Source of the DNA: Fibrobacter sp.
Lineage (GTDB): Bacteria > Fibrobacterota > Fibrobacteria > Fibrobacterales > Fibrobacteraceae
Direction of reading: 5' to 3'
Assembly (NCBI GenBank): GCA_024398845.1
Contig: JAKSIM010000011.1
Span: 1 to 64,000 of the forward strand
Length of the DNA: 64,000 nucleotides
Made by a program: the position numbers and the translations under genes. Numbering within the stretch: the stretch's first letter is position 1; each line of letters begins with the position of its first letter. The notes beneath the pieces were generated by a model, which ran no database searches, was not told the origin of the DNA, and saw only the letters and a program-made list of their open reading frames with translations. Below, piece by piece: positions 1 through 64,000 of this stretch.

Positions 1-210
1 CCTTGTCTCCGTTTTTAATGGTGCCGACGGACTTCCCTCCACAGACTAGTTCGTATCCGGAACCGTCTTCTAATTCTTCCGCCGTGCAGCTTTCTCCTTT
101 ATCGCCCTTGTCTCCGTTTTTAATGGTGCCGACGGACTTCCCTCCACAGACTAGTTCGTACCCGGAGCCGTCTTCTAAAGCCTTCGCCGAGCAATTTTCT
201 CCGTTTTCTC
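1..210 (-). repeat. 105-bp in-frame tandem repeat inside the collagen-like gene
   Basis: The segment starting at base 1 recurs at base 106 with only a few base changes over about 75 bp, and a more diverged G-x-x stretch follows at about 200-235. The period is 105 bp (35 codons), so copies can be gained or lost without shifting the frame. The array continues off the left edge, so the copy number is unknown. Confidence 0.85.
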
Positions 211-613
211 CTTTATCGCCTTTTTCTCCGTTCAAACCAACAAGAGTATCTCGAATCACCAATGAATCTATGTGGTTGAGAATAATCGTGTCCTTTTTTA
301 CCAAGGTGTCAAAGATAAATACTGAATCAATTTTTGATATGTCTTCATTGTTTATGGAAATCCAATTTTTCCCGTCACAGACGTGTATTATGGAAGAATT
401 TTCCACGAATAACAATTTGCCTCCGTTCTCTGTATCGCAGGGAATTTCGGACAGATCCGCATCGGACTCGACGACTTCGTAAGCAATTTTCTCATTGTCT
501 TCGGTTGCTGCTGTTGTCTCATTGCTGCAGGCTAGAAAACCTAACGCTGCACCGCCAATTGTAATCATGACGGTACTACGGATAAAATTATGGTTGGAAA
601 ATATCCCACTCAT
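1..613 (-). CDS. Collagen-like, Cys-containing repeat lipoprotein (C-terminus beyond window)
   Basis: Partial gene; the ATG is at 613 with an AAAAGGAG ribosome site upstream, and the frame is still open at base 2. About 204 residues are visible. A hydrophobic N-terminus ends in a lipobox-like LGFLAC, so it is probably lipid-anchored and exported. A domain of about 100 residues follows, with repeated DT/DS motifs. Then come collagen-like G-x-x triplets (GEKGDKGENGE) alternating with a Cys-containing unit, LEDGSGYELVCGGKSVGTIK. The unit repeats every 35 residues (105 bp). Triplet runs of this kind form trimeric stalks in other bacterial surface proteins; the Cys in each unit could be disulfide-bonded. 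Function is unknown; a surface stalk or adhesin is inferred. The decayed IS30 element lies directly upstream. Confidence 0.75.
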   Translation of the reverse strand, partial: MSGIFSNHNFIRSTVMITIGGAALGFLACSNETTAATEDNEKIAYEVVESDADLSEIPCDTENGGKLLFVENSSIIHVCDGKNWISINNEDISKIDSVFIFDTLVKKDTIILNHIDSLVIRDTLVGLNGEKGDKGENGENCSAKALEDGSGYELVCGGKSVGTIKNGDKGDKGESCTAEELEDGSGYELVCGGKSVGTIKNGDK

Positions 614-674
614 TTTTGCTCCTTTTGGACAAAAAAATTTTTCGCGCAAATATAATTTTTTATCAGGGGCGGAT

Positions 675-1540
675 TTAAGTCGCCAAGTAAATTTGTTTAA
701 CTTGACTAGAAATATACTCTAACGGTGTCAAATATCCAAGTCGTTTTCTCGGTCGGTTGTTCAATTTCCATTCAATCCATTTCACTTCCTCCCTGGTCAA
801 GTCCTCGAACGAAGTCCCCTTTGGCAGATACTGCCGTATCATGCCGTTCATGTTCTCGTTCGCACCGCGCTCCTATGAATGATATGGCTTGGCGAAGTAA
901 TAGCCGACGTCAAGTTCATCAGCTATCCTCATGTGTTCAGTGAACTCCTTTCCGTTGTCCGAAGTCACCGTATGCAAAAGCCGGACATTCTGTCGTTTGC
1001 CGTAAACAGATTGCCCTTGTGGTGCGCTCCGTTGATTAGGTCAATTTCGAAATCCCCAAAGCGCACCTTCCTGTCTACGATTGCAGGCCTATCGTCAATC
1101 CATTGCTGGTCCCTGATGGAACCTCGGGTGTCTTTCGCCTGACCTCGCTTACGATACGACTTGCCCAGATGTCTCAGGTGCGGTTCAAGTTCCGGCTTGT
1201 TCTTGAGCCATCTGTAGATTGTAGGGACACTAGGGGTTACTAGTCCCTCGTTCTTTCTACGGCCGACAATCTCGTCCGGGGACCAATCCTCCATCACGGC
1301 GTCCTCAACTCCATTCCAAATGTCCTCGCCGTATTTGCAGTGGACATGGGATTTGCGCTGGAGCCTTACGGCTCTTTTGTCCGCCTTGTCCGGGTCGTAC
1401 TCGTCCCTTCCGCCATTGCGCTGCAGTTCCTTTGTAAGCGCCCCCGGAGTAATTTTCAGCTGGTTTGCGATATCTTTTTGAAGGAGACCGGCTTCCAGCA
1501 AGGCTTTAATTTGGTATCTTATGTCTCGGTTAAGTCTCAT
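675..1540 (-). pseudogene. IS30-family transposase, broken (internal deletion plus nonsense codon)
   Basis: The first 180 codons (1540 down to about 990) read as an IS30 transposase: an N-terminal HTH (QKDIANQLKITPGALTKELQRNGG), an HTH/linker with WSPDEIVGRR, and the start of the DDE domain (VRFGDFEIDLING). The frame then stops at 965. Conserved C-terminal sequence continues in another frame: TVTSDNGKEFTEH, then YYFAKPYHS, a TAG at 873-875, then ERGANENMNGMIRQYLPKG, and a TAA at 675-677. IS30 proteins have PYHSWERG here, so the TAG replaces a Trp codon. The residues normally found between the first Asp and the SDNG Asp are too few, so a deletion of tens of bases caused the frameshift. The product cannot be functional. 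Confidence 0.88.
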
Positions 1541-1623
1541 CGCTTGTTAGAAATCCAGCCATCCCTAGAATTCACTTTCTAGGGATTTTTTTTGCTTTCA
1601 GCCAGGATTGGATTTACTTGACG
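681..1623 (-). mobile_element. Degenerate IS30-type insertion sequence
   Basis: Short inverted ends flank the transposase remnant: CGCCAAGTAAAT at 681-692 and ATTTACTTGACG at 1612-1623, matching at 11 of 12 positions when one is inverted. The transposase stop (675-677) falls just outside the left repeat, so the true end may lie a few bases further out. No target duplication could be confirmed by eye. The element sits between the collagen-like gene and the SPOR gene, all on the minus strand. Confidence 0.65.
1561..1593 (+). terminator. Perfect 10-bp hairpin with T-run near the right IS end
   Basis: ATCCCTAGAA pairs exactly with TTCTAGGGAT across a six-base loop and is followed by eight or more T. 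It would stop plus-strand transcription. It lies between the IS right end and the transposase start, so in minus-strand transcripts it would form a hairpin in the leader. Confidence 0.6.
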
Positions 1624-1725
1624 ATGAGAATTCGCGAGTCTAAATAAGTGATAGAATTTATTTCATTTTGATTCTAAAAAAGTTTTTTGGGGCGAATTAT
1701 TTGGCGGAAATCCAAAAGAATGAAC

Positions 1726-1755
1726 AAAAAAAGGCTTCCCGAAGGAAGCCTTTTT
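1726..1755 (-). terminator. Terminator of the SPOR lipoprotein gene
   Basis: The stem GGCTTCC/GGAAGCC with a four-base loop is followed on the minus strand by seven T. It lies just downstream of the SPOR lipoprotein stop codon at 1774. Confidence 0.85.
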
Positions 1756-1773
1756 CGGTAAAAAGTTAATAGA

Positions 1774-2616
1774 CTATTCCCAGTCGTCCACGACGTCTGC
1801 TGTCGGGGCGGCGGGAGCTTCGGCAGCTGGTGCCGGAGCGGCTTCCTGTGCGGGGGCTGGCTCTGCCGCGGGAGCAGGTTCCTGTGCAGGTTCAGCGGCT
1901 GGAGTGGATTCAACTGGAGCGGCTTCTTGCTGCGGGGCCGGTTCAGCCGGAGCGGCTTCTTGTTGCGGAGCAGGTTCTGCGGCTTGTTCAGCGGGCTCGC
2001 TGGATTCCTCTTCGTAACTCTGGGAACTGGATTCGTATCCTTCGCTATCGCTAGCAGGATTTCCGACATCGTCGTTCTTGCAATTGTCCACCCACCAAGC
2101 AAAGTTCATGGAAGATAAGACTTGTTTGCCATAGTCTTGAGCCAATTTGATGGTGGTGAAGTAGCCGATACGAACGCGATAGTAGGTGCCTTCGAGTTCG
2201 CCCGGATTTTCGACTTCGACGACATAGGCTTCGACGTTTTGTTCGGCAAGTTTCTTGACGATGGCGTCGGCGCTCTTTTTGGAGGGCTGGATGCTGACTT
2301 GAATGACGTATTGACCGTCTTCCGTTGGCTTGACGATGCCTGCCGGTGCAGCGGCCTGGTTAACTGTGGCGGGTTCTTCAGACTTGGCTTCTGGAGAAGA
2401 GGAATCGCCTTGGTTGTTCGTCAAAGACTGGATGGGTACAAGTTGGGGTTCATCAGCGGCAGGAGCCGGTGCCGGAGCGGCTGGCTTTTCTGCGGTGGCT
2501 GCCGGCTTGGCCGGTGTCATTTGCGGGACGACTTCTTCTTCGTCGTTACAGGCTGTGAACAAAGCGCATGCTAATACAAGGGCGCTAATAGAAGAAACCG
2601 AAAGCGATTTCATCAT
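1774..2616 (-). CDS. SPOR-domain lipoprotein with Pro/Ala/Glu/Gln-rich tail
   Basis: A 280-residue protein. The signal sequence ends in LFTAC (Cys23), a lipobox, so it is probably an outer-membrane-anchored periplasmic lipoprotein. After a Pro/Ala-rich linker comes a SPOR domain (about 101-178; GQYVIQVSIQPSKKSADAI ... YYRVRIGYF). SPOR domains bind amidase-denuded septal peptidoglycan. The last 100 residues are low complexity, with repeated PAPQQEAAP-type units rich in Pro, Ala, Glu and Gln. The start is supported by a CGGAG ribosome site and by a promoter at 2672-2700. It forms a single-gene unit with its own terminator. Recruitment to division sites or cell-wall remodelling is inferred from the domain only. 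Confidence 0.85.
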   Translation of the reverse strand: MMKSLSVSSISALVLACALFTACNDEEEVVPQMTPAKPAATAEKPAAPAPAPAADEPQLVPIQSLTNNQGDSSSPEAKSEEPATVNQAAAPAGIVKPTEDGQYVIQVSIQPSKKSADAIVKKLAEQNVEAYVVEVENPGELEGTYYRVRIGYFTTIKLAQDYGKQVLSSMNFAWWVDNCKNDDVGNPASDSEGYESSSQSYEEESSEPAEQAAEPAPQQEAAPAEPAPQQEAAPVESTPAAEPAQEPAPAAEPAPAQEAAPAPAAEAPAAPTADVVDDWE

Positions 2617-2671
2617 TTTTCTCCGGGTTATTGTTTGCGGGCCTTAACAAAATACGGCCCTGTTTACAAAA

Positions 2672-2700
2672 AATATACATAAGTCTTTGTTATTCCGCAA
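2672..2700 (-). promoter_or_regulatory. Sigma70-type promoter of the SPOR lipoprotein
   Basis: Read on the minus strand: TTGCGG, a 17-base spacer, TATATT. It lies about 55 bases before the ATG, with the ribosome site in between. Confidence 0.6.
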
Positions 2701-2749
2701 GTTATAAGTGTTAAAAAGGGTGGAAAATGTGAGGAAAGTTGAATTTCCC

Positions 2750-2778
2750 TTGACGAAATCCTCATAGTTAAATATATT
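2750..2778 (+). promoter_or_regulatory. Sigma70-type promoter of rpsU
   Basis: TTGACG at 2750-2755, a 17-base spacer and TATATT at 2773-2778, about 39 bases before the rpsU start. Spacing and both hexamers are near consensus. Confidence 0.75.
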
Positions 2779-2816
2779 TGGGCTCTCAAACTGAAATTTT
2801 TAACCAAAGGATTATC

Positions 2817-3026
2817 GTGATCGGCGTAATTGTTAAGTCCAACGAACCTTTCGAACGCGCTCTCAAGCGTTTCACCAAGTCTTGCGAAAAGAACGGCATC
2901 ATTTCCGATGTCAAGAAGCGTCAGCGCTTCGAAAAGCCTTCTGAAGAAAAGAAGCGCATTGAAACTGCTGCTCGTCGTAAGCGTCTCAAAGAGATTGCTG
3001 ACCAGAACCGCAAGCGTCTCTACTAA
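2817..3026 (+). CDS. rpsU: 30S ribosomal protein S21
   Basis: A 69-residue basic protein with the S21 pattern: a short beta N-terminus (IGVIVKSNEPFERALKRF), a central KKRQRFEKPSEEKKR helix and an Arg/Lys-rich C-terminus ending RKRLY. S21 sits on the 30S platform and helps initiation near the anti-Shine-Dalgarno region. The GTG start at 2817 is chosen because AAAGG lies six bases upstream and the family begins at this point; the upstream in-frame ATG at 2778 overlaps the promoter hexamer. yqeY follows on the same strand, as in many bacteria. Confidence 0.95.
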   Translation: MIGVIVKSNEPFERALKRFTKSCEKNGIISDVKKRQRFEKPSEEKKRIETAARRKRLKEIADQNRKRLY

Positions 3027-3109
3027 TCGGTTTTGCATTTTCAAGATTATGAGTCGTCGACTAACTAGTCGATGGCTCGTTAGTCGTATATGGATAAAAG
3101 GAGTTCTAT

Positions 3110-3580
3110 ATGAGTAGCGCATTGCTTACCAAGATTCTTGATGATATCAAGACAGCCATGAAGGCCCATGATTCTGAAACGCTGAGCACCCTCCGTACTC
3201 TCCATTCCGACATCAAAAACGAAGCTATGAAGGCTGGTGCCACGCCGGCACAGATTGCCGATTCCATCACCGATGCCATGTGCATTGACGTTTTGGCGAA
3301 GAGTGTGAAGCAAAAGCAGGAATCCATTGAAATCCTCAAGAAGGGCGGTTTCATGGACAAGATTCCGGCTGAAGAAGCTGTTATCGCCATTTACCGCAAG
3401 TACATGCCGGCTGAAATGACCGAGGAAGAAGTCAAGGCCCTTATCGCAGAAATCAAGGCCGCGACCGGAGCCTCCAGTCCGAAGGACATGGGCAAGATTA
3501 TGAAGGAACTTCAGCCCAAGGTCAAGGGTCGCTTCGATGCGAAGAAGGCTTCTGCCCTCGTGCAAGAAGCTTTGAAGTAG
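3110..3580 (+). CDS. yqeY: GatB/YqeY family protein
   Basis: A 156-residue protein of usual YqeY length. It has an N-terminal helical part (LLTKILDDIKTAMKAHD ... TLRTLHSDIKNEAMKAG), a central segment with IEILKKGG and IYRKYMPAEMTEEEV, and the C-terminal YqeY signature (GKIMKELQPKVKGRFDAKKASALVQEAL). The fold is shared with the tail of GatB, the tRNA-dependent amidotransferase subunit. YqeY itself is thought to act near tRNA, but its exact role is unsettled. AAAGGAG precedes the ATG. The gap to rpsU (about 80 bp) contains a low-complexity AGTCG/TAGTCG-rich stretch. Confidence 0.9.
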   Translation: MSSALLTKILDDIKTAMKAHDSETLSTLRTLHSDIKNEAMKAGATPAQIADSITDAMCIDVLAKSVKQKQESIEILKKGGFMDKIPAEEAVIAIYRKYMPAEMTEEEVKALIAEIKAATGASSPKDMGKIMKELQPKVKGRFDAKKASALVQEALK

Positions 3581-3620
3581 TGGTTAGTAAGCCTAATTAG
3601 CAACTACTAAACATGTTCTC

Positions 3621-5153
3621 ATGACTTCCGGTGAAGAACGTCGAATTCAGGAATTGGAGCTGCTCTACAAGATCAGCTCCATTTTGAATCAGAGCCTGGA
3701 TTTCGAGAACGTCGCTCATCCGGTTTTGCAGACGGTCGAATCCGTCATGGGGGTGGAACACGCCACCCTTACTTTGTATAATCGTCACACCGGCGAAATT
3801 TCCATTGAAATTGCGGAGGGTCTTTCGAGCCGTCAGGCGAGCAAGGGACGCTATAAAGTGGGTGAGGGCATTACGGGCCGTGTCGTGGAGACCGGCAAAC
3901 CCATTATTATTCCCTCGGTTGGCAAGGATCCGAATTTTTTGGATCGCACGGGTCGTGGCAAGGACGAAAACAAGGCGTTCCTTTGCGTGCCTATTATTAT
4001 GGAACAGGAAGTCGTGGGCGCCTTGAGCGCCGACGAACGCAATCCGGATGAGGCTTACCTTAACGACCAAATTCGTTTACTCGAAATCGTTGCGCAAATG
4101 CTTGCGACGGCTGTAAAGCTTCGTCGTCAGGCTCGCGAAGAAAACGAGATTCTCAAGGCCGAAAACGAGCGTATGGCCATGGAACTCAAGGCACGTTTCC
4201 AACCCGATAATATCATCGGGCGTTCCGGTGCCATGCAACAGGTTTATACGCAAATTGACCAGGTGGCAAAAAGTCCGATGCCAGCGCTCGTCGTGGGCGA
4301 GGTTGGTACGGGCAAAGGTCTCGTGGCCGAGGCCATCCATTATCGCAGTGATCGTAGCGGCAAGCCGTTTGTGCGTGTCCACTGCGCGGCCCTCCCGGAG
4401 TCTGTTCTTGAACGGGAACTCTTTGGAAGCGAAAAGGGCGCCTTGATTGGTGTTGCGAACGAAGCTCCAGGCCGTGTAGAACAAGCCGATGGCGGTACAC
4501 TCTTTTTGGATGAAGTCGCCGAACTCACTCCAAATTTACAGATAAAGTTGCTTCGTCTGTTGCAAGATGGCGAAATGGAACGCGTGGGCGCTCGCTTCCC
4601 CAAAAAAGTGGATGTCCGCGTAATTGTTGCGACGACCAAGAATTTGCAGCAACTCGTAGAGGCGGGGAGTTTCCGCGAAGATTTATATTATCAACTTCAT
4701 ATCGTGCCGATTTATGTACCGGCCCTTCGCAAGCGTAAAACTGACATTGTGCTTTTGGCGGATCATTTTGTGGAGCATTACTGCCGCATGGTTGGCAAAA
4801 ACGTACGTCGACTTGCTCGCGGAACTATCGAAATGCTCATGAGCTACCCGTGGCCCGGGAATGTACGCGAACTCGAAAACGCCATTGAGCGTGCTGTGCT
4901 TGTGGCCGACGGCGATGTCATTTACCCGCATCACTTTCCGCCGACCATCCAGACCGATGAAACGAGTGGAACGCCTGTGAGTGGAAACTTGAAACTCATG
5001 GTCGATGCTTACGAACGCGACATCATTTGTGATGCTCTCAAGAGTGCCAAAGGCAAAGTGGCTGTTGCCGCCCGCGCTCTTTCAACTACGCCGCGAATTC
5101 TTGCCTACAAGATCAAAAACCTGGGAATCAACGAAGAAGAATACAAGAAATAG
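3621..5153 (+). CDS. GAF-AAA+-Fis transcriptional regulator, sigma54-activator family, altered GAFTGA loop
   Basis: A 510-residue protein with three parts: an N-terminal GAF sensor (about 20-170), an AAA+ sigma54-interaction domain (about 198-430) and a Fis-type HTH at the C-terminus (about 465-505; KVAVAARALSTTPRILAYKI). Walker A is GEVGTGKG (about 226), Walker B is GGTLFLDE (about 291), and the arginine-finger and WPGNVREL motifs are present. The L1 loop, normally GAFTGA, reads GALIGV (about 273). In NtrC-family proteins the Phe and Thr of this loop contact sigma54, so normal sigma54 activation is doubtful. The layout otherwise resembles NifA. No Shine-Dalgarno is visible. It could be a sigma54-independent member of the family (as with TyrR or HupR types). 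Confidence 0.85.
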   Translation: MTSGEERRIQELELLYKISSILNQSLDFENVAHPVLQTVESVMGVEHATLTLYNRHTGEISIEIAEGLSSRQASKGRYKVGEGITGRVVETGKPIIIPSVGKDPNFLDRTGRGKDENKAFLCVPIIMEQEVVGALSADERNPDEAYLNDQIRLLEIVAQMLATAVKLRRQAREENEILKAENERMAMELKARFQPDNIIGRSGAMQQVYTQIDQVAKSPMPALVVGEVGTGKGLVAEAIHYRSDRSGKPFVRVHCAALPESVLERELFGSEKGALIGVANEAPGRVEQADGGTLFLDEVAELTPNLQIKLLRLLQDGEMERVGARFPKKVDVRVIVATTKNLQQLVEAGSFREDLYYQLHIVPIYVPALRKRKTDIVLLADHFVEHYCRMVGKNVRRLARGTIEMLMSYPWPGNVRELENAIERAVLVADGDVIYPHHFPPTIQTDETSGTPVSGNLKLMVDAYERDIICDALKSAKGKVAVAARALSTTPRILAYKIKNLGINEEEYKK

Positions 5154-5457
5154 CGTCTCTAGCCACTAGATCCTAAATCCTAGCCACTATTCTCTCGTCT
5201 CTCGTCCAATTGCAACCTTTTTCCCGCAAATCTCTCGTCTTTGTATGCTCGCTTCGCTCGCATACCAACTGCTTAGGCTCGGCTATGTCCATAAAAATGG
5301 CCGCAGCACTCGCCAGGCGCAGTTGTCGTCTCTCGTCTAAATACTATCTTTTTCCTCCGTAAATGAAAATTCACTCTTTTTCCATGGGATTTAGTTGATT
5401 GGCCTAGTTAGCACTTTCCTAACCACCAACCACTAACCACCAACCACTGAGAAAATT
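5154..5457. repeat. 304-bp intergenic region of low-complexity repeated words
   Basis: No gene is seen. The stretch is built from recurring words: TCTCGTC at 5193, 5199, 5233 and 5331, AGCCACTA/ATCCTA at 5160-5190, and ACCACCAACCACTA-type tracts at 5421-5450 just before tyrS. In the middle, 5243-5265 can form a short GTATGC/GCATAC hairpin, and CAACTGC near 5267 is inverted as GCAGTTG near 5319. Similar ACCACTAA tracts occur before the UbiA-like gene (34258-34283), and a GTGGTTAGTAA word follows yqeY (3580-3600). Confidence 0.6.
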
Positions 5458-6675
5458 ATGCAATTCCGTCCTGTTAAAGAACAGCTTGAAATTTTGATGC
5501 GCGGCGTCATCGATATCGTCCCGCAGGAAGAACTCGAAAAGAAACTCCAAAAGTCCTACGATACGGGTGTTCCGCTTCGTATTAAGATGGGTGTTGACCC
5601 GACCGCCCCGGATGTTCATTTTGGCCATACCGTCGTGATGCGCAAGCTCCGCCAGTTCCAGGATTTGGGTCATACGGTCGTTCTCATCGTGGGTGACTAC
5701 ACCGCCCAGATTGGCGACCCGAGCGGTCGCAACAAGGCTCGCCCGCGCCTCTCTCACGAAAAGGTTCTCGAAAACGCGAAGGAATACCAGGAGCAGTTCT
5801 TCAAGGTGGTCCGCCGCGACCAGGTGGAAATCCACTACAACGGCGAATGGTTCAGCAAGCTTCCGTTCAGCAAGGTCACGGAACTCATGGGCCAGTTTAC
5901 GGTCGCCCAGATGCTCGAACGCGAAGACTTCCACAACCGCTACACCGCAAACCAGTCCATCAGCCTGCACGAGTTCATGTACCCCATGATGCAGGGCTAC
6001 GATTCTGTCGCTATCCAGAGCGACGTGGAACTGGGCGGCACCGACCAGAAGTTCAACGTGCTCCGCGGTCGCGACTTGCAAATTTTCGAAGGCATGGAAC
6101 CGCAGATTGGCATGTTCATGCCGATTCTCCTCGGTACCGACGGCAAGGTCAAGATGAGTAAGTCCATCGGCAACTACGTGGGCCTCAATGAAGCTCCGGA
6201 CGTAATGTACCACAAGATTTACAGCCTCGCCGACAACCTCATCGAGAACTGGTTCGAACTTCTCACCGAAAAGCCGCTTGCCGAAGTGAAGCAGATGGTT
6301 CAAGACATTGCCGCAGGCAAGATGAACCCGAACGAAGCAAAGCATATTCTCGCCATGGACATCGTGACGCAGTACTACGGCGCCGAAGCTGCCGAAGCCG
6401 CTGCCGCGAAGGAAAAGGAAATCCATAGCGGTAACGCCATCCCGAGCGATGCTGCGGAATGCTCCGTTGCGGCAGGCACCTACGGTGCCCTCGACCTCCT
6501 GGTGGAGGTCAAGGCCTTCGCCTCCAAGGGCGAAGCCCGCCGCATGGTCCAGAACGGCGGCGTGAAGATCGGTGGCGAAAAACTCGCCGACCCGCAGTCC
6601 CAGATTGAAATCAAGGGCGCAGACCAGCTGGTCATTCAGGTCGGCAAGCGCAAGTTCTACAAGGTGAACTTCTAA
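5458..6675 (+). CDS. tyrS: Tyrosyl-tRNA synthetase
   Basis: A 405-residue class I aminoacyl-tRNA synthetase that charges tRNA-Tyr with tyrosine. The HIGH motif is HFGH (about residue 53) after GVDPTAPDVHFGH, which is typical of the shorter TyrZ-like branch. KMSKS is intact (about 231-235), and an S4 RNA-binding domain forms the C-terminus (about 340-405; ASKGEARRMVQNGGVKI). No Shine-Dalgarno is seen; an ACCACCA repeat tract ends a few bases before the ATG. The pfkB-like gene follows after three bases. Confidence 0.97.
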   Translation: MQFRPVKEQLEILMRGVIDIVPQEELEKKLQKSYDTGVPLRIKMGVDPTAPDVHFGHTVVMRKLRQFQDLGHTVVLIVGDYTAQIGDPSGRNKARPRLSHEKVLENAKEYQEQFFKVVRRDQVEIHYNGEWFSKLPFSKVTELMGQFTVAQMLEREDFHNRYTANQSISLHEFMYPMMQGYDSVAIQSDVELGGTDQKFNVLRGRDLQIFEGMEPQIGMFMPILLGTDGKVKMSKSIGNYVGLNEAPDVMYHKIYSLADNLIENWFELLTEKPLAEVKQMVQDIAAGKMNPNEAKHILAMDIVTQYYGAEAAEAAAAKEKEIHSGNAIPSDAAECSVAAGTYGALDLLVEVKAFASKGEARRMVQNGGVKIGGEKLADPQSQIEIKGADQLVIQVGKRKFYKVNF

Positions 6676-6678
6676 ATC

Positions 6679-7635
6679 ATGGCTCAGGAGACCTTAATTC
6701 TCGGCCTTAATCCGGCCTGGCAGCGCCTCTTTTTCTTGGACAAGTTTACGCCAGGAGAGGTCCATCGTATAAAGAAGGTGGAAGAGTACGCTTCGGGTAA
6801 AGGCATCAACTGTGGTCGCGTGCTAAAGCATTTGGGTGGAAGTCCGCTTTTAATGCATTTCCTTGGCACGGATCATGGAAACAAGATTTTTGATGAACTC
6901 TCGGCTTGTGAACTGCCGCAGGCCCCAGTGTGGATTAAGGAACCGACCCGCATATGCACGACGATTGCAAGCGAAGGGGATTCTACTGAGCTTATTGAGC
7001 CTTCTCCGATTCTTACCGAAACGGAGAATGAAGATTTTATACAAACGTTAAACGGCTACTGGAACTCAACCCAGTGTGTCGCCCTTTGTGGCTCGTTTCC
7101 ACAGGGTTTTGACGTTAGCAAAATAAATGCACTGGATTTTACCGGAAAGCGCGTCTTTGTTGATGCCATCGAAGATATCGATGCCTGGCTTGCGAAGGGT
7201 GTGGAACTCCTCAAAATCAATTTGAAGGAGTATTGCAAACTGCTCGCTCGCCTTGGAATTCCGCAGGTGACCTCGAGTCCGCAGTTCTGGAAAATGACGG
7301 CGACAACAATTCTTGAACGTCTTCCGATTAAGAATTTGATAGTAACGGACGAGGATTCTCCGGTTCGAGCCTTCCGTTTGGTCGAGAAAAAGTTCCAGGG
7401 CATGCAACTCCAGCCGCCTACCATTACGGTGCAAAACGATATTGGCGCTGGGGATTCGTTCTTTGCGGGTTGGCTCTATGCCGATAGCATTGGACTTGGT
7501 TTTGAGGAATCCTTGGTAAAGGCTACCGCGGTTGCCGTGGCTCGTTGCGAAGCAGAACGTCCGTGGAACCTGGATTTAAAGCGGGTCGCGTCGCTCGAAA
7601 CTGAACTTTTGTCTAAAATCGAAAAGTTGGAATAA
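6679..7635 (+). CDS. PfkB-family sugar kinase (1-phosphofructokinase-like)
   Basis: A 318-residue ribokinase-superfamily enzyme. The N-terminus (LILGLNPAWQR ... GEVHRIKKVEEYASGKGINCGRVL) matches FruK/tagatose-6-phosphate-kinase-type proteins. The catalytic, anion-hole motif GAGDSFFAG is near residue 256. ATP-dependent phosphorylation of a sugar phosphate is expected; fructose-1-phosphate or tagatose-6-phosphate cannot be told apart here. The start lies three bases after tyrS, and mqnB follows after about 20 bases, so the genes are probably co-transcribed. No phosphotransferase genes are nearby, which argues against a dedicated fructose-uptake operon. Confidence 0.85.
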   Translation: MAQETLILGLNPAWQRLFFLDKFTPGEVHRIKKVEEYASGKGINCGRVLKHLGGSPLLMHFLGTDHGNKIFDELSACELPQAPVWIKEPTRICTTIASEGDSTELIEPSPILTETENEDFIQTLNGYWNSTQCVALCGSFPQGFDVSKINALDFTGKRVFVDAIEDIDAWLAKGVELLKINLKEYCKLLARLGIPQVTSSPQFWKMTATTILERLPIKNLIVTDEDSPVRAFRLVEKKFQGMQLQPPTITVQNDIGAGDSFFAGWLYADSIGLGFEESLVKATAVAVARCEAERPWNLDLKRVASLETELLSKIEKLE

Positions 7636-7656
7636 CTTTTTTGGGGATTTTTGCCA

Positions 7657-8316
7657 GTGAACAAAACGCTTGTTGTATTTGCCTCTAGGCAGGAATTCAA
7701 TACCATTTTTCCACAGATTTCCGCAGTTGTAGCTTCATCTATGCCTGTTGCCGTGGGAACACAGTACGATGTTGCTGTTTGCGGCGTTGGTGTTGTGGAT
7801 TTTTCGGTGAACCTATCCTACCAACTTTCACGTTACCATTACGAGCGCGTGTTTTTGCTCGGCATTTGCGGAGCCTATTGCCGCCGCGATATCAAGGTGG
7901 GCGATGTGGTTCGCGTTGATACGGAAACTCTCGGCGATATGGGTGTACAAAATAGCGAAGGTCATTTTATTCCATGGCGTGAGGTCTCGGGCGAACAAGT
8001 CGTATATGCAGGGGAGTCTCCTCGCTTTTTGCCAATAGGTCTTGCGACGCTTCCGTCGGTAGTAGGTTTGACGGTGAACTGCTGTACTGGGACGCAGTAT
8101 CTTTCTTTGCGTCGTTCGGGCATGTTCCAGGCCGATGTGGAAACCATGGAAGGTGCCGCCTGTTTTGCGGTTTGCAAAAAGTTCGGCGTGTCTGCCTATC
8201 AGTTCCGTGCGGTGAGTAACATTGCGACTAACCGGGATCCGTCTACTTGGAAGATTGCAGAAGCTCTCAATACGCTCAAGGATGTAGTCCTTCGTCCCGA
8301 GTATTTTGAAAAATAA
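7657..8316 (+). CDS. mqnB: Futalosine hydrolase
   Basis: About 219 residues, nucleoside-phosphorylase fold. Recognisable parts are a Gly-rich N-terminal core (CGVGVVDFSVNLSYQL), the LLGICGAY segment, and the C-terminal VETMEGAACFAVCK ... FRAVSNIATNRDPSTWKI block. That block carries the catalytic and nucleoside-binding Glu/Met and the family-specific RAVSNIATNRD. MqnB splits futalosine (or its dehypoxanthine precursor) in the futalosine route to menaquinone. The start could be GTG 7657 or TTG 7651; GGGGA lies just upstream of both. mqnD follows, supporting the assignment. Confidence 0.9.
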   Translation: MNKTLVVFASRQEFNTIFPQISAVVASSMPVAVGTQYDVAVCGVGVVDFSVNLSYQLSRYHYERVFLLGICGAYCRRDIKVGDVVRVDTETLGDMGVQNSEGHFIPWREVSGEQVVYAGESPRFLPIGLATLPSVVGLTVNCCTGTQYLSLRRSGMFQADVETMEGAACFAVCKKFGVSAYQFRAVSNIATNRDPSTWKIAEALNTLKDVVLRPEYFEK

Positions 8317-8351
8317 ACTCTCCGTTACTCTTGCAAACTATTAATTTGTCT

Positions 8352-9146
8352 ATGCGTCTCTCTCTCGGAATTTCGACCTGCCCAAATGACACTTTTATTT
8401 ACGAAGCTCTAATCGCGGGGCTTTCCCGTTCTCCATTTGAATGGGATGTTCATTTTGCTGACGTGCAGACTTTGAACGAAATGGTCCTGCGCGGCGAATT
8501 GGACGTTGCGAAGGTTAGCGCCCAGATTTATCCTCAGGTCCAGGACCGGTACCATTGTCTGCGCTGTGGTGGTGCCATTGGCTATGGATGTGGTCCGCTT
8601 TTGCTGTCGTCTACGGGAGACGTTTTTGATTCCTCGGCTCCAACGACGCTTCCTGGTCAAAACACGACGGCCGCCCTCCTTTTTAAGTTCTGGTATGGTC
8701 ATGAATTTGGTGGAAAACCTGCACTCAACTATGCTCTTTTTAACGAAGTCTATAACGGCCTGCTTGTGAGAAAAATCACACAGGGTGTAACTATTCACGA
8801 ACACCGCTTCACTTGGAAACGTGATGGACTTCACATTTTGCAAGACCTGGGCGCGTACTGGGAGACCAAAACGGCGTCTCCAATTCCGCTTGGAATTGCC
8901 GTCGCGAAACGTGAATTTTCCGCAGATTTAGTACAACAAATTGAGGCGGAAATACGAGAAAGTTTATGCGTTGCTCGTAATCGTGAAAAAATGGTTTCAC
9001 CGTTTATAGCTCAAAAAGCACAAATTGACGATGAAAATGTCATCGTTTCGCACATCAAAATGTTCGTCAACGACTTCTCCGAAAATATAGGGGAGGCTGG
9101 CAAGAGGTCTTTGGACCATTTATGGACCTTTTCAAACCGTTTATAA
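8352..9146 (+). CDS. mqnD: 1,4-dihydroxy-6-naphthoate synthase
   Basis: A 264-residue periplasmic-binding-protein-like fold enzyme. The N-terminus LSLGISTCPNDTFIYEAL is the MqnD signature, followed by LDVAKVSAQIYPQV and the PGQNTTAALL loop. MqnD converts cyclic dehypoxanthinyl futalosine to 1,4-dihydroxy-6-naphthoate. The ATG at 8352 fits the family start; an in-frame TTG at 8331 would add seven residues. No clear ribosome site is visible. It lies 35 bases after mqnB. Confidence 0.92.
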   Translation: MRLSLGISTCPNDTFIYEALIAGLSRSPFEWDVHFADVQTLNEMVLRGELDVAKVSAQIYPQVQDRYHCLRCGGAIGYGCGPLLLSSTGDVFDSSAPTTLPGQNTTAALLFKFWYGHEFGGKPALNYALFNEVYNGLLVRKITQGVTIHEHRFTWKRDGLHILQDLGAYWETKTASPIPLGIAVAKREFSADLVQQIEAEIRESLCVARNREKMVSPFIAQKAQIDDENVIVSHIKMFVNDFSENIGEAGKRSLDHLWTFSNRL

Positions 9147-9268
9147 GCTGTTGATAAGGCCCAAAATGTGTAATAATCTGTAAACGTAAATGTGTTTTTA
9201 CAAAACTGCTGTTTTTTGCCAAAAACTTTATTTATTTTCCAAAAAGCATCTTTTTTTGGAGTTTGCTT

Positions 9269-9469
9269 ATGAGCTTAGTTAACGACCTCGATCAAGAAGT
9301 TGAAAACTTCAAACGTGAGTACGAAAAGTTCGAACGCGGCAACAAGTCCGCGGGAACTCGTGCTCGCAAGGTCCTGCAGGACATTAAAAAGACCTGCCAG
9401 GAGATCCGTGTATCTATCCAAGGAGCCAAGAAGGAGGAGGAAAAGGCAAGCCCTTCCCCCGAAAATTGA
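9269..9469 (+). CDS. Small histone H1-like (Hc1-type) protein
   Basis: A 66-residue, Lys/Arg- and Glu-rich helical protein. The segment GNKSAGTRARKVLQDIKK followed by EIRVSIQ matches the conserved core of Hc1/histone-H1-like proteins of chlamydiae and Bacteroidetes. Those bind DNA or RNA and condense chromatin in chlamydiae; the role of free-living homologues is less clear. The long Lys/Ala/Pro tail of chlamydial HctA is missing; the C-terminus is only a short KKEEEKASPSPEN. GGAG lies seven bases before the ATG. It is isolated from both neighbours. Confidence 0.7.
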   Translation: MSLVNDLDQEVENFKREYEKFERGNKSAGTRARKVLQDIKKTCQEIRVSIQGAKKEEEKASPSPEN

Positions 9470-9541
9470 CACAAAAGACCCAGTGGATGGCTTATGACAC
9501 ATTTTTTTTACGCGAAAAACGCCCTTTTTCGCGAAAAACGT

Positions 9542-9570
9542 TTGACTAAAGCCGCTAATGAAGGTATATT
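9542..9570 (+). promoter_or_regulatory. Sigma70-type promoter of the envelope locus
   Basis: TTGACT at 9542-9547, exactly 17 bases, then TATATT at 9565-9570, about 85 bases before the OmpA-family start. Just upstream, CGCGAAAAACG occurs twice (about 9511 and 9530), a possible operator or spacer repeat. Confidence 0.75.
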
Positions 9571-9654
9571 CCCACTTGAGTTTATATTTGTCGATTTTGG
9601 CAAAATATAAGTTTAACGATTTTATGTGTTCTATGATTGGAGAAACGTAGCAGT

Positions 9655-11172
9655 ATGACCCTAAAGAAACTGGTCTTAATCACGGCCGGGGCAATGCTTC
9701 TTTCTGGAACCGCCATGGCCAAGAATATCAATGTGCCGGGCGATTACTCTAAGATTGCGGATGCTCTCGGTAATGCAGATGCCGGGGATACCATCCTCGT
9801 CAAACGCGGAACTTACAATGAAAACATCACCCTCATCATGGGTGTGGTGCTGAAGGGTGAAGATCCGCTCACAACTATCATCGATGGTGGCCGTAGAGGT
9901 CCGACCGTCATGGGTACTTCGGGCGCCGAAATGTCGCACTTCACTGTGAGGAACGGTCTCGAAGGTATCCTTTGCGAAAACGCAGCTCCCTATATCCATC
10001 ACTGCTATGTGATCGATAACCACTGCACGGGCATCGGCGCTTTCATTTCTCTTCCGTGGCTCCGCAATAACGTGGTGTACGGCAACCGCTGGTCCGGCAT
10101 CCTCGCTTGGGGTGCTAAGTCCCTCGATGCTTACATTGAACACAACGTTGTGCTCCGCAATGGTTACTCGGGCCTCGCTCTTAAGGGACCGACGAACCTG
10201 ATTGCTCGTAACAACATCTTCATGGACAACCACTACTATGGTGTGTTCGCTGACCCTGCTGCAGGTCAGACGAAGGTTGAGTACAACAACATCTACAAGA
10301 ACTACTACCCGTTCAACCAGTTCATCAAGGTGAACCGCACGAACGTTTCTTTGGATCCGAAGTTCATCAACTACTCGCTCTCCAAGCCGAACTTCTACCC
10401 GCAGTCCACCTCCCCGATGGTGAAGCGTGGTAAGGGCAAGCTCGACATTGGTCTTACAACTGCCGAAGTTGCTAAGGAAGAAGAAGCCGTTGAAGAAACT
10501 CGTAATCCGGATACCGATGCTGATGGCCTCTGCGATCCGTGGGTTTCCGAAGAAAACGTTTCTGACAAGTACGCTTCTGTTTGCACCGGCATTGATAACT
10601 GCCCGGAAGAAGCTGAAGACTTCGATGGCTATCAGGATGACGATGGCTGCCCGGATGCCGACAACGACCGCGATGGTCTTTGCGATCCGTGGGTCGAAGC
10701 TAAGGCTATGTTCGCCAACTTTGCTCACATCTGTAAGGGCGTTGACCTTTGCCCGGAACAGTCTGAAACTTTGAACGAATACAAGGATGACGATGGTTGC
10801 CCGGATGAAGTTCCGCAGCCGCCGAAGAAAGTATTCATTCTTGAAGGTGTGAACTTCGAATCTGGTAAGGCCACCATTACGCCGGACTCCTACGTCTCCT
10901 TGATGAAGGTTGTCGACATTATGGAAACCTTTACCGAAGCTACATTTGAAATTGTCGGCCATACAGACAACGTTGGTGACAAGGACAAGAACTTGCAACT
11001 CTCCGCTGACCGCGCTGCTGCTGTGAAGAACTTCCTTGTTGAAAAAGGCATTAACGAAAGCCGTATGGTCACGAGCGGTAAGGGTGATACCCAGCCGGTC
11101 GCTTCTAACAAAACCCCCGAAGGGCGTGCGCAGAATCGTCGTATCGAATTCACTCGCACGGACATTAATTAA
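9655..11172 (+). CDS. Outer-membrane-associated beta-helix / thrombospondin-3 / OmpA-domain protein
   Basis: A 505-residue protein. The signal peptide ends near AMA (MTLKKLVLITAGAMLLSGTAMA). A parallel beta-helix of the pectate-lyase/DUF1565 type follows (about 25-270), with DAGDTILVKRGTYNENI and stacked N-rich turns. Two Ca-binding thrombospondin type-3-like Asp repeats (about 285-385) each include CDPWV, a CP(E/D) block and DDDGCPD. The C-terminus (about 390-505) is an OmpA-type peptidoglycan-binding domain with GHTDNVGDKDKN and LSADRAAAV. It probably spans from peptidoglycan to the outer membrane or surface. ATG 9655 is chosen because it gives a clean signal peptide. First gene of the locus; the next start lies within 12 bases of its stop. 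Confidence 0.85.
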   Translation: MTLKKLVLITAGAMLLSGTAMAKNINVPGDYSKIADALGNADAGDTILVKRGTYNENITLIMGVVLKGEDPLTTIIDGGRRGPTVMGTSGAEMSHFTVRNGLEGILCENAAPYIHHCYVIDNHCTGIGAFISLPWLRNNVVYGNRWSGILAWGAKSLDAYIEHNVVLRNGYSGLALKGPTNLIARNNIFMDNHYYGVFADPAAGQTKVEYNNIYKNYYPFNQFIKVNRTNVSLDPKFINYSLSKPNFYPQSTSPMVKRGKGKLDIGLTTAEVAKEEEAVEETRNPDTDADGLCDPWVSEENVSDKYASVCTGIDNCPEEAEDFDGYQDDDGCPDADNDRDGLCDPWVEAKAMFANFAHICKGVDLCPEQSETLNEYKDDDGCPDEVPQPPKKVFILEGVNFESGKATITPDSYVSLMKVVDIMETFTEATFEIVGHTDNVGDKDKNLQLSADRAAAVKNFLVEKGINESRMVTSGKGDTQPVASNKTPEGRAQNRRIEFTRTDIN

Positions 11173-11183
11173 AGGAGTAGGTG

Positions 11184-13421
11184 ATGATGCATACTAGTTT
11201 CATCAAAAAAGCAGCAGTCTTTGGACTCGCTCTGGCCAGCACTTCTTTGTTCGCTGAAGCCACCTACTCTCCGCACAAGTACCAGCAGAATGACTGGTTC
11301 GCAGAATTCGGTGGAAACACTTCCATGTATGTGAACCCGGCTGGTATTTCTGAAACGGAACAGTTGGAATTTAGCGCTGCCTTCTTTAGCTCCATTAGCG
11401 GTGAAGCCAGCCAGGAATACGTGAGCTTGACATTCCCGATGGATTACAAGCACACGTTAGGTTTCTCTTTCTTCGAAAACGGTGCCTCTATCGATGATGG
11501 TCCGTCTTACGGAGAATACGCCTTCATGTTTGGTTATGCATATAACCTTATGCAGTTCCTTTCTCTGGGCGTGGACCTTTCCATCCTTTACATCAACCAG
11601 TTCGATGAAGTGAAGCAGTTGACCATGGGTGCCGACATCGGTATCAGCTGGAATCCGCTTGCTTCTTCTAAGTATGGCTACCTCCTCGTTGGTGTTGCCA
11701 TGCAGAACGTCCTTCAGCCTGCCGTCAGCACTGCTGCCGAAGAAAGCGGTATGAAGTTCGTTCTCTTCACCGAAGACGAAGCTTACAAGATTCCTTCTAA
11801 CCTGAACATCAGCTTGTTCTATCGCGGCCTCAACCGTGCTTTGGAAGCTAAGGCTGAAGTCTCCATCATTGACGTGATGCACGAAAGCGCCGAAGGTGGT
11901 GATGGTATGAACTTGGAAACAAGCTTCACCTTGACTTACTTCCTCTCTCCGCACCTTGGTGTTCGCGTTCGCTTTACCAAGGAATGCTACCCGGTTATCG
12001 GCGCTACTGTTAACGTTAAGGATGTCAGCATCTTCCGTTACCTCGCCCTTGACCTCGAAATGTCTCACGATGACCTCTGGGAAAAGAAGAACCGCGGCTT
12101 TATCTGGGCTGTGAAACTCACCTCCCGCTTCGGTGACACTCGTGAAGAGAAGATCGGTGAAGAACGTTATCGCCGCTTGAAGATTGAACCTGAAAACGAC
12201 TACCGCGCTGCTATGCGTCTGTACTTGAACCGTCAGTTCCTCGAAGCTGCTTATGCCTTCGGTAAGGTTCAGACCAAGTACCCGGCATTCCACTTGGTGG
12301 ACCAGGCTGCTTTCTATAAGGCAAAGTCTTTCGAAAACCTCCGTATGCACAAGGCTGCTAAGGCCGTGTACGAAGACGCTATCAAGCGCTATCCGCAGAG
12401 CGACCAGCGTGCTAAGTATCACTTCCAGTTGATGAACATCGACTATAAGGAAGGCAAGTACACTGAAGCTATGGCCAAGTACCAGAACATCGCACAGAAG
12501 TTCGGTGAAAGCGACGTGAAGGCTGACGCTGACTACATCGCTGGCCAGATCAAATTCGAACAGGGCCTCTATCAGGAAGCCGTCGACCTCTTGGCCGCCA
12601 TCCTTCCGGGTAACGCCAACTACTTCTATGCCCGTTACACCATGGGTATCGCCTACAGCCGTATGGGCAAGTGGGAAGAAGCTGAAAACTGCTTCCGTGA
12701 CATTACGGAACAGCCGGTTTCCAACCAGTCCGAACGTGACTTGCAGGATGCCGCTAAGGTGAAACTCGGCCACATCTACTTCTCTGGCGAAAAGCCGGAC
12801 ATTGCTACTGCAGCCCAGATGTATGGTCAAGTCGAAGCCGGTTCTCCGGTGTACGACGAAGCTATGCTTGGTATTGCATGGTCCTTCCTTAAGGTTAACA
12901 AGCCTGATGAAGCTATGAAGCCGGCCCAGTGGATCATCAACAACCTTCCGGAATCCTTCTTGATTTCTGAAGCCTACTTGGTGATTGGTTACTGCCACTT
13001 CATGAAGAAGGATTACGAAGGCGCTGCTAAGGCTTTGGAACAGGCTGAAAAGCGCACTGAACAACCGGTTGTTTCTGTTGCCGCTCGTGATAGTGCTCGC
13101 CAGGCTTTCGATGCAATGCAGGACGAATTTGACTCCGTTCAGGTTCAGGCCCTCGATCTTGCTCGTCAGCTCCCGACTCCGCGTGTGGAAAGCAAGCGTG
13201 AAGCTCTCCGTCCGACATTTGACAAGGCCAACCAGTCCATTGAAGACTATGCTGCCTTTACTCAGAAGTCCATTCAGAGTGACCGCTTCGAATCTAACCG
13301 TAAGCGTATTCAGGAAGACGCCGGCTTTACCTTGGCTACTGTGAAGACCAAGATGAGCCAGGGCTCTGCTTCGTCTAGCGAAGCCGCACAAGAACTCGAA
13401 GAATTGGAGGACCTGGAGTAA
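11184..13421 (+). CDS. PorV/UPF0164-like outer-membrane barrel fused to TPR domain
   Basis: About 745 residues. After a signal peptide (ending near LFAEA), residues about 25-310 look like a PorV/UPF0164-type beta-barrel, with alternating aromatic strands, YVNPAGISETEQLEF near the start and LGVDLSILYINQ. Residues about 330-640 are tandem TPRs (for example FLEAAYAFGKVQTKYP and AAKAVYEDAIKRYP). An acidic tail ends QELEELEDLE. AAAGGAG overlaps the previous stop; GTG 11181, ATG 11184 and ATG 11187 are all in frame, and 11184 gives good spacing. The barrel plus periplasmic TPR arm suggests an outer-membrane docking subunit. Joining both in one chain is unusual. Confidence 0.8.
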   Translation: MMHTSFIKKAAVFGLALASTSLFAEATYSPHKYQQNDWFAEFGGNTSMYVNPAGISETEQLEFSAAFFSSISGEASQEYVSLTFPMDYKHTLGFSFFENGASIDDGPSYGEYAFMFGYAYNLMQFLSLGVDLSILYINQFDEVKQLTMGADIGISWNPLASSKYGYLLVGVAMQNVLQPAVSTAAEESGMKFVLFTEDEAYKIPSNLNISLFYRGLNRALEAKAEVSIIDVMHESAEGGDGMNLETSFTLTYFLSPHLGVRVRFTKECYPVIGATVNVKDVSIFRYLALDLEMSHDDLWEKKNRGFIWAVKLTSRFGDTREEKIGEERYRRLKIEPENDYRAAMRLYLNRQFLEAAYAFGKVQTKYPAFHLVDQAAFYKAKSFENLRMHKAAKAVYEDAIKRYPQSDQRAKYHFQLMNIDYKEGKYTEAMAKYQNIAQKFGESDVKADADYIAGQIKFEQGLYQEAVDLLAAILPGNANYFYARYTMGIAYSRMGKWEEAENCFRDITEQPVSNQSERDLQDAAKVKLGHIYFSGEKPDIATAAQMYGQVEAGSPVYDEAMLGIAWSFLKVNKPDEAMKPAQWIINNLPESFLISEAYLVIGYCHFMKKDYEGAAKALEQAEKRTEQPVVSVAARDSARQAFDAMQDEFDSVQVQALDLARQLPTPRVESKREALRPTFDKANQSIEDYAAFTQKSIQSDRFESNRKRIQEDAGFTLATVKTKMSQGSASSSEAAQELEELEDLE

Positions 13422-13466
13422 TCCGGGGCCTCCCCTTTTTATGACTATATAGGTGGATAGAGAACG

Positions 13467-16400
13467 ATGAAAAAAATCTTCCTCGTGACGGCAATAGTTT
13501 GCTCCCTCATTGGAACATCTTTTGCTGGATCAGATCCTTGTAAGGACAAAACAACCGAAGCAAAGAAAATGCTTGCCAAGTGCAAGAGCATGGAGAAGGG
13601 CTCCGCAAAGTATAAGGAATGCGCCAACTCCTATAAGGTTATCAAGAACCAGGCCGAACAGGCTTGCCGTTCCGGTGGCCTCGATGAAGAGGGCATGCGT
13701 GGTGCAATCGCCCAGTGGGAAAAGCAGGTGAACAACTGTAAGGGTAAGCAGAACAAGCGTTGCGCTTCTGCCCTCCAGCAGCTGGGTCACTACCAGTTCC
13801 AACTTGAAGAAAAGCTGTTCCTCGATAAGCAGGCGCAGTATGAAGAAGATGTAGCATGGTGCGCTGACCGCGATAACAAGCCGGAAAAGTGCGCTAACAT
13901 TGACCAGTTCCCGAAGGCTGATCACCAGAAGTCTCTCGGTTACTTCCTTGAATACATTGACAAGTACCCGAAGGAAGACAAGACTCCGGTGGTGCTTTAC
14001 CAGGCTGCTGCTGTGCAGGAAGCTAGTGGCGAAGACGACAAGGCCTTCCGCCTCCGTGAACGCCTTGTGAAGAACTTCCCGGATAACGGTCTTGTGCCAA
14101 AGGCATGGCTCCGTATTGCTGAATACCACTTCATGAACCGTAAGTTCCGCGATGCTATTGGCGCCTATAAGAGGGTGACTGGCTTCGAAAACCTCACGGG
14201 TAAGGAAGCTGCTCTTGCCATGTACCACTTGGCTGAATCTTACTACAACATTGCTGAATACGAAACAGCTGCTGTTAAGTACTACGATTACATTATTGGT
14301 GCCGATAAGGGTAAATATCCGAACGACTTGCGCGCAGAAGCTATGGACTTCATGGCTGCCTCCTTCTCTGACTTGGATGGTGGTGGTGTCCAGGAAGCTG
14401 AAGCTTTCTTGAAAGACAAGAAGGTTCCGTTCAAGGATTCCGTTTACTACCGCATTGGTATGAAGAACAAGGACCATGACCGTAACGAAGAAGCCGTCCA
14501 GTCCTTCAAGCGCTTGATGTCCATCAACCCCGATTACATCGACGCTCCGCTTGCCGATATTGCCATGATTGAAATCCTTATCGTCCAGCAGAAGTTCGAA
14601 GACGCTCAGGCTCACCGTTATGTGGTTGTGAAGCGTTATGACCGCAACTCTTCTTGGTTCAAGAAGAACCAGAAGTATCCGGAATCTGTGAAGAACGCAG
14701 AAACGGCTATTCGCGGTGCTATGCTCGACATTCCGCAGTATCACCATGCTCGCGCTGCTAAGCTCACCAAGGAAGGTGACTTGGAAGCCGGTAAGAAGCA
14801 GTATGCAGAAGCTATTAAGGCTTACGAAGCATTCCTGAAGCGTTATGCTAAGGAACCGACCTGGGACGAATACAAGGTCCATATCAACTTGGCCCTCGTG
14901 TACCAGGAAATGGGTCAGCACGCAAACGCTGCCAAGATGTTTAACTGGATCGTTGATACCGATACCACTCGTTACGGCCGTCGCCCGATGGGCTCCGAAG
15001 CTCTCCTGAAGAAGGAAGAAGCTGGCTATAACGCTGTGCTCATGATGGACCAGGCTCGCGAAGATGCCAAGAAGAAGAAGGCTGGTGATGATGCTGTTAA
15101 GGCTTACACCCTCCCGGAAACCAAGGCTTACTTTGCTCAGGTTGACAAGTATATGGCCAAGTTTGGTCAGAATAAGGAAGCTGCAGAACTTGCTTATAAC
15201 GCTGCCATCGTTCATTACGATGCCAAGCAGTATAAGACTGCTGTGACCGTGCTTCGTGAACTTCGTCAGAAGTATCCGAACCACCAGTACATTTTGCTCA
15301 TCAGCCGTATGCTTGCTCAGTCTCTCCTCGAATCTGACCAGCTCGATGAAGCTTTGACCGAATTCGAATGGCTCTACAAGCAGTACCACGATGTGAAGGC
15401 CACGAAGAATGACTCCATGGCTAAGGAAATCGAAAAGGCTATTGCAGCTGTGCTCTTCCAGAAGGCTGAAAAGTCCGTGAAGAACCAACAGTATGAACAA
15501 GGTGCTCAGGCTTACCTCGCCCTCGTGAAGCGTTACCCGCTGGTGAGCTTCTCCGACAAGGCTGTGTTCGAAGCTGGTGTTGCCTACGAAAATGCAAAGA
15601 TGTACGATAAGGCTGCCGAAACGTTCATGATTTTGCCGAAGCAGTATGCATCTTCTTCCCTTACTATTAAGGGTATCTTGCGTGCCGCTAGCGCATACAA
15701 GAAGGGCGGCAAGCCGCAACAGGCCGCTACCACGTTCTTGTTCATTACGAACAACTTCCCGCAGGATTCCATGGCCTTCCAGGCTATTGGTTTCGCTGCC
15801 CAGACTTATGACTCTATCCCGGATAAGAAGAACGCCGCTGTTACCTTCGAACTCGCTTACAAGCGTTATCCGAAGCACGAAAAGACTCCGGCATTCCTCT
15901 ATAGCGCCTGCTTGAGCTACGATGAAGCTAAGATGACCGATGAAGCCATCCGCTGCTCCAAGGATCTCGTTCGCGACTACCCGAAGAGCACTTACGCTCT
16001 CGACGCCGCCTTCAGTATCCCGGTTGCTTATGGCAACGCCAAGAAGTGGGACCTTGCCGCTCAGGAATACCACAACTTCATCAAGATGTATACTGAAGAC
16101 AAGGAAAAGCTGATTGCTGCCTACATTGGTGCCGCTCGTGCTTACATGGAACTTAAGGAAGAAGACAAGGCTGTTGCTGACTACGATGCAACCTTGAAGG
16201 CTTACGATAAGTACGGTCTTCAGATTAAGAATGCTGACCCGGGTGTCCCGGCTGAAGCTGCCTTCTACCTCGGTGAACATGAATATCACAAGATGGAACC
16301 GATTGAAATTAAGGGTAAGGACAAGGAAAAAGCTAAGGTTATCAAGCAGCTGGTTGATATTCTCCAGAAGGCTATGAGCCAGTACTCCAAGTCTGCAACT

Positions 16401-17303
16401 TACGCATCTGAAAAGTGGACCTTCCGTGCCACCAACAAGATGGGTATGCTCTTCGTGACCATGGCTGCTAAGATCCGCGAACAGGAACTTAACGGCAAGA
16501 AGGAAGAAGAAAAGTTTGCTGAACGTATCACTGTTGTCCAGCAGCTCCCGAACTACTACGAACAGGCTCGTCCGATCTTCCAGAAGAACATCGACCTTGC
16601 TCGTGACCAGGGTTTCTACAACCAGGATGTGATCGAAGCTGAAGAAGGTTATATCGAAATGTACTACCAGGGTTGCGCAGTGTTCGTCGAAGTTGCTGAT
16701 GCATTCGCCGCCGCTCCGCTTCCGGACTCCGCCGCTATCGTCAAGGAATACGTGGAATACGAAGGTGCCGTCAAGGAAGACGCTATCGAAATGGCCCACG
16801 AAGACTTGGAAGCCTACCGTGCAGAACTTGCTAGCAAGTCCGACGGTGCTAAGCAGCTCGCTATCCCGCAGTGCGCTACGGGTATCAAGGCCTCTGCTCA
16901 CTACGGTATCGATAACCAGTGGACCGCTAAGTTGTTCGAAACCATGAAGACTTTGGATGAAACTAACGAAGTGAACAACACCAAGATCACTAAGTTTGAC
17001 CCGTCCACCTTGTTCAGCGACCCGTCTTACTTCAAGACCAAGGCTCGTATCGAACAGATCTCCAAGTCCGAAGTCATGACTCCGGAAGAACAGATCAATA
17101 CTTACCGCGACATTATCAAGGAAGCTAAGGCCGATAACGAAAAGTTGAAGGCTGAACTTGCTGACCTGAACAAGCAGATGTCTTCTGTGCCTTCTACTTC
17201 TGTGGGTGGAATGGATGACTCCGCTTCGATGAACGCTGCTCCTGCCGCCGCTCCAGCCCCTGCAAAGAAGGCTCCGGCCAAGAAAAAAGGCAAGAAAAAA
17301 TAG
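13467..17303 (+). CDS. 1278-residue periplasmic TPR scaffold protein
   Basis: The signal peptide is MKKIFLVTAIVCSLIGTSFA. The first 150 mature residues hold several Cys residues (CKDKTTEAKKML, CKSMEKGS, CANSYK, CRSGG, CKGKQNKRC). Then follow many TPR-like helix pairs (about 150-1000), a helical region, and a C-terminal coiled coil (TYRDIIKEAKADNEKLKAEL). The tail is Ala/Pro/Lys-rich (APAPAKKAPAKKKGKKK). It resembles GltE/AglT-type and YbgF-type TPR proteins of Tol- or Glt-like systems in architecture, but is far longer. It is inferred to be a periplasmic scaffold linking motor and outer membrane. A terminator follows, but the TolQ-like gene continues the locus. Confidence 0.8.
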   Translation: MKKIFLVTAIVCSLIGTSFAGSDPCKDKTTEAKKMLAKCKSMEKGSAKYKECANSYKVIKNQAEQACRSGGLDEEGMRGAIAQWEKQVNNCKGKQNKRCASALQQLGHYQFQLEEKLFLDKQAQYEEDVAWCADRDNKPEKCANIDQFPKADHQKSLGYFLEYIDKYPKEDKTPVVLYQAAAVQEASGEDDKAFRLRERLVKNFPDNGLVPKAWLRIAEYHFMNRKFRDAIGAYKRVTGFENLTGKEAALAMYHLAESYYNIAEYETAAVKYYDYIIGADKGKYPNDLRAEAMDFMAASFSDLDGGGVQEAEAFLKDKKVPFKDSVYYRIGMKNKDHDRNEEAVQSFKRLMSINPDYIDAPLADIAMIEILIVQQKFEDAQAHRYVVVKRYDRNSSWFKKNQKYPESVKNAETAIRGAMLDIPQYHHARAAKLTKEGDLEAGKKQYAEAIKAYEAFLKRYAKEPTWDEYKVHINLALVYQEMGQHANAAKMFNWIVDTDTTRYGRRPMGSEALLKKEEAGYNAVLMMDQAREDAKKKKAGDDAVKAYTLPETKAYFAQVDKYMAKFGQNKEAAELAYNAAIVHYDAKQYKTAVTVLRELRQKYPNHQYILLISRMLAQSLLESDQLDEALTEFEWLYKQYHDVKATKNDSMAKEIEKAIAAVLFQKAEKSVKNQQYEQGAQAYLALVKRYPLVSFSDKAVFEAGVAYENAKMYDKAAETFMILPKQYASSSLTIKGILRAASAYKKGGKPQQAATTFLFITNNFPQDSMAFQAIGFAAQTYDSIPDKKNAAVTFELAYKRYPKHEKTPAFLYSACLSYDEAKMTDEAIRCSKDLVRDYPKSTYALDAAFSIPVAYGNAKKWDLAAQEYHNFIKMYTEDKEKLIAAYIGAARAYMELKEEDKAVADYDATLKAYDKYGLQIKNADPGVPAEAAFYLGEHEYHKMEPIEIKGKDKEKAKVIKQLVDILQKAMSQYSKSATYASEKWTFRATNKMGMLFVTMAAKIREQELNGKKEEEKFAERITVVQQLPNYYEQARPIFQKNIDLARDQGFYNQDVIEAEEGYIEMYYQGCAVFVEVADAFAAAPLPDSAAIVKEYVEYEGAVKEDAIEMAHEDLEAYRAELASKSDGAKQLAIPQCATGIKASAHYGIDNQWTAKLFETMKTLDETNEVNNTKITKFDPSTLFSDPSYFKTKARIEQISKSEVMTPEEQINTYRDIIKEAKADNEKLKAELADLNKQMSSVPSTSVGGMDDSASMNAAPAAAPAPAKKAPAKKKGKKK

Positions 17304-17321
17304 CGGTAAAAACAATTTTAC

Positions 17322-17352
17322 GGGGAACCTAGTTCATAGGGTTCCCCTTATT
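17322..17352 (+). terminator. Hairpin terminator/attenuator between the TPR and TolQ genes
   Basis: GGGGAACC pairs with GGTTCCCC and is followed by a T/A-rich run. It separates the three outer-membrane/TPR genes from the four motor-type genes. If leaky, it would set their ratio. Confidence 0.7.
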
Positions 17353-17491
17353 TATTGGGCTTCAAGGCGATTTTATGGGGGTAAAGAAAGTTTTACAGCT
17401 TGAATCGTCCCAAATGGCTCTAAAAAAAATAAATATGAACAAGAATTTCAAAAACAAACCAAAAAACAACACACTCTAAAGGAGTACTCTA

Positions 17492-18112
17492 ATGTCTAAA
17501 ATGCTCGAATCTTTCAGCCCTGAATCCGATGGTTGGCAGTTCATGTGGATCATCTTGGCCGTGTTCATCATTGGCCTTGGTTTCACCATTGAACGTATTG
17601 TCTACATCATGGTTAAAAGCTCCAAGGGTCGCGCCAAGTTCCTCGCTGACTTCGGTAAGCTCATTAGCTCTCAGAACTTTGATCAGGCTCTGAGCCTTGC
17701 CAATGCCACCAACCTCCCGGTTGCTCGCATTATGGCTGCTATCGTCAGCAATCGTGCCGGTGGCCGCGATCAGATGCAGGCTGCTTGCGACGCAGTGTTC
17801 CTCACCGAAGCTCCGCGTCTTACTCGTTACGTTTCCATTATTTCCGTTATGGCTTCCATCTCTACCTTGCTCGGACTTATGGGTACGATTTACGGTCTGA
17901 TCTTTACGTTCGACGCTGTGGCTAACAAACCGGCTTCTGAACGTGCTAAGGCCCTTTCCGATGGTATTGCTATCGCTATGGGTACTACGCTCCTCGGACT
18001 TCTCTCCGCAGTGCCTCTTCTCGTTCTCGTTGGTATCCTCAACATGAACTCTGAACGCCTGATCCAGGAAATGGAAGAAAAGGGCCTCAAGATTATCAAC
18101 TCCCTCTCGTAA
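17492..18112 (+). CDS. MotA/TolQ/ExbB-family proton channel protein
   Basis: A 206-residue inner-membrane protein with three membrane helices: about 15-37 (WQFMWIILAVFIIGLGFTIE), about 110-140 (SIISVMASISTLLGLMGTIYG) and about 160-190 (AIAMGTTLLGLLSAVPLLVL). The conserved TolQ features LLGLMGTIYG and GTTLLGL with the pore-lining Thr residues are present. Five such subunits surround two TolR/ExbD helices and couple proton flow to movement. AAAGGAG precedes the ATG. It is followed by two TolR-like genes and an AgmX/TonB-like gene, the same set as AglR/AglQ/AglS plus an AgmX-type protein in myxobacterial gliding. Confidence 0.92.
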   Translation: MSKMLESFSPESDGWQFMWIILAVFIIGLGFTIERIVYIMVKSSKGRAKFLADFGKLISSQNFDQALSLANATNLPVARIMAAIVSNRAGGRDQMQAACDAVFLTEAPRLTRYVSIISVMASISTLLGLMGTIYGLIFTFDAVANKPASERAKALSDGIAIAMGTTLLGLLSAVPLLVLVGILNMNSERLIQEMEEKGLKIINSLS

Positions 18113-18149
18113 TTTTTTAGAGAGTTAATTTTAACTGGAGTTATAAAAC

Positions 18150-19046
18150 ATGGCAAAAGAAATTAAGAAACCTGCGAAGCCAGATGAACCGGACTTGCTC
18201 CCGGCGATGGGCTTGTTCACTATTCTTATTCCTATGCTTTTGTCCATGACGGCTTTCTCTAAGCTTGCTATTGTCGAAGTCAATCTGCCAGAACGTAGTA
18301 TGATGCAGATGGACAACGAAACTCCTCCGGAACCGGACCAGCAAGCATTGAACTTGTCCCTCGCAATCACCAGCGATTATCTCGTGATCGGTGCTCGCGG
18401 TGGTTTCCAGCCGAACGTCTATTTCAAGGAAATGTGGACGTTCCGTTGCAAGTCCGATGCTAAGTTGGTTACTCACGCTCCCGAGGATGTCAAGGCAGCT
18501 GTTGAAAGCGGACACGGACCGAAGTGCAAAGACGGCTCTGAGATGGATAAAGAGAAGTATCTCTATGAAATCGAGAGCATCGAACTCTGGGCAATTCAGA
18601 AGGAATCTGAAGAAGACCCGGGTAAGGTCATTTGGGCCTTGTACTCTAACGGTGGTAGCGCTGAAGAAGCTATTGCCGATAGTGCCTACGTAGATGGCAA
18701 CAACAACTTCCTCGCTTTGCCGGGTGAAGGCGCTATGGGCCTCACTCCTCCGCCAGCTCTCAAGAAGCCGGCCGCAGGTGTCGCTCTCGCTACGCTTACC
18801 CCGAACTCTGCTCGTACGCTCAAACCGGATGTTGCTGCGAAGAACATCATCTATCCGCTCTCTGCTTACGATCTGATTGCGAAGGACCTCATTGCTATCC
18901 ACACGCAGTTTATTGACCTCGAAGACGTTGATAACATTATCATCGTTGCTAACGATGATACTCAATTTGACAAGATCATCCAGCTTATGGACCGTTCCAA
19001 GGAAGCTGGTTTCACCAAGATCAATCTTGCTAAGTTGGGAGGTTAA
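18150..19046 (+). CDS. ExbD/TolR-like protein, long form, lacking the membrane Asp
   Basis: A 298-residue protein, about twice the usual ExbD length. One membrane helix (about 15-40; DLLPAMGLFTILIPMLLSM) is followed by a periplasmic region with an insertion (about 70-215) carrying two Cys and a Pro-rich stretch. The C-terminal ExbD-type fold ends AGFTKINLAKLGG. In TolR, ExbD and MotB the helix carries an Asp that binds the proton; here the equivalent stretch reads MGLFTILIPM with no acidic residue. The neighbouring second copy keeps the Asp. A heterodimer of one active and one inactive plug helix is the likely arrangement. It ends three bases before the second copy. Confidence 0.85.
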   Translation: MAKEIKKPAKPDEPDLLPAMGLFTILIPMLLSMTAFSKLAIVEVNLPERSMMQMDNETPPEPDQQALNLSLAITSDYLVIGARGGFQPNVYFKEMWTFRCKSDAKLVTHAPEDVKAAVESGHGPKCKDGSEMDKEKYLYEIESIELWAIQKESEEDPGKVIWALYSNGGSAEEAIADSAYVDGNNNFLALPGEGAMGLTPPPALKKPAAGVALATLTPNSARTLKPDVAAKNIIYPLSAYDLIAKDLIAIHTQFIDLEDVDNIIIVANDDTQFDKIIQLMDRSKEAGFTKINLAKLGG

Positions 19047-19048
19047 TC

Positions 19049-19543
19049 ATGGCTAGAAGAACTCGTAAATATAGCGAAGACGTACCTTTCTCCCTCACGT
19101 CCATGATGGACATGATGACCATCATTCTGGTGTTCATGATTAAGAACTTGGACGCAGAAGGTCAGCTCTTGACTCAGGCCGAAAACTTGATTCTTCCGAT
19201 TTCTACATCGAAGATCCAGCCGAAGACCGTGTCCCTGACTGTGGTGGTTGATGCGAACTACATTATCGCCGATAATGAAAAGGTGGTGCCGACTGCTGAC
19301 GTTCTCGCTCAGGAAGACCTGCTTGTGACCAAGCTGGACGAAATCCTGAAGGACCGTCGTGCAATCGAACAGGAACATGCTCTTAAGATGGGCCTTCCTG
19401 CCGATGAAGCTGGCAACATCATTGTTCAGATCGACAAGAATATCCCATACGATGCGATGTATAAGGTGATGGCTACTTGTGGCTTCTCCGGTTACACGAA
19501 TATCGCATTCGCCGTGATGGAAAAGAACGGCGGGGAGGAATAA
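19049..19543 (+). CDS. ExbD/TolR-like protein with intact proton-binding Asp
   Basis: A 164-residue, normal-length biopolymer-transport protein. The single helix (about 13-33) reads LTSMMDMMTIILVFMIK and contains the conserved Asp that TolR, ExbD and MotB use to carry protons past TolQ/ExbB/MotA. The periplasmic domain has the usual beta-alpha pattern (SLTVVVDANYIIADNEK ... VQIDKNIPYDAMYKVMATCGFSGYTNIAFAV). It is expected to pair with the preceding long copy inside a TolQ pentamer. Tight spacing on both sides (two bases each) shows co-transcription and probably coupled translation. Confidence 0.93.
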   Translation: MARRTRKYSEDVPFSLTSMMDMMTIILVFMIKNLDAEGQLLTQAENLILPISTSKIQPKTVSLTVVVDANYIIADNEKVVPTADVLAQEDLLVTKLDEILKDRRAIEQEHALKMGLPADEAGNIIVQIDKNIPYDAMYKVMATCGFSGYTNIAFAVMEKNGGEE

Positions 19544-19545
19544 TA

Positions 19546-20481
19546 ATGGCTAAGAAAAAAGAACAGATAGATCCGTTAGTAGCGTCGCTGATGCCGGAAT
19601 CCGACAAGAAGATGGGCGCTATCGTCGGTATCTCCTTGGTTATAGCTCTTGCTATTTCTCTGTGGGCTTCCATGTACGAAGCTGTGGTTGACGAAGTTAT
19701 CTTCGAAGAATCTGCAGCTGAAGACCTCTCCGCTTCTATGATGATGGAAGAGAAGAAGGAAGAGAAAAAGGAAGAAAAGAAGAAAGAAGAACCCAAGAAG
19801 CCTCGTAAGAAGGCCGGTGGCGGTGGTAAGCCGCGTGGTAAGGGTCAGCCGAACGCTCCGCAGACTCGTGGCGTGCTCAAGCTCCTTACTGCTCAGACCA
19901 AGAACGCCAGTGCTGCTGCTTACGACCTCATGAAGAACCAGAAGTTCACTAAGGACATCGATAAGGTTCTTAAGGATGTGGCTGGCCTCCAGACTACGGG
20001 TAAGACCGTTCTCGGTGGTCGTCGCGGTAAGGCTGATGGTGGCTTTAACGAAGGTTACGCTGAAGGCGGTTCCGGTGGTATCGGTGACGGTCTGGCTGGC
20101 CTCCTTGGCGGTGGTGGCGGTGGTATCGCTACTAAGGCTAAGGGCTCCATCAAGACCCCGTCTGAACGTGATATCGACATGGGCGCTGGTGGTGGTTCCC
20201 GTTCTGCTGCAGACATCATGAAGGTTGTCCGTCAGCGTACTCCGGGTCTCCGTCACATCTATAACAAGTTCCTGAAGAAGAAACCGGGATTCCAGGGTAA
20301 GGTTACCTTGAAGTTCACGATTGCTCCGGGTGGCGAAATTATCAGCATTTCCATTGCGTCCTCCACTACCGGTTACGGCGAATTTGATGGCGAAATCAAG
20401 ACCGCTGTGAGCCGCTGGAAGTTCAGCAAGGTTAAGTCTGGTAACACGACGGTGACCATTCCGTTCACGTTCTCCGAATAA
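19546..20481 (+). CDS. AgmX/PglI C-terminal-domain, TonB-like energy transducer
   Basis: A 311-residue protein. A cytoplasmic N-terminus precedes one membrane helix (about 25-47; MGAIVGISLVIALAISLWA). Next comes a Glu/Lys-rich stretch (KKEEKKEEKKKEEPKKPRKK), then a Gly-rich region with GGGGGG and RRGKADGG. The C-terminal domain (about 225-311) contains VRQRTPGLRHIYNKFLKKKP, GKVTLKFTIAPGGEI and a closing TVTIPFTF, the pattern of the AgmX/PglI C-terminal, TonB-like domain. It would carry force from the TolQ/TolR motor across the periplasm. GGGGAGG lies before the ATG at 19546. A terminator closes the operon at about 20540. Confidence 0.87.
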   Translation: MAKKKEQIDPLVASLMPESDKKMGAIVGISLVIALAISLWASMYEAVVDEVIFEESAAEDLSASMMMEEKKEEKKEEKKKEEPKKPRKKAGGGGKPRGKGQPNAPQTRGVLKLLTAQTKNASAAAYDLMKNQKFTKDIDKVLKDVAGLQTTGKTVLGGRRGKADGGFNEGYAEGGSGGIGDGLAGLLGGGGGGIATKAKGSIKTPSERDIDMGAGGGSRSAADIMKVVRQRTPGLRHIYNKFLKKKPGFQGKVTLKFTIAPGGEIISISIASSTTGYGEFDGEIKTAVSRWKFSKVKSGNTTVTIPFTFSE

Positions 20482-20509
20482 TCTCAAGAACTCGTGCGAT
20501 TTACGCAAA

Positions 20510-20540
20510 AAAGGCCAGGCCTAAAAGCCTGGTCTTTTTT
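20510..20540 (+). terminator. Terminator after the AgmX/TonB-like gene
   Basis: CCAGGC pairs with GCCTGG around a CTAAAA loop, followed by TCTTTTTT. Confidence 0.85.
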
Positions 20541-20609
20541 GTATTTTTTTGTTGCCTTTTGTAAAAAATAATCTAACTTTAAGATAGAATTTACAATAGG
20601 AGTCTATCA

Positions 20610-21896
20610 ATGAAATTAAGATCTGCCGCTGCTGTGGGTGTTGCCTTCGGTATCCTCGGTGTAGGTTCCGCGTTTGCAACTTTCGCTCGCATTGAATCTA
20701 TGGGCAAGAATACGACTTACATCATGGACGATGTGAGTATTTTTGATAACCCGGCTAACATCAACCTTTACCCGAACTACTTGATTGGTGAATTCGGCCC
20801 TTATACCGAACATGTTGCCACCGGTGAAAACATGGATCCGCAACATCCGAATTTCGGTGGTATTTTTAGCCTTTCCATGGGTGACGAAAATAATCCGGAT
20901 CCGCGCATTTCCATTGGTGGTATGTTCGGTCGTTTCTCTGAACTCGCTATGTACCTTCCGGACGTTGTTATCGGTGAAGGCGGCAAGTTGAATGTGACCC
21001 CGGAAACCGTGACGAACTTTGATGGTTTCTTGGGCGGAACGCTCACTAATGGTGATGCTTGGGGCTTGCATGTTTACATTGCACACCAGGATGGTGGTTA
21101 CAAGACTGGTAGCGGTACCTATCAGGTTGATTCCGACGCATTCGCCTCCATTGTACAGGCTGATGGTGGTTTGAACCTCCAGTTCGGTAGCAACATCGAC
21201 TTTGAATTCAGCTTCGGTATTGCCCGTATCCAGTATGGTCAGGAACACGAAAACTTCTTTGACGATGGAGACTTCTCCTTCCTCGCCAAGTCCCGTGCGT
21301 TCTTCACTCTCGACGCTCTCGATGGTGAACTCGTTCCGGCTTTCTCCATGAAGTTGATTCAGGCTCCGGGTATTGAAGACAACCGTGCTATGGTTGGCCT
21401 CGGCATCAATGTGGCTTTGGACCGTGGCTTCTTCTGGTTGGGCGGTGACTTTATTTGGAACAAGACCAGAGCTCATGACTGGACTTATGATTATGATACA
21501 GGCAAGTCCACTTACAATGACAACAACCTCAATGACCCGAACTGGGATGAACGCAAGGATATTGGCGGCATGATCAGTTTTGGTATTGAACGTAACATTT
21601 GGTGGGACTGGTTCGTTATCCGCGTGGGTGGCCAGAAGTCCATTCTCTATACGCAATGCGACCAGAACGAAAAGAATACCGGCAAGAACGGCATTTGCAA
21701 GGAAGATGGTAACTTCTTCTCTACGAATCCGGTTGCTGACGGCACCAACAAGGACCATGTGGGCTTTGGCTTTGGCATCAACATCGAAGAAAAGTTGAAA
21801 ATTGACGTGACTGTTGCCGAAGACATGCTGTTCCGTAACCCATTCCAGGGTGAAGGCCGCCTCTTCTCTAGAATCTCCGCTACTTACAGCTTCTAG
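20610..21896 (+). CDS. Outer-membrane beta-barrel protein of unknown function
   Basis: A 428-residue protein. The signal peptide (MKLRSAAAVGVAFGILGVGSAFA) is followed by FARIESMGKNTTYIMDDVSI and then amphipathic beta strands rich in Gly and aromatics to the C-terminal residue (ISATYSF, ending in Phe as barrel proteins often do). A run of Asp/Asn-rich loops suggests surface exposure. The start has an AGGAGTC ribosome site. It lies after the terminator of the motor operon with its own AT-rich leader, so it may be a separate unit, but its position suggests it belongs to the same apparatus. No specific family is recognised. Confidence 0.7.
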   Translation: MKLRSAAAVGVAFGILGVGSAFATFARIESMGKNTTYIMDDVSIFDNPANINLYPNYLIGEFGPYTEHVATGENMDPQHPNFGGIFSLSMGDENNPDPRISIGGMFGRFSELAMYLPDVVIGEGGKLNVTPETVTNFDGFLGGTLTNGDAWGLHVYIAHQDGGYKTGSGTYQVDSDAFASIVQADGGLNLQFGSNIDFEFSFGIARIQYGQEHENFFDDGDFSFLAKSRAFFTLDALDGELVPAFSMKLIQAPGIEDNRAMVGLGINVALDRGFFWLGGDFIWNKTRAHDWTYDYDTGKSTYNDNNLNDPNWDERKDIGGMISFGIERNIWWDWFVIRVGGQKSILYTQCDQNEKNTGKNGICKEDGNFFSTNPVADGTNKDHVGFGFGINIEEKLKIDVTVAEDMLFRNPFQGEGRLFSRISATYSF

Positions 21897-21933
21897 TGAA
21901 TGCTTTCGCTTAAGCGAAGCTAGTTTTAAAGAA

Positions 21934-21966
21934 GACCTTGGTTTAATGACCAAGGCCTTTCTTTTT
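21934..21966 (+). terminator. Terminator after the outer-membrane barrel gene
   Basis: ACCTTGGT pairs with ACCAAGGC-type bases around AATG, followed by TTTCTTTTT. A smaller palindrome, GCTTCGCTTAAGCGAAGC-like, sits just upstream at about 21902-21921. Confidence 0.8.
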
Positions 21967-21993
21967 ACGCTTTTAGTTATCTATATTTTTATC

Positions 21994-22359
21994 ATGAAAA
22001 ATTTAATTGTGCTGCTTGCTTTGTGTGCCCTGGTTATGGGCTGTTCCGAACGCCCTGACCGTATTGAAAAAAAACTGGAAAGCTACCTTCAGGAAGACCT
22101 GAAATTCATGGTGGCCGAGACTATGCATGCATCGGGGAATAAGAATGGCCTTTTGGATGAACCCTACTACCGCGTAAAGGACTTTCGTTTGTTCGAAGGC
22201 GCCGCTGCCGAGATTTATTCGGCCTACGCAGAAGTAGATTTCTTTATTTACAAGGACATTGCGATGCACGAGAAGAGAAAGTACCGCTACGATGCGCAAT
22301 CCAGACATTGGGACCGTTATTTGAAGACGCTTTTATTTGGCAAGGATTCCATTCAGTAG
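21994..22359 (+). CDS. Small lipoprotein of unknown function
   Basis: A 121-residue protein. The N-terminus MKNLIVLLALCALVMGC is a lipoprotein signal with lipobox LVMGC (Cys17). The rest is a short mixed alpha/beta domain with many charged and aromatic residues; no family is recognised. The ATG at 21994 is chosen over a far upstream in-frame start at 21814, which would lie inside the preceding gene. There is no Shine-Dalgarno; TATATT at 21982-21987 lies exactly six bases before the ATG, so the message may be leaderless. The mre operon follows after 69 bases. Confidence 0.7.
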   Translation: MKNLIVLLALCALVMGCSERPDRIEKKLESYLQEDLKFMVAETMHASGNKNGLLDEPYYRVKDFRLFEGAAAEIYSAYAEVDFFIYKDIAMHEKRKYRYDAQSRHWDRYLKTLLFGKDSIQ

Positions 22360-22428
22360 CCGATACTTTTTTCTTAGAAATACTATATTTTTTTGTGTAA
22401 AAGTTCCACCTAAAAAAAGGGCACTATT

Positions 22429-23451
22429 TTGTTCGGTCTTTTCTCTTGCGATATTGGTATTGATCTCGGTACGGCAAACACTTTGGTCCACGTTGCCGGC
22501 CAGGGAATCGTGATTAATGAACCTACGGTGATTGCTGTGGACAGCAAGAACAACCGTGTTTCCGCCATCGGCTTTGAAGCAAAGAAAATGCTTGGCCGTA
22601 CCCCTGGTGAAGTTCGCGCCGTGCGTCCGATGCGCGATGGCGTGATTGCTGATTTTGAATTGGTTGAAACTTTGCTGCAGACGTTTATTAAGCGCGTGCA
22701 GAAATACCCGCTGTGGATGGTGAAACCTCGCGTGGTGGTCGGTGTGCCGAGTGGTATTACCGAAGTGGAAAAGCGTGCCGTGATTGATGCCGCCCGCCAG
22801 GCTGGTGCCAAGGAAGTTCACTTGGTTCACGAACCGATGGCCGCTGCCGTTGGTATGGGAATTCCGGTTGAAGATCCGGTGGGTAACATGATTGTGGATA
22901 TTGGCGGTGGTACGTCTGATATAGCCGTTATCGCTTTGAATGGCACGGTTTGTAACGCCTCTGTACGCGTTGGCGGTGATGAAATGGACGATGCCATTGT
23001 TCGCTACTTGCGCACGATGTACAACCTCCAGGTTGGCGAAAGCACTGCGGAACAAATCAAGATTCAGATTGGATCTGCTAGCCCGCTTGAAGAAGAATTG
23101 ACGATGGAAGTGAAGGGCCACGACTTTATTGCCGGTATGCCCCGCACCATGACCATCAAGAGTGAAGAAATTCGTGAAGCTTTGAATGAACCTGTGACTG
23201 CGATTGTCGAAGCTGTGAAGCAGGCCTTGAGCATGACTCCGGCAGAACTTTCTGCTGATATTTATGATAAGGGCATTATTATGACGGGCGGTAGCTCGCA
23301 GTTGCGCGGTTTTGACGAACGTATCCGCAAGGAGACGGGTCTTTCTGTGAATGTCATTGATGATGCTCTGGTTTGCGTTTGCAAGGGCGCCGCTCGCATT
23401 CTCGAAGATCTCGACAAGTATCGTCCTGTTTTGATTGCTTCTTCTAACTAG
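22429..23451 (+). CDS. mreB: Rod-shape determining protein MreB
   Basis: A 340-residue bacterial actin. The phosphate-binding loops IGIDLGTANTLVHV and MIVDIGGGTSDIAVI are intact, as is the adenosine motif GIIMTGGSSQL. MreB filaments under the inner membrane guide the elongation machinery. It starts with TTG (22429), preceded by AAAAAAAGGG; no in-frame ATG fits the family N-terminus. It leads mreC-mreD-mrdA-rodA, which follow with short gaps or overlaps. TATATT at 22384-22389 may be its -10 hexamer. Confidence 0.96.
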   Translation: MFGLFSCDIGIDLGTANTLVHVAGQGIVINEPTVIAVDSKNNRVSAIGFEAKKMLGRTPGEVRAVRPMRDGVIADFELVETLLQTFIKRVQKYPLWMVKPRVVVGVPSGITEVEKRAVIDAARQAGAKEVHLVHEPMAAAVGMGIPVEDPVGNMIVDIGGGTSDIAVIALNGTVCNASVRVGGDEMDDAIVRYLRTMYNLQVGESTAEQIKIQIGSASPLEEELTMEVKGHDFIAGMPRTMTIKSEEIREALNEPVTAIVEAVKQALSMTPAELSADIYDKGIIMTGGSSQLRGFDERIRKETGLSVNVIDDALVCVCKGAARILEDLDKYRPVLIASSN

Positions 23452-23474
23452 AACACTCTTTATATCACGGTTCG

Positions 23475-24302
23475 ATGCTTAGGGCTTTCCGCTTTATTAT
23501 CGACTTGTTCACACAAAGGCACGGCATTGTTGCCTTTGTGTTTTTCCTGTTGCTTGGCTTTACCATGCGGCAGTCTCCTGAGGCGGTGAAAAAGAACATA
23601 GTCGCTTCTATTCTAGATACGGTCTTTTACCCGGCTCAGATGCTGTTGTCTTCTGTAGATGCGTATCGTTCGGTTGCCGCCGAAAACGAGCAGCTGAAAG
23701 AGGAAAACGCAAGGCTTCGTCAAGAGACGTATTATGCCAGCGAAGGCTTGCAGGAACTCGCCCGACTGCACACCTTGGTGCGGTTCGATGACAAGTGGGA
23801 TTTCCCTATTGTGACCGCTCGCGTTGTTGGGCATAATCCAGGAAGATTCCTGACAACGTTGGTCATAAATCGTGGAACGCATCATGGCGTTAAAGAGAAT
23901 ATGCCTGTGTTTTCGATGAATGGCCTTGTTGGAAAAATCACGAAGGCTGCATATTCTCATTCCAGAGTGCAACTTTTGACGGATCCGAATCTTAAGTTGT
24001 CTGTGATTGAACGTAAGTCTCGTGTGGTGGGCTTCTTGGAATCTGTGGATGGGCGTTTACTTACGGCCATGATTCCGTCTCATGCAGGTGTCAAGGTGGG
24101 GGATACGCTCATTACCTCTGGCTTGGGTGGAATTTTCCCAAAGGGAATCCCGGTGGGTACCGTGAAGTCGGTTCGTTTGGCTGATTTAGATGTAATGCGT
24201 TTGATGGACGTGGATCCGTTCCAGGAATTCTACACGCTTGAGGAAGTGTTCGTGATGGAAAAGGATCCCGAATGGATTATTCAGGAGTTGTTGGATGAAT
24301 AA
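23475..24302 (+). CDS. mreC: Rod-shape determining protein MreC
   Basis: A 275-residue protein with one N-terminal membrane helix (about 18-38; HGIVAFVFFLLLGFTMR). A coiled coil follows (about 58-95; AAENEQLKEENARLRQE), then the paired periplasmic beta-barrels (VTARVVGHNPGRFLTTLVINRG ... GLGGIFPKGIPVGTV). MreC links the MreB cytoskeleton to PBP2/RodA in the periplasm. It overlaps mreD by eight bases. Confidence 0.95.
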   Translation: MLRAFRFIIDLFTQRHGIVAFVFFLLLGFTMRQSPEAVKKNIVASILDTVFYPAQMLLSSVDAYRSVAAENEQLKEENARLRQETYYASEGLQELARLHTLVRFDDKWDFPIVTARVVGHNPGRFLTTLVINRGTHHGVKENMPVFSMNGLVGKITKAAYSHSRVQLLTDPNLKLSVIERKSRVVGFLESVDGRLLTAMIPSHAGVKVGDTLITSGLGGIFPKGIPVGTVKSVRLADLDVMRLMDVDPFQEFYTLEEVFVMEKDPEWIIQELLDE

Positions 24303-24786
24303 TCTTAGATGGCTAAAAGTCTTTTTTGCTTATTTGCTTTGCTTTGCCCTGCAGCTGACCGTTGCAAAGTGGCTCCAGATTTTTGAAGTTGGGCCGGACT
24401 TTGTGATTATTTTGACGGTGACTATCGCCATTAAGTTCGGGCCTGCAGCTGGATGTTTCTGGGGCTTTTTGGCAGGTTTTTCTCAAGATGTTTACGCACC
24501 AATTGAATGGTTCGGCGCACATACGATTGCCATGACGGTTTTGGGATTTCTTGTGGGTCAGCTTGAAGAAAGATTCTTAACGCTCAACTTGCCGACAAAG
24601 GTTGTTGTGCTGGCTATTGGCTTCTTCTTGTGCGATATGATTTATTTCTTGTTGACCGGTCTTCAAAAAGATGTGGTCACGAATCTCTTTTTCTCAAAGA
24701 CGATTCCGGAGTGCATTTATACGGTAATTGTGGGCGCTGTGGTATTCTATTTGTCTAGCGGGAAGAAAAAGAGCCGTCATGTTTAA
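24295..24786 (+). CDS. mreD: Rod-shape determining protein MreD
   Basis: A 163-residue, strongly hydrophobic protein with about five membrane helices, including LKVFFAYLLCFALQLTVAKW and GCFWGFLAGFSQDVY (a conserved MreD segment). It is a small membrane partner of MreC in the elongasome. Position and size fit; sequence conservation of this family is low. It overlaps mreC by eight bases at its start and mrdA by eight bases at its end. Confidence 0.9.
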   Translation: MNNLRWLKVFFAYLLCFALQLTVAKWLQIFEVGPDFVIILTVTIAIKFGPAAGCFWGFLAGFSQDVYAPIEWFGAHTIAMTVLGFLVGQLEERFLTLNLPTKVVVLAIGFFLCDMIYFLLTGLQKDVVTNLFFSKTIPECIYTVIVGAVVFYLSSGKKKSRHV

Positions 24787-26626
24787 AGCTACCGATAGCA
24801 ATTATATCCAGAATAGAAACTGGAGCGTACTGGTGTTTATGTGCGCCGTACTTTTGCTATTTGCCGTGCTTTTGCTGCGCTTGTTCTCTTTGCAGTATAC
24901 CCATTACGACGAAAACCTGCAACGATCCGAAAACAACCGCATTCGTAAGGTGGAACTTATTGCTGAACGCGGCTACATTTATGACCGTAATGGAATTGTG
25001 CTGGTTCGCAACAGGCCTTCGTATCAAATCGCTTTGCAGGCAATGAACCTGCCTCGCAAAAAAGCGGATCGCGATTCCGTATTTCGCCGTTTGCTCCGGA
25101 TTAAAGACAAGGATGGAACGCCTCTCTTTGATTCCGCTGCGGTAGATACCGCGTTCCAGCGCAGTAATTGGATTAAAAACCGTCCAATTCGTTTTTTGGA
25201 AGATGCCTCGCAAGAACAGGTGGCCATTATCGAAGAACGCTCTTCGGAGCTCCCTGGTGTTATTACGGTCATTGAATCGCGTCGTGAATACCCTTACGGG
25301 ACGCTCGCTTCGCATGTGCTTGGCTACACGAGCGAAATTTCGGAAGAGCAGTTGAAACTGCCTGAATATCAGAATTATTCCCAAGGTGATCGCGTTGGCC
25401 AAAAGGGCCTGGAACAAGGTTATGACCAGGAGTTCCGTGGCACGAATGGTATAAAGCTTGTCGAAGTGAATGCCTCTGGCCGTGAGCTGGGATTGGTGAA
25501 GGGTGTGGAGAGCCAAGCTCCTGTTCCCGGGCTCCATTTGGTTTCGACCATAGATTTGAAATTGCAAAAGGTGGCCGAGGCGGCTATTCCTGATAGTGCA
25601 AAGGGAGCGCTTGTGGCGATTGACCCGCGCAATGGGGAAATCCTTGCAATGGTGAGCTCTCCGCGCTTGGATCCGAACATATTCTCGCTCAAGCGTCGTG
25701 AACGTAACAAAGGCTGGGCTCAGGTGGCTTTGGATTCTATGAGACCGCTTACGAATCGAGCTATTTCGGGAACGTACACTCCGGCTTCGGTCTTTAAACT
25801 TGTCACTGCTGGTGCGGGACTTGAAAATGGGGTGCTCTCGGAGACAAAGTATTATTCCAAGCCTTGTACGGGTGGTTACCAGTATGGCGCTCGCTATCAA
25901 AAGTGCTGGGGCACTCATGGAAATTTGAACGTGGTACACGCCATTCGTTTGAGTTGTGATGTTTTCTTTTACCAAGCGGGTCTCGACATTGATATGGCTC
26001 GCATCAATGAGTTTGGCCGCCGTTTTGGCTTGGGCGAGAATCCGCTTGGTGTGGATATTCCTGGCGAAAAGGGGGGCTGGCTCCCGGATTCCGCTTCGTT
26101 TAATGCCAAGAACAAACGTTTGGGTTGGCGTTGGGCCCGAGGTTTGATTTTGAATCTTTCTATTGGGCAGGGCCAGTTGGTGACGCCCTTGCAGCAGGCG
26201 GTTCTAGTGGGGTCATTGGCGACGGGTAAGGGTGTTTATCGCCCGCATTTTATGAAGGAGCTTCGCGACTTTAACGGCAATGTGGTTAAACGCTTTGAAC
26301 CTGAAATTATTCGACCGGGGAACATGAAACCAGAAACGCACCGCGTTCTGATGGCGGCTATGGACTCCGTGGTGAACCATCCTGGTGGAACAGGTAAGCG
26401 CGGGGCGGTTCCTGGAATTCGCGTGGGTGCTAAAACTGGTTCCGGCGAATGGAAAAAAGGTGAAAAGACTCATGCTTGGTATGCTGCCGTAGCTCCGCTT
26501 GAAAATCCGGAAATCGCCGTGGCTGTGATTATGGAAGCTGCTGGTGGCGGTGGCGCTGTTTCTGGACCGATTGCCCGCAAGGTTCTTATGGCCTATTTTG
26601 GCAAGGAAGATGAGGTGAAAAAATGA
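24779..26626 (+). CDS. mrdA: Penicillin-binding protein 2 (elongation transpeptidase)
   Basis: A 615-residue class B PBP. An N-terminal membrane helix (about 15-38) is followed by a dimerisation/pedestal region (IAERGYIYDRNGIVLVRN) and the transpeptidase domain. The catalytic SxxK is SVFK (about 337) within GTYTPASVFKLV. The second motif, LSCDVFFYQAG, has Asp where many PBPs have Asn, as usual in PBP2. The third is KTGSGEW (about 551). It cross-links peptidoglycan during cell elongation together with RodA. The ATG at 24779 overlaps the mreD stop; its own stop overlaps rodA (ATGA). Confidence 0.95.
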   Translation: MFKATDSNYIQNRNWSVLVFMCAVLLLFAVLLLRLFSLQYTHYDENLQRSENNRIRKVELIAERGYIYDRNGIVLVRNRPSYQIALQAMNLPRKKADRDSVFRRLLRIKDKDGTPLFDSAAVDTAFQRSNWIKNRPIRFLEDASQEQVAIIEERSSELPGVITVIESRREYPYGTLASHVLGYTSEISEEQLKLPEYQNYSQGDRVGQKGLEQGYDQEFRGTNGIKLVEVNASGRELGLVKGVESQAPVPGLHLVSTIDLKLQKVAEAAIPDSAKGALVAIDPRNGEILAMVSSPRLDPNIFSLKRRERNKGWAQVALDSMRPLTNRAISGTYTPASVFKLVTAGAGLENGVLSETKYYSKPCTGGYQYGARYQKCWGTHGNLNVVHAIRLSCDVFFYQAGLDIDMARINEFGRRFGLGENPLGVDIPGEKGGWLPDSASFNAKNKRLGWRWARGLILNLSIGQGQLVTPLQQAVLVGSLATGKGVYRPHFMKELRDFNGNVVKRFEPEIIRPGNMKPETHRVLMAAMDSVVNHPGGTGKRGAVPGIRVGAKTGSGEWKKGEKTHAWYAAVAPLENPEIAVAVIMEAAGGGGAVSGPIARKVLMAYFGKEDEVKK

Positions 26627-27876
26627 GTTCCGGACGTTTCCTTGACAATTCGCTTAAGTTTGACTGGGTCTTTATGCTCGTGACGTTTGCCTTGATGGCA
26701 TGCGGTGTTACTTTGGTTTACACGGCGACGGTGAATGAAGACGCTGTTTTTTATGAATCCTTCTGGTTTAAGCAAATAATTTACTTTGTTTGTGGTTGCG
26801 TGTTAGCGTCGGGTATTGTTTTTTTGAAAATAGACTGGCTTAAACGCATGGCTGTACCGCTTTATGCGGTTTCGCTTGTGTTGCTTTGTGTTGTGTTGTT
26901 CTTTGCCGGTGATGTGGTGAAGGGGGCCGGGCGTTGGATTGACCTTGGCTTCTTTAAATTGCAACCGTCCGAATTTGCGAAGATTGCGTACTTGATTACT
27001 ATTTCGTATTGGCTTTCGAGCCACCCGGTTTCTTTGCGCAAGGTGAAAACTTTTGTGGTCCCGTTTTTCTTGTTTATTGTTCCGTTTGCGCTGGTGCTGA
27101 AACAGCCTGACTTGAGTACGGCTCTTGTTTTTATTGCCGTGACTTACGTGGGGTTCTTTTTTGCCGGATTGACGTTAACGGACATGTTCTTGCTCTCTAG
27201 TCCTGTGCTTTCCGTTCTTTTTTCGCATTCGCAGACAACGGTTTTCCAAGTGCTTTGGGGACTCCTGATTTGTGCGGTTGTGTTTGCCTTGGTCCGTCGT
27301 CGTTTGCCCAAGGCGCTAACCATCTTCTTTTTGGCGGCTAACATTTTGGCAGGTTACGCGAGTTCCATGGCGTGGAATATGCTGGAACCTCACCAGCAAA
27401 AGCGCGTGAATACTTTTTTGAATCCGATGAGTGACCCTCTGGGTGATGGTTACCAGGTGTTGCAGTCCTTAACGGCTATTGGCTCGGGCGGTTTGACGGG
27501 CAAGGGATTTGGTAATGGTACGCAAACGAATTTGGCCTTTTTGCCCGAGGAACACACGGACTTTATTTTTAGTGTGCTGGGTGAACAGTTCGGCTTTTTG
27601 GGTTGTGCCTTTATCTTAGGGCTGTATGTACTGTTCCTGTGGCGTGCCACGTCGACTTGCAAGTTGTATTCCGATCCGTTTATTACGTTGATCGTGATGG
27701 GGGCGAGTACCATCTTTTTATTCCATATTTTGGTGAACATAGCCATGACGATTGGGCTTATGCCGGTGACGGGCTTGCCTTTGCCGTTCCTTTCTTATGG
27801 TGGATCGTTTGCTATGACCTGCATGGTTCTTGTGGGTGGCATCATTTGCATGCGTTACCAGGGCCGTCGCCAATAA
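26623..27876 (+). CDS. rodA: SEDS-family peptidoglycan glycosyltransferase RodA
   Basis: A 417-residue polytopic membrane protein with about ten helices. The SEDS signature regions are present: GRWIDLGFFKLQPSEFAKIA, FLPEEHTDFIFSVLGEQFG and the C-terminal TGLPLPFLSYGGS. RodA polymerises lipid II into glycan strands and works as a pair with PBP2, encoded directly upstream with a four-base overlap. Confidence 0.96.
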   Translation: MSSGRFLDNSLKFDWVFMLVTFALMACGVTLVYTATVNEDAVFYESFWFKQIIYFVCGCVLASGIVFLKIDWLKRMAVPLYAVSLVLLCVVLFFAGDVVKGAGRWIDLGFFKLQPSEFAKIAYLITISYWLSSHPVSLRKVKTFVVPFFLFIVPFALVLKQPDLSTALVFIAVTYVGFFFAGLTLTDMFLLSSPVLSVLFSHSQTTVFQVLWGLLICAVVFALVRRRLPKALTIFFLAANILAGYASSMAWNMLEPHQQKRVNTFLNPMSDPLGDGYQVLQSLTAIGSGGLTGKGFGNGTQTNLAFLPEEHTDFIFSVLGEQFGFLGCAFILGLYVLFLWRATSTCKLYSDPFITLIVMGASTIFLFHILVNIAMTIGLMPVTGLPLPFLSYGGSFAMTCMVLVGGIICMRYQGRRQ

Positions 27877-27937
27877 TTTTTATTTTTTGCGGAACAGTTT
27901 TCTTGAAAATTCCGTCTTTACATAAAAAGGCGGTTTT

Positions 27938-28663
27938 ATGGATATTGCAAAGCAATTTACGAATTTTGTTTTTGGGATGGAATGCTTGGGCTGCGGTTCG
28001 GCTTCGGTGGCCTTGGATCCTTGGTTGTGCGCTACTTGCAGGGCTGAATTAGAAAGGGAAGCTCTAGAAACAAAGTTCCCGACAGATGATGCGGTGAGCC
28101 TTTTCCCTATGAGGTCTCTTACGCGAAGGATGATTCATGCGCTCAAGTACAAAAATATACCTGGGGTTGCTTCGTACTTGGTGAGGCGGTCTTCCCTTCA
28201 GGCGGGCGGTGTTGCGGCACAGTTTTTTCAAGTCCATGCTAAGCCGTTCTTTTTTGTTCCGGTTCCCCTTCACAGGTCTAGATTTAGGGAGCGCGGTTAT
28301 AACCAGGCAGAAAAGATTGCGGCGGCGCTTGCTTCGGCGACTGGCGGTCGGGTTTGTCGATGGCTTTGGCGCAAGTCGTTTCAGGTGTCGCAGACCAAGC
28401 TTTCTAGGGAACAGCGTGAGTGGAATGTCGCTGGGGCGTTTGAGGCGAAATTCTCGAAAAAGATGCCTGCGCAAGGGACTGTTTTTGTGGTAGACGACGT
28501 TTATACCACGGGGGCTACAACTTCTGCTTGTATTGCCGCATTTGGCGATAAATTTCCGTTGAATCTCAAGGTATGCACCATGCTTTTTGAGGAACCTGCG
28601 ACCGCAGTGATGGATTTTGTGGCGGATGTCTCGGCGGAGTGGAACACTGAGTCGGAATACTAA
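27938..28663 (+). CDS. ComF-family phosphoribosyltransferase-like protein
   Basis: A 241-residue protein. N-terminal zinc-finger Cys pairs are CLGC (16, 19) and CATC (31, 34). The core has ALKYKN, FVPVPLHRSRFRERGYNQAE, SQTKLSREQREWNV and the PRPP-binding loop VFVVDDVYTTGATT. This is the full ComF/GntX pattern. ComF is needed for DNA uptake in naturally competent bacteria, while GntX in enteric bacteria has other roles; neither is shown here. The start lies about 60 bases after rodA, and a strong terminator follows. Confidence 0.9.
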   Translation: MDIAKQFTNFVFGMECLGCGSASVALDPWLCATCRAELEREALETKFPTDDAVSLFPMRSLTRRMIHALKYKNIPGVASYLVRRSSLQAGGVAAQFFQVHAKPFFFVPVPLHRSRFRERGYNQAEKIAAALASATGGRVCRWLWRKSFQVSQTKLSREQREWNVAGAFEAKFSKKMPAQGTVFVVDDVYTTGATTSACIAAFGDKFPLNLKVCTMLFEEPATAVMDFVADVSAEWNTESEY

Positions 28664-28690
28664 AAAAGGCGCCTAATAAAGCGCCTTTTT
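28664..28690. terminator. Terminator between comF-like gene and tRNA-Ser
   Basis: AAAAAGGCGC pairs with GCGCCTTTTT across CTAATAAA. It is symmetric, so it can serve both the plus-strand gene and the minus-strand tRNA. Confidence 0.88.
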
Positions 28691-28692
28691 AG

Positions 28693-28773
28693 CGGAGGAA
28701 GAGGGACTCGAACCCCCAAGCCTTACGGCGGCGGTTTTCAAGACCGCTGACTTACCAATTAGCCTATTCCTCC
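28693..28773 (-). tRNA. tRNA-Ser (UGA)
   Basis: 81 bases. The acceptor stem GGAGGAA/TTCCTCC has discriminator G. The anticodon loop is CTTGAAA, giving anticodon TGA. The T arm is GGGGG-TTCGAGT-CCCTC. The long variable arm with stem GCC/GGC marks a class II tRNA, agreeing with serine. CCA is not encoded. Confidence 0.95.
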
Positions 28774-28820
28774 GGGACGAGTGCTAAGATAAAAAAGAAC
28801 GTGTGTTTCGTCAAATGGTT

Positions 28821-28849
28821 TTGCTTTCTGTTCGTAGTTTATTTATTTT
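28821..28849 (+). promoter_or_regulatory. Candidate promoter for a leaderless HD-GYP transcript
   Basis: TTGCTT at 28821-28826, 17 bases, TATTTT at 28844-28849, and then six bases to the ATG at 28856. With the usual distance from -10 to start point, transcription would begin at or next to the start codon. No ribosome site is present. Confidence 0.5.
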
Positions 28850-28855
28850 TATAGT

Positions 28856-30025
28856 ATGGAGCTGTTTAGTGGACAAAAGGTTATGAAGGCAATCGCTACG
28901 GCGAATGCGTCGGATTCAGATAGGATTCTGAGCCTGTTGTTCACGTATATGCCGAGAATCGCTTCTGAACGTCGCATGGATGGCCTCCTCGTTTTGATGG
29001 CTGACCTTGGTCGCTCGATGGTCAATGCAGATCGCTGTTCTCTGTGGCTTATAGACTCCGAAAAGAATGAGTTGTGGACCAAGGTGGCCCATGGCGTTAA
29101 CGAATTGCGAATTCCGTTAGACGCTGGCTTTGCGGGGTATTCTGTAAAACACGCGGAATCCCTGCTTATAGATGATGCTTATAAGGATGACCGCTTTGAC
29201 CGTCGCAGTGACGAGCTGACGCACTACCACACCTCGTCCGTGATGACCGTCCCCTTGATGGATGGTGCTGGAAACGTGATGGGGGTTTACCAGGCGATAA
29301 ACAAGCAGGGCGAGTCCGGTGTGTTCTCGAAACAGGACCTGAACCGTTTGACGCTTACGGCTGTGTATTCGGCTAAGACTATAGAATCGGCCCGATTGAC
29401 CGAGGAAGTGGAACGCTCAAAGGATGAACTTGAAGCGACCCAGAGGGAGCTTATCCATATTTTGGGCGATGCCTCTGAATCGCGCAGTAGCGAAACAGGC
29501 GACCATATTCAGCGCGTTGCCGAGATTTCTTATATGCTTGCCAAGTTTTACGGGCTCCCGCAGGAAGATTGCGAACAAATTCGCCTTGCGGCTCCGATGC
29601 ACGATTTGGGCAAGATTGGCATTCCTGACGCCATCCTCAATAAGCCTGGCAAGTTGAATGATGTTGAATTTGCGGTGATGAAGTCGCATACCAGCGTGGG
29701 CCAGCAACTATTGGGTTCATCGCGCAGAAAGTTGCTGCGTTTGGCTGGAATGGTGGCTGGCTCACATCACGAACGCTGGGACGGCAGTGGTTACCCGAGC
29801 GGACTGAAGGGCGAGGATATCCCTTTGGCTGGTCGCATTTGCGCTGTCGCCGATGTCTTGGACGCTCTGGCCTGTTCCCGTTGCTATAAGGCCGCTTGGC
29901 CCGAAGAAAAGGTGCGTGAAGAGTTCATTAAGCAGAGAGGGGTGCAGTTCCAACCAGAGCTGGTGGATCAACTCATTCTGCACTGGGATGAAATATTCCA
30001 AGTCTATCGCGACATGAATGCCTGA
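28856..30025 (+). CDS. GAF and HD-GYP domain protein (probable cyclic-di-GMP phosphodiesterase)
   Basis: A 389-residue cytoplasmic protein. A GAF sensor (about 40-185; NADRCSLWLIDSEKNELWTKVA ... VMTVPLMDGAGNVMGVYQAINK) and a short helical linker precede an HD-GYP domain (about 205-385). Metal ligands are conserved in HDLGKIGIPDAIL (about 248) and the signature HHERWDGSGYP (about 304) is intact, so hydrolysis of cyclic-di-GMP is likely. HD-GYP enzymes often control adhesion versus dispersal, and this window is rich in adhesion genes, but no direct link is shown. It is flanked by two tRNA genes on the opposite strand. Confidence 0.9.
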   Translation: MELFSGQKVMKAIATANASDSDRILSLLFTYMPRIASERRMDGLLVLMADLGRSMVNADRCSLWLIDSEKNELWTKVAHGVNELRIPLDAGFAGYSVKHAESLLIDDAYKDDRFDRRSDELTHYHTSSVMTVPLMDGAGNVMGVYQAINKQGESGVFSKQDLNRLTLTAVYSAKTIESARLTEEVERSKDELEATQRELIHILGDASESRSSETGDHIQRVAEISYMLAKFYGLPQEDCEQIRLAAPMHDLGKIGIPDAILNKPGKLNDVEFAVMKSHTSVGQQLLGSSRRKLLRLAGMVAGSHHERWDGSGYPSGLKGEDIPLAGRICAVADVLDALACSRCYKAAWPEEKVREEFIKQRGVQFQPELVDQLILHWDEIFQVYRDMNA

Positions 30026-30096
30026 AAGCTGAACTGAAAATTTATTGGAAAGCCTTGTTGCAAAACATCGTTTGTAAACGAAAATACACATAAAAG

Positions 30097-30126
30097 AAAA
30101 AACCTCGATTTTCATCGAGGTTTTTT
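30097..30126. terminator. Bidirectional terminator between HD-GYP gene and tRNA-Phe
   Basis: AAACCTCGAT pairs with ATCGAGGTTT around TTTC, with A-runs and T-runs on the two sides. Confidence 0.88.
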
Positions 30127-30128
30127 CG

Positions 30129-30201
30129 TGGTTCCGATTGGAATTGAACCAACGACACGCGGATTTTCAGTCCACTGCTCTACCAACTGAGCTACAGAAC
30201 C
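30129..30201 (-). tRNA. tRNA-Phe (GAA)
   Basis: 73 bases. The acceptor GGTTCTG pairs with CGGAACC (one G-T-type pair allowed), discriminator A. The D arm is GCTC-AGTTGGTA-GAGC. The anticodon loop CTGAAAA gives GAA, and the T arm is GTTGG-TTCAATT-CCAAT. CCA is not encoded. Confidence 0.95.
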
Positions 30202-30369
30202 ATTTGGTATGGCCAAAGATAGTAGAAAGTGTGAGGTTTGTCAAGGGTAAATAGAATATTACCAATGTTTTTTTGCTTTTTTCCCATAATCTTCTAAATT
30301 TAGGTAGAGGATGATTCGGTTGGGTTTGTAGATTTTTCTACTCTAAACCTTTTATTTGAGGGTGTCGAA

Positions 30370-32871
30370 GTGCGGCATTTAAAGAAATTAAATTTTTTGG
30401 CGATTCTTGGCTGTGGTATAGCTTTTGGTCTTTCGGTTGGTTGCTCGGATGATGAATCTAGCGAACAGAACACTGACCCAATTGTTATTGATACGACGAT
30501 TGACGAAAAAACAGGTGAAGTCAAGTACGATACTTCGGAACGCCAAATTGATACAGTTATGAAGATTACGGAAACTGGTGAAACGACCTATGTTTCCGAT
30601 ACAGTTTATGTGCCCAAGGATACGACGCTTCGTTGGAAGGGCAATTCTGCATTACGCATAACCGAAGTTATGCCCATAAATTTGGATTTTTATGATGAAG
30701 ATGGTGATGATGGTTCCTGGATTGAAATTTATAACGCCGGCACCGAATCCGCAAACCTCAAGGGGTATTCGCTCATTGAAAATTTGAAGTCAACTCGTAA
30801 ATGGGTGTTTGGTGATGAAATCATCAAGCCGAATTCCTTTAGGGTCGTATTTTGCGATAAGAAGGACTTGCCGGAGGCGACTGCTGCTAACGACTCTACG
30901 ACTGAAGATGAAGATGGTCATAAGGTCACCTATCATTACCGTACGCATACCAACTGGAAAATGGAAAAGGACAGTAGCTCCATTTACTTAGTTGATAAGT
31001 ATTACTCCATTCGTGACTCGGTCCGCTTTAAGAATGTTAAAAGCGGTATGAGCTGGGGTATTGTTGATGGTGGTTCCTGGAAGGTCTTTGCAAAGCCAAC
31101 TCCTGAAGCAAAAAATACGGAATCAAAGGCTTATAATGATGTGGCTCGTCGTTTGAACTTTGATGCCATCCATTCGGGCTTCTATGATTCTGCGTTCCCG
31201 ATTTCGCTTCCGGACACTCGTGAGGGGGAATCGATTCGCTGTACAAAGAACGGTTCGCTTCCGACTTCGGGTTCTAAAGAATATTCTAAGCAAATCCAAA
31301 TTGATACCACGATGGTTTTGCGTTGTGCCATTTTCAAGGATGGCGCTCTTACCAACGAGTATGCGACAAAGACGTTTATCTTGGGCGAATCTGCCCACAT
31401 GCCGGTAGTTGCAATTACGGTAGACTCCTTGTTCTTTAGGGAACATTATATGCATGTGAGCTGCAGTAATCCAAAGGATTGCCCGGATGGTTTGTTTGCT
31501 GATGCGGAATTTCCTATTCATGTGGAATATTTTGAAAAGGGAGACCAAACCAAGGATGGCGCCACATGGGAAATTGATGCTGGAATTTCTTTGATGGGTA
31601 ACTGGAGTCGCGTATATGATAAAAAGACGGTGGCCATTAATATGCGTGAACGCTACCAAGATGGTTGGCTCCATTATCCCCTGTTTGAAACGCGTAAGGG
31701 TGTGAACGACAAGTACAAGGCCTTTAACTTGCGTAACAATGGAAACCGTTTTGTTAGCGACTACATTGCCGACGCTGTCGGTGGCGCTATTTTGGAAGGC
31801 AGCAGTGTTGATTATCAGCGTAGCCGTCAAGTGATTGTTTATTACAATGGTCATTACTATGGCATTCACGATATGCGCGAACGTTATAACAAGAACTATG
31901 TAGAAACAAATTATGGCGTAGATGCTTCTACAGTGACGGTCATTAAGCACATAGGCTCGGAAATCACGGCAAGCAATGGTGATGTGAATGAGTACAAGGC
32001 CATGCTTTCTTATGTGGCGAAGGGCGATTTTTCGGGTGAAAATAATGAAGCTTATGCATATGTGAAAACAATCCTGGATGTAGGCAGCCTTGCCGATTAC
32101 GTTGCTGCCGAAATTTATATCCATAATGGGGACTGGCCGGCTAATAACGTTCGTGCCTGGAGAAGCCCGGATCATCCGTGGAAGTTTATGATTTATGACT
32201 TGGATCATGGCTTTGGCTGGCAGTGGGGCGCTAATAGTGGCGAATTTGGCGATCATACAAATATGTTTAAATGGCTTAAGAACGGTGGCGTTAGTTCCTC
32301 GAAATGCCATGACAATCCAAGCGAGTCTTGTTTCCATACTTTGTATGTTAAGTTGATTGAAAATCCGGAATTCCGCCGTATGTTTATCAACCGTTCTGCT
32401 ATTATGCTTCAAAATTATTTGAATGCAAAAAATGTAAAGACTACGGTTAATAATATGGTGGCTACAATGAATAGTGATGATATTCAACGTGACCAGGACA
32501 AGTTCAAGCAGAGTGAACTATATTATCCGGGTGGTTTTGATGTGACGGGTGAAAGAATAACGAACTGGGCTGAAGATAGAGATTTGCAGGTTATAGACGA
32601 ATATAAGTCGGAATTTGAAAAATATGATATTGACCTTGGTAATATGATTGAAGTTACGATCAAGGCCGAAGGTAAGGGACAGGTGTATGTCGAAGACTTG
32701 GCCTTGCCAAAGGCGAGCTACACGGGCAAGTTCTTTAGTGGTATTGGCATTTTGCTTGAAGCTAAGCCGAGTGGTGGTGCTATATTTGATGGTTGGAGCG
32801 ATGGTAGCAAGGAAAATCCGCGCATCGTGGAACCTGAAGGTGGAGCAACTTATACGGCGACATTTAAGTAA
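30370..32871 (+). CDS. CotH-kinase lipoprotein with lamin-tail and InlB-type repeat domains
   Basis: An 833-residue exported lipoprotein (lipobox LSVGC, Cys25). Asp/Thr-rich N-terminal linker, then a lamin-tail domain (about 93-235; ALRITEVMPINLDFYDEDG ... SWIEIYNAG), a beta-sandwich segment resembling a chitobiase C-terminal domain (about 255-330), and a CotH kinase domain (about 335-720). CotH residues HNGDWPANNVRAWR (about 583) and YDLDHGFG (about 609), which bind metal and ATP in CotH, are present. The C-terminal 75 residues match a divergent InlB B-repeat (GKGQVYVEDL ... GWSDGSKENPR). CotH phosphorylates a spore-coat protein in Bacillus; the substrate here is unknown. GTG start with GAGGG upstream. 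Confidence 0.85.
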   Translation: MRHLKKLNFLAILGCGIAFGLSVGCSDDESSEQNTDPIVIDTTIDEKTGEVKYDTSERQIDTVMKITETGETTYVSDTVYVPKDTTLRWKGNSALRITEVMPINLDFYDEDGDDGSWIEIYNAGTESANLKGYSLIENLKSTRKWVFGDEIIKPNSFRVVFCDKKDLPEATAANDSTTEDEDGHKVTYHYRTHTNWKMEKDSSSIYLVDKYYSIRDSVRFKNVKSGMSWGIVDGGSWKVFAKPTPEAKNTESKAYNDVARRLNFDAIHSGFYDSAFPISLPDTREGESIRCTKNGSLPTSGSKEYSKQIQIDTTMVLRCAIFKDGALTNEYATKTFILGESAHMPVVAITVDSLFFREHYMHVSCSNPKDCPDGLFADAEFPIHVEYFEKGDQTKDGATWEIDAGISLMGNWSRVYDKKTVAINMRERYQDGWLHYPLFETRKGVNDKYKAFNLRNNGNRFVSDYIADAVGGAILEGSSVDYQRSRQVIVYYNGHYYGIHDMRERYNKNYVETNYGVDASTVTVIKHIGSEITASNGDVNEYKAMLSYVAKGDFSGENNEAYAYVKTILDVGSLADYVAAEIYIHNGDWPANNVRAWRSPDHPWKFMIYDLDHGFGWQWGANSGEFGDHTNMFKWLKNGGVSSSKCHDNPSESCFHTLYVKLIENPEFRRMFINRSAIMLQNYLNAKNVKTTVNNMVATMNSDDIQRDQDKFKQSELYYPGGFDVTGERITNWAEDRDLQVIDEYKSEFEKYDIDLGNMIEVTIKAEGKGQVYVEDLALPKASYTGKFFSGIGILLEAKPSGGAIFDGWSDGSKENPRIVEPEGGATYTATFK

Positions 32872-32908
32872 AGGTTGATGCCTTCTTTGTGCTGGAAATT
32901 TGATGAAT

Positions 32909-32935
32909 GCGGCGGGCTACGGCTCGCCGCTTTTC
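32909..32935 (+). terminator. Terminator after the CotH gene
   Basis: GCGGCG pairs with CGCCGC (GCGGCGGGCTACGGCTCGCC region), followed by TTTTC. Confidence 0.7.
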
Positions 32936-32985
32936 TATATTGTTTGCCGATGGTCGCTTTGTTTGCGCGACCTGGATTTTAGCCG

Positions 32986-33690
32986 ATGATTAGCCCCGTA
33001 CGAAAGATGTTTGACGGCATCGCGAGCCGTTATGACTTTTTGAACCACTTTTTGAGTTGTGGCCAGGATGTGCTTTGGCGCAGGGCCTGCTGCCGAGAGT
33101 TGCGTGCCGTGAAACCGGGAAAGCGACTTTTGGATTTGTGCGGAGGTACGGGTGACTTTGCTGTAACTTACGAAAAGTTCAACGGGCGCCAGGATGTGGC
33201 GATTCTCGGGGATTTTTCGTACGGGATGCTTTGCGGGGCCGAGGGCAAGAAGACGAGTGCGGTTCCTGTGCAGCTCGATGCAATGAAGATGCCTTTTGCC
33301 GATGGGGCGTTTGACGTGGTGTTGAACGGATTTGGCATGCGGAACTTGCCTGATGCTTGCGCCGGGTTGAAGGAATCGGCACGGGTGCTTGCCGATGGCG
33401 GGTACTTGCAGATTCTGGAATTCTTTTCACCGCGGAACGCTTTTAACAAGTTCTTTTACAAGAAACTTGCCCCGCTATTTATCCCGGTGCTGGGTGCGTT
33501 TTTTAGCAAGCGGGAAGCATACGAATACTTGGTGAACTCCGTTCTCCGTTTTTTGCCGGTCGAAGACTTTGTGAAACTTGCCGAGAAGAACGGTTTTGAA
33601 CTTGTGCATGTGAAACCCTGCTTTTGGGGTGTCGCTTATCGCGTACTTTTGCGTCGTGTGAAAACAGTTTCGGAAGAGGTTGTGCCGTGA
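32986..33690 (+). CDS. menG: Demethylmenaquinone methyltransferase (UbiE/MenG family)
   Basis: A 234-residue SAM-dependent methyltransferase. The UbiE pattern is clear: VRKMFDGIASRYDFLNHFLS, SAM-binding LLDLCGGTGDFA, an acidic strand end GDFSYGML, and the family motif GFGMRNLPD. It adds the last methyl group to demethylmenaquinone. The stop overlaps the UbiX-like start by four bases (GTGA). Together with the next two genes it forms the late part of menaquinone synthesis; the early genes mqnB and mqnD lie 24 kb away. Confidence 0.93.
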   Translation: MISPVRKMFDGIASRYDFLNHFLSCGQDVLWRRACCRELRAVKPGKRLLDLCGGTGDFAVTYEKFNGRQDVAILGDFSYGMLCGAEGKKTSAVPVQLDAMKMPFADGAFDVVLNGFGMRNLPDACAGLKESARVLADGGYLQILEFFSPRNAFNKFFYKKLAPLFIPVLGAFFSKREAYEYLVNSVLRFLPVEDFVKLAEKNGFELVHVKPCFWGVAYRVLLRRVKTVSEEVVP

Positions 33691-34253
33691 GCCGCTTTAT
33701 TCTCGGGGTGACGGGGGCGAGCGGTTCCATTTATGCAACCCGCACTGCCATGCACTTAAAGCGCTTGGGGCATCACGTGACTGCGATTGTGACGGCGCCT
33801 GGCCGTGAGGTCATGGAATTCGAGGGCGAAACCCGGTTCCTTGATTTTTGCGATGTCGTTTGCAACGTCGGGGACTTTTTTGCGGAATGCGCCAGCGGAA
33901 GTGCCGATTACGCCGGCATGGCCGTGGTTCCCTGCTCCATGGGAACGCTTGGACGCATTGCGGCGGGAACCTCGGATAATTTGCTTGTGCGCGTTGCGGA
34001 TGTTTGCTTCAAGGAACATCGCCACCTGGTCATTGTGCCTCGCGAAATGCCGTACAACCTGATTCACATTGAGAATATGGAACGCGTGACGCGTGCTGGA
34101 GCTGTCGTGATTCCCGCTTCGCCGCAATTCTATAGCAAACCTGCGACAATCGAGGAACTCGTTGATACGGTGGTCGCAAAAATCCTGAAGCATTTGGGAA
34201 TTTCGCAGGAACAACTTGATGGCATCGTGAAGCGATGGAACCCGCCGGCATAA
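33687..34253 (+). CDS. UbiX-family flavin prenyltransferase
   Basis: A 188-residue flavoprotein-fold enzyme starting at GTG 33687, overlapping the methyltransferase stop. It has the N-terminal ILGVTGASGSIYA flavin loop, VVPCSMGTLGRIAAGTSDNLLVRVADV and the C-terminal PREMPYNLIHIENMERVTRAGAVVIPASPQFY, all UbiX/Pad1 signatures. It makes prenylated FMN for a UbiD-type decarboxylase. In futalosine organisms the UbiX and UbiD homologues (MqnM, MqnL) decarboxylate the naphthoate intermediate, and its neighbours support that role. No UbiD-type gene is in the window. Confidence 0.92.
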   Translation: MSRFILGVTGASGSIYATRTAMHLKRLGHHVTAIVTAPGREVMEFEGETRFLDFCDVVCNVGDFFAECASGSADYAGMAVVPCSMGTLGRIAAGTSDNLLVRVADVCFKEHRHLVIVPREMPYNLIHIENMERVTRAGAVVIPASPQFYSKPATIEELVDTVVAKILKHLGISQEQLDGIVKRWNPPA

Positions 34254-34283
34254 ACGCCGCCAACCACTAAATACTAACCACTT

Positions 34284-35177
34284 ATGTTTAAGAAGATTGT
34301 TGAATTCGGACATTTGGTGCGCTTTAGCCATTCGCTGTTTGCGCTTCCGTTTGCTCTCGGGGCCATGTGGGTCGCCGCGAATGGTTTTCGTGACATGGCT
34401 CCGCTCGAAATTGCACGCATTGTGCTTTTGATTCTCGCCTGCATGGTGACGGCTCGGAATAGCGCCATGAGCTTCAACCGGCTGGCCGATGCGAAGATTG
34501 ACGCCAAGAACCCGCGCACGGCGGGGCGACACTTGCCCGCGGGTAAACTGAAGCGCAGTTCCGTGATTGTCTTCCTTGTGCTGAACGGAATTGCCTTTGT
34601 GGCGTTCGCATGGCTTTTGCAGCCACTTGCTGGAATGCTCGCCTTCCCGGTGTGGTTCCTGTTGCTTTCGTATTCGCTGTGGAAGCGCTTTAGCTGCCTT
34701 TGCCATTGGTACTTGGGGTTTGCGACGGGCATGAGCCCGCTTGGCGCCTGGATTGCCATCCGTGGGGAATTTGCGGTGTTCCCGATTTTTCTCATGTTCA
34801 TCTTGATTTTGTGGATGGGCGGCTTTGACATCATTTACGCGACGCAGGACGAACAGATTGACCGCGAGCAGGGATTGCATTCCATCCCTGCGAAATACGG
34901 CCGCAAGCGTGCTTTGCAGATTGCTTTTTGGAGTCATGTGGCGATGCTCGCTCTTTGCGTGGGCTTTGGCGCCTTCTGGCACATGGGGTGGGTCTGGTGG
35001 ACTGTGACCGCCTTGATGAGTGCGTCCATTTTGTATTTGCACTTGTTCCGCAAGTCCGATGACCTTGATAAAATGAATCGCGACTTTTTTATTGCGAACG
35101 TCTCCGTGAGTGTCCTGGTGATGCTCGGCTTGATAGTTTGGATTTGCCTTGGAGGTGATGTCAATGCCCTTTACTAA
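34284..35177 (+). CDS. UbiA-family prenyltransferase, probable MqnP
   Basis: A 297-residue membrane protein with eight or nine helices. The two Asp-rich motifs are present: NRLADAKIDAKNPRT (about 64) and DIIYATQDEQIDRE (about 182). These bind the Mg-polyprenyl diphosphate. Homologues of this branch sit beside futalosine-pathway genes and attach the isoprenoid chain to 1,4-dihydroxy-6-naphthoate. A true UbiA would need a ubiquinone pathway, for which there is no sign. ACCACTAA-type repeat words lie in the 30-bp gap before it. The following small gene begins inside its last codons. Confidence 0.9.
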   Translation: MFKKIVEFGHLVRFSHSLFALPFALGAMWVAANGFRDMAPLEIARIVLLILACMVTARNSAMSFNRLADAKIDAKNPRTAGRHLPAGKLKRSSVIVFLVLNGIAFVAFAWLLQPLAGMLAFPVWFLLLSYSLWKRFSCLCHWYLGFATGMSPLGAWIAIRGEFAVFPIFLMFILILWMGGFDIIYATQDEQIDREQGLHSIPAKYGRKRALQIAFWSHVAMLALCVGFGAFWHMGWVWWTVTALMSASILYLHLFRKSDDLDKMNRDFFIANVSVSVLVMLGLIVWICLGGDVNALY

Positions 35178-35382
35178 CAAGAATTTTACGACCGAGGACA
35201 AGGTCAAGATGTTTCAGCAGATGGGTTCCGTGGCTGCTGTGATTGCGCTTGCGCTCATCATTTTTATTGAGTCCGGCAAGGCGGGCGAGTACGAGCACAT
35301 GGCCGACATGGGCCTTACCGCAATGATTGTGGTGCTCGCCGTTTCTCTTATTGGCAGCATGTACTTCAAGCGAAAGCTTTAA
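35164..35382 (+). CDS. Small two-helix membrane protein
   Basis: A 72-residue protein with two predicted membrane helices (GSVAAVIALALIIFIE and MGLTAMIVVLAVSLIGSMYF) and a charged N-terminus (TNKNFTTEDKVKMFQQ). No family is recognised. GGAGG lies eight bases before the ATG at 35164, inside the UbiA-like gene, giving a 14-base overlap, so the two are translationally linked. A helper of quinone synthesis or of the prenyltransferase is possible but is inference from position only. Confidence 0.65.
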   Translation: MPFTNKNFTTEDKVKMFQQMGSVAAVIALALIIFIESGKAGEYEHMADMGLTAMIVVLAVSLIGSMYFKRKL

Positions 35383-35415
35383 CGACTTGCCTGCGCGAAG
35401 ATATTTGTGAATCCA

Positions 35416-36351
35416 TCAGATTTCGAGGTCGGCGGAATAGACCGTTTGGATTTCGCCATCGTCGGTTTTGAACAGTAAACTTCCGTCGGGCTGCATATCT
35501 AAAATGCAGCCTGACTTTTTTGTAACGCCTTCGTGGGCGGCGGAGTTGTCGTGGCGTTCGCGGTTTTCGTCTGTGCAATGATTGTTCACGATAATGGTCC
35601 CGCGGGCTCCGATGAACTGGTCCATTTTGCGCCAGGCTTCGACCCAGGGCGAAAGGCCGAAGGCCTTGAATTGGCCGATGGCGCGTTCAAGGCTTGCAAC
35701 GAGTGCTTGCAAGAGTTTTTCGCGGTTGATTTTGCAACCGATGATTTCCTTGAGCGTGGTGACGCTGCGGTTTAAAAACGCATAGTCGGAGGCGTTTCCG
35801 TTGACGTTGATGCCAACGCCCATATTGAGGGCGGGCACGGGCTTTGAACTGATGTCGCTGCAGCTTTCTCCGCCGAGGGAGCCGCTTTTAGCAGGAACAA
35901 AGACGATTTCGGCGAGGATTCCACAGAACTTGCTTTTGCCGTACAAAATGTCGTTTGGCCACTTGACCGTGATTTGCGGGGCTTGCTCTATTCCCGTAGC
36001 TTGCGCTGTATTTTGAGATTGTTCTTTTTGTAGACTTCTGAATACTTCTGCAAATGTCAGTGCCGCCACTTGCGTGATTTGTGCAAAGCGATTTTGCGGA
36101 ATTCCCTCTAGCGGAATGAGAATGTTGAAGTAGAGGTTCTTGCCGGCGGGGGAGGCCCAAGTGCGATCGTGACGTCCATGACCACAACTTTGTTGATCTG
36201 CGACAATAAGAGTGCCTGGCTGGATTAATCCGTGAATGGCAGCTCCTTTCATGTACAAATGCGTGCTTTCAATTGATTGAAAAATCTGTGCCGGGACGTT
36301 GTTGAATCCCCTCAGATTCCAATTTGTTAATTTTGACTCTGCAGAAAACAT
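35416..36351 (-). CDS. birA: Biotin--[acetyl-CoA-carboxylase] ligase
   Basis: A 311-residue protein with the biotin-protein ligase core: ESTHLYMKG, DQQSCGHGRHDRTWASPAGKN (biotin/ATP loop), VKWPNDILYGKSKFCGILAE and GVGINVNG. The loop is usually GRGRxGRxW; here it reads GHGRHDRTW, so one Gly is Asp. No DNA-binding HTH precedes it, so it is a monofunctional ligase and not a repressor. A Gln-rich insertion (about 110-125) is unusual. The C-terminal SH3-like cap ends ADLEI. It converges with the small membrane protein gene. Confidence 0.9.
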   Translation of the reverse strand: MFSAESKLTNWNLRGFNNVPAQIFQSIESTHLYMKGAAIHGLIQPGTLIVADQQSCGHGRHDRTWASPAGKNLYFNILIPLEGIPQNRFAQITQVAALTFAEVFRSLQKEQSQNTAQATGIEQAPQITVKWPNDILYGKSKFCGILAEIVFVPAKSGSLGGESCSDISSKPVPALNMGVGINVNGNASDYAFLNRSVTTLKEIIGCKINREKLLQALVASLERAIGQFKAFGLSPWVEAWRKMDQFIGARGTIIVNNHCTDENRERHDNSAAHEGVTKKSGCILDMQPDGSLLFKTDDGEIQTVYSADLEI

Positions 36352-36359
36352 GATTCCGC

Positions 36360-36806
36360 TTAATTTTCGTCTTCTTGCTGTTCTTGTAATTCCTTGAGCG
36401 CTTCTTCGGGGAATATTGCAAAGAATTCGTGCTTGCGGTCTTCGAATAGCTGCAGCATGCGTTCTTGCTCGAACTGCTCGCGGTCAATGTTTTGCATAAA
36501 GAATTCGTCGCGTGCAAAATCACGCGTAGTCATCATCTTCTTCATGTCTTCGGAGAGGTCCACGTCGTCCCACAGAATGTAGTAGGATTGTACGTCCAAA
36601 CTTCCAAAGATGTCCACATTCAAAAACACTTTGTTGCTTTGGCTTGAGTCTACTAACTCAACTTTCGATTCTCGCTTTTCGGGGCGGAATATTTGAGCGT
36701 CGCTGACAGGCTGAGAAAGGTCGGCCGATTCCTGCGCGAAAACCGCGGAAGCCATCAATGCGACCCCTGCAATCAATAGTGAAGTTGTTAAATCCTTAAA
36801 CACCAT
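36360..36806 (-). CDS. Small secreted acidic protein of unknown function
   Basis: A 148-residue protein. The signal peptide MVFKDLTTSLLIAGVALMASAVFA has a plausible cleavage before QESADL. The mature part is acidic and helical at the end (EEALKELQEQQEDEN). No family is recognised. The ATG at 36806 is chosen for the signal peptide; an upstream in-frame start at 36866 lies in AT-rich sequence. There is no ribosome site; TATATT (minus strand, 36813-36818) lies exactly six bases upstream. birA follows eight bases downstream and may be co-transcribed. Confidence 0.7.
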   Translation of the reverse strand: MVFKDLTTSLLIAGVALMASAVFAQESADLSQPVSDAQIFRPEKRESKVELVDSSQSNKVFLNVDIFGSLDVQSYYILWDDVDLSEDMKKMMTTRDFARDEFFMQNIDREQFEQERMLQLFEDRKHEFFAIFPEEALKELQEQQEDEN

Positions 36807-36864
36807 GCTAATAATATAGATTTCAACTGTAAAGAAAAGTAGTGCTTTGCAAAAGTGTGTGAGC

Positions 36865-36902
36865 AAAAATCCCCATTTTGGTCATAAAAATGGGGATTTT
36901 TA
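36865..36902. terminator. Bidirectional hairpin after tsaD
   Basis: AAAATCCCCATTTT pairs with AAAATGGGGATTTT around GGTCAT. It ends the minus-strand ybbR-tsaD unit and separates it from the next minus-strand gene. Confidence 0.85.
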
Positions 36903-36905
36903 TGG

Positions 36906-37910
36906 CTAAGCGAGGGGCATCCAGGGCTTTACAACGTCAATGGAGGTCAGTTTGTTCTGTTTAACCCTCCGAATGGCTGCTGCCGCAATCATGGCGCCGT
37001 TGTCGGTGCTGAGGCTCCTGTCTGGGACGCAAAAACGAATCCCGTGCTTGTCGCAGTAATCCTGCAGGCGCGTGCGGAGCCAGGAATTGGCGCTTACGCC
37101 TCCGCCCATGACAAGAGTTTTCATTTTTGTCTTCTTGAGGGCGTTTACTGTTTTGCTGACGAGGCTTCCTACAATGGCATCTTCGAGAGAGGCGCAAATG
37201 TCGCCAAGATTTTGCTGGATGAATTCCGGATCGTGCGTTTCAGTATAGCGGAGAACGGCGGTCTTTAAACCGCTGAACGAGAATTCGCAGTTGTCGTGCG
37301 TGTTGAGGGCGCGTGGAAATTCTACGAATTTGCGGTTGCCGTCTTTACCGAGGCGACTGATGGTGGCGCCTGCGGGATACTTGAGCCCGAGGAGCTTGCC
37401 GCATTTGTCGAATGCTTCACCGGCGGCGTCGTCGCGAGTGCGACCAATGCTTGTGTACTTAAAGCCCGGTTCTTCCATGACGAGCTCCGTGTGTCCGCCC
37501 GAAACGGTGAGCGTAAGGAACGGCGGTTCAATGTCCGGGTTGCTGAGCCAGGCGGCTGCAAGGTGGCCTTCAAGGTGGTTGATGCCGTAGGCCGGGATTT
37601 GTAAATCGCGGGCGAGACCCTTGGCAAAACTAGCTCCTACAAGAAGTGGTCCCATGAGGCCCGGCCCCGTAGTAAAGGCGATTGCGTCAATGTCCGTAAG
37701 TTTGATGCCGGCTTCTTTAACGGCGGCTTCTGCAATGGGGGCGATTTTTTGAAGGTGGGCGCGAGCTGCAATTTCGGGAACGACTCCTCCGTAAAGGGCG
37801 TGTTCGTCGATTTGGCTGTAGAGCGGATTCGAGAGAACCTTGAGGGGTTCGTCTTGCAAAACGGCGCAGGCGGTCTCGTCGCAACTAGATTCAATGCCAA
37901 GCCAAATCAT
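36906..37910 (-). CDS. tsaD: tRNA N6-adenosine threonylcarbamoyltransferase
   Basis: A 334-residue Kae1/TsaD protein. The ASKHA fold and metal-site motifs are intact: LGIESSCDETACAV, the HLEGHLAAAW metal His pair (about 112-116), LTVSGGHTEL, DDAAGEAFDK and GGGVSANSWLR. With TsaB and TsaE it puts threonylcarbamoyl on A37 of ANN-decoding tRNAs. The start overlaps the ybbR stop by four bases, so it is downstream in a two-gene unit. Confidence 0.96.
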   Translation of the reverse strand: MIWLGIESSCDETACAVLQDEPLKVLSNPLYSQIDEHALYGGVVPEIAARAHLQKIAPIAEAAVKEAGIKLTDIDAIAFTTGPGLMGPLLVGASFAKGLARDLQIPAYGINHLEGHLAAAWLSNPDIEPPFLTLTVSGGHTELVMEEPGFKYTSIGRTRDDAAGEAFDKCGKLLGLKYPAGATISRLGKDGNRKFVEFPRALNTHDNCEFSFSGLKTAVLRYTETHDPEFIQQNLGDICASLEDAIVGSLVSKTVNALKKTKMKTLVMGGGVSANSWLRTRLQDYCDKHGIRFCVPDRSLSTDNGAMIAAAAIRRVKQNKLTSIDVVKPWMPLA

Positions 37911-38944
37911 TCTTCGTCATCCTCCTCGTCTTCTTCTTCGCCATAGTCTTCGTTTGTTTTTACAACATCTTTTGCGGGCTTGATTTCTTTCTTTACGAGT
38001 GCAACTTTGTCTGGAATGACTTCAACAGCTTTTATCGACATGTCTCGATTAATTTTTGGGTCAAGAACCATTTTGATTGTCGGCGTCAAACTGTCCACAT
38101 CTTCGATGGCAAAGCGGTTGAACTCAATAAAGAGATTAAGGTCCTTGGTTGAAATGGAGTCCAGAATATGTTCGCCGCCAGTGATTTTAACAGTAAGTGT
38201 ATCGGGGACCAACTTATAGGCGGCTTTGTCGTAACGTCCAATGAGCTGTACAGGAATTTTAGTGAATTCCTTGCTGGCTACTTTTTGAATGTCTACGTCA
38301 ATGACAATGCTGGAATCACTAGGTTGTACGTAGGCTGGAATCATGTCGAAGTTCAGTGGAATAGAATATTTTTGGCTGGACTTGAGCGTGTCGAAACTGA
38401 CAGAATCCGTGGGAATTTCAAAAATGCGGGTGATGGCGTTGCGTGCACCAGATACAGTGACAAAATTTGGGGAAAGTTTGGGCTCGTCGGTCATAATGTA
38501 GCCGGCTTGCGTATTGAACGTGACGTTGGAGTGAATGGGAATGTTGCGTTCAATTCTCGTATCCAGTTCCAGGTCAACAAAAAGGAGTTGGTTGTCAGGT
38601 TCAATGAACTTGATGTTCGGGAATCCCGTTGCAATGAAGTTCTTGGCAAAAATGTGTTTGCGGGATGAACCCAGTTCGGCATCCTGCAAATCAAGGACAA
38701 TGGAGGCGACGGTCGTGTCTCCGTTCTTGATGCGGTTGCGCATACGCATCAGGTCAAAAGCGGGCCCTTCGACAGAGATGTTGATTGTCTGTGGAGGCTT
38801 GGAGGCGATGGCCAACATTTCGGGAAGCTTTACCAGTCGAACGGGAACGTCCAGAGTCAGTTGGAACGTGCTCAGGGACATAACGTACAGCCATAGTGCA
38901 ATGGCAAAGATAAATGCGGTAATCTTTAATCCGATGTGTTTCAT
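37907..38944 (-). CDS. YbbR-domain protein (CdaR-like)
   Basis: A 345-residue protein with one N-terminal membrane helix (about 8-28; LKITAFIFAIALWLYVMSL) and then tandem YbbR-like beta domains facing the periplasm (VPVRLVKLPEML ... INISVEGPAFDLMRMRN ... VTVSGARNAITRI). A Lys/Glu-rich acidic tail follows (YGEEEDEEDDEE). In Firmicutes such proteins regulate the diadenylate cyclase CdaA; no cyclase gene is adjacent here. ATG 38944 is chosen to place the helix at the N-terminus. It is divergent from ftsX with a 45-base gap. Confidence 0.85.
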   Translation of the reverse strand: MKHIGLKITAFIFAIALWLYVMSLSTFQLTLDVPVRLVKLPEMLAIASKPPQTINISVEGPAFDLMRMRNRIKNGDTTVASIVLDLQDAELGSSRKHIFAKNFIATGFPNIKFIEPDNQLLFVDLELDTRIERNIPIHSNVTFNTQAGYIMTDEPKLSPNFVTVSGARNAITRIFEIPTDSVSFDTLKSSQKYSIPLNFDMIPAYVQPSDSSIVIDVDIQKVASKEFTKIPVQLIGRYDKAAYKLVPDTLTVKITGGEHILDSISTKDLNLFIEFNRFAIEDVDSLTPTIKMVLDPKINRDMSIKAVEVIPDKVALVKKEIKPAKDVVKTNEDYGEEEDEEDDEE

Positions 38945-38977
38945 AAGCGCCCTGTAAAGAACAACTACAAAAATAAT

Positions 38978-38983
38978 TATATT
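38978..38983 (+). promoter_or_regulatory. Candidate -10 hexamer for ftsX, six bases before the start codon
   Basis: TATATT, then six bases, then the GTG of ftsX at 38990. No -35 match is evident and no ribosome site lies between. The same arrangement precedes the genes at 21994 and 36806. Confidence 0.4.
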
Positions 38984-38989
38984 CGGGTC

Positions 38990-39877
38990 GTGTTCGGACA
39001 ATTAGGCTACTTAATTCTTGAATCTTTCCGTGGATGGAAACAGCAGCGGACGGTTATTTTGCCGTCGCTTATTACGATTTTCTTGTGTTCGCTGCTGTTG
39101 GCGGCTTCTTTGACAACTTTGGGGGGCGTGATGCGAGTCCTCTCGACCGAAAAGAAGCTTTATACGATAGAGGCTTTTTTGCCGGGAGAACTTCCGCAGG
39201 ATTCGCTCAAGGTTATCAAAAAACAGATTGAACGGGCGAAGCATGTTGAATCTATTGAGTTCATCAGTGCGGATTCTGCCTTGGCTGATTTTCGTGCGCA
39301 CTTCAGCGGAGAAATGCTTGACCTTGTAGAAGGGAACCCCATCCCTCCGTTTTTCCGCATCAAGCTGGATGAAAAAAGCCAGAATCCTGTGGACTTGGTG
39401 GAAACTCGTGACTTTTTAATGAGAAGTGAATTTTTTGAAGAAGTGCAGGCACCGGTGGATTGGGTCGAGAAGATTGCTTCATGGAAATTCAAAATGGTGT
39501 TTTGGCCCATTTGTTTGAGTATCCTTTTGCTTGTGACGTTGTCATTAATTATTTGTAATTCCGTTCGCTTGTCGCTATTGAACAGAAAGTTGTTGGTCGA
39601 GAATATGAAGTATGCTGGCGGAAGCTATGCCTTTATTGAATTTCCGTTTGTGCTGGAAGGCTTAATGCAGGGCGTTCTAGGCAGTGGCCTTGCGGTTGTC
39701 TTTTTAGCGGTTGTTGTGAATTCCGTATCTGAGGCGATTCCTATAGTTGAAACGTACCTGGGTGGATTTGGCCTTATGTTTACCCTTGTGGTTATTTTGG
39801 TGGGATTACTCTCGGCATATTTCAGTTTCCGCACGGTTCGTGGATTCTTGCTTGCCAAACGCAATGAACAGGATTAA
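38990..39877 (+). CDS. ftsX: Cell-division protein FtsX
   Basis: A 295-residue protein with the FtsX layout: a helix near the N-terminus (ILPSLITIFLCSLLLAASL), a periplasmic domain (DLVEGNPIPPFFRIKL is the conserved ENPLP-type segment), and three C-terminal helices (SILLLVTLSLIICNSVRLSLL ... FTLVVILVGLLSAYFSF). FtsX and the ATPase FtsE control peptidoglycan hydrolases at the septum through EnvC-type proteins. Here ftsX is followed two bases later by an envC-like gene, but ftsE is not adjacent. GTG 38990 is the likely start. Confidence 0.9.
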   Translation: MFGQLGYLILESFRGWKQQRTVILPSLITIFLCSLLLAASLTTLGGVMRVLSTEKKLYTIEAFLPGELPQDSLKVIKKQIERAKHVESIEFISADSALADFRAHFSGEMLDLVEGNPIPPFFRIKLDEKSQNPVDLVETRDFLMRSEFFEEVQAPVDWVEKIASWKFKMVFWPICLSILLLVTLSLIICNSVRLSLLNRKLLVENMKYAGGSYAFIEFPFVLEGLMQGVLGSGLAVVFLAVVVNSVSEAIPIVETYLGGFGLMFTLVVILVGLLSAYFSFRTVRGFLLAKRNEQD

Positions 39878-39879
39878 CA

Positions 39880-41130
39880 ATGCGTTTGCTTGCGGTTCGT
39901 TTACTTGCGTTTGTCTTGTGCTTGTTTGTGGGGCTGTCTGTCGCTGCCCCCAAAAAAACGGATGCGCAAATCAAGGAACAAAAGACTGCTCTAAAAAAAC
40001 TCGAAAACGACCTTGCCAAAAAACGCAAGGAACTGGCACAACTGGAGAACGAAGAAAAGGGTGTGCTGAATACCATTTCGTTGTTGGACCAGAACCTGAA
40101 CCAAACAAGAAATTATATCAGTGAACTTTCCAAGAGCGAAGCGATGGTTCATCGGGCCCTTGAAGAATTGTCTCGCGATATTGATTCCCTGGATTCAAAG
40201 ATTCAGTTGCGTAAAAAGGCAATGGAACGTCGCATTCGTACGTTGTATGTAAATGGCCGTAATAGCGAAGCCCGTGCTTTGTACTCGTTGCTGGTAAGCG
40301 AGAGCAACCCTGAAAGACAAGCTTATTGGGTCCATCGTGTTCTTTACCAGGATAAGGAGGAAGTGGAAACGCTAACGCGAATGGTCAAGGAACGCGACGA
40401 AAAGAAACTGCAGCAGACCGAACACTTGGCGGACCTTTCTAGTATGCGTACAAAAAAAGCTGCCGAAGAAAAGGGACTTGTTTCGCAGATGAGTGGGCAA
40501 GCGCAAATGCTCCAAAGTTTAAAGCAAGATAAAGCGATGCAACGTCGTGCCTTGGAGGAATTTGAACGAAATCAAAAGACCATGTTGGCTTTGATTAAAA
40601 AGTTAGAGCAAAAGCGCAAAAAAGAAATCGAAGAGGCGAAGAAGGCCGAGAAGGCTCGTAAGTCTAAGGGTAAGGGCAAAGGTAAAACGAAGGAACCCGA
40701 AGTTACGAAACCCAAAAAGACAATTGCGTCATCGGTCAAGGGACCCAAGTGCATGCCTCTAGAAGGTCCTGTCATTAGCCAATATGGATTGCAGGAACAC
40801 CCGGTATTGCACATTGCTACGCGTAACCTAGGTGTAGAAATTCGTGGTAAGCGTGGAGGGTCTGTTCGTGCCGCCGCTGCCGGTACGGTGGTCATGGTTT
40901 CTGAAATTGATGGTAGAGGGCCGTCCGTGATTATTGAACACGAGGGTGGAACCTATTCTGTGTACGGTCATCTTCGCTCAATTCGCGTTCAAGAGGGCAA
41001 GGATGTCCGTAATTGCGAAGAAATTGGCGAGGTGGGAGATATTGCAAGCCTAAATGGAATTAAATTGTACTTTCAAGTTAGCGAAGGAACTCAAACAGTC
41101 GATCCGCTTGAATGGTTGAAGTTAAAATGA
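39880..41130 (+). CDS. envC: EnvC-like murein hydrolase activator (degenerate LytM domain)
   Basis: A 416-residue exported protein. The signal peptide is followed by a long coiled coil (about 25-260; KKLENDLAKKRKELAQLENEE), a Lys-rich linker (KSKGKGKGKTKEPEV) and a C-terminal LytM/M23-type domain (about 300-416). The metal ligands of active M23 peptidases are lost: the HxGxD region reads TRNLGVEI and the HxH site reads KLYFQV. This matches EnvC and NlpD, which switch on amidases and do not cut peptidoglycan. Adjacency to ftsX supports this. Its stop overlaps the holB start (ATGA). Confidence 0.88.
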   Translation: MRLLAVRLLAFVLCLFVGLSVAAPKKTDAQIKEQKTALKKLENDLAKKRKELAQLENEEKGVLNTISLLDQNLNQTRNYISELSKSEAMVHRALEELSRDIDSLDSKIQLRKKAMERRIRTLYVNGRNSEARALYSLLVSESNPERQAYWVHRVLYQDKEEVETLTRMVKERDEKKLQQTEHLADLSSMRTKKAAEEKGLVSQMSGQAQMLQSLKQDKAMQRRALEEFERNQKTMLALIKKLEQKRKKEIEEAKKAEKARKSKGKGKGKTKEPEVTKPKKTIASSVKGPKCMPLEGPVISQYGLQEHPVLHIATRNLGVEIRGKRGGSVRAAAAGTVVMVSEIDGRGPSVIIEHEGGTYSVYGHLRSIRVQEGKDVRNCEEIGEVGDIASLNGIKLYFQVSEGTQTVDPLEWLKLK

Positions 41131-42251
41131 TTAATTATAGCCTTAAAGGACCTGTATCTCAGGAACGCCAGCGAATCCGCCTTATGGCGGCTTTGCGTGA
41201 AAGTCGGTTTCCGCAGGCGATTCTTATTGATGGCCCGGTAGGTATAGGCAAAAAGGCCTTGGCTATAGAAATCGCTCAGGCGCTGCAGTGCTCTGATCCG
41301 AATTCTCGTCCGTGCGGTCATTGCTTTGGCTGTAAAATGGCTGCCGATGCAGGTGTGACCGATAACTGGGTCGTGCCGATGGAGTCCAAGGAAGCTTCCG
41401 CAAGGAATGCGGACGATGTTTCTGCCGGCAGTACGGTCAAGACCGTTCAAGATTTTAAGCAAGCTTACATTACCGAAATTTTCAAGAACCCGTATCGCAT
41501 TGATATCTTTAACGCGGCTACCGGGATTACTGTGGATTTGATTCGTTCCATGACGGGAGCGTTTGCGCTTAAGGGCGACCGTGTACGTGTTGTAATTATT
41601 GCCGAAGCGGACCGTATGAACGATTCGGCGGCAAATGCGTTCCTCAAGACATTGGAAGAAGTTCCTCCCGATACGTACTTTATTTTAACAACATCTTCTC
41701 GTGAAAAAATGTTGCAAACCATTCGCAGTCGCTGCCTCGCCTTGCACTTGTTACCGTTGAGTGATGAAGAAGTCAAGAGCGAGACCATTCGTTTGCTTGG
41801 TGAAGATGCGGACGCAGATGCTGTTACGGACGATGTGGTGGGCTTGGCCGTAGGTTCGCCGGGTAAGGCTCTTTACTATGTGGATCACGCCAAGGCCTGG
41901 TGTGAACTTGCCGCCGATTTTGTGACGCTTTCTTTGAGCAACAAATATTACGAGATTTTTGATAAATTGGGCGAAGCTGGTATTGAAGATGCCGCTGAGG
42001 CGAATCGCTTTTTGGAAGTGCTTTCGTTCTTGCTTGCTGATTTGATGCGCAAACGGTCGGGTGCCAAATTGCGAATTCCGGCGACAGCGTCGCTTGTGAA
42101 TTTGGATGCATTCCCGCAAGTAAACGCCACTGCCTTGACGCGAGCGCTTGATGTGGTACAAGAGACCATGTCTCGTGTGGCGAGTCGTCGTACTACGCCT
42201 GTGATGCTTTTGCAGTCTTTGGCGATTAAACTTTTTGAGGGCTACAAATAA
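41127..42251 (+). CDS. holB: DNA polymerase III delta-prime-like subunit
   Basis: A 374-residue AAA+ clamp-loader protein. A P-loop-type GPVGIGKKALAIEIA (about 36) and a zinc module (CSDPNSRPCGHCFGCK) are followed by EADRMNDSAANAFLKTLEEVPPDTYFIL and the SRC arginine-finger motif in TIRSRCLALHL. This is the delta-prime/gamma pattern; it lacks the C-terminal tau/gamma extension, so delta-prime is preferred. ATG 41127 overlaps the previous stop; the longer in-frame start at 41112 lies inside envC. recJ begins on the last base of its stop codon. Confidence 0.88.
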   Translation: MINYSLKGPVSQERQRIRLMAALRESRFPQAILIDGPVGIGKKALAIEIAQALQCSDPNSRPCGHCFGCKMAADAGVTDNWVVPMESKEASARNADDVSAGSTVKTVQDFKQAYITEIFKNPYRIDIFNAATGITVDLIRSMTGAFALKGDRVRVVIIAEADRMNDSAANAFLKTLEEVPPDTYFILTTSSREKMLQTIRSRCLALHLLPLSDEEVKSETIRLLGEDADADAVTDDVVGLAVGSPGKALYYVDHAKAWCELAADFVTLSLSNKYYEIFDKLGEAGIEDAAEANRFLEVLSFLLADLMRKRSGAKLRIPATASLVNLDAFPQVNATALTRALDVVQETMSRVASRRTTPVMLLQSLAIKLFEGYK

Positions 42252-43939
42252 TGGAAGATTTGGTAGCCTCTACCCTTGCGACAGAATTGAAGATTCCGCA
42301 CATGGTGGCGCGATTCTTGGTTGCCCGTGGCATCAAGAATGTGGTAGATGCAAACCGAATTCTTCACGGCTCTGAAGACGATGTGTTAGACCCGATGGGA
42401 ATTCTCGGGATGGACAAGGCTTTGGACTGGATTATGAAGGTCCGCGACCTGCACGAAAAAGTCTTTATTTTTGGTGATTACGATTTAGACGGGATGACGT
42501 CTGTTACGCTATTGACGCGAGGCCTTAAAGAGATTGGGGTTGAAACGGAATGGCGGCTCCCGAATCGCTTTGGCGATGGTTACGGCCTCTCGATTTCGGC
42601 AGTGGACGAAATGTACGAGTCGGGTGCTCGTTACGTGATTACTGTGGATACGGGCATTACGGCGAATGCCGAAATTGCCCACGCCAAGGAACTTGGTATG
42701 TCTGTGATGGTCATGGACCATCACCAGCCTAGCGGCGATGGACTCCCGATAAGTGATGTGCTTATTGACCCGCACCAAGAGGGCGATTCCTACGAGAACT
42801 CGGAACTTTGTGGTGTGGGAGTGTCGTATAAGTTCATTTGTGCGCTGTATACACGCCTTGGACTTCCGTTACCAACAAAGTATTTGGATTTGGTAGCTCT
42901 TGGAACTTTGGCCGACTTGGTACAAATGACTCCGGAAAATCGCTATTTTACCAAGTCGGGCTTGCGTCGCTTGCAAAATAGCGAATGGCCTGGAATTCAG
43001 GCGATGTACGCTTCATTAATGAAGCCTGGCAGTGCCGTGGGTGGCATTGATGTGATGTACAAAATGGCTCCGCTTTTAAATGCGCCGGGTCGTATGGAAC
43101 GTCCGGATCCTGCTTTAAAGTTACTGCTCTGTGATGACAAGAGCGAGGCGCCCGCGCTTCTTGCCGAACTCAAAAATTGGAATTCTTGCCGTAAGCAAAA
43201 AGAAGCCGAAATTACTGAAATGGCAATGGAGCAGGTCAAAAAGGTTTATGGCGATACCATCCCGACGGTGCTTGTTGTTTCTGGCGAAAAATGGCATGTG
43301 GGCGTCATTGGAATTGTCTCGGCGAAACTTGCTCAAGAGTTTGGCCGCCCTTCGGCAGTTTTGTCTGTTGTTGATGGAATGGCGCATGCCAGCGCGCGTG
43401 CGGTTCCCGGCTTCAACTGGCACAAGGCTCTTTTTGAAAGCCGCGATCTTTTTGACCGTTGGGGTGGGCATGCAAATGCTGCGGGATTTTCTCTTTCGGC
43501 AACCAAAATAGATGAACTTCGGAATCGTCTTGAAAATTCTGCGAAAGACCAGGGCTATACAGGTGTGTCGCAGGTGTGCGATGAATCGCATACTTACGAT
43601 ATTCCGGTGGCTTTGCGTGAACTTTTGGTTGACGATTATTCGGACCGTACGGTGCTTGATTATTTTGATTTGATGGAACCGTTTGGCGGTAATTTCCCGT
43701 ACCCGTCTTTCCGAGCAGAAAATATTAAGGTGCATCGTTTACGCGAACTTCGCGGAGGACATTTGCAAATGGAAATCTCACAGGCAGGAAGCCGTGTGTT
43801 CCCGGCAATTGCCTTTGGTTTGCGTAAGTGCAAGTCCTTGATTGGGAGCAACCATACAGCGACCATTATATTTGAACCTACATGGAATTATTATAATGGA
43901 CGTAAATCATTACAACTTTGTATAAAGGCTATAGAGTAG
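42251..43939 (+). CDS. recJ: Single-stranded-DNA-specific exonuclease RecJ
   Basis: A 562-residue DHH-family 5'-3' exonuclease. Catalytic motifs are present: IFGDYDLDGMTSVTLL (about 75), VDTGITANAEI, VMDHHQPS (about 156) and LIDPHQEG. The DHHA1 domain has GGHANAAGFSL, and a C-terminal OB fold follows (REL RGGHLQMEI). RecJ resects DNA in recombination and mismatch or base-excision repair. It overlaps holB by one base (TAATG). Confidence 0.95.
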   Translation: MEDLVASTLATELKIPHMVARFLVARGIKNVVDANRILHGSEDDVLDPMGILGMDKALDWIMKVRDLHEKVFIFGDYDLDGMTSVTLLTRGLKEIGVETEWRLPNRFGDGYGLSISAVDEMYESGARYVITVDTGITANAEIAHAKELGMSVMVMDHHQPSGDGLPISDVLIDPHQEGDSYENSELCGVGVSYKFICALYTRLGLPLPTKYLDLVALGTLADLVQMTPENRYFTKSGLRRLQNSEWPGIQAMYASLMKPGSAVGGIDVMYKMAPLLNAPGRMERPDPALKLLLCDDKSEAPALLAELKNWNSCRKQKEAEITEMAMEQVKKVYGDTIPTVLVVSGEKWHVGVIGIVSAKLAQEFGRPSAVLSVVDGMAHASARAVPGFNWHKALFESRDLFDRWGGHANAAGFSLSATKIDELRNRLENSAKDQGYTGVSQVCDESHTYDIPVALRELLVDDYSDRTVLDYFDLMEPFGGNFPYPSFRAENIKVHRLRELRGGHLQMEISQAGSRVFPAIAFGLRKCKSLIGSNHTATIIFEPTWNYYNGRKSLQLCIKAIE

Positions 43940-43945
43940 GTCGTC

Positions 43946-44449
43946 ATGATTAAACGAAACTTGCCGCTCATATTGCTCTTTTTGGCATTTGTCGCTTTAC
44001 TCGATATTGTTTATTCCATCCCGAGGAATGTTCCGAATCCGACGGAGAAACTTTCTATTGCTCCGGAACCTGAAGAGGATGCCCGGAGCTTTACTGGCCG
44101 CGTAGTCATGCCGAACATAGATGATATCTACGTTCTTGAAAATTCTGCAGGCCGAGACGTAGTGCAATTGGAAAAGTTTTTGCAGGGGCGTGCCGCGGGC
44201 CTTCATTTTTTGGCGGAGGACTACTATAAAAAGTCAAAACGTCACGATGAAGATATTTTAGTTGGCCTTCGCTTGACGCTAGATTCGCTGGGCCAGTTCG
44301 AAGTGTCGGAATTCTTGTTCTCTAATACAAAGGACAAGATTTTTAAGAGCCGCCTTGTCGATCACATAAAATATTATTGGCGGTACCCGAGGGGCACCGC
44401 CGGTAAATTGGAATTCTGGATTCCTATCCGCTGGCTTGCGAAGTACTAA
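43946..44449 (+). CDS. Small membrane-anchored protein with AgmX/TonB-like C-terminal domain
   Basis: A 167-residue protein with one N-terminal membrane helix (about 6-26; LPLILLFLAFVALLDIVYSI), a Pro/Glu-rich periplasmic linker and a C-terminal domain (about 95-167). The pattern ILVGLRLTLDSLGQFEVSEFLFS ... FKSRLVDHIKYYWRYPRGTAGKLEFWIPI resembles the AgmX/TonB fold of the protein encoded at 19546: a strand with D-x-x-G, a helix ending in a W-x-F/Y-P element and a final strand. It starts six bases after recJ, in an operon with ftsX/envC, away from any TolQ/TolR genes. Function unknown; the fold assignment is by pattern only. Confidence 0.6.
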   Translation: MIKRNLPLILLFLAFVALLDIVYSIPRNVPNPTEKLSIAPEPEEDARSFTGRVVMPNIDDIYVLENSAGRDVVQLEKFLQGRAAGLHFLAEDYYKKSKRHDEDILVGLRLTLDSLGQFEVSEFLFSNTKDKIFKSRLVDHIKYYWRYPRGTAGKLEFWIPIRWLAKY

Positions 44450-44458
44450 TCGCGCAAT

Positions 44459-44884
44459 TTAGCCTTTGAGAATTTTCAAAAGTTGCGCGGTGCGCTTTTC
44501 GATCAAGATAAAAGCCTCGAACATGCGGGCTTCGCGCCACTTGGTCAAGTATTTTGTTTGCCATTCCACGGCAACAACGTCCGGTGCTTCTGGACCGTTC
44601 TCGTTGCGGTACCAAACCTCCTTGGTGATTTCCTTGATCATGTCGCCGAGTTCGGCGGCGGGCTGCAGGGAACCCTTGCAAAGGAGAAGGGCGCGGAGAT
44701 TGTCAAGCAAAATTTCATCGGAAGGTTCTGCGGCGTCGTCGCGTGCGCAGTCCCAAATTTCGCCGCGATGGCGTTCGGTCCAGCCCATAAGGTGCTTTTC
44801 CGTGCGGCTGAGTTCACCCTTCGCGAGCTTCTCTTCGACGGCTTCGCGCGGGTAGTAAATGCTATTCGGGTAAAATTCAATCAT
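44459..44884 (-). CDS. Conserved hypothetical protein
   Basis: A 141-residue soluble protein, mostly helical, with LSRTEKHLMGWTERHRGEIWD near the start and the string EVWYRNENGPEAPDVVAVEW ... YLTKWREARMFEAFILIEK near the end. A W-Y-R ... W ... W-R-x-x-R pattern like this occurs in uncharacterised bacterial proteins. No function is proposed. The ATG at 44884 is chosen because a longer in-frame start at 44971 would lie inside tRNA-Leu. It converges with the AgmX-like gene, nine bases apart. Confidence 0.65.
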   Translation of the reverse strand: MIEFYPNSIYYPREAVEEKLAKGELSRTEKHLMGWTERHRGEIWDCARDDAAEPSDEILLDNLRALLLCKGSLQPAAELGDMIKEITKEVWYRNENGPEAPDVVAVEWQTKYLTKWREARMFEAFILIEKRTAQLLKILKG

Positions 44885-44902
44885 TTTAACCTCAATAAGT
44901 AA

Positions 44903-44985
<83 letters not shown>

Positions 44986-45073
44986 AGGTGTGCGCCCTTA
45001 ATATAGTAAAAAGGTGAAAGAGAAGGGTATAAAATATGAGTTCAAAAAGCCTTTTTTTGTTAGATTATGGGGC

Positions 45074-45616
45074 ATGAAACATTTTTTTGAATTATTTGCA
45101 TTTGTCTTTTTTATGGTGAATCAATCCTTTGCCTACGATGGCGATATGGATACCTATCACGAGTTTAAGGAGGAACTTTCGCTGATTCGCGATGGTTATG
45201 TGGCCTGCATTAACATGGCTATGGAAGATGCGAATGAAAACGACCCCGAAGGTTGGTTCAAACTCCGTGACCGCGGTGGGGCGTCCAGCTGGGCGGAAAT
45301 CGATTACTCTGCCCCGGCGGCTTCGAGCATTCCCCACTTGACGTTCAAGGAGGCTCCCTACGGTTTTCGCATTACGGGCAAGCACGGAGCCTACAAACTG
45401 GATGTAACGGTTCGCGTAGTGACCCGCGACAACGACATCTTTTACGACGTGAAACACGCCAAGGGAAGTAACGAGGCCGGCAAGGAGATTTTTGGCGAAA
45501 TCTTCCACAATGACCGTGTCGTTTTTTACGATAATGCCAAGCCTTGCAAGCGTGAATCGGTAACCTGTATTCACGAATATGAAATGGGCACGCCCGGAAA
45601 AGCCGGAAAAAAGTGA
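45074..45616 (+). CDS. Secreted protein of unknown function
   Basis: A 180-residue protein. The signal peptide MKHFFELFAFVFFMVNQSFA is followed by YDGDMDTYHEFKEELSLIRDGYVACINMAMEDANENDPEGWFKL. The conserved-looking core reads GASSWAEIDYSAPAASSIPHL and FYDVKHAKGSNEAGKEIFGE. Two Cys near the C-terminus (CKRESVTC) may form a disulfide. The segment resembles pilin-type periplasmic C-terminal domains only in general shape; no family is assigned. ATG 45074 is taken for the signal peptide over an in-frame start 60 bases upstream. There is no ribosome site. Confidence 0.65.
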   Translation: MKHFFELFAFVFFMVNQSFAYDGDMDTYHEFKEELSLIRDGYVACINMAMEDANENDPEGWFKLRDRGGASSWAEIDYSAPAASSIPHLTFKEAPYGFRITGKHGAYKLDVTVRVVTRDNDIFYDVKHAKGSNEAGKEIFGEIFHNDRVVFYDNAKPCKRESVTCIHEYEMGTPGKAGKK

Positions 45617-45715
45617 TGAATGTTACGAATATCATATATTGTAAACATTTGTAAACCGCTGAAGGCTAAATGAATATATATTTACCATTAGCAGCGCTCT
45701 AAAATGCGCGAAAAA

Positions 45716-45748
45716 GTTCTAACTTTTTGATTCCCAATAAGTTAGGAC
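45716..45748 (+). promoter_or_regulatory. Leader hairpin before the minor-pilin genes
   Basis: CTAACTT (45719-45725) pairs with AAGTTAG (45739-45745) without a following T-run. It is close to the GGAGG ribosome site at about 45753 of the pilin gene. Further upstream, TTGTAAAC and TTTGTAAAC repeat in tandem at about 45639-45656. Either could be regulatory. Confidence 0.35.
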
Positions 45749-45763
45749 ATTTGGAGGCTTAAA

Positions 45764-46294
45764 ATGGTAAAAACTAGCGCCCAAAAAGAGGGTTTTACCC
45801 TCATCGAAGTTCTCGTGGTCGTCGCGATCATGGGCATACTTTCGTCTATTGGGGTCGTTAGTTTGCAGCACGCCATCCAGAACGCCCGCATCAAGGATGC
45901 CGGTATAAATGTGGCCGCCTATTTTGAACGCACGGCTAATGAGGCAAACCGCATGAGTAGCAAGCTCTGTGTCGTCGGGACGAACACGACCCTTAAAACG
46001 TACAAGGGCGCTTGCGAAGAAACTGGAACAGTTGCTGACGCGAACCTCATTGACCAGATGACACTTGAGTCCTTGAATGAGATTGTTCAGGGAAAAACGT
46101 GCCCCGATGGTGCGACTGAATTTTCTAGCGACAGGATTACGTATAAACCTAAACTTGGACTCTCGGCAATTCCTACGGGTTGTGTTGTGATTCGTTATGG
46201 GCGTACCGATCGCTTTGCTGCTGTCGTGAAGCTTGCGACAAAGAACTCGGTATACTACAAGCTGAGTTACGATAGCGGGGCGTCCTGGTTCTAA
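45764..46294 (+). CDS. GspH/FimT-like minor prepilin
   Basis: A 176-residue type IV prepilin or pseudopilin. The leader MVKTSAQKEG is cut before FTLIEVLVVVAIMGILSSIG, with the Glu at mature position 5 that pairs subunits. The globular part has four Cys, enough for two disulfides, and ends SYDSGASWF. Class III leader peptides are processed by PilD/PulO at the inner membrane. GGAGG precedes the ATG. It is followed by a PilV/GspI-like prepilin; the PilW- and PilX-like partners are in the divergent cassettes to the right. Confidence 0.88.
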   Translation: MVKTSAQKEGFTLIEVLVVVAIMGILSSIGVVSLQHAIQNARIKDAGINVAAYFERTANEANRMSSKLCVVGTNTTLKTYKGACEETGTVADANLIDQMTLESLNEIVQGKTCPDGATEFSSDRITYKPKLGLSAIPTGCVVIRYGRTDRFAAVVKLATKNSVYYKLSYDSGASWF

Positions 46295-46309
46295 TGTAGG
46301 TAGGTGTAT

Positions 46310-46771
46310 ATGGCAAAAAATTTCAATAATAAAAAAGGCTTTGGCATTGTAGAGGTTTTAATTGCCGCTGCAGTTCTAGGTTTTATGTATATGGCTGTAT
46401 TGAACCTGCAAAAAGGAAACCGCGAAGCGCTTCTCCGCATTCGTGGGCGTGATGGCGCTGTTGAGGTTGCTCAGCAGGTGCTGGATTCCCTTAAAACGGT
46501 CGGCCTTGCCGCTATACCATCGTGTACGGCAAAAGATACTTCCTTTGATGTTCCTGTTATACTTCGTTCCTGGGATCGTGGCCTAGGGGGAACATCGACC
46601 ATCGCTTATTCTTCTAAAGTGACTGTGGCCCCGACTAACGATTATGTGACCAGCAATGAATCGCAATACGAAAAAGTTTCGCATGTCTATGCTAAGCAGG
46701 TCAACGTAGCGGTTTCCTGGAATTTTAAAGGTTCTCTTCAAAGCATTAACGTATCGACGGTGATTCGTTAA
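46310..46771 (+). CDS. PilV/GspI-like minor prepilin
   Basis: A 153-residue prepilin. The leader MAKNFNNKKG is followed by FGIVEVLIAAAVLGFMYMAV (Glu5 present) and a helix with GNREALLRIRGRDGAVEVAQQVLDSLK, which is typical of GspI/PilV. The small C-terminal beta domain ends SLQSINVSTVIR. ATG 46310 is used; the GTG at 46304 is an alternative. A strong terminator follows, and the giant minus-strand gene converges on it. Confidence 0.87.
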   Translation: MAKNFNNKKGFGIVEVLIAAAVLGFMYMAVLNLQKGNREALLRIRGRDGAVEVAQQVLDSLKTVGLAAIPSCTAKDTSFDVPVILRSWDRGLGGTSTIAYSSKVTVAPTNDYVTSNESQYEKVSHVYAKQVNVAVSWNFKGSLQSINVSTVIR

Positions 46772-46794
46772 TTTTTGACCTGCTGAGTTGGGTG

Positions 46795-46835
46795 AAAAAA
46801 AGAGCATCGGGATGACCGATGCTCTCTTTTTTGTA
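46795..46835. terminator. Bidirectional terminator between converging pilin genes
   Basis: AGAGCATCGG pairs with CCGATGCTCT around GATGA, flanked by A-run and T-run on either side. Confidence 0.9.
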
Positions 46836-46846
46836 AATGCAGCTTA

Positions 46847-49800
46847 TTATTGCCCTTCTTGCTTATTTCCCCAGCCCCAATAGCAGTTGTTTCCACTTAC
46901 CTTAATGATGTATCCGTCTTCGGATTCATCTAAAAGATTTTCATCCTTTCCATTGATATATCTTTCGTAGCCAGAAACGCTGTGGCCGTTTACTTCAACG
47001 GTACATCCGTTTGCTCCTCCCGCATTTACCCAGACGGGCTTGTCTTTGGTATAGAAGCAACGATTTTGGTTGTTTTCAACGTTGTCGAAAGTTTTTGATT
47101 CCATTTGGCTGCAAGCGACTTCCGGGCAGTATTGGGCTCTCATGGCTTCTTGCTTGCTGTCGGAACAGGCTTCTTCTCCTTGCCCTTGTACGAATGTCAC
47201 ATTGATGGGGCAGGAAACCCCCCTGCCGTTTTTGTCTTTGATAGAAAGAGTGTATTTTTGCGTACCCGTGCCGTTTACATCGTTAAAACTGATAACGTCG
47301 GTATTATAAATGGTACCTTTGCTTATTTCAAAGTCTAATGACGTTTTCACATTCCATTCACAACCATTCTCGCAACCGGAGATTGTCGGAGTAACGTTGA
47401 TTGCGCTGGATGGGTCCTGGTTGGCTACGTTGCCTGGGCAGGTCACCTTAAATTTGTCAGATTGCTGCTGGCTACTTGATGAAGAGGCTGCGCTAGGAAT
47501 GTATGTTCCGCTAGCTTTGCAAGAGGCTGTTGCTCCATTCTTGGAAACACTTATTTCGAATTCGTACGTTCCCCCTTCTTTATTGGTTTCGACCAATGCA
47601 AAGGATTTACTGTCGCCTTCGCAAGTGTTGGACTTGACTTGGGTGGCCTGCGAAATGGAATTTGCTGCCGGCTTGGCAATGCATTCGTCGGCATTGTGAA
47701 TGTCTGCCTTTAGATTCCATATACCGTTGTTTATAGTCGCCGTGCAGTTCTCTATGCTAGGAACATTAGGACATTCGGTAGAGATGCTCTCAATGGTGAA
47801 GTAACCTTCGCTGTAAATAAGAATCTTCGCCACTTTTTGCGGGTCAAACGAGTCAATGCTGGAGACTTGGTTAACGCTGAATGTCTTGACTCCTGCACCG
47901 GCAGCGAGGGAGACTTTTTCACTGGAATGGGCGCCGGGACCTCCACTTACTAATGTAATCTGCAGGTCCTCGCTAGCTTCGGTAATGTTAAATGCAATGG
48001 AGGCGTCACGCAGGTTGATTTCGTGCTCAAGAGTTACTTCTTGTGTAGAGGTGGCTGAACCAGAGATGATTTCAGAAGACAGGGTTTGATTTTCGGAACA
48101 ACCCACAATGTTGCCTACATCAAAGTTTCCACAGCTGTAGATCATGCCGTTTAAATAAGAATTTTTGGCGTTATCTCCATTGCAGGTAACCTTGACTTTG
48201 GCATCGCGGTGAATGGCTCCGTTTGGGTCTGTTGTACCATGGGGGCCAGTTTCGGAGAAGTTGTAGTATTTGGAACCCCAGCTGTTTCCTATGCCTGAGG
48301 GGTTCCCTTCATCTTTAGTGTTCATGCAATAGAATCCTGAATTCATATTGCTGTTGTCGCAACCATTATAGAGGTATTCTATGGTGCAATCATTCTCCAG
48401 ATTTTCGTACCAGCTAGAAACACCGACCCAAGGAGTGACGTCTTCGTTTTGTGGAATGCGTCCACCAAGATAGTTGGCCTTGAATGCGCAGGAAACTTTG
48501 GGAATGTTAAAGCAGTCTGCTCCGTAGGTTGTGCTTGCCCAGCCAATGTCAAAAAGTTTGAATGAGGCTTCGGTGAGTACGAAACCGACGTACTTGTGAT
48601 TTTCTTTATTTCCAGGAAGGTCGGTTAAACCAGCTTCGTCGAGGTCAAATTTGGCAAAACCGATTTTGTCGTTAACAAAGGCCTGGATTTTTAAGGAATC
48701 GTCAAGAACCTCTATTTGTGCCTTTACCATGGTTTCGGTGCCTATATAAAGTTCTTCGGACGAGAATGCCTTTGTGACGCATTTGCTTTTATTGCTTTGG
48801 CTGCTGCTTATGCTTTGGCCGCTTCCAATGCATGCGCGGGCCGTTAAAAGGCCGTTTTGGTTGCCGTCTCCATAAATAGAAAGCATTAGGTATCCGGAGG
48901 CGTCGTTGTTGGACCTTAAAATGAATCCGGAATTCAGGAAACTGTTTTGTTTGCTGGTGACCGCTGTTTGGAATAGGGCTGTCATAATGCCATCTTCACC
49001 CGCTTCGGCACGACTTAAAATAACGGCATTGTACTTGCCATTGGAGTTGTTACCGTTTTTCGTATTCTTGTTGTAAATAGCTCCGCGGTCCTTGTCAATA
49101 AGGTCTGAGGCCTTGGTTGGACCAGTGGACATAAGCTGGAACATCATATACCAACTGGGGCCAGTTGTCGTTTTATTTTCGGGGAGGATGCAGACGTCTT
49201 TTTGGTCACATCCCATAATGCAGTCTTCTTCATTTTCATTATCGCAGAAGGCTTTTAAAGTAGAGAAATCTTCGTAGAAGCAATGCAAATCCTTGGCATT
49301 AAAGAATGCTTTAATGGTATGGTTGCTGTTCAAGAAGATTGGGTAGATCTTTTCGTCACCGGGATTCTTGCTAAGACAGTTGGGACCCGTGCATTCCCAC
49401 TTGCTGAATTTGTCGTTACTGCTTGGAACAACATGCAAAACATATTGTAGTCCAGAATAGACGTTTATTTCGCATTTTTCGTCGTTGCAGGTGCTAACAA
49501 GAACGCTATCGGTGCTGTTGGCTTTCTTTTTCGCGTAGACGTTGACTTTACTGGGTCCGTTTTTTTCTACAAGTTCAATGGTTAGCGTGTGCTGCTTGCG
49601 GACGGCTGAAGCGTAGAGTGTGTAATTACCTCTATCTTCTGTAGTCAAAAGGGTGTTATCTTCTGTTGGTATAACGATTTCGCATTCCGACTGCGTATTG
49701 CTGGAATGTAATGTAACATTGGAGGAGACGGTGCAGGTCCAACGGCTATTGGGGTCTGCCTTATCGGTAATGCACGAAATATCGTTGGAGGGGTTAAATG

Positions 49801-52657
49801 GATAAACCCATGTGCCTGTAAGAGAGCTACTGCAGTCAAAGAGAGTATCTGTCAAAAGATCCTTGTATTTTGTGCAAACGGCGTTTTCACCATGCTCTGC
49901 GCAATATTCGGTAATATCCTTGCGTTCAATGGAAACGTGACCACCTATAGAGTAGATTTTCTCTTTTGGAGCGCTAGGAATGCATTTTACAGGGTTCTGT
50001 AGACTAAATTTTACCATACCGGATTCAGCATCGGAGTCGGTTGTCAGGGTGAAAAGTTCTATTTCCTGGGTTTCACTGCCGTAAACGCCTGTATAAGTAT
50101 AGACTAGGTTGCCGGAAGGTGCTGCATGGAGTCCGCTGGCGATTGGCGTAATATTCCAACCGCTGTACAACTTGGGCGAGATTGCTATATCAATAGAGAA
50201 ATTGCCTGCGGCGCCTGTGGCTCCTGGGACAATAAGCTTAATTGTTTCGCTGTGGGTGCTATTTGGGTTAAGCTTAATTTCGCCCTCGTTACCCGAGAAA
50301 TGAATACTCGGAACCTTGGAACTCTTATCTAGAACCTGCACGTAAAAACGGCTTGCGTAATCTCCTTCGGAGTATTTGTAGGTGTAGACGCCTTGTTGAA
50401 GATTCGTGTTGCCCGGAACGAGTTTGCCGCTTGCTGGAGGGGCGTTTGGTGTAAGTGCTGTCGGGGTGGCCTTTCCGTCGATTTTTGCTCCATTGAGGCC
50501 AATGACACTGTAGTAGTCCGAAAGTTCGCCTATGGCGTCTTTAGGGATATAAATGACGCGCGGGAGAACCAATATGGAAGGTTCAATGTTTTCGCTATCT
50601 GCGGGGATTTCTTCTTCGTTTTTGTATTGGGAAGATATGGTGACATAGAGTTGCGGACCGACGGCAATGTGGTACGGGTCGATGCCGTTAGCATCGGCTT
50701 CATCTTCTTTTAGTTCCTCGTCGTCCTTGCCGAATTTTTTTTCTCCACCGCAGTTAATTACATCAATGTTACAGATGAGTTCCGCTCCAGTCAAGGATTC
50801 AATAAGGTCTTGGTTGAATTCAAATGTTGCATTGGCGGTTTCCATTCTCTTGATGCCCGCACACGATTCCGATGGGAAGTAGAATGTTCCGGTCCATTTT
50901 TCGGCATCGGTCAATAGGGTCAGAATATCTCCGGTTGAATAGATAAAGTAATTGAATTGGAGAGTAGTGTTTTTAACCTGGTTGATGGATTTGGCTCCGT
51001 TTTCTAGGTAGAACATTACATAAGAGTCGTCTTTGGTTGGAGGAAGCTTGACAACATCTAGCTGGCTAGTTGCGATAAAGAAGAACTTTTTTGTGAAATA
51101 ATTTTGAGGTTGTGCAAACATCGAGGATAATTTACCGCCGTCGGCTTTGATAACTAAGTAGTCGTTGAACAATTCGTTTTTGGATTTTGCGTTAATCCAG
51201 CAATTGTTTAGTTCTTCAATGTTGAATTGGGTATTGTTGTTTTGTGAATTTTCTCCTTGAAGCAACTGGCTAACGCAATCTGTGTTGCTGTAATCGCTAA
51301 AAACGCTTATGGCTGTTTTCAACAAATCCTTGACTTTGTACTTGGCGCCGTTATTGCAAATGGAACCTTCTTCCCAAATGCCATTGCAATATTCCTTAAT
51401 GCTTTCGCCGCAATCAAAATTTAGCGCTGTGTTGTCGAATTCCCCGTGTAATTTTCCTTTAGTAGAGAATAGGTGGAAATGGTTTGTTTCCGTGTGGTCA
51501 TTTGACCAGTCCTTGCCTTGAATTGCCCCATTTTCAGGGCAGTTTTTTCCGCCATTCTCTTTAAGGGTGAGTTTTGGCCCGCCTTTTAAATTGTATTTGC
51601 CTGTGCAAGGTTCGATGTTTTTTATAAAGACATCTGCATTCTTTGAATTGCCTAACACAATGGATTTAAAGTGCTTTTCAATTGAATTTCCGTACATAGA
51701 ATTATAGGAGGGCATCCATACATTTTGACCAATTTGGAAATCTGGTGTGTTTTGATTTTGCTTTTGAAAATCAATTTGAGCTTTTTCGTTTTGTAGGCAG
51801 AAGTTCCCGTTAAAATAATTTTTTCTTGTATCATTAGGAACGAACGTTCCGTTCAATGTGGTGTTGCCATGAATGGTGATGTCTCCCGTCTCATTGGGAG
51901 AGAGATTTCCGTCTAGATAAACGTCACCAGAAAGCTCTCCGCCAAATTTTATAGCATTACCACCAACGAAAAGGTTGCCTCCGGTAACACCATTGTTTTC
52001 GGGGACAAAGTCACCGCCAATGCAGTTGTTTTTATCGCTGAGTTTAACGTTGTTACCCGAAAGTGTGGCTTTACCGGTAACCACGAATTCACTGTCTAGG
52101 GCAGATGGGTTTCCCGTCCAGTCGCCATTGATAATCATAGATGTGGCTTTAATTCCGCCAGAAGTGAAATCAATGGTTCCTCCATAATAACTTTGATGGA
52201 AGTCAATGGCCTTGGCGAAATTGTCTTCGGGAATCTGAATTTGGTACAAACCTTTAACGTCAAAGATGGCGGCTTCGCTATGCTTGCTGCCATTGCGGCC
52301 AATACCGTTCGAAACGACTTTTAAATAGTAGTTGCCGCCAGAGACATTCACATCGGTAAGCCATACGTTGTAGGATTGATCGCTTCCGTAATTTTTTAAT
52401 ACGGGGTTTAGGCTGATAGGCTTTTTCTTATTAGTGTTGAATTGCCTTACCAGGGCGCCGGTTTCGTTGCCGTGATTTGTCATCCAGGCGCGGGCCGCTT
52501 CAATACCAGATACAGATGCCTGCGCCGCTTCTGTCATCATTAGGCGGGAGGCGCTGGAACGTCCTTCGGAGTTCAACCATTTGAACGTCGCGGTTGCAGC
52601 GATGGTTGCAACCAGCATAAAGAGTAATACCGTGATTAGGGAAACACCTTTTTTCAT
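46847..52657 (-). CDS. Giant PilX/GspK-like prepilin with multidomain exported region (cassette A)
   Basis: 1936 residues. The leader MKKG is followed by VSLITVLLFMLVATIAATATFKWL, a prepilin helix lacking Glu5 (Thr at position 5), as in GspK and PilX tip subunits. A pilin-like part follows (ASVSGIEAARAWM), then a strand-rich region with repeated GG/GN turns (about 170-330), a Cys-paired region, a beta domain beginning LPRVIYIPKDAIGEL (about 694) and an InlB-like repeat. The HCFYEDF element lies near 1123, followed by a lectin-like (LamG-type) stretch and a jelly-roll-like stretch. A Ser-rich linker (about 1722) leads to Cys-rich C-terminal modules. GspK is normally about 330 residues. It lies one base after the PilW-like gene. 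Tip adhesin role is inferred. Confidence 0.8.
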   Translation of the reverse strand: MKKGVSLITVLLFMLVATIAATATFKWLNSEGRSSASRLMMTEAAQASVSGIEAARAWMTNHGNETGALVRQFNTNKKKPISLNPVLKNYGSDQSYNVWLTDVNVSGGNYYLKVVSNGIGRNGSKHSEAAIFDVKGLYQIQIPEDNFAKAIDFHQSYYGGTIDFTSGGIKATSMIINGDWTGNPSALDSEFVVTGKATLSGNNVKLSDKNNCIGGDFVPENNGVTGGNLFVGGNAIKFGGELSGDVYLDGNLSPNETGDITIHGNTTLNGTFVPNDTRKNYFNGNFCLQNEKAQIDFQKQNQNTPDFQIGQNVWMPSYNSMYGNSIEKHFKSIVLGNSKNADVFIKNIEPCTGKYNLKGGPKLTLKENGGKNCPENGAIQGKDWSNDHTETNHFHLFSTKGKLHGEFDNTALNFDCGESIKEYCNGIWEEGSICNNGAKYKVKDLLKTAISVFSDYSNTDCVSQLLQGENSQNNNTQFNIEELNNCWINAKSKNELFNDYLVIKADGGKLSSMFAQPQNYFTKKFFFIATSQLDVVKLPPTKDDSYVMFYLENGAKSINQVKNTTLQFNYFIYSTGDILTLLTDAEKWTGTFYFPSESCAGIKRMETANATFEFNQDLIESLTGAELICNIDVINCGGEKKFGKDDEELKEDEADANGIDPYHIAVGPQLYVTISSQYKNEEEIPADSENIEPSILVLPRVIYIPKDAIGELSDYYSVIGLNGAKIDGKATPTALTPNAPPASGKLVPGNTNLQQGVYTYKYSEGDYASRFYVQVLDKSSKVPSIHFSGNEGEIKLNPNSTHSETIKLIVPGATGAAGNFSIDIAISPKLYSGWNITPIASGLHAAPSGNLVYTYTGVYGSETQEIELFTLTTDSDAESGMVKFSLQNPVKCIPSAPKEKIYSIGGHVSIERKDITEYCAEHGENAVCTKYKDLLTDTLFDCSSSLTGTWVYPFNPSNDISCITDKADPNSRWTCTVSSNVTLHSSNTQSECEIVIPTEDNTLLTTEDRGNYTLYASAVRKQHTLTIELVEKNGPSKVNVYAKKKANSTDSVLVSTCNDEKCEINVYSGLQYVLHVVPSSNDKFSKWECTGPNCLSKNPGDEKIYPIFLNSNHTIKAFFNAKDLHCFYEDFSTLKAFCDNENEEDCIMGCDQKDVCILPENKTTTGPSWYMMFQLMSTGPTKASDLIDKDRGAIYNKNTKNGNNSNGKYNAVILSRAEAGEDGIMTALFQTAVTSKQNSFLNSGFILRSNNDASGYLMLSIYGDGNQNGLLTARACIGSGQSISSSQSNKSKCVTKAFSSEELYIGTETMVKAQIEVLDDSLKIQAFVNDKIGFAKFDLDEAGLTDLPGNKENHKYVGFVLTEASFKLFDIGWASTTYGADCFNIPKVSCAFKANYLGGRIPQNEDVTPWVGVSSWYENLENDCTIEYLYNGCDNSNMNSGFYCMNTKDEGNPSGIGNSWGSKYYNFSETGPHGTTDPNGAIHRDAKVKVTCNGDNAKNSYLNGMIYSCGNFDVGNIVGCSENQTLSSEIISGSATSTQEVTLEHEINLRDASIAFNITEASEDLQITLVSGGPGAHSSEKVSLAAGAGVKTFSVNQVSSIDSFDPQKVAKILIYSEGYFTIESISTECPNVPSIENCTATINNGIWNLKADIHNADECIAKPAANSISQATQVKSNTCEGDSKSFALVETNKEGGTYEFEISVSKNGATASCKASGTYIPSAASSSSSQQQSDKFKVTCPGNVANQDPSSAINVTPTISGCENGCEWNVKTSLDFEISKGTIYNTDVISFNDVNGTGTQKYTLSIKDKNGRGVSCPINVTFVQGQGEEACSDSKQEAMRAQYCPEVACSQMESKTFDNVENNQNRCFYTKDKPVWVNAGGANGCTVEVNGHSVSGYERYINGKDENLLDESEDGYIIKVSGNNCYWGWGNKQEGQ

Positions 52658-52658
52658 A

Positions 52659-54026
52659 TTAATCTCTCGGCCCGTTGCTCGGGGTTGGAATGACTAGTGA
52701 CAAGTTACCGGTTTCGCCGTTTTTATTGACGGCAAGTTCTATTTTAAAAGCCTTCACGTTTTGCTTGTCTTTGGGGGAAGGCTGCCAGCTAGGATCAAAT
52801 TCGTAGTTTGTGGACTCCACTCGGTTGAGCTGAACGTCGCGAATGGTAATGCTGCCAGAGGAGGCAAGTGGAGAATAGAAAACAAAGGTAAATGCCAAAC
52901 ATACTTCAGTCACCTTGGTCGGAACAGAAAAACGAATGTTTCTCATGTCCGTGGGGCCGTCGTTTGTGGGCGGGTAGAATAAAAAGTCGTCAATCTCGTC
53001 GGGCTTTTTGCCGTTTTTGGTGTAGCGGAATCCGACAGCCATGTGGTCTTCGTTGGGGCGGAAGGTTCGGCTGTTGTTATTGTCGGAGAAGGGAATGTGG
53101 AACGAAATCTCGTATTCGTATCCGGGGACAAGAGAGTCTATTTGTGTGCAAAGGTCATTCCAGGAGCCAATGCTTTCGCCTGCCGGTGCTACAAAAACTT
53201 GGTTTGCTTTTTTGCCATTGATATCGGGTTTTTGTTGCTCAAAATCGTAGTTCGTGGTGAAATTTGTGAGGGTGGCTTGCTCACCGGTAATTGTCGGGGT
53301 TATGGACAAGGTGTAAAAATCCCCTTCGTTAGTGCGGGGGACAAGAGTAAAGGCGTGAATGCTCGTGTCGGAGTTAGACGGGAGGAGCCTCGGGAATTGT
53401 TTCCCTGCGGTAGGTGCAGAATAGTCTGCGCTCAAAACGCCCGGCTTTGCAGGTATGACCTTGAAGTCGGCTACGTTTTCTGCTACTTCAACAATGGAGC
53501 CTGTGGAGTTGCATTCGTCCGTTCCTGTAGCTGGGGGGAGGGTCCTGCAGCTGCGGAATAGCTTGCCTTGGGCGAAGAACCACTTGACTTCTTCTTCGGC
53601 TTCACGGTTTCCATTTGTATTGTAACGGATTCTGCGGAGGGCGAGAGTATCGGTAGTGCAGCCGTTTTCGGGGCACGCATCCCCTTGATTCACAATCCTG
53701 AATGACGAGGAATCTTTTTTGGACTCGGTTGAGTTGTCTGGGTCCATATAGATGTCTTTTGCTTCGGAGGCTACGAATGTGTGCGTCGTTTTGTCGATGG
53801 CGCTCTTCGCCCCCATTTGGGCGACGTCGTCCTTGATCAAGGTTCCGACGTTCTCCGCAATTTCGGTGGCCTTGATCATGCTTTGGGTGCGAACGCGCAT
53901 TTTGGTGCTGTTGCTAAAGGCCTGTCCTGCGACTAAAACAATGATACCCATGATGGCGATATACACCATCAGTTCCATTAAGGTGAAGCCACGGTTGTGA
54001 CTAAATGAGGTTGGTTCTCTTTTCAT
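52659..54026 (-). CDS. PilW/GspJ-like prepilin with large insertion (cassette A)
   Basis: A 455-residue prepilin. The leader MKREPTSFSHNRG is followed by FTLMELMVYIAIMGIIVLVA with Glu5, then QAFSNSTKMRVRTQSMIKATEIAENVG. The N-terminal region (LALRRIRYN ... WFFAQGKLFRSC) is as expected for PilW/GspJ. Residues about 245-410 are extra and strand-rich (YEYEISFHIPF, DHMAVGFRYTKNGKKP, RFSVPTKVTEVCLAFTF), like a jelly-roll. It ends FKIELAVNKNGETGNLSLVI. It is closely paired with the giant gene downstream and is paralogous to the protein encoded from 54291. Confidence 0.85.
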   Translation of the reverse strand: MKREPTSFSHNRGFTLMELMVYIAIMGIIVLVAGQAFSNSTKMRVRTQSMIKATEIAENVGTLIKDDVAQMGAKSAIDKTTHTFVASEAKDIYMDPDNSTESKKDSSSFRIVNQGDACPENGCTTDTLALRRIRYNTNGNREAEEEVKWFFAQGKLFRSCRTLPPATGTDECNSTGSIVEVAENVADFKVIPAKPGVLSADYSAPTAGKQFPRLLPSNSDTSIHAFTLVPRTNEGDFYTLSITPTITGEQATLTNFTTNYDFEQQKPDINGKKANQVFVAPAGESIGSWNDLCTQIDSLVPGYEYEISFHIPFSDNNNSRTFRPNEDHMAVGFRYTKNGKKPDEIDDFLFYPPTNDGPTDMRNIRFSVPTKVTEVCLAFTFVFYSPLASSGSITIRDVQLNRVESTNYEFDPSWQPSPKDKQNVKAFKIELAVNKNGETGNLSLVIPTPSNGPRD

Positions 54027-54290
54027 AATCTAGACTTCTTTGAAAATTAGCATAATTGACTCTAAATTCCTAGTGTTTAATTACTTACGGGTTGGCTTGA
54101 GACTGCAAAAAAGGCTAAAAAACGCATGTTTTGCGTTTTTTATTCCATTTTGGAATAGAAAAAGTCCTTCAAACTTGCTTAATATCACACCCCAAAGACG
54201 CTTATGCAAAAAAAAATTTATCTTCTTGAGTACGAGGTGTATCTGGATGCGTTTCGTGTCTTTTAGCTATGCAATTCGTGAGAAGGATAG
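54027..54290. promoter_or_regulatory. Shared control region between the two divergent pilin cassettes
   Basis: 264 AT-rich bases with no convincing gene. It must hold promoters for both cassettes. Visible structure includes the hairpin at 54117-54142, a smaller ATTCC/GGAAT hairpin directly after it (about 54142-54157), and an AGAAGG ribosome site at 54281-54286 for the right-hand gene. No strong consensus promoter is evident by eye on either strand. Confidence 0.5.
54117..54142. terminator. Terminator-like hairpin in the centre of the divergent region
   Basis: AAAAAACGCA pairs with TGCGTTTTTT around a short TGTT-type loop, with A- and T-runs on the two sides. No gene ends here, so it would insulate the two cassettes, attenuate one, or end a short RNA. 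Confidence 0.55.
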
Positions 54291-55637
54291 ATGATGGAAA
54301 AAATTGCTTTTGTATATCGATTTTTAAACGGTTCCCGTAGAGCGGACCAGGACTCCAAGGGTGGGTTTACCCTTATGGAACTTTTGGTGTATATGGCAAT
54401 TGTCGGAATCGTGGTTCTCCTTGCTGGTCAAGCATTTAGCGATAGTACCAAGATGAGAGTCCGTACGCAAAGTATGCTAAAGGCGAGCGAGCTTGCGAAT
54501 AACGTTGGTTCCCTTTTAAGGGATGATGTGGCGCAGATGGGCGCCAAGAGCTCCAAGGAGTCTTCGGGCGCTGCCGATGTCGGGGATGTTTTTTCGTTAA
54601 AATCGCTTGTATACAATAGTGAGACGGATTCGTCTTCGTATACCTTGACTTCGAGTGGGCAATACGATGATTTCAAGTTTAAGCGGGTTCACTACGATGA
54701 AGACGGCAAGTATATGCGCGTCGAAGAGGTTCGCTGGTTTGTGGACGGAAATCGCCTGATGCGTTCTTGTAAAAAGCTCGATGGAACGGCTGAGGAGGAC
54801 TGTGGGGATGAGGCCGTGGCTGTAGAAATCGCTGCTGGGGTGGATTCGTTCAAGGTTTACCCAACACTCCCTGATAACGATTCTGGTTTTGTACGCCTGT
54901 TCCCCGTGTATCCTTCGGAACCGGCTAAAAAGTCTTTCCGTCTTATATCTTATTATGGTCAAAACGACTATGCTCGTGCCATTACAAACCCGGAAACGGG
55001 TGGAACAAGTGTGTCTATGTCTGGGTTTACCTCAAATTATGACGAAGATATTTACGTGTCCGGAAAAAAAGTGGGCCACATGCTTTTGGCGGCGGACTCG
55101 GGGGCTGCAACAGAGGATTGGAGCAACTGTAAGGCCATTAGCTTTAAGCTGGATTCCTCTGTGTACGAAATCTCGTTTAAGCTGGCGGATAACGGCAATG
55201 AATCCCGTATGTTTGTTCCGGGGCGTGACCATTTTGCCGTCGGCCTCCGCATGGTGAATTCGAACCTTGCCAAGATTCCTCTTTTGAACGACTTCTTTAT
55301 ATTTACGCCTGAAGCCGAAAAGGGGACGGGAAAGAGGAGTTTCCGTTTTTCTGTGCCTAAACCGAAGGGCTTTGCAGAGAATACGATGGACGCCTGTGTC
55401 GCCTTTACGGTGGCGTTCTTCTCGCCCTTGGCAAGTGCCGCGAACATTTCGATTTCGGATTTGCAGGTAAACGAAATTACGGAAATGTCTTATGCGATTA
55501 CGCATAGCGAAGAATTGGAAGAATCTGCAAAAAAAATGGTTAAGGCTTTTAAAATAGATTTAGTCATCAAGAAAAATGGCGAGGCCGGAAGGTCTACGGC
55601 GATTGTTTCTGCGCCTAGCAACGGTGTAAAGGGCTAG
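54291..55637 (+). CDS. PilW/GspJ-like prepilin with large insertion (cassette B)
   Basis: A 448-residue paralogue of the protein encoded at 52659-54026. The leader is longer (about 28 residues, ending DSKGG) and precedes FTLMELLVYMAIVGIVVLLA with Glu5. The next stretch, QAFSDSTKMRVRTQSMLKAS and DDVAQMGAKSS, is nearly the same as in cassette A. The rest is more diverged but alignable (VYEISFKLADNGNESRMF, DHFAVGLRMVNSN, FFSPLASAANISISDLQV). AGAAGG lies upstream; ATG 54291 and ATG 54294 are both possible. The giant gene follows after 13 bases with its own GGAG site. Confidence 0.85.
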   Translation: MMEKIAFVYRFLNGSRRADQDSKGGFTLMELLVYMAIVGIVVLLAGQAFSDSTKMRVRTQSMLKASELANNVGSLLRDDVAQMGAKSSKESSGAADVGDVFSLKSLVYNSETDSSSYTLTSSGQYDDFKFKRVHYDEDGKYMRVEEVRWFVDGNRLMRSCKKLDGTAEEDCGDEAVAVEIAAGVDSFKVYPTLPDNDSGFVRLFPVYPSEPAKKSFRLISYYGQNDYARAITNPETGGTSVSMSGFTSNYDEDIYVSGKKVGHMLLAADSGAATEDWSNCKAISFKLDSSVYEISFKLADNGNESRMFVPGRDHFAVGLRMVNSNLAKIPLLNDFFIFTPEAEKGTGKRSFRFSVPKPKGFAENTMDACVAFTVAFFSPLASAANISISDLQVNEITEMSYAITHSEELEESAKKMVKAFKIDLVIKKNGEAGRSTAIVSAPSNGVKG

Positions 55638-55650
55638 ACAAGGAGTAGTT

Positions 55651-58600
55651 ATGAATAAAAAAGGTGTATCTCTTATTGCAGTGCTCTTGTTCATGCTCGT
55701 AGCAACTATTGCTGCGACCGCTACGTTCAAGTGGCTTACGTCCGAGAATATGTCTAGTGCGTCTAGGTTGCAACAGGCCCAGGCGCGTACTGCTGCTTTG
55801 GCGGGTATCGAGAATGCCCGTTCTTGGATGACTCATAACGCCAACGAAACGGGTGCTATTATCAAGCAGTATATGCAGACCAAGACTCCGGTGTCTTTGA
55901 ATTCTGTTTTGCCACCCATGACACAAGATGGCAAAAGATTCAGTGTAAAGCTCGTTGGTGTGGATGCCTCGGCTGCAAAGAGTACGTATAAAGTGAAAAT
56001 TGTGGCGACGGGTGAATCGCGCAATGGAACGACTTATAGCGAAGCCGCTATTTTGAAGGTGACAGGCTTGTACAAGGTTCTTTTGCCCAAAGAAAAGAAG
56101 AGCATGGATTACAGTTTCTCTTATTTTGGTGGAAGTACAACTTTCTCGGGTGAGCAGCATTCGACTGCTATGTTGATTAATGGACATTGGGGTACCCCCA
56201 GTGCAATGAACCCATGGACGCAGGGTGCAAACCCGGGCCAGATAGATAATGACTTTATTGTAACAGGCGATGCATGGCTGAGTGGTAACGATATTTCGAT
56301 TGGTGGTACGGCTTGTGTTGGCGGATACTTTTATCCAGATAACAAATTAAATGTCAAGAATGTTTATGTGGCGGGGGATGCTCCGAGTATAACTAAAGGC
56401 TCACAAAATGCCAGGGATAATGGTTTTGCTGCAAATATTTCTGGCAATGCCTATTTTGATGGTGATGTTCGGACTGGACAGACGGCTAATTTTACAGTAG
56501 GTGGAAGCATGACTGTAAATGGTACATTCTATGCAAATATGGAAAAAAGCGGTGTTGCTATAGATAAGGATTTGTGCTTAGGGAATAATGCGAAAATAAG
56601 GTTTACGCCATCTGCAAACAAAAAGTTCATTGTTGGTGAAAATACCTGGATCCCCAAAGCCGATGCCATTGAAGGTGCGAATGAAGGAAACTCCTTTAGT
56701 TATCGTACTTTTGGAAATACCGAAAAGTCAAAGACCTATATAAAGTCTAGTTTTCCGTGCAATGGATACTATAATATATCTGGAAATAGTCTTTCGTATG
56801 ACCCCAGTAATAGCAGTGGTTTAAGACCTTGCCCGGATAATTTGTTTATTCAGTCCGATGATTTCTCGGGATCGACTACTGGCACGACTGATTTTGCCGC
56901 TTTTACTACAAAGGGTTCGCTGTATAGTTCTTACGGCTCCGAAAAACCGGAATCCATGGTTTGCGGGGATACCGTTAAAACGCATTGCGATGCCATTTGG
57001 CAAATTGGCAAGGGCATTGGCTGTGAAGGCGAGGACCGCAAGGTTCCTGACCTTCTCCAAACCGGTTATGACGAATTTGTCAAGTTTGTAGAGTCCCCCA
57101 AAAAACCGTCGTGTTTGAGCGGTGTTGACAAAATTAGTCCTGCAAATTTGACCAAGATGGAAAACTGCTATAACAGTTTGAAGGACGACAGCGAACAGGC
57201 TGCCGCACACCTTTATAATGGGTTCCTTGTTGTAGATTTAAAGCCCGATGGAAATGCGTCCTCCAATGTGGAAAGTTATACATTGGACGGCAAATACATA
57301 TTTATTTACGAAAACTACTATAATTATGAACAAGTTCGATTCCCGTCTACCACGGACAACAGCGTTGTATTCGTTTATTTGAGAGGTGGTGCGAAAGGGT
57401 ATTTGATGACGGGTAAGGGTAAATATTTCGTATTTACAGAAAAAACTGTCGGGGGCGTTAATAAGGGAACTTGGGAAGGGTCCTTGTATGCATCGGCGGC
57501 AAATTGCGCAAGCATAAGAGATATGAATGGTAGAGACATTCAAACGAAATTTGACCAAAATGTGGTCAATGCCTTGTCTTCGGCGGGGGTCATTTGCCCG
57601 GCTAGCGCTACCGAATGCGGTGGAACCGATCAACCGGAAGAGGTTCCGCCAGAAGAAGGTGAAGAAGGCTATGACGCTGCTGATGTTAGCTATGATGCCG
57701 ACTTTATTGCCGTAGGTACGCAGCTTTCTATTGAAAGCGAAACGCAGTATAAGAATACCGAAGCTTACGATGACGCTATTGATATTGAGCCTTCGGCTGT
57801 TGTTTTGCCTCGCGTGATTTACTTGAACCGAGATGCTGTTGGCAAACTCTCTGATTACTATATGGTGTCTTCGCTGAACGGGGCTGCTATCCAGGGGTAC
57901 GGTTCTGTGAACTGCCCGTCGGGGGCTCCACCGACTTCTGGACAAATGTTCGATGGAAAGAACCTGATGAAGGAAGGTATCTTTGTTTGTAACTATGTTG
58001 AAGGTTCTGATGCCAAGGCCTTTAAGTCTAAGTTCTACATTGTGGTTAATGGCTTAACTTCTCAGAATCCGCCGATAAAGTTTGAAGGTGAATCCAATGT
58101 GGTGTTGGACCCGACGGCGGAACATAGTGTTGAAATTTCTATCAATATCGACAAGTCCTCCGGAACGGCAAGGCAGTTCAAGGTTGATATTGCGGTAGGC
58201 GAAATTCCCGATGGATGGGATTTGGTTGCCAATACAAGTTCCAACTTTGTCAAGAGAACGGGCTCAAGTGGTCTTGATGTTTACACGTACACGGGCACAA
58301 CTTCTGCGGTGGCGCAATCGGTAAAACTGTTCACCGTGAAAACTCCGTCCATGGCAAGCTCGGGTGGCGCTTCCTTTAGGTTGCAGACTCCGGACGGTTG
58401 TACCATTGTGTCGCCGACTTACAAGATGGTGACAGTTCCTGGCCAGGCTGTGGTGGAACGTCATGAACTCAAGGAATATTGCGTCAACTTCCCGTACAGT
58501 GAAGAATGTACCGACGAAAATTTGAAGCGTGCGGATTGTAGCGAATATGTAACGAAGGGCAAAACCTGGGTCTTTGCGAAGGCCTCTACGACGTCTTGTG

Positions 58601-61600
58601 ATGCGGACCCGGCGAATCCGAATAACATTTGGAATTGCATGTCTGATCCGGAAGTTCGCTTGATGAAAAATCCGACGTATATACCGGAATATTGCGAAGC
58701 TGTGATTCCGTTAGAAAATAACACAGCAAGTGTTACGAGCAATGAAATGACCTATCCCTTATACGCTTCCGTGTTGGGGCGTCGTTACACGTTGACGGTT
58801 GAAATTAAGGGCGAAAAACACCATAGTTACGCCAATATTTGCAAGCAAGACGGAGAATGCCAAAAATGCGAATCTGGAACATGTAAGTATGATGTTTACG
58901 GTGGCGAAACCTATGTTTTGACGGCCGTGGAAGAGTCAGGCGACATCTTTAGCTATTGGGGCTGTAAAGGCAAGGACTGCGCCGATGACCCGATTACCGA
59001 TAAAAAGAACGTTTTGAAGATATCTAGCGACAATACCGGTATTGCTACCTTTAATGAAAGGGATAAACATTGCTTCTACGAAGACTTCTCTTCGCTTTAC
59101 GCTTTCTGCAAAGAAGGGGAAACATCTTGTATTCAGGAATGTAAGAATTCCAATGGTTGCTCCATGAATCAGGCTATTGCCGACTGGATGATGATGTATA
59201 CAAACGGCAAAAAGAGAAATGAAGCTCCAGAAGTGGATGCTACGGACCATTATATTTGGCGAAACATAGAAGGAAACGCCAACAACCAAAGCGGTACCCA
59301 GACTCTGATATTGAGAAATTCCGAGGCCGGTTTTGACGGGATGATGAACGTGATGTTCCAGACGAGCATCCGCGACGATAAATCCAATGGCGGTAGCGCT
59401 ATTTTGAACTCGGGCTTTATTCTGAGATCCAATGCCGACGCAACGGATTATATGGTCTTGTTGCTTTATGGTAAAGTTGGCTCCGGAAATTTAACGGCAA
59501 GAGTTTGCCATGGTGATGGCCAGGGGCTTAACAATGCCAATAAGGCTCAATGTACAGATCCTGTAACCTTTAAAACGGCTGCTGGCAATTATGTTGGTAT
59601 TAGCACAACAACGATGGTTAAGGCGAAAATTCATATAACAGGTGAAAAGCTCATTATTGACGCAACGGCCAATGATACCGAAGCCTCTGCTGAGATTAGC
59701 CTTGCCATGGATCCTTATGATAAAATGATGAACACCACGTACAATTACGTAGGTATGGCTTTGAGCGATGCCACGTTCCACCTTTACGATATTGGTTGGG
59801 CTAGTGAAACCTACAATGAGGAGTGCTTTGCCAAACCCAAGGTGAGTTGCGTGTTCAAGGCGAACTACCTGGGTGGTATTGTTCCCCTTGATGAAGCGGT
59901 TATGCCGTGGGTGGGTGCCTCCAGCTGGTACGAGAATAATGAATGTACTTATGAATACTATTACAATGGAAACGATAACGCTGTTGCTGGACTCGGAATG
60001 CCGGGAATTGGCCTTGGTGCAGATAGGGGAGTCCAGGTGACGGGTTATAGGTTTACCCAAGAGGGTATTCATGGTGCTCCGTATACCATGGGATCAAGAT
60101 CGGGTTATAAGAACGACGCGAAGGTCAAGGTAGTTTGCCCGTCAACGGTGACGTCGAGTCTTGCCAACGAAGTGGTTAGTTGCGGCATCTTTAACGTTGG
60201 AGACATGATTTTGTGCCATGAAAGCATGACGCTTTTGGATGGCTCGGAAAATGGCTCTGCCGATAATGCTGTTGAAATAAATTTTGAATCAAAGAATTTG
60301 CGCGATGCCAATATAGTCTTTGATGTGAAAGATGCAGCCGACGATGCTAATATTTACGTGACGTTGGTTGACGAAAATGGACGTTCTAGCGATATTGCCA
60401 CTTTTGTTGGACCGGGTGAAAAGAAAATTGCCATGAATGACGTTTCGAACGTAGATGGATTTGACCCTCAAAAGGTGGTGAAGGTCGTTATTTCGGCAGA
60501 CGGATTCTTTGGGGTGTCCAACGTCCAGAGCGCCTGCCCGCACGCAATGAGTCTTCGTTGCAAGAGTGCTGATTACGATAGCAAGACCAATATGTGGAAA
60601 ATCATGGCCGACATCAATAACGCTGCATCTTGTGGTGCAAGACCTGCTGCCGGCTCAAATTCTGGAGCAAAATCGCAAACGCATTCGCCCTGCACTAACG
60701 GTACCTTCTATCTGGGCGAGGTTCTTGCATCGACGAATAACTCAGTGGAATATAAATTCACGGTTTCTGCAAAATCGGAAAACGGTGTTGAAGAAACTTG
60801 CAATATTTCGAGGATTCTGGATGGCAATAGTAGCAGTTCTGCAGCTTCTAGTAGCAGTGCGCAGTCGAGTTCTAGCACGACGGGTACCTCGTTTGGTGTG
60901 GCTTGTGGCGAAATACCCACTCAAACGTATAAGGATCCTGGTGATGTCATTTATGTAACTCCGCATGAGGTGAGAGGCTGTGAAGAGGCAACTTGCTTCT
61001 ATGAAGTCAAGTTTGGATCGAAATCTCTTACGGGCGGTTTAAAGTCGGCATATGATGGTGGTGATGTTGTGTTTACAGACCCCAAAGGTACGGGAGAAAG
61101 GGAGTATAACCTTACGATATATAGTCCTCATAAAAAGCATTCCCAATCATGTAAGTTTAAGGTTAGCTACAATACCGCGGAATCTTCCACATCGTCGTCG
61201 TCAACGCCCTCGGGCTCGTGCCATTGCACATGCAAAACTGGATGTAACAATGTCATTACGACTGGATGGGATGGAAATCTTTCTGGTTGTTATTTTGCCA
61301 CGAGTGGTGAATATATAGGTGCTTATAGTGGTTCCGTCGTTAATGTGAATGGAACTGACCTTATCGATAATTGGTATGGATGGAATACTGGTTCAAATAC
61401 TACTATAGAGTCCTTGCCTAAAAAAGATGGTGGTTGGTACATCCAAGTTGTATCGGGCTCTAATGTGGAACCTAAATTCTCTGGTGGTACGCCGAATTGT
61501 AACGGTGGTACTTCTGGCGGAACGTCAAGCCAATCCACAGCTTCGAGTTCCTCTCAGGCGACAAGTTCTGCAGGTGGAACGGGTAATACCGTTGAAGTGC

Positions 61601-61845
61601 ATCTTGCGTATGGAAGCGAGTATGATTTTGAGCCTGGTAAAACCTACTCGTTGACGTGTGGTAAACAATGGAACTCCGAACGCCAATTGGTTTGTAAGAC
61701 TTTGAATAATTCTACCCACTACTTTAATTATGGTGGTGAATCCATTATTGCAAACTCTGGGTACGGGAGTGCTTCGGCTACTTGTTCAGCAACAGCAAAA
61801 ACTGTGACGACGACGCAAACTGTACGATGCAAGAACGATTATTAA
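55651..61845 (+). CDS. Giant PilX/GspK-like prepilin with multidomain exported region (cassette B)
   Basis: 2064 residues. MNKKG is followed by VSLIAVLLFMLVATIAATATFKWL (position 5 is Ala, not Glu), then GspK/PilX-like ARSWMTHNANETG. Regions alignable with cassette A include LPRVIYLNRDAVGKLSDYY (about 719), an InlB-like repeat (about 1060-1135), HCFYEDF (about 1138), a LamG-like stretch (about 1215-1385), KPKVSCVFKANYLGG (about 1394) and a jelly-roll-like RDANIVFDV stretch (about 1551-1630). Ser-rich linkers at about 1726, 1845 and 1960 separate C-terminal Cys-rich modules. The last module (about 1975-2064; YDFEPGKTYSLTCGKQW) is not seen in cassette A. Exported surface or tip adhesin is inferred. 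Confidence 0.8.
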   Translation: MNKKGVSLIAVLLFMLVATIAATATFKWLTSENMSSASRLQQAQARTAALAGIENARSWMTHNANETGAIIKQYMQTKTPVSLNSVLPPMTQDGKRFSVKLVGVDASAAKSTYKVKIVATGESRNGTTYSEAAILKVTGLYKVLLPKEKKSMDYSFSYFGGSTTFSGEQHSTAMLINGHWGTPSAMNPWTQGANPGQIDNDFIVTGDAWLSGNDISIGGTACVGGYFYPDNKLNVKNVYVAGDAPSITKGSQNARDNGFAANISGNAYFDGDVRTGQTANFTVGGSMTVNGTFYANMEKSGVAIDKDLCLGNNAKIRFTPSANKKFIVGENTWIPKADAIEGANEGNSFSYRTFGNTEKSKTYIKSSFPCNGYYNISGNSLSYDPSNSSGLRPCPDNLFIQSDDFSGSTTGTTDFAAFTTKGSLYSSYGSEKPESMVCGDTVKTHCDAIWQIGKGIGCEGEDRKVPDLLQTGYDEFVKFVESPKKPSCLSGVDKISPANLTKMENCYNSLKDDSEQAAAHLYNGFLVVDLKPDGNASSNVESYTLDGKYIFIYENYYNYEQVRFPSTTDNSVVFVYLRGGAKGYLMTGKGKYFVFTEKTVGGVNKGTWEGSLYASAANCASIRDMNGRDIQTKFDQNVVNALSSAGVICPASATECGGTDQPEEVPPEEGEEGYDAADVSYDADFIAVGTQLSIESETQYKNTEAYDDAIDIEPSAVVLPRVIYLNRDAVGKLSDYYMVSSLNGAAIQGYGSVNCPSGAPPTSGQMFDGKNLMKEGIFVCNYVEGSDAKAFKSKFYIVVNGLTSQNPPIKFEGESNVVLDPTAEHSVEISINIDKSSGTARQFKVDIAVGEIPDGWDLVANTSSNFVKRTGSSGLDVYTYTGTTSAVAQSVKLFTVKTPSMASSGGASFRLQTPDGCTIVSPTYKMVTVPGQAVVERHELKEYCVNFPYSEECTDENLKRADCSEYVTKGKTWVFAKASTTSCDADPANPNNIWNCMSDPEVRLMKNPTYIPEYCEAVIPLENNTASVTSNEMTYPLYASVLGRRYTLTVEIKGEKHHSYANICKQDGECQKCESGTCKYDVYGGETYVLTAVEESGDIFSYWGCKGKDCADDPITDKKNVLKISSDNTGIATFNERDKHCFYEDFSSLYAFCKEGETSCIQECKNSNGCSMNQAIADWMMMYTNGKKRNEAPEVDATDHYIWRNIEGNANNQSGTQTLILRNSEAGFDGMMNVMFQTSIRDDKSNGGSAILNSGFILRSNADATDYMVLLLYGKVGSGNLTARVCHGDGQGLNNANKAQCTDPVTFKTAAGNYVGISTTTMVKAKIHITGEKLIIDATANDTEASAEISLAMDPYDKMMNTTYNYVGMALSDATFHLYDIGWASETYNEECFAKPKVSCVFKANYLGGIVPLDEAVMPWVGASSWYENNECTYEYYYNGNDNAVAGLGMPGIGLGADRGVQVTGYRFTQEGIHGAPYTMGSRSGYKNDAKVKVVCPSTVTSSLANEVVSCGIFNVGDMILCHESMTLLDGSENGSADNAVEINFESKNLRDANIVFDVKDAADDANIYVTLVDENGRSSDIATFVGPGEKKIAMNDVSNVDGFDPQKVVKVVISADGFFGVSNVQSACPHAMSLRCKSADYDSKTNMWKIMADINNAASCGARPAAGSNSGAKSQTHSPCTNGTFYLGEVLASTNNSVEYKFTVSAKSENGVEETCNISRILDGNSSSSAASSSSAQSSSSTTGTSFGVACGEIPTQTYKDPGDVIYVTPHEVRGCEEATCFYEVKFGSKSLTGGLKSAYDGGDVVFTDPKGTGEREYNLTIYSPHKKHSQSCKFKVSYNTAESSTSSSSTPSGSCHCTCKTGCNNVITTGWDGNLSGCYFATSGEYIGAYSGSVVNVNGTDLIDNWYGWNTGSNTTIESLPKKDGGWYIQVVSGSNVEPKFSGGTPNCNGGTSGGTSSQSTASSSSQATSSAGGTGNTVEVHLAYGSEYDFEPGKTYSLTCGKQWNSERQLVCKTLNNSTHYFNYGGESIIANSGYGSASATCSATAKTVTTTQTVRCKNDY

Positions 61846-61861
61846 TATCACTTTTTAAATC

Positions 61862-61892
61862 AGCTCCCCTTTGGGGAGCTTTTCTTTTTTGA
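61862..61892 (+). terminator. Terminator after giant pilin gene B
   Basis: AGCTCCCC pairs with GGGGAGCT around TTT, followed by TTTCTTTTTT. Confidence 0.9.
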
Positions 61893-61921
61893 CCATGGGG
61901 GTGGTGACTCGATTTTTCTAA

Positions 61922-64000
<2,079 letters not shown>

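Follow-up and report, generated by a model that had tools for sequence, protein, structure and literature searches.

Paired TolR-type proteins with a single proton-binding aspartate: a candidate heterodimeric TolQ-TolR motor in Fibrobacterota

How the two ion-binding aspartates of a 5:2 motor divide the work between them is an open question, one current model being that they alternate every 36 degrees. A gene cluster in the stretch of Fibrobacter sp. DNA analyzed here (the first 64,000 nucleotides of contig JAKSIM010000011.1, hereafter the window) raises this question, as it encodes one TolQ-like pore subunit together with two unequal TolR-like proteins, of which one has the aspartate and the other does not. 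The cluster, which lies with all its features on the + strand, opens with a gene for a 1278-aa periplasmic protein with TPR repeats (13467..17303; Pfam TPR families). This is followed by the TolQ/ExbB-type pore subunit of 206 aa (17492..18112; Pfam MotA_ExbB, 76 bits); TolR1, a long, Asp-less ExbD/TolR paralogue of 298 aa (18150..19046; DLLPAMGLFTILIPMLLSM); TolR2, an Asp-bearing ExbD/TolR paralogue of 164 aa that begins 2 nt downstream (19049..19543; LTSMMDMMTIILVFMI); a 311-aa transducer with a TonB_C domain of the AgmX/PglI (GltG/GltJ) type (19546..20481; Pfam TonB_C, 33.3 bits); and, last in the cluster, a conserved partner gene of 428 codons, probably for an outer-membrane protein (OMP), whose product matched no family in the Pfam search (20610..21896). 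The order TPR-TolQ-TolR1-TolR2-TonB(GltG-like)-OMP recurs in the Fibrobacterota families seen, with the TPR gene upstream of tolQ kept across the phylum; in the gene-order comparison, the OMP gene was not detected in some Fibrobacterota loci, e.g., the Fibrimonas-type ones. The TonB-type protein scores 79.5 bits against the AgmX/PglI C-terminal domain model (NCBIfam NF033768, cut-off 40), 35.6 bits against the GltJ model (cut-off 450), and 59.8 bits against the GltG model (cut-off 650), so far under the last threshold that it is not GltG itself.

TolR1 and TolR2 score 33.1 and 53.8 bits, respectively, against the Pfam ExbD model (PF02472), above its cut-off of 25.4. The proton-binding Asp that this family carries in its pore helix is present in TolR2 as codon 21 (GAC, 19109..19111), whereas TolR1 has Gly at the corresponding place (codon 21, GGC, 18210..18212). 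When a profile built from TolR1 relatives is aligned to the ExbD structures 7ajq and 6tyi, the pore helix and its N-x-x-P lead-in match without gaps, and an Asn/Gly column falls opposite the ExbD Asp. In the single-chain AlphaFold2 model of TolR1 (mean pLDDT 79.6), the membrane helix spans residues 17-35 (18198..18254) and contains no acidic or basic residue; a charge check of the window protein found no D or E from residue 15 to residue 43. The initial annotation had remarked on this inequality, and it holds across the phylum: TolR2 has Asp in 93/93 Fibrobacterota sequences, as against Asp or Glu in 0/102 for TolR1, where the denominator counts distinct TolR1 proteins in which this position is occupied (Gly 55, Asn 28, Ser 12, Cys 4, Ala 3). 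Three further ExbDs were identified in the genome of the window, and all have the Asp. The two observations that would have undone the idea, a substitute acidic residue on the same helix face and long-copy orthologues retaining the Asp, were both sought. The window protein has no such substitute, and the Glu of Chitinispirillales-type TolR1 lies 14 residues further on, about 21 A toward the periplasm and thus off the Asp level; the Asp is retained in remote relatives such as those of the Myxococcus AglQ type.

The Asp-less state is not peculiar to this phylum. We assembled 126 non-redundant cassettes in which TolR1 adjoins TolR2, comprising loci from other phyla and Fibrobacterota representatives. 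TolR1 has the Asp in 63 of these and lacks it in 62, with one row having no letter at the site; TolR2 has it in all 126. The Asp-less form occurs in 39 family-level groups, 9 in Fibrobacterota and about 30 outside. Two further features accompany it. One is a proline seven residues after the site, which in the window protein is codon 28 (18231..18233): it is found in 59/62 Asp-less but 0/63 Asp-bearing TolR1 proteins and thus marks the Asp-less class. The other is in TolQ. Alignment to 8odt and 5sv0 equates Thr132 and Thr166 of the window protein with T145/T178 of TolQ and T148/T181 of ExbB, and puts Ile161 in the position that Glu176 has in ExbB. Equivalents of both ring threonines are invariant (88/88), yet Glu at the Glu176 place is seen in 0/59 Asp-less versus 51/61 Asp-bearing cassettes. 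Exceptions and variants include Asp-less TolR1 proteins without the proline (L050, L051, and L053 of Fibrobacterota family f4, and L247), a TolR1 whose Asp site is occupied by Thr (L334), and one Asp-bearing clade (L265, L267, L302, and L308) whose TolQ has Lys at the Glu176 place. Searches of plasmid and viral collections returned no relatives.

To gauge the strength of these associations, trees were built from TolQ and TolR2, omitting TolR1 and, in part of the runs, the discriminating TolQ columns. The TolR1 Asp state changes 5-6 times on these trees, against about 25-36 times with shuffled labels. The independent contrasts for the proline run nearly all in the same direction and none in the opposite one, but their number is too small to reach significance (best p 0.125); independent-pairs tests for the Glu176 place and the proline were likewise not significant (p 0.125 or higher), and an outgroup-rooted tree offers only 2 independent contrasts on well-supported branches. 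Because of this small number of independent changes, the association falls short of statistical proof. Outgroup ExbBs have Glu at the Glu176 place in 5 of 6 cases; the backbone of the rooted tree lacks resolution and has several long branches, such that loss of the Asp cannot be told from its regain. TolQ Thr165, which at first seemed a perfect mark of the Asp-less class, was dropped because outgroup ExbBs mostly have Thr there too.

These sequence comparisons lead us to favor, as probable, a motor in which the dimeric axle inside a TolQ pentamer is composed of one TolR1 and one TolR2 and has one proton-binding Asp; both the heterodimer and its proton stoichiometry are what we infer rather than observe. 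Such a proton-driven motor of the ExbBD/TolQR/AglRQS type would have the two helices adjacent in a single TolQ pore, with that of TolR2 alone binding protons and the retained ring threonines of TolQ, as judged from the alignments, serving its Asp. TolR1 would act as a passive strut kinked at its proline. In the cryo-EM structures of TolQRA, ExbBD, and MotAB, the two axle Asps differ in state, with one close to the ring threonines and the other distant from them (PMC12965293). The rotary model predicts that each ion drives a step of 36 degrees (PMC9389320). Were TolR1 and TolR2 to occupy one pore, with TolR2 alone able to bind a proton, each proton should instead drive a step of 72 degrees, which amounts to about five protons per turn. 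The mixed dimer with a single proton path put forward in the initial annotation is the best explanation of the gene pairing, the expression, and the correlated pore residues, and stands as a proposal. One consideration against it is that MotB proteins mutated at the Asp can act as dominant negatives, which argues that a dimer with one Asp would not necessarily rotate unless compensated. Whether the Asp-less cassettes as a whole amount to a widespread and ancient 5:2 class, having an obligate heterodimeric axle, a single ion-binding site, five protons per turn at one per 72-degree step, loss of the Glu176 equivalent, and a proline-kinked passive helix, with two-Asp motors such as AglRQS as its sister form, is a more speculative matter, to which we give rather less than even credence.

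A different arrangement of the same proteins would be two separate homodimers sharing TolQ, with TolR2 conducting and the TolR1 complex serving as a nonconducting decoy, brake, or wall anchor. A review leaves it open whether AglQ and AglS form homo- or heterodimers (PMC9389320), and tolQ-tolR1 lies at a distance from tolR2 in some genomes. In the latter (L396, L399, and L400), the Asp-less TolR1 gene stands apart from a TolR2 gene present elsewhere in the genome, so that an invariable adjacency of the two is ruled out and the operon does not by itself dictate the stoichiometry. Against this arrangement, almost all cassettes have one tolQ with both tolR genes adjoining it, and the TolQ pore residue tracks the state of TolR1 while TolR2 never varies, which suggests that TolR1 itself faces the pore. 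We regard separate homodimers as unlikely. In two other loci (L380 and L382), TolR1-like genes are unlinked to both tolQ and TolR2; both have Asp at the site.

No better placed is the notion that TolR1 does enter the heterodimer but has its ion path rescued, through a water wire at the proline kink, an Asn or Ser, or some other polar group, leaving two paths in the motor. The frequency of Asn at the site speaks for it, as does the near fixation of the proline where the Asp is missing, since a proline there could open up backbone carbonyls. However, many members have Gly, Ala, or Cys with no polar substitute, and the helix is free of acidic and basic residues. Moreover, the proton-binding site of AglQ is essential for gliding (PMC9120999), and the AglQ D28N channel mutant serves as a loss-of-function allele (PMC3858216). 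A rescued path is, on this evidence, as improbable as separate homodimers.

Slightly less credible again is a TolR1 helix docked outside the TolQ pore in the manner of TonB or TolA, around an axle that is a TolR2 homodimer. TonB and TolA helices do bind a site on the motor, through a motif of their own (PMC12204202), and the periplasmic domain of TolR1 is unusual. The gapless alignment of the TolR1 helix and its N-x-x-P lead-in to the ExbD pore helix argues for a place within the pore instead, and the cluster already has a TonB-type transducer of its own.

That TolR1, for want of the proton-carrying residue, might be a paralogue in decay, or one that the cell can spare, without a part in the motor, is hardly credible, and we reject it, given that purifying selection, published expression, phylum-wide conservation, and the recurrence of the Asp-less state in 39 family-level groups all stand against it. 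TolR1 was found in 151 of 168 Fibrobacterota genomes, and the pN/pS of its membrane helix within the genus (0.05) is about as low as that of TolR2 (0.04), indicating strong purifying selection rather than relaxation. In F. succinogenes S85, membrane proteomics identified the products of FSU_2400-2403, with each of the four 1.2-1.7 fold more abundant on cellulose; the authors of these studies regard the cluster as a system for Ton-type uptake (PMC6851124, PMC4619616). We call FSU_2401 (32.44 kDa, pI 4.72) and FSU_2402 (18.24 kDa, pI 4.69) orthologues of TolR1 (32.48, 4.69) and TolR2 (18.23, 4.70), respectively, on the basis of matching published mass and pI, as distinct from a sequence comparison. 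Under the heterodimeric motor that we favor, this rise on cellulose suggests that Fibrobacter probably uses the force for cellulose-associated work at its surface; motility of F. succinogenes had not been demonstrated as of 2011 (PMC3079729).

The second peculiarity of TolR1 is its length. The initial annotation attributed its 298 residues to a periplasmic insertion of about 145 residues, and the AlphaFold2 model agrees, giving a beta-rich insert of about 150 aa (about residues 86-236; 18405..18857) that separates strand 2 from helix 1 in the ExbD fold, with pLDDT of about 83-93. A PDB fold search with the TolR1 model, insert included, gave no match at E<=0.001; MreB/Hsp70-like folds listed for it had TM-scores near 0.2 and were taken as noise. 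TolR1 proteins of other phyla do not have the long insert, the exception being one in genome G266 (L401, at least 284 aa) that is apparently a near relative. Judged by sequence comparison, the insert is thus nearly confined to Fibrobacterota and their near relatives, whereas the loss of the Asp is not. As TolR1 proteins of other phyla without the insert also lack the Asp, the insert cannot have caused the loss, and its narrow distribution makes it unnecessary for asymmetry. Taken together, the interpretation in the initial annotation is supported in part, with the insert and the missing Asp being two distinct questions. The insert may still provide one side of the axle with a periplasmic contact of its own, plausibly to the TPR protein or the GltG-like transducer, through which an outer-membrane partner would be pulled. 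Paralogues of the TolR1 periplasmic domain occur as exported or lipoprotein-like proteins without its membrane helix at L093 (1808-3208, -), L094 (2131-2904, +), and L095 (1-1194, -). In those of L093 and L095, the domain is fused to the linker and C-terminal domain of the TonB partner, and this naturally occurring fusion hints at joint action of the two.

Among known systems, AglRQS of Myxococcus xanthus with GltG/GltJ (AgmX/PglI) is the closest relative, sharing the tolQ-tolR-tolR order, two different TolR-type proteins encoded together with one TolQ, and a TonB_C/AgmX-type transducer. AglRQS/Glt homologues were listed in one member of the Fibrobacteres by Luciano et al. (PMC3169522). The two systems differ in that the review cited above attributes the Asp to AglQ as well as AglS (PMC9389320), for which a hand-over-hand action has been suggested (PMC9120999), whereas the TolR1 of the window has no Asp and bears the insert. 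PDB sequence searches yielded no AglRQS structure. The L208 pair (162 and 194 aa) is likely the AglQ/AglS counterpart, going by the sizes in PMC3169522; TolR1 of this type has the Asp and no proline at +7, and its partner TolQ has Glu at the Glu176 place. The 5:2 motors ExbBD (Ton) and TolQR (Tol-Pal) share with the cluster the ExbD/TolR fold, the pore-helix Asp (here in TolR2 only), and the two ring threonines of TolQ, but their axle is a homodimer with two Asps. The window proteins also fall well short of the models for those families, with 21.7 (TolR1) and 19.6 bits (TolR2) against Tol-Pal TolR (TIGR02801, cut-off 127.3) and 19.9 bits (TolR2) against Ton ExbD (TIGR02803, cut-off 152.95). 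GldLM of Bacteroidota has a 5:2 architecture in a gliding system (PMC9389320). In PVC bacteria, heterologous tolR pairs behind a TPR and a tolQ gene have been noted and modeled; these TPR-tolQ-tolR-tolR-vWA clusters have a vWA transducer, unlike the TonB type of the window, and the available portion of that source makes no mention of a missing Asp (PMC12204202). The locus is a variant of the AglRQS/ExbBD kind of motor, distinguished by its Asp-less partner. No description of such a partner appeared in the open-licence papers and passages covered, and an earlier mention elsewhere is possible.

Motors with one Asp permanently missing appear to operate in many unrelated bacteria, so that natural one-site and two-site relatives can be compared; evolution may have supplied just the mutant needed to test the mechanism of the rotary motor. 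The consequences for proton stoichiometry and force are a clear, testable prediction. The finding also bears on whether paired TolR proteins such as AglQ/AglS can be functionally unequal. The presence or absence of the Asp, of Pro at +7, and of Glu in TolQ also furnishes a sequence rule for sorting unnamed ExbD pairs.

Finally, directly 3' of the motor cluster lie mreB-mreC-mreD-pbp2, the last a penicillin-binding protein gene (window positions 22429-26626). A downstream mreB is conserved among most Fibrobacteraceae and within families f2 and f4, but not among Chitinispirillales-type genomes; the AglRQS motors of Myxococcus have been linked to MreB (PMC9389320, PMC9120999). The window's own genome also has two tandem, unlike TolQ-like genes beside one Asp-bearing ExbD (L001 and L002, on contigs C35 and C45 of G000).
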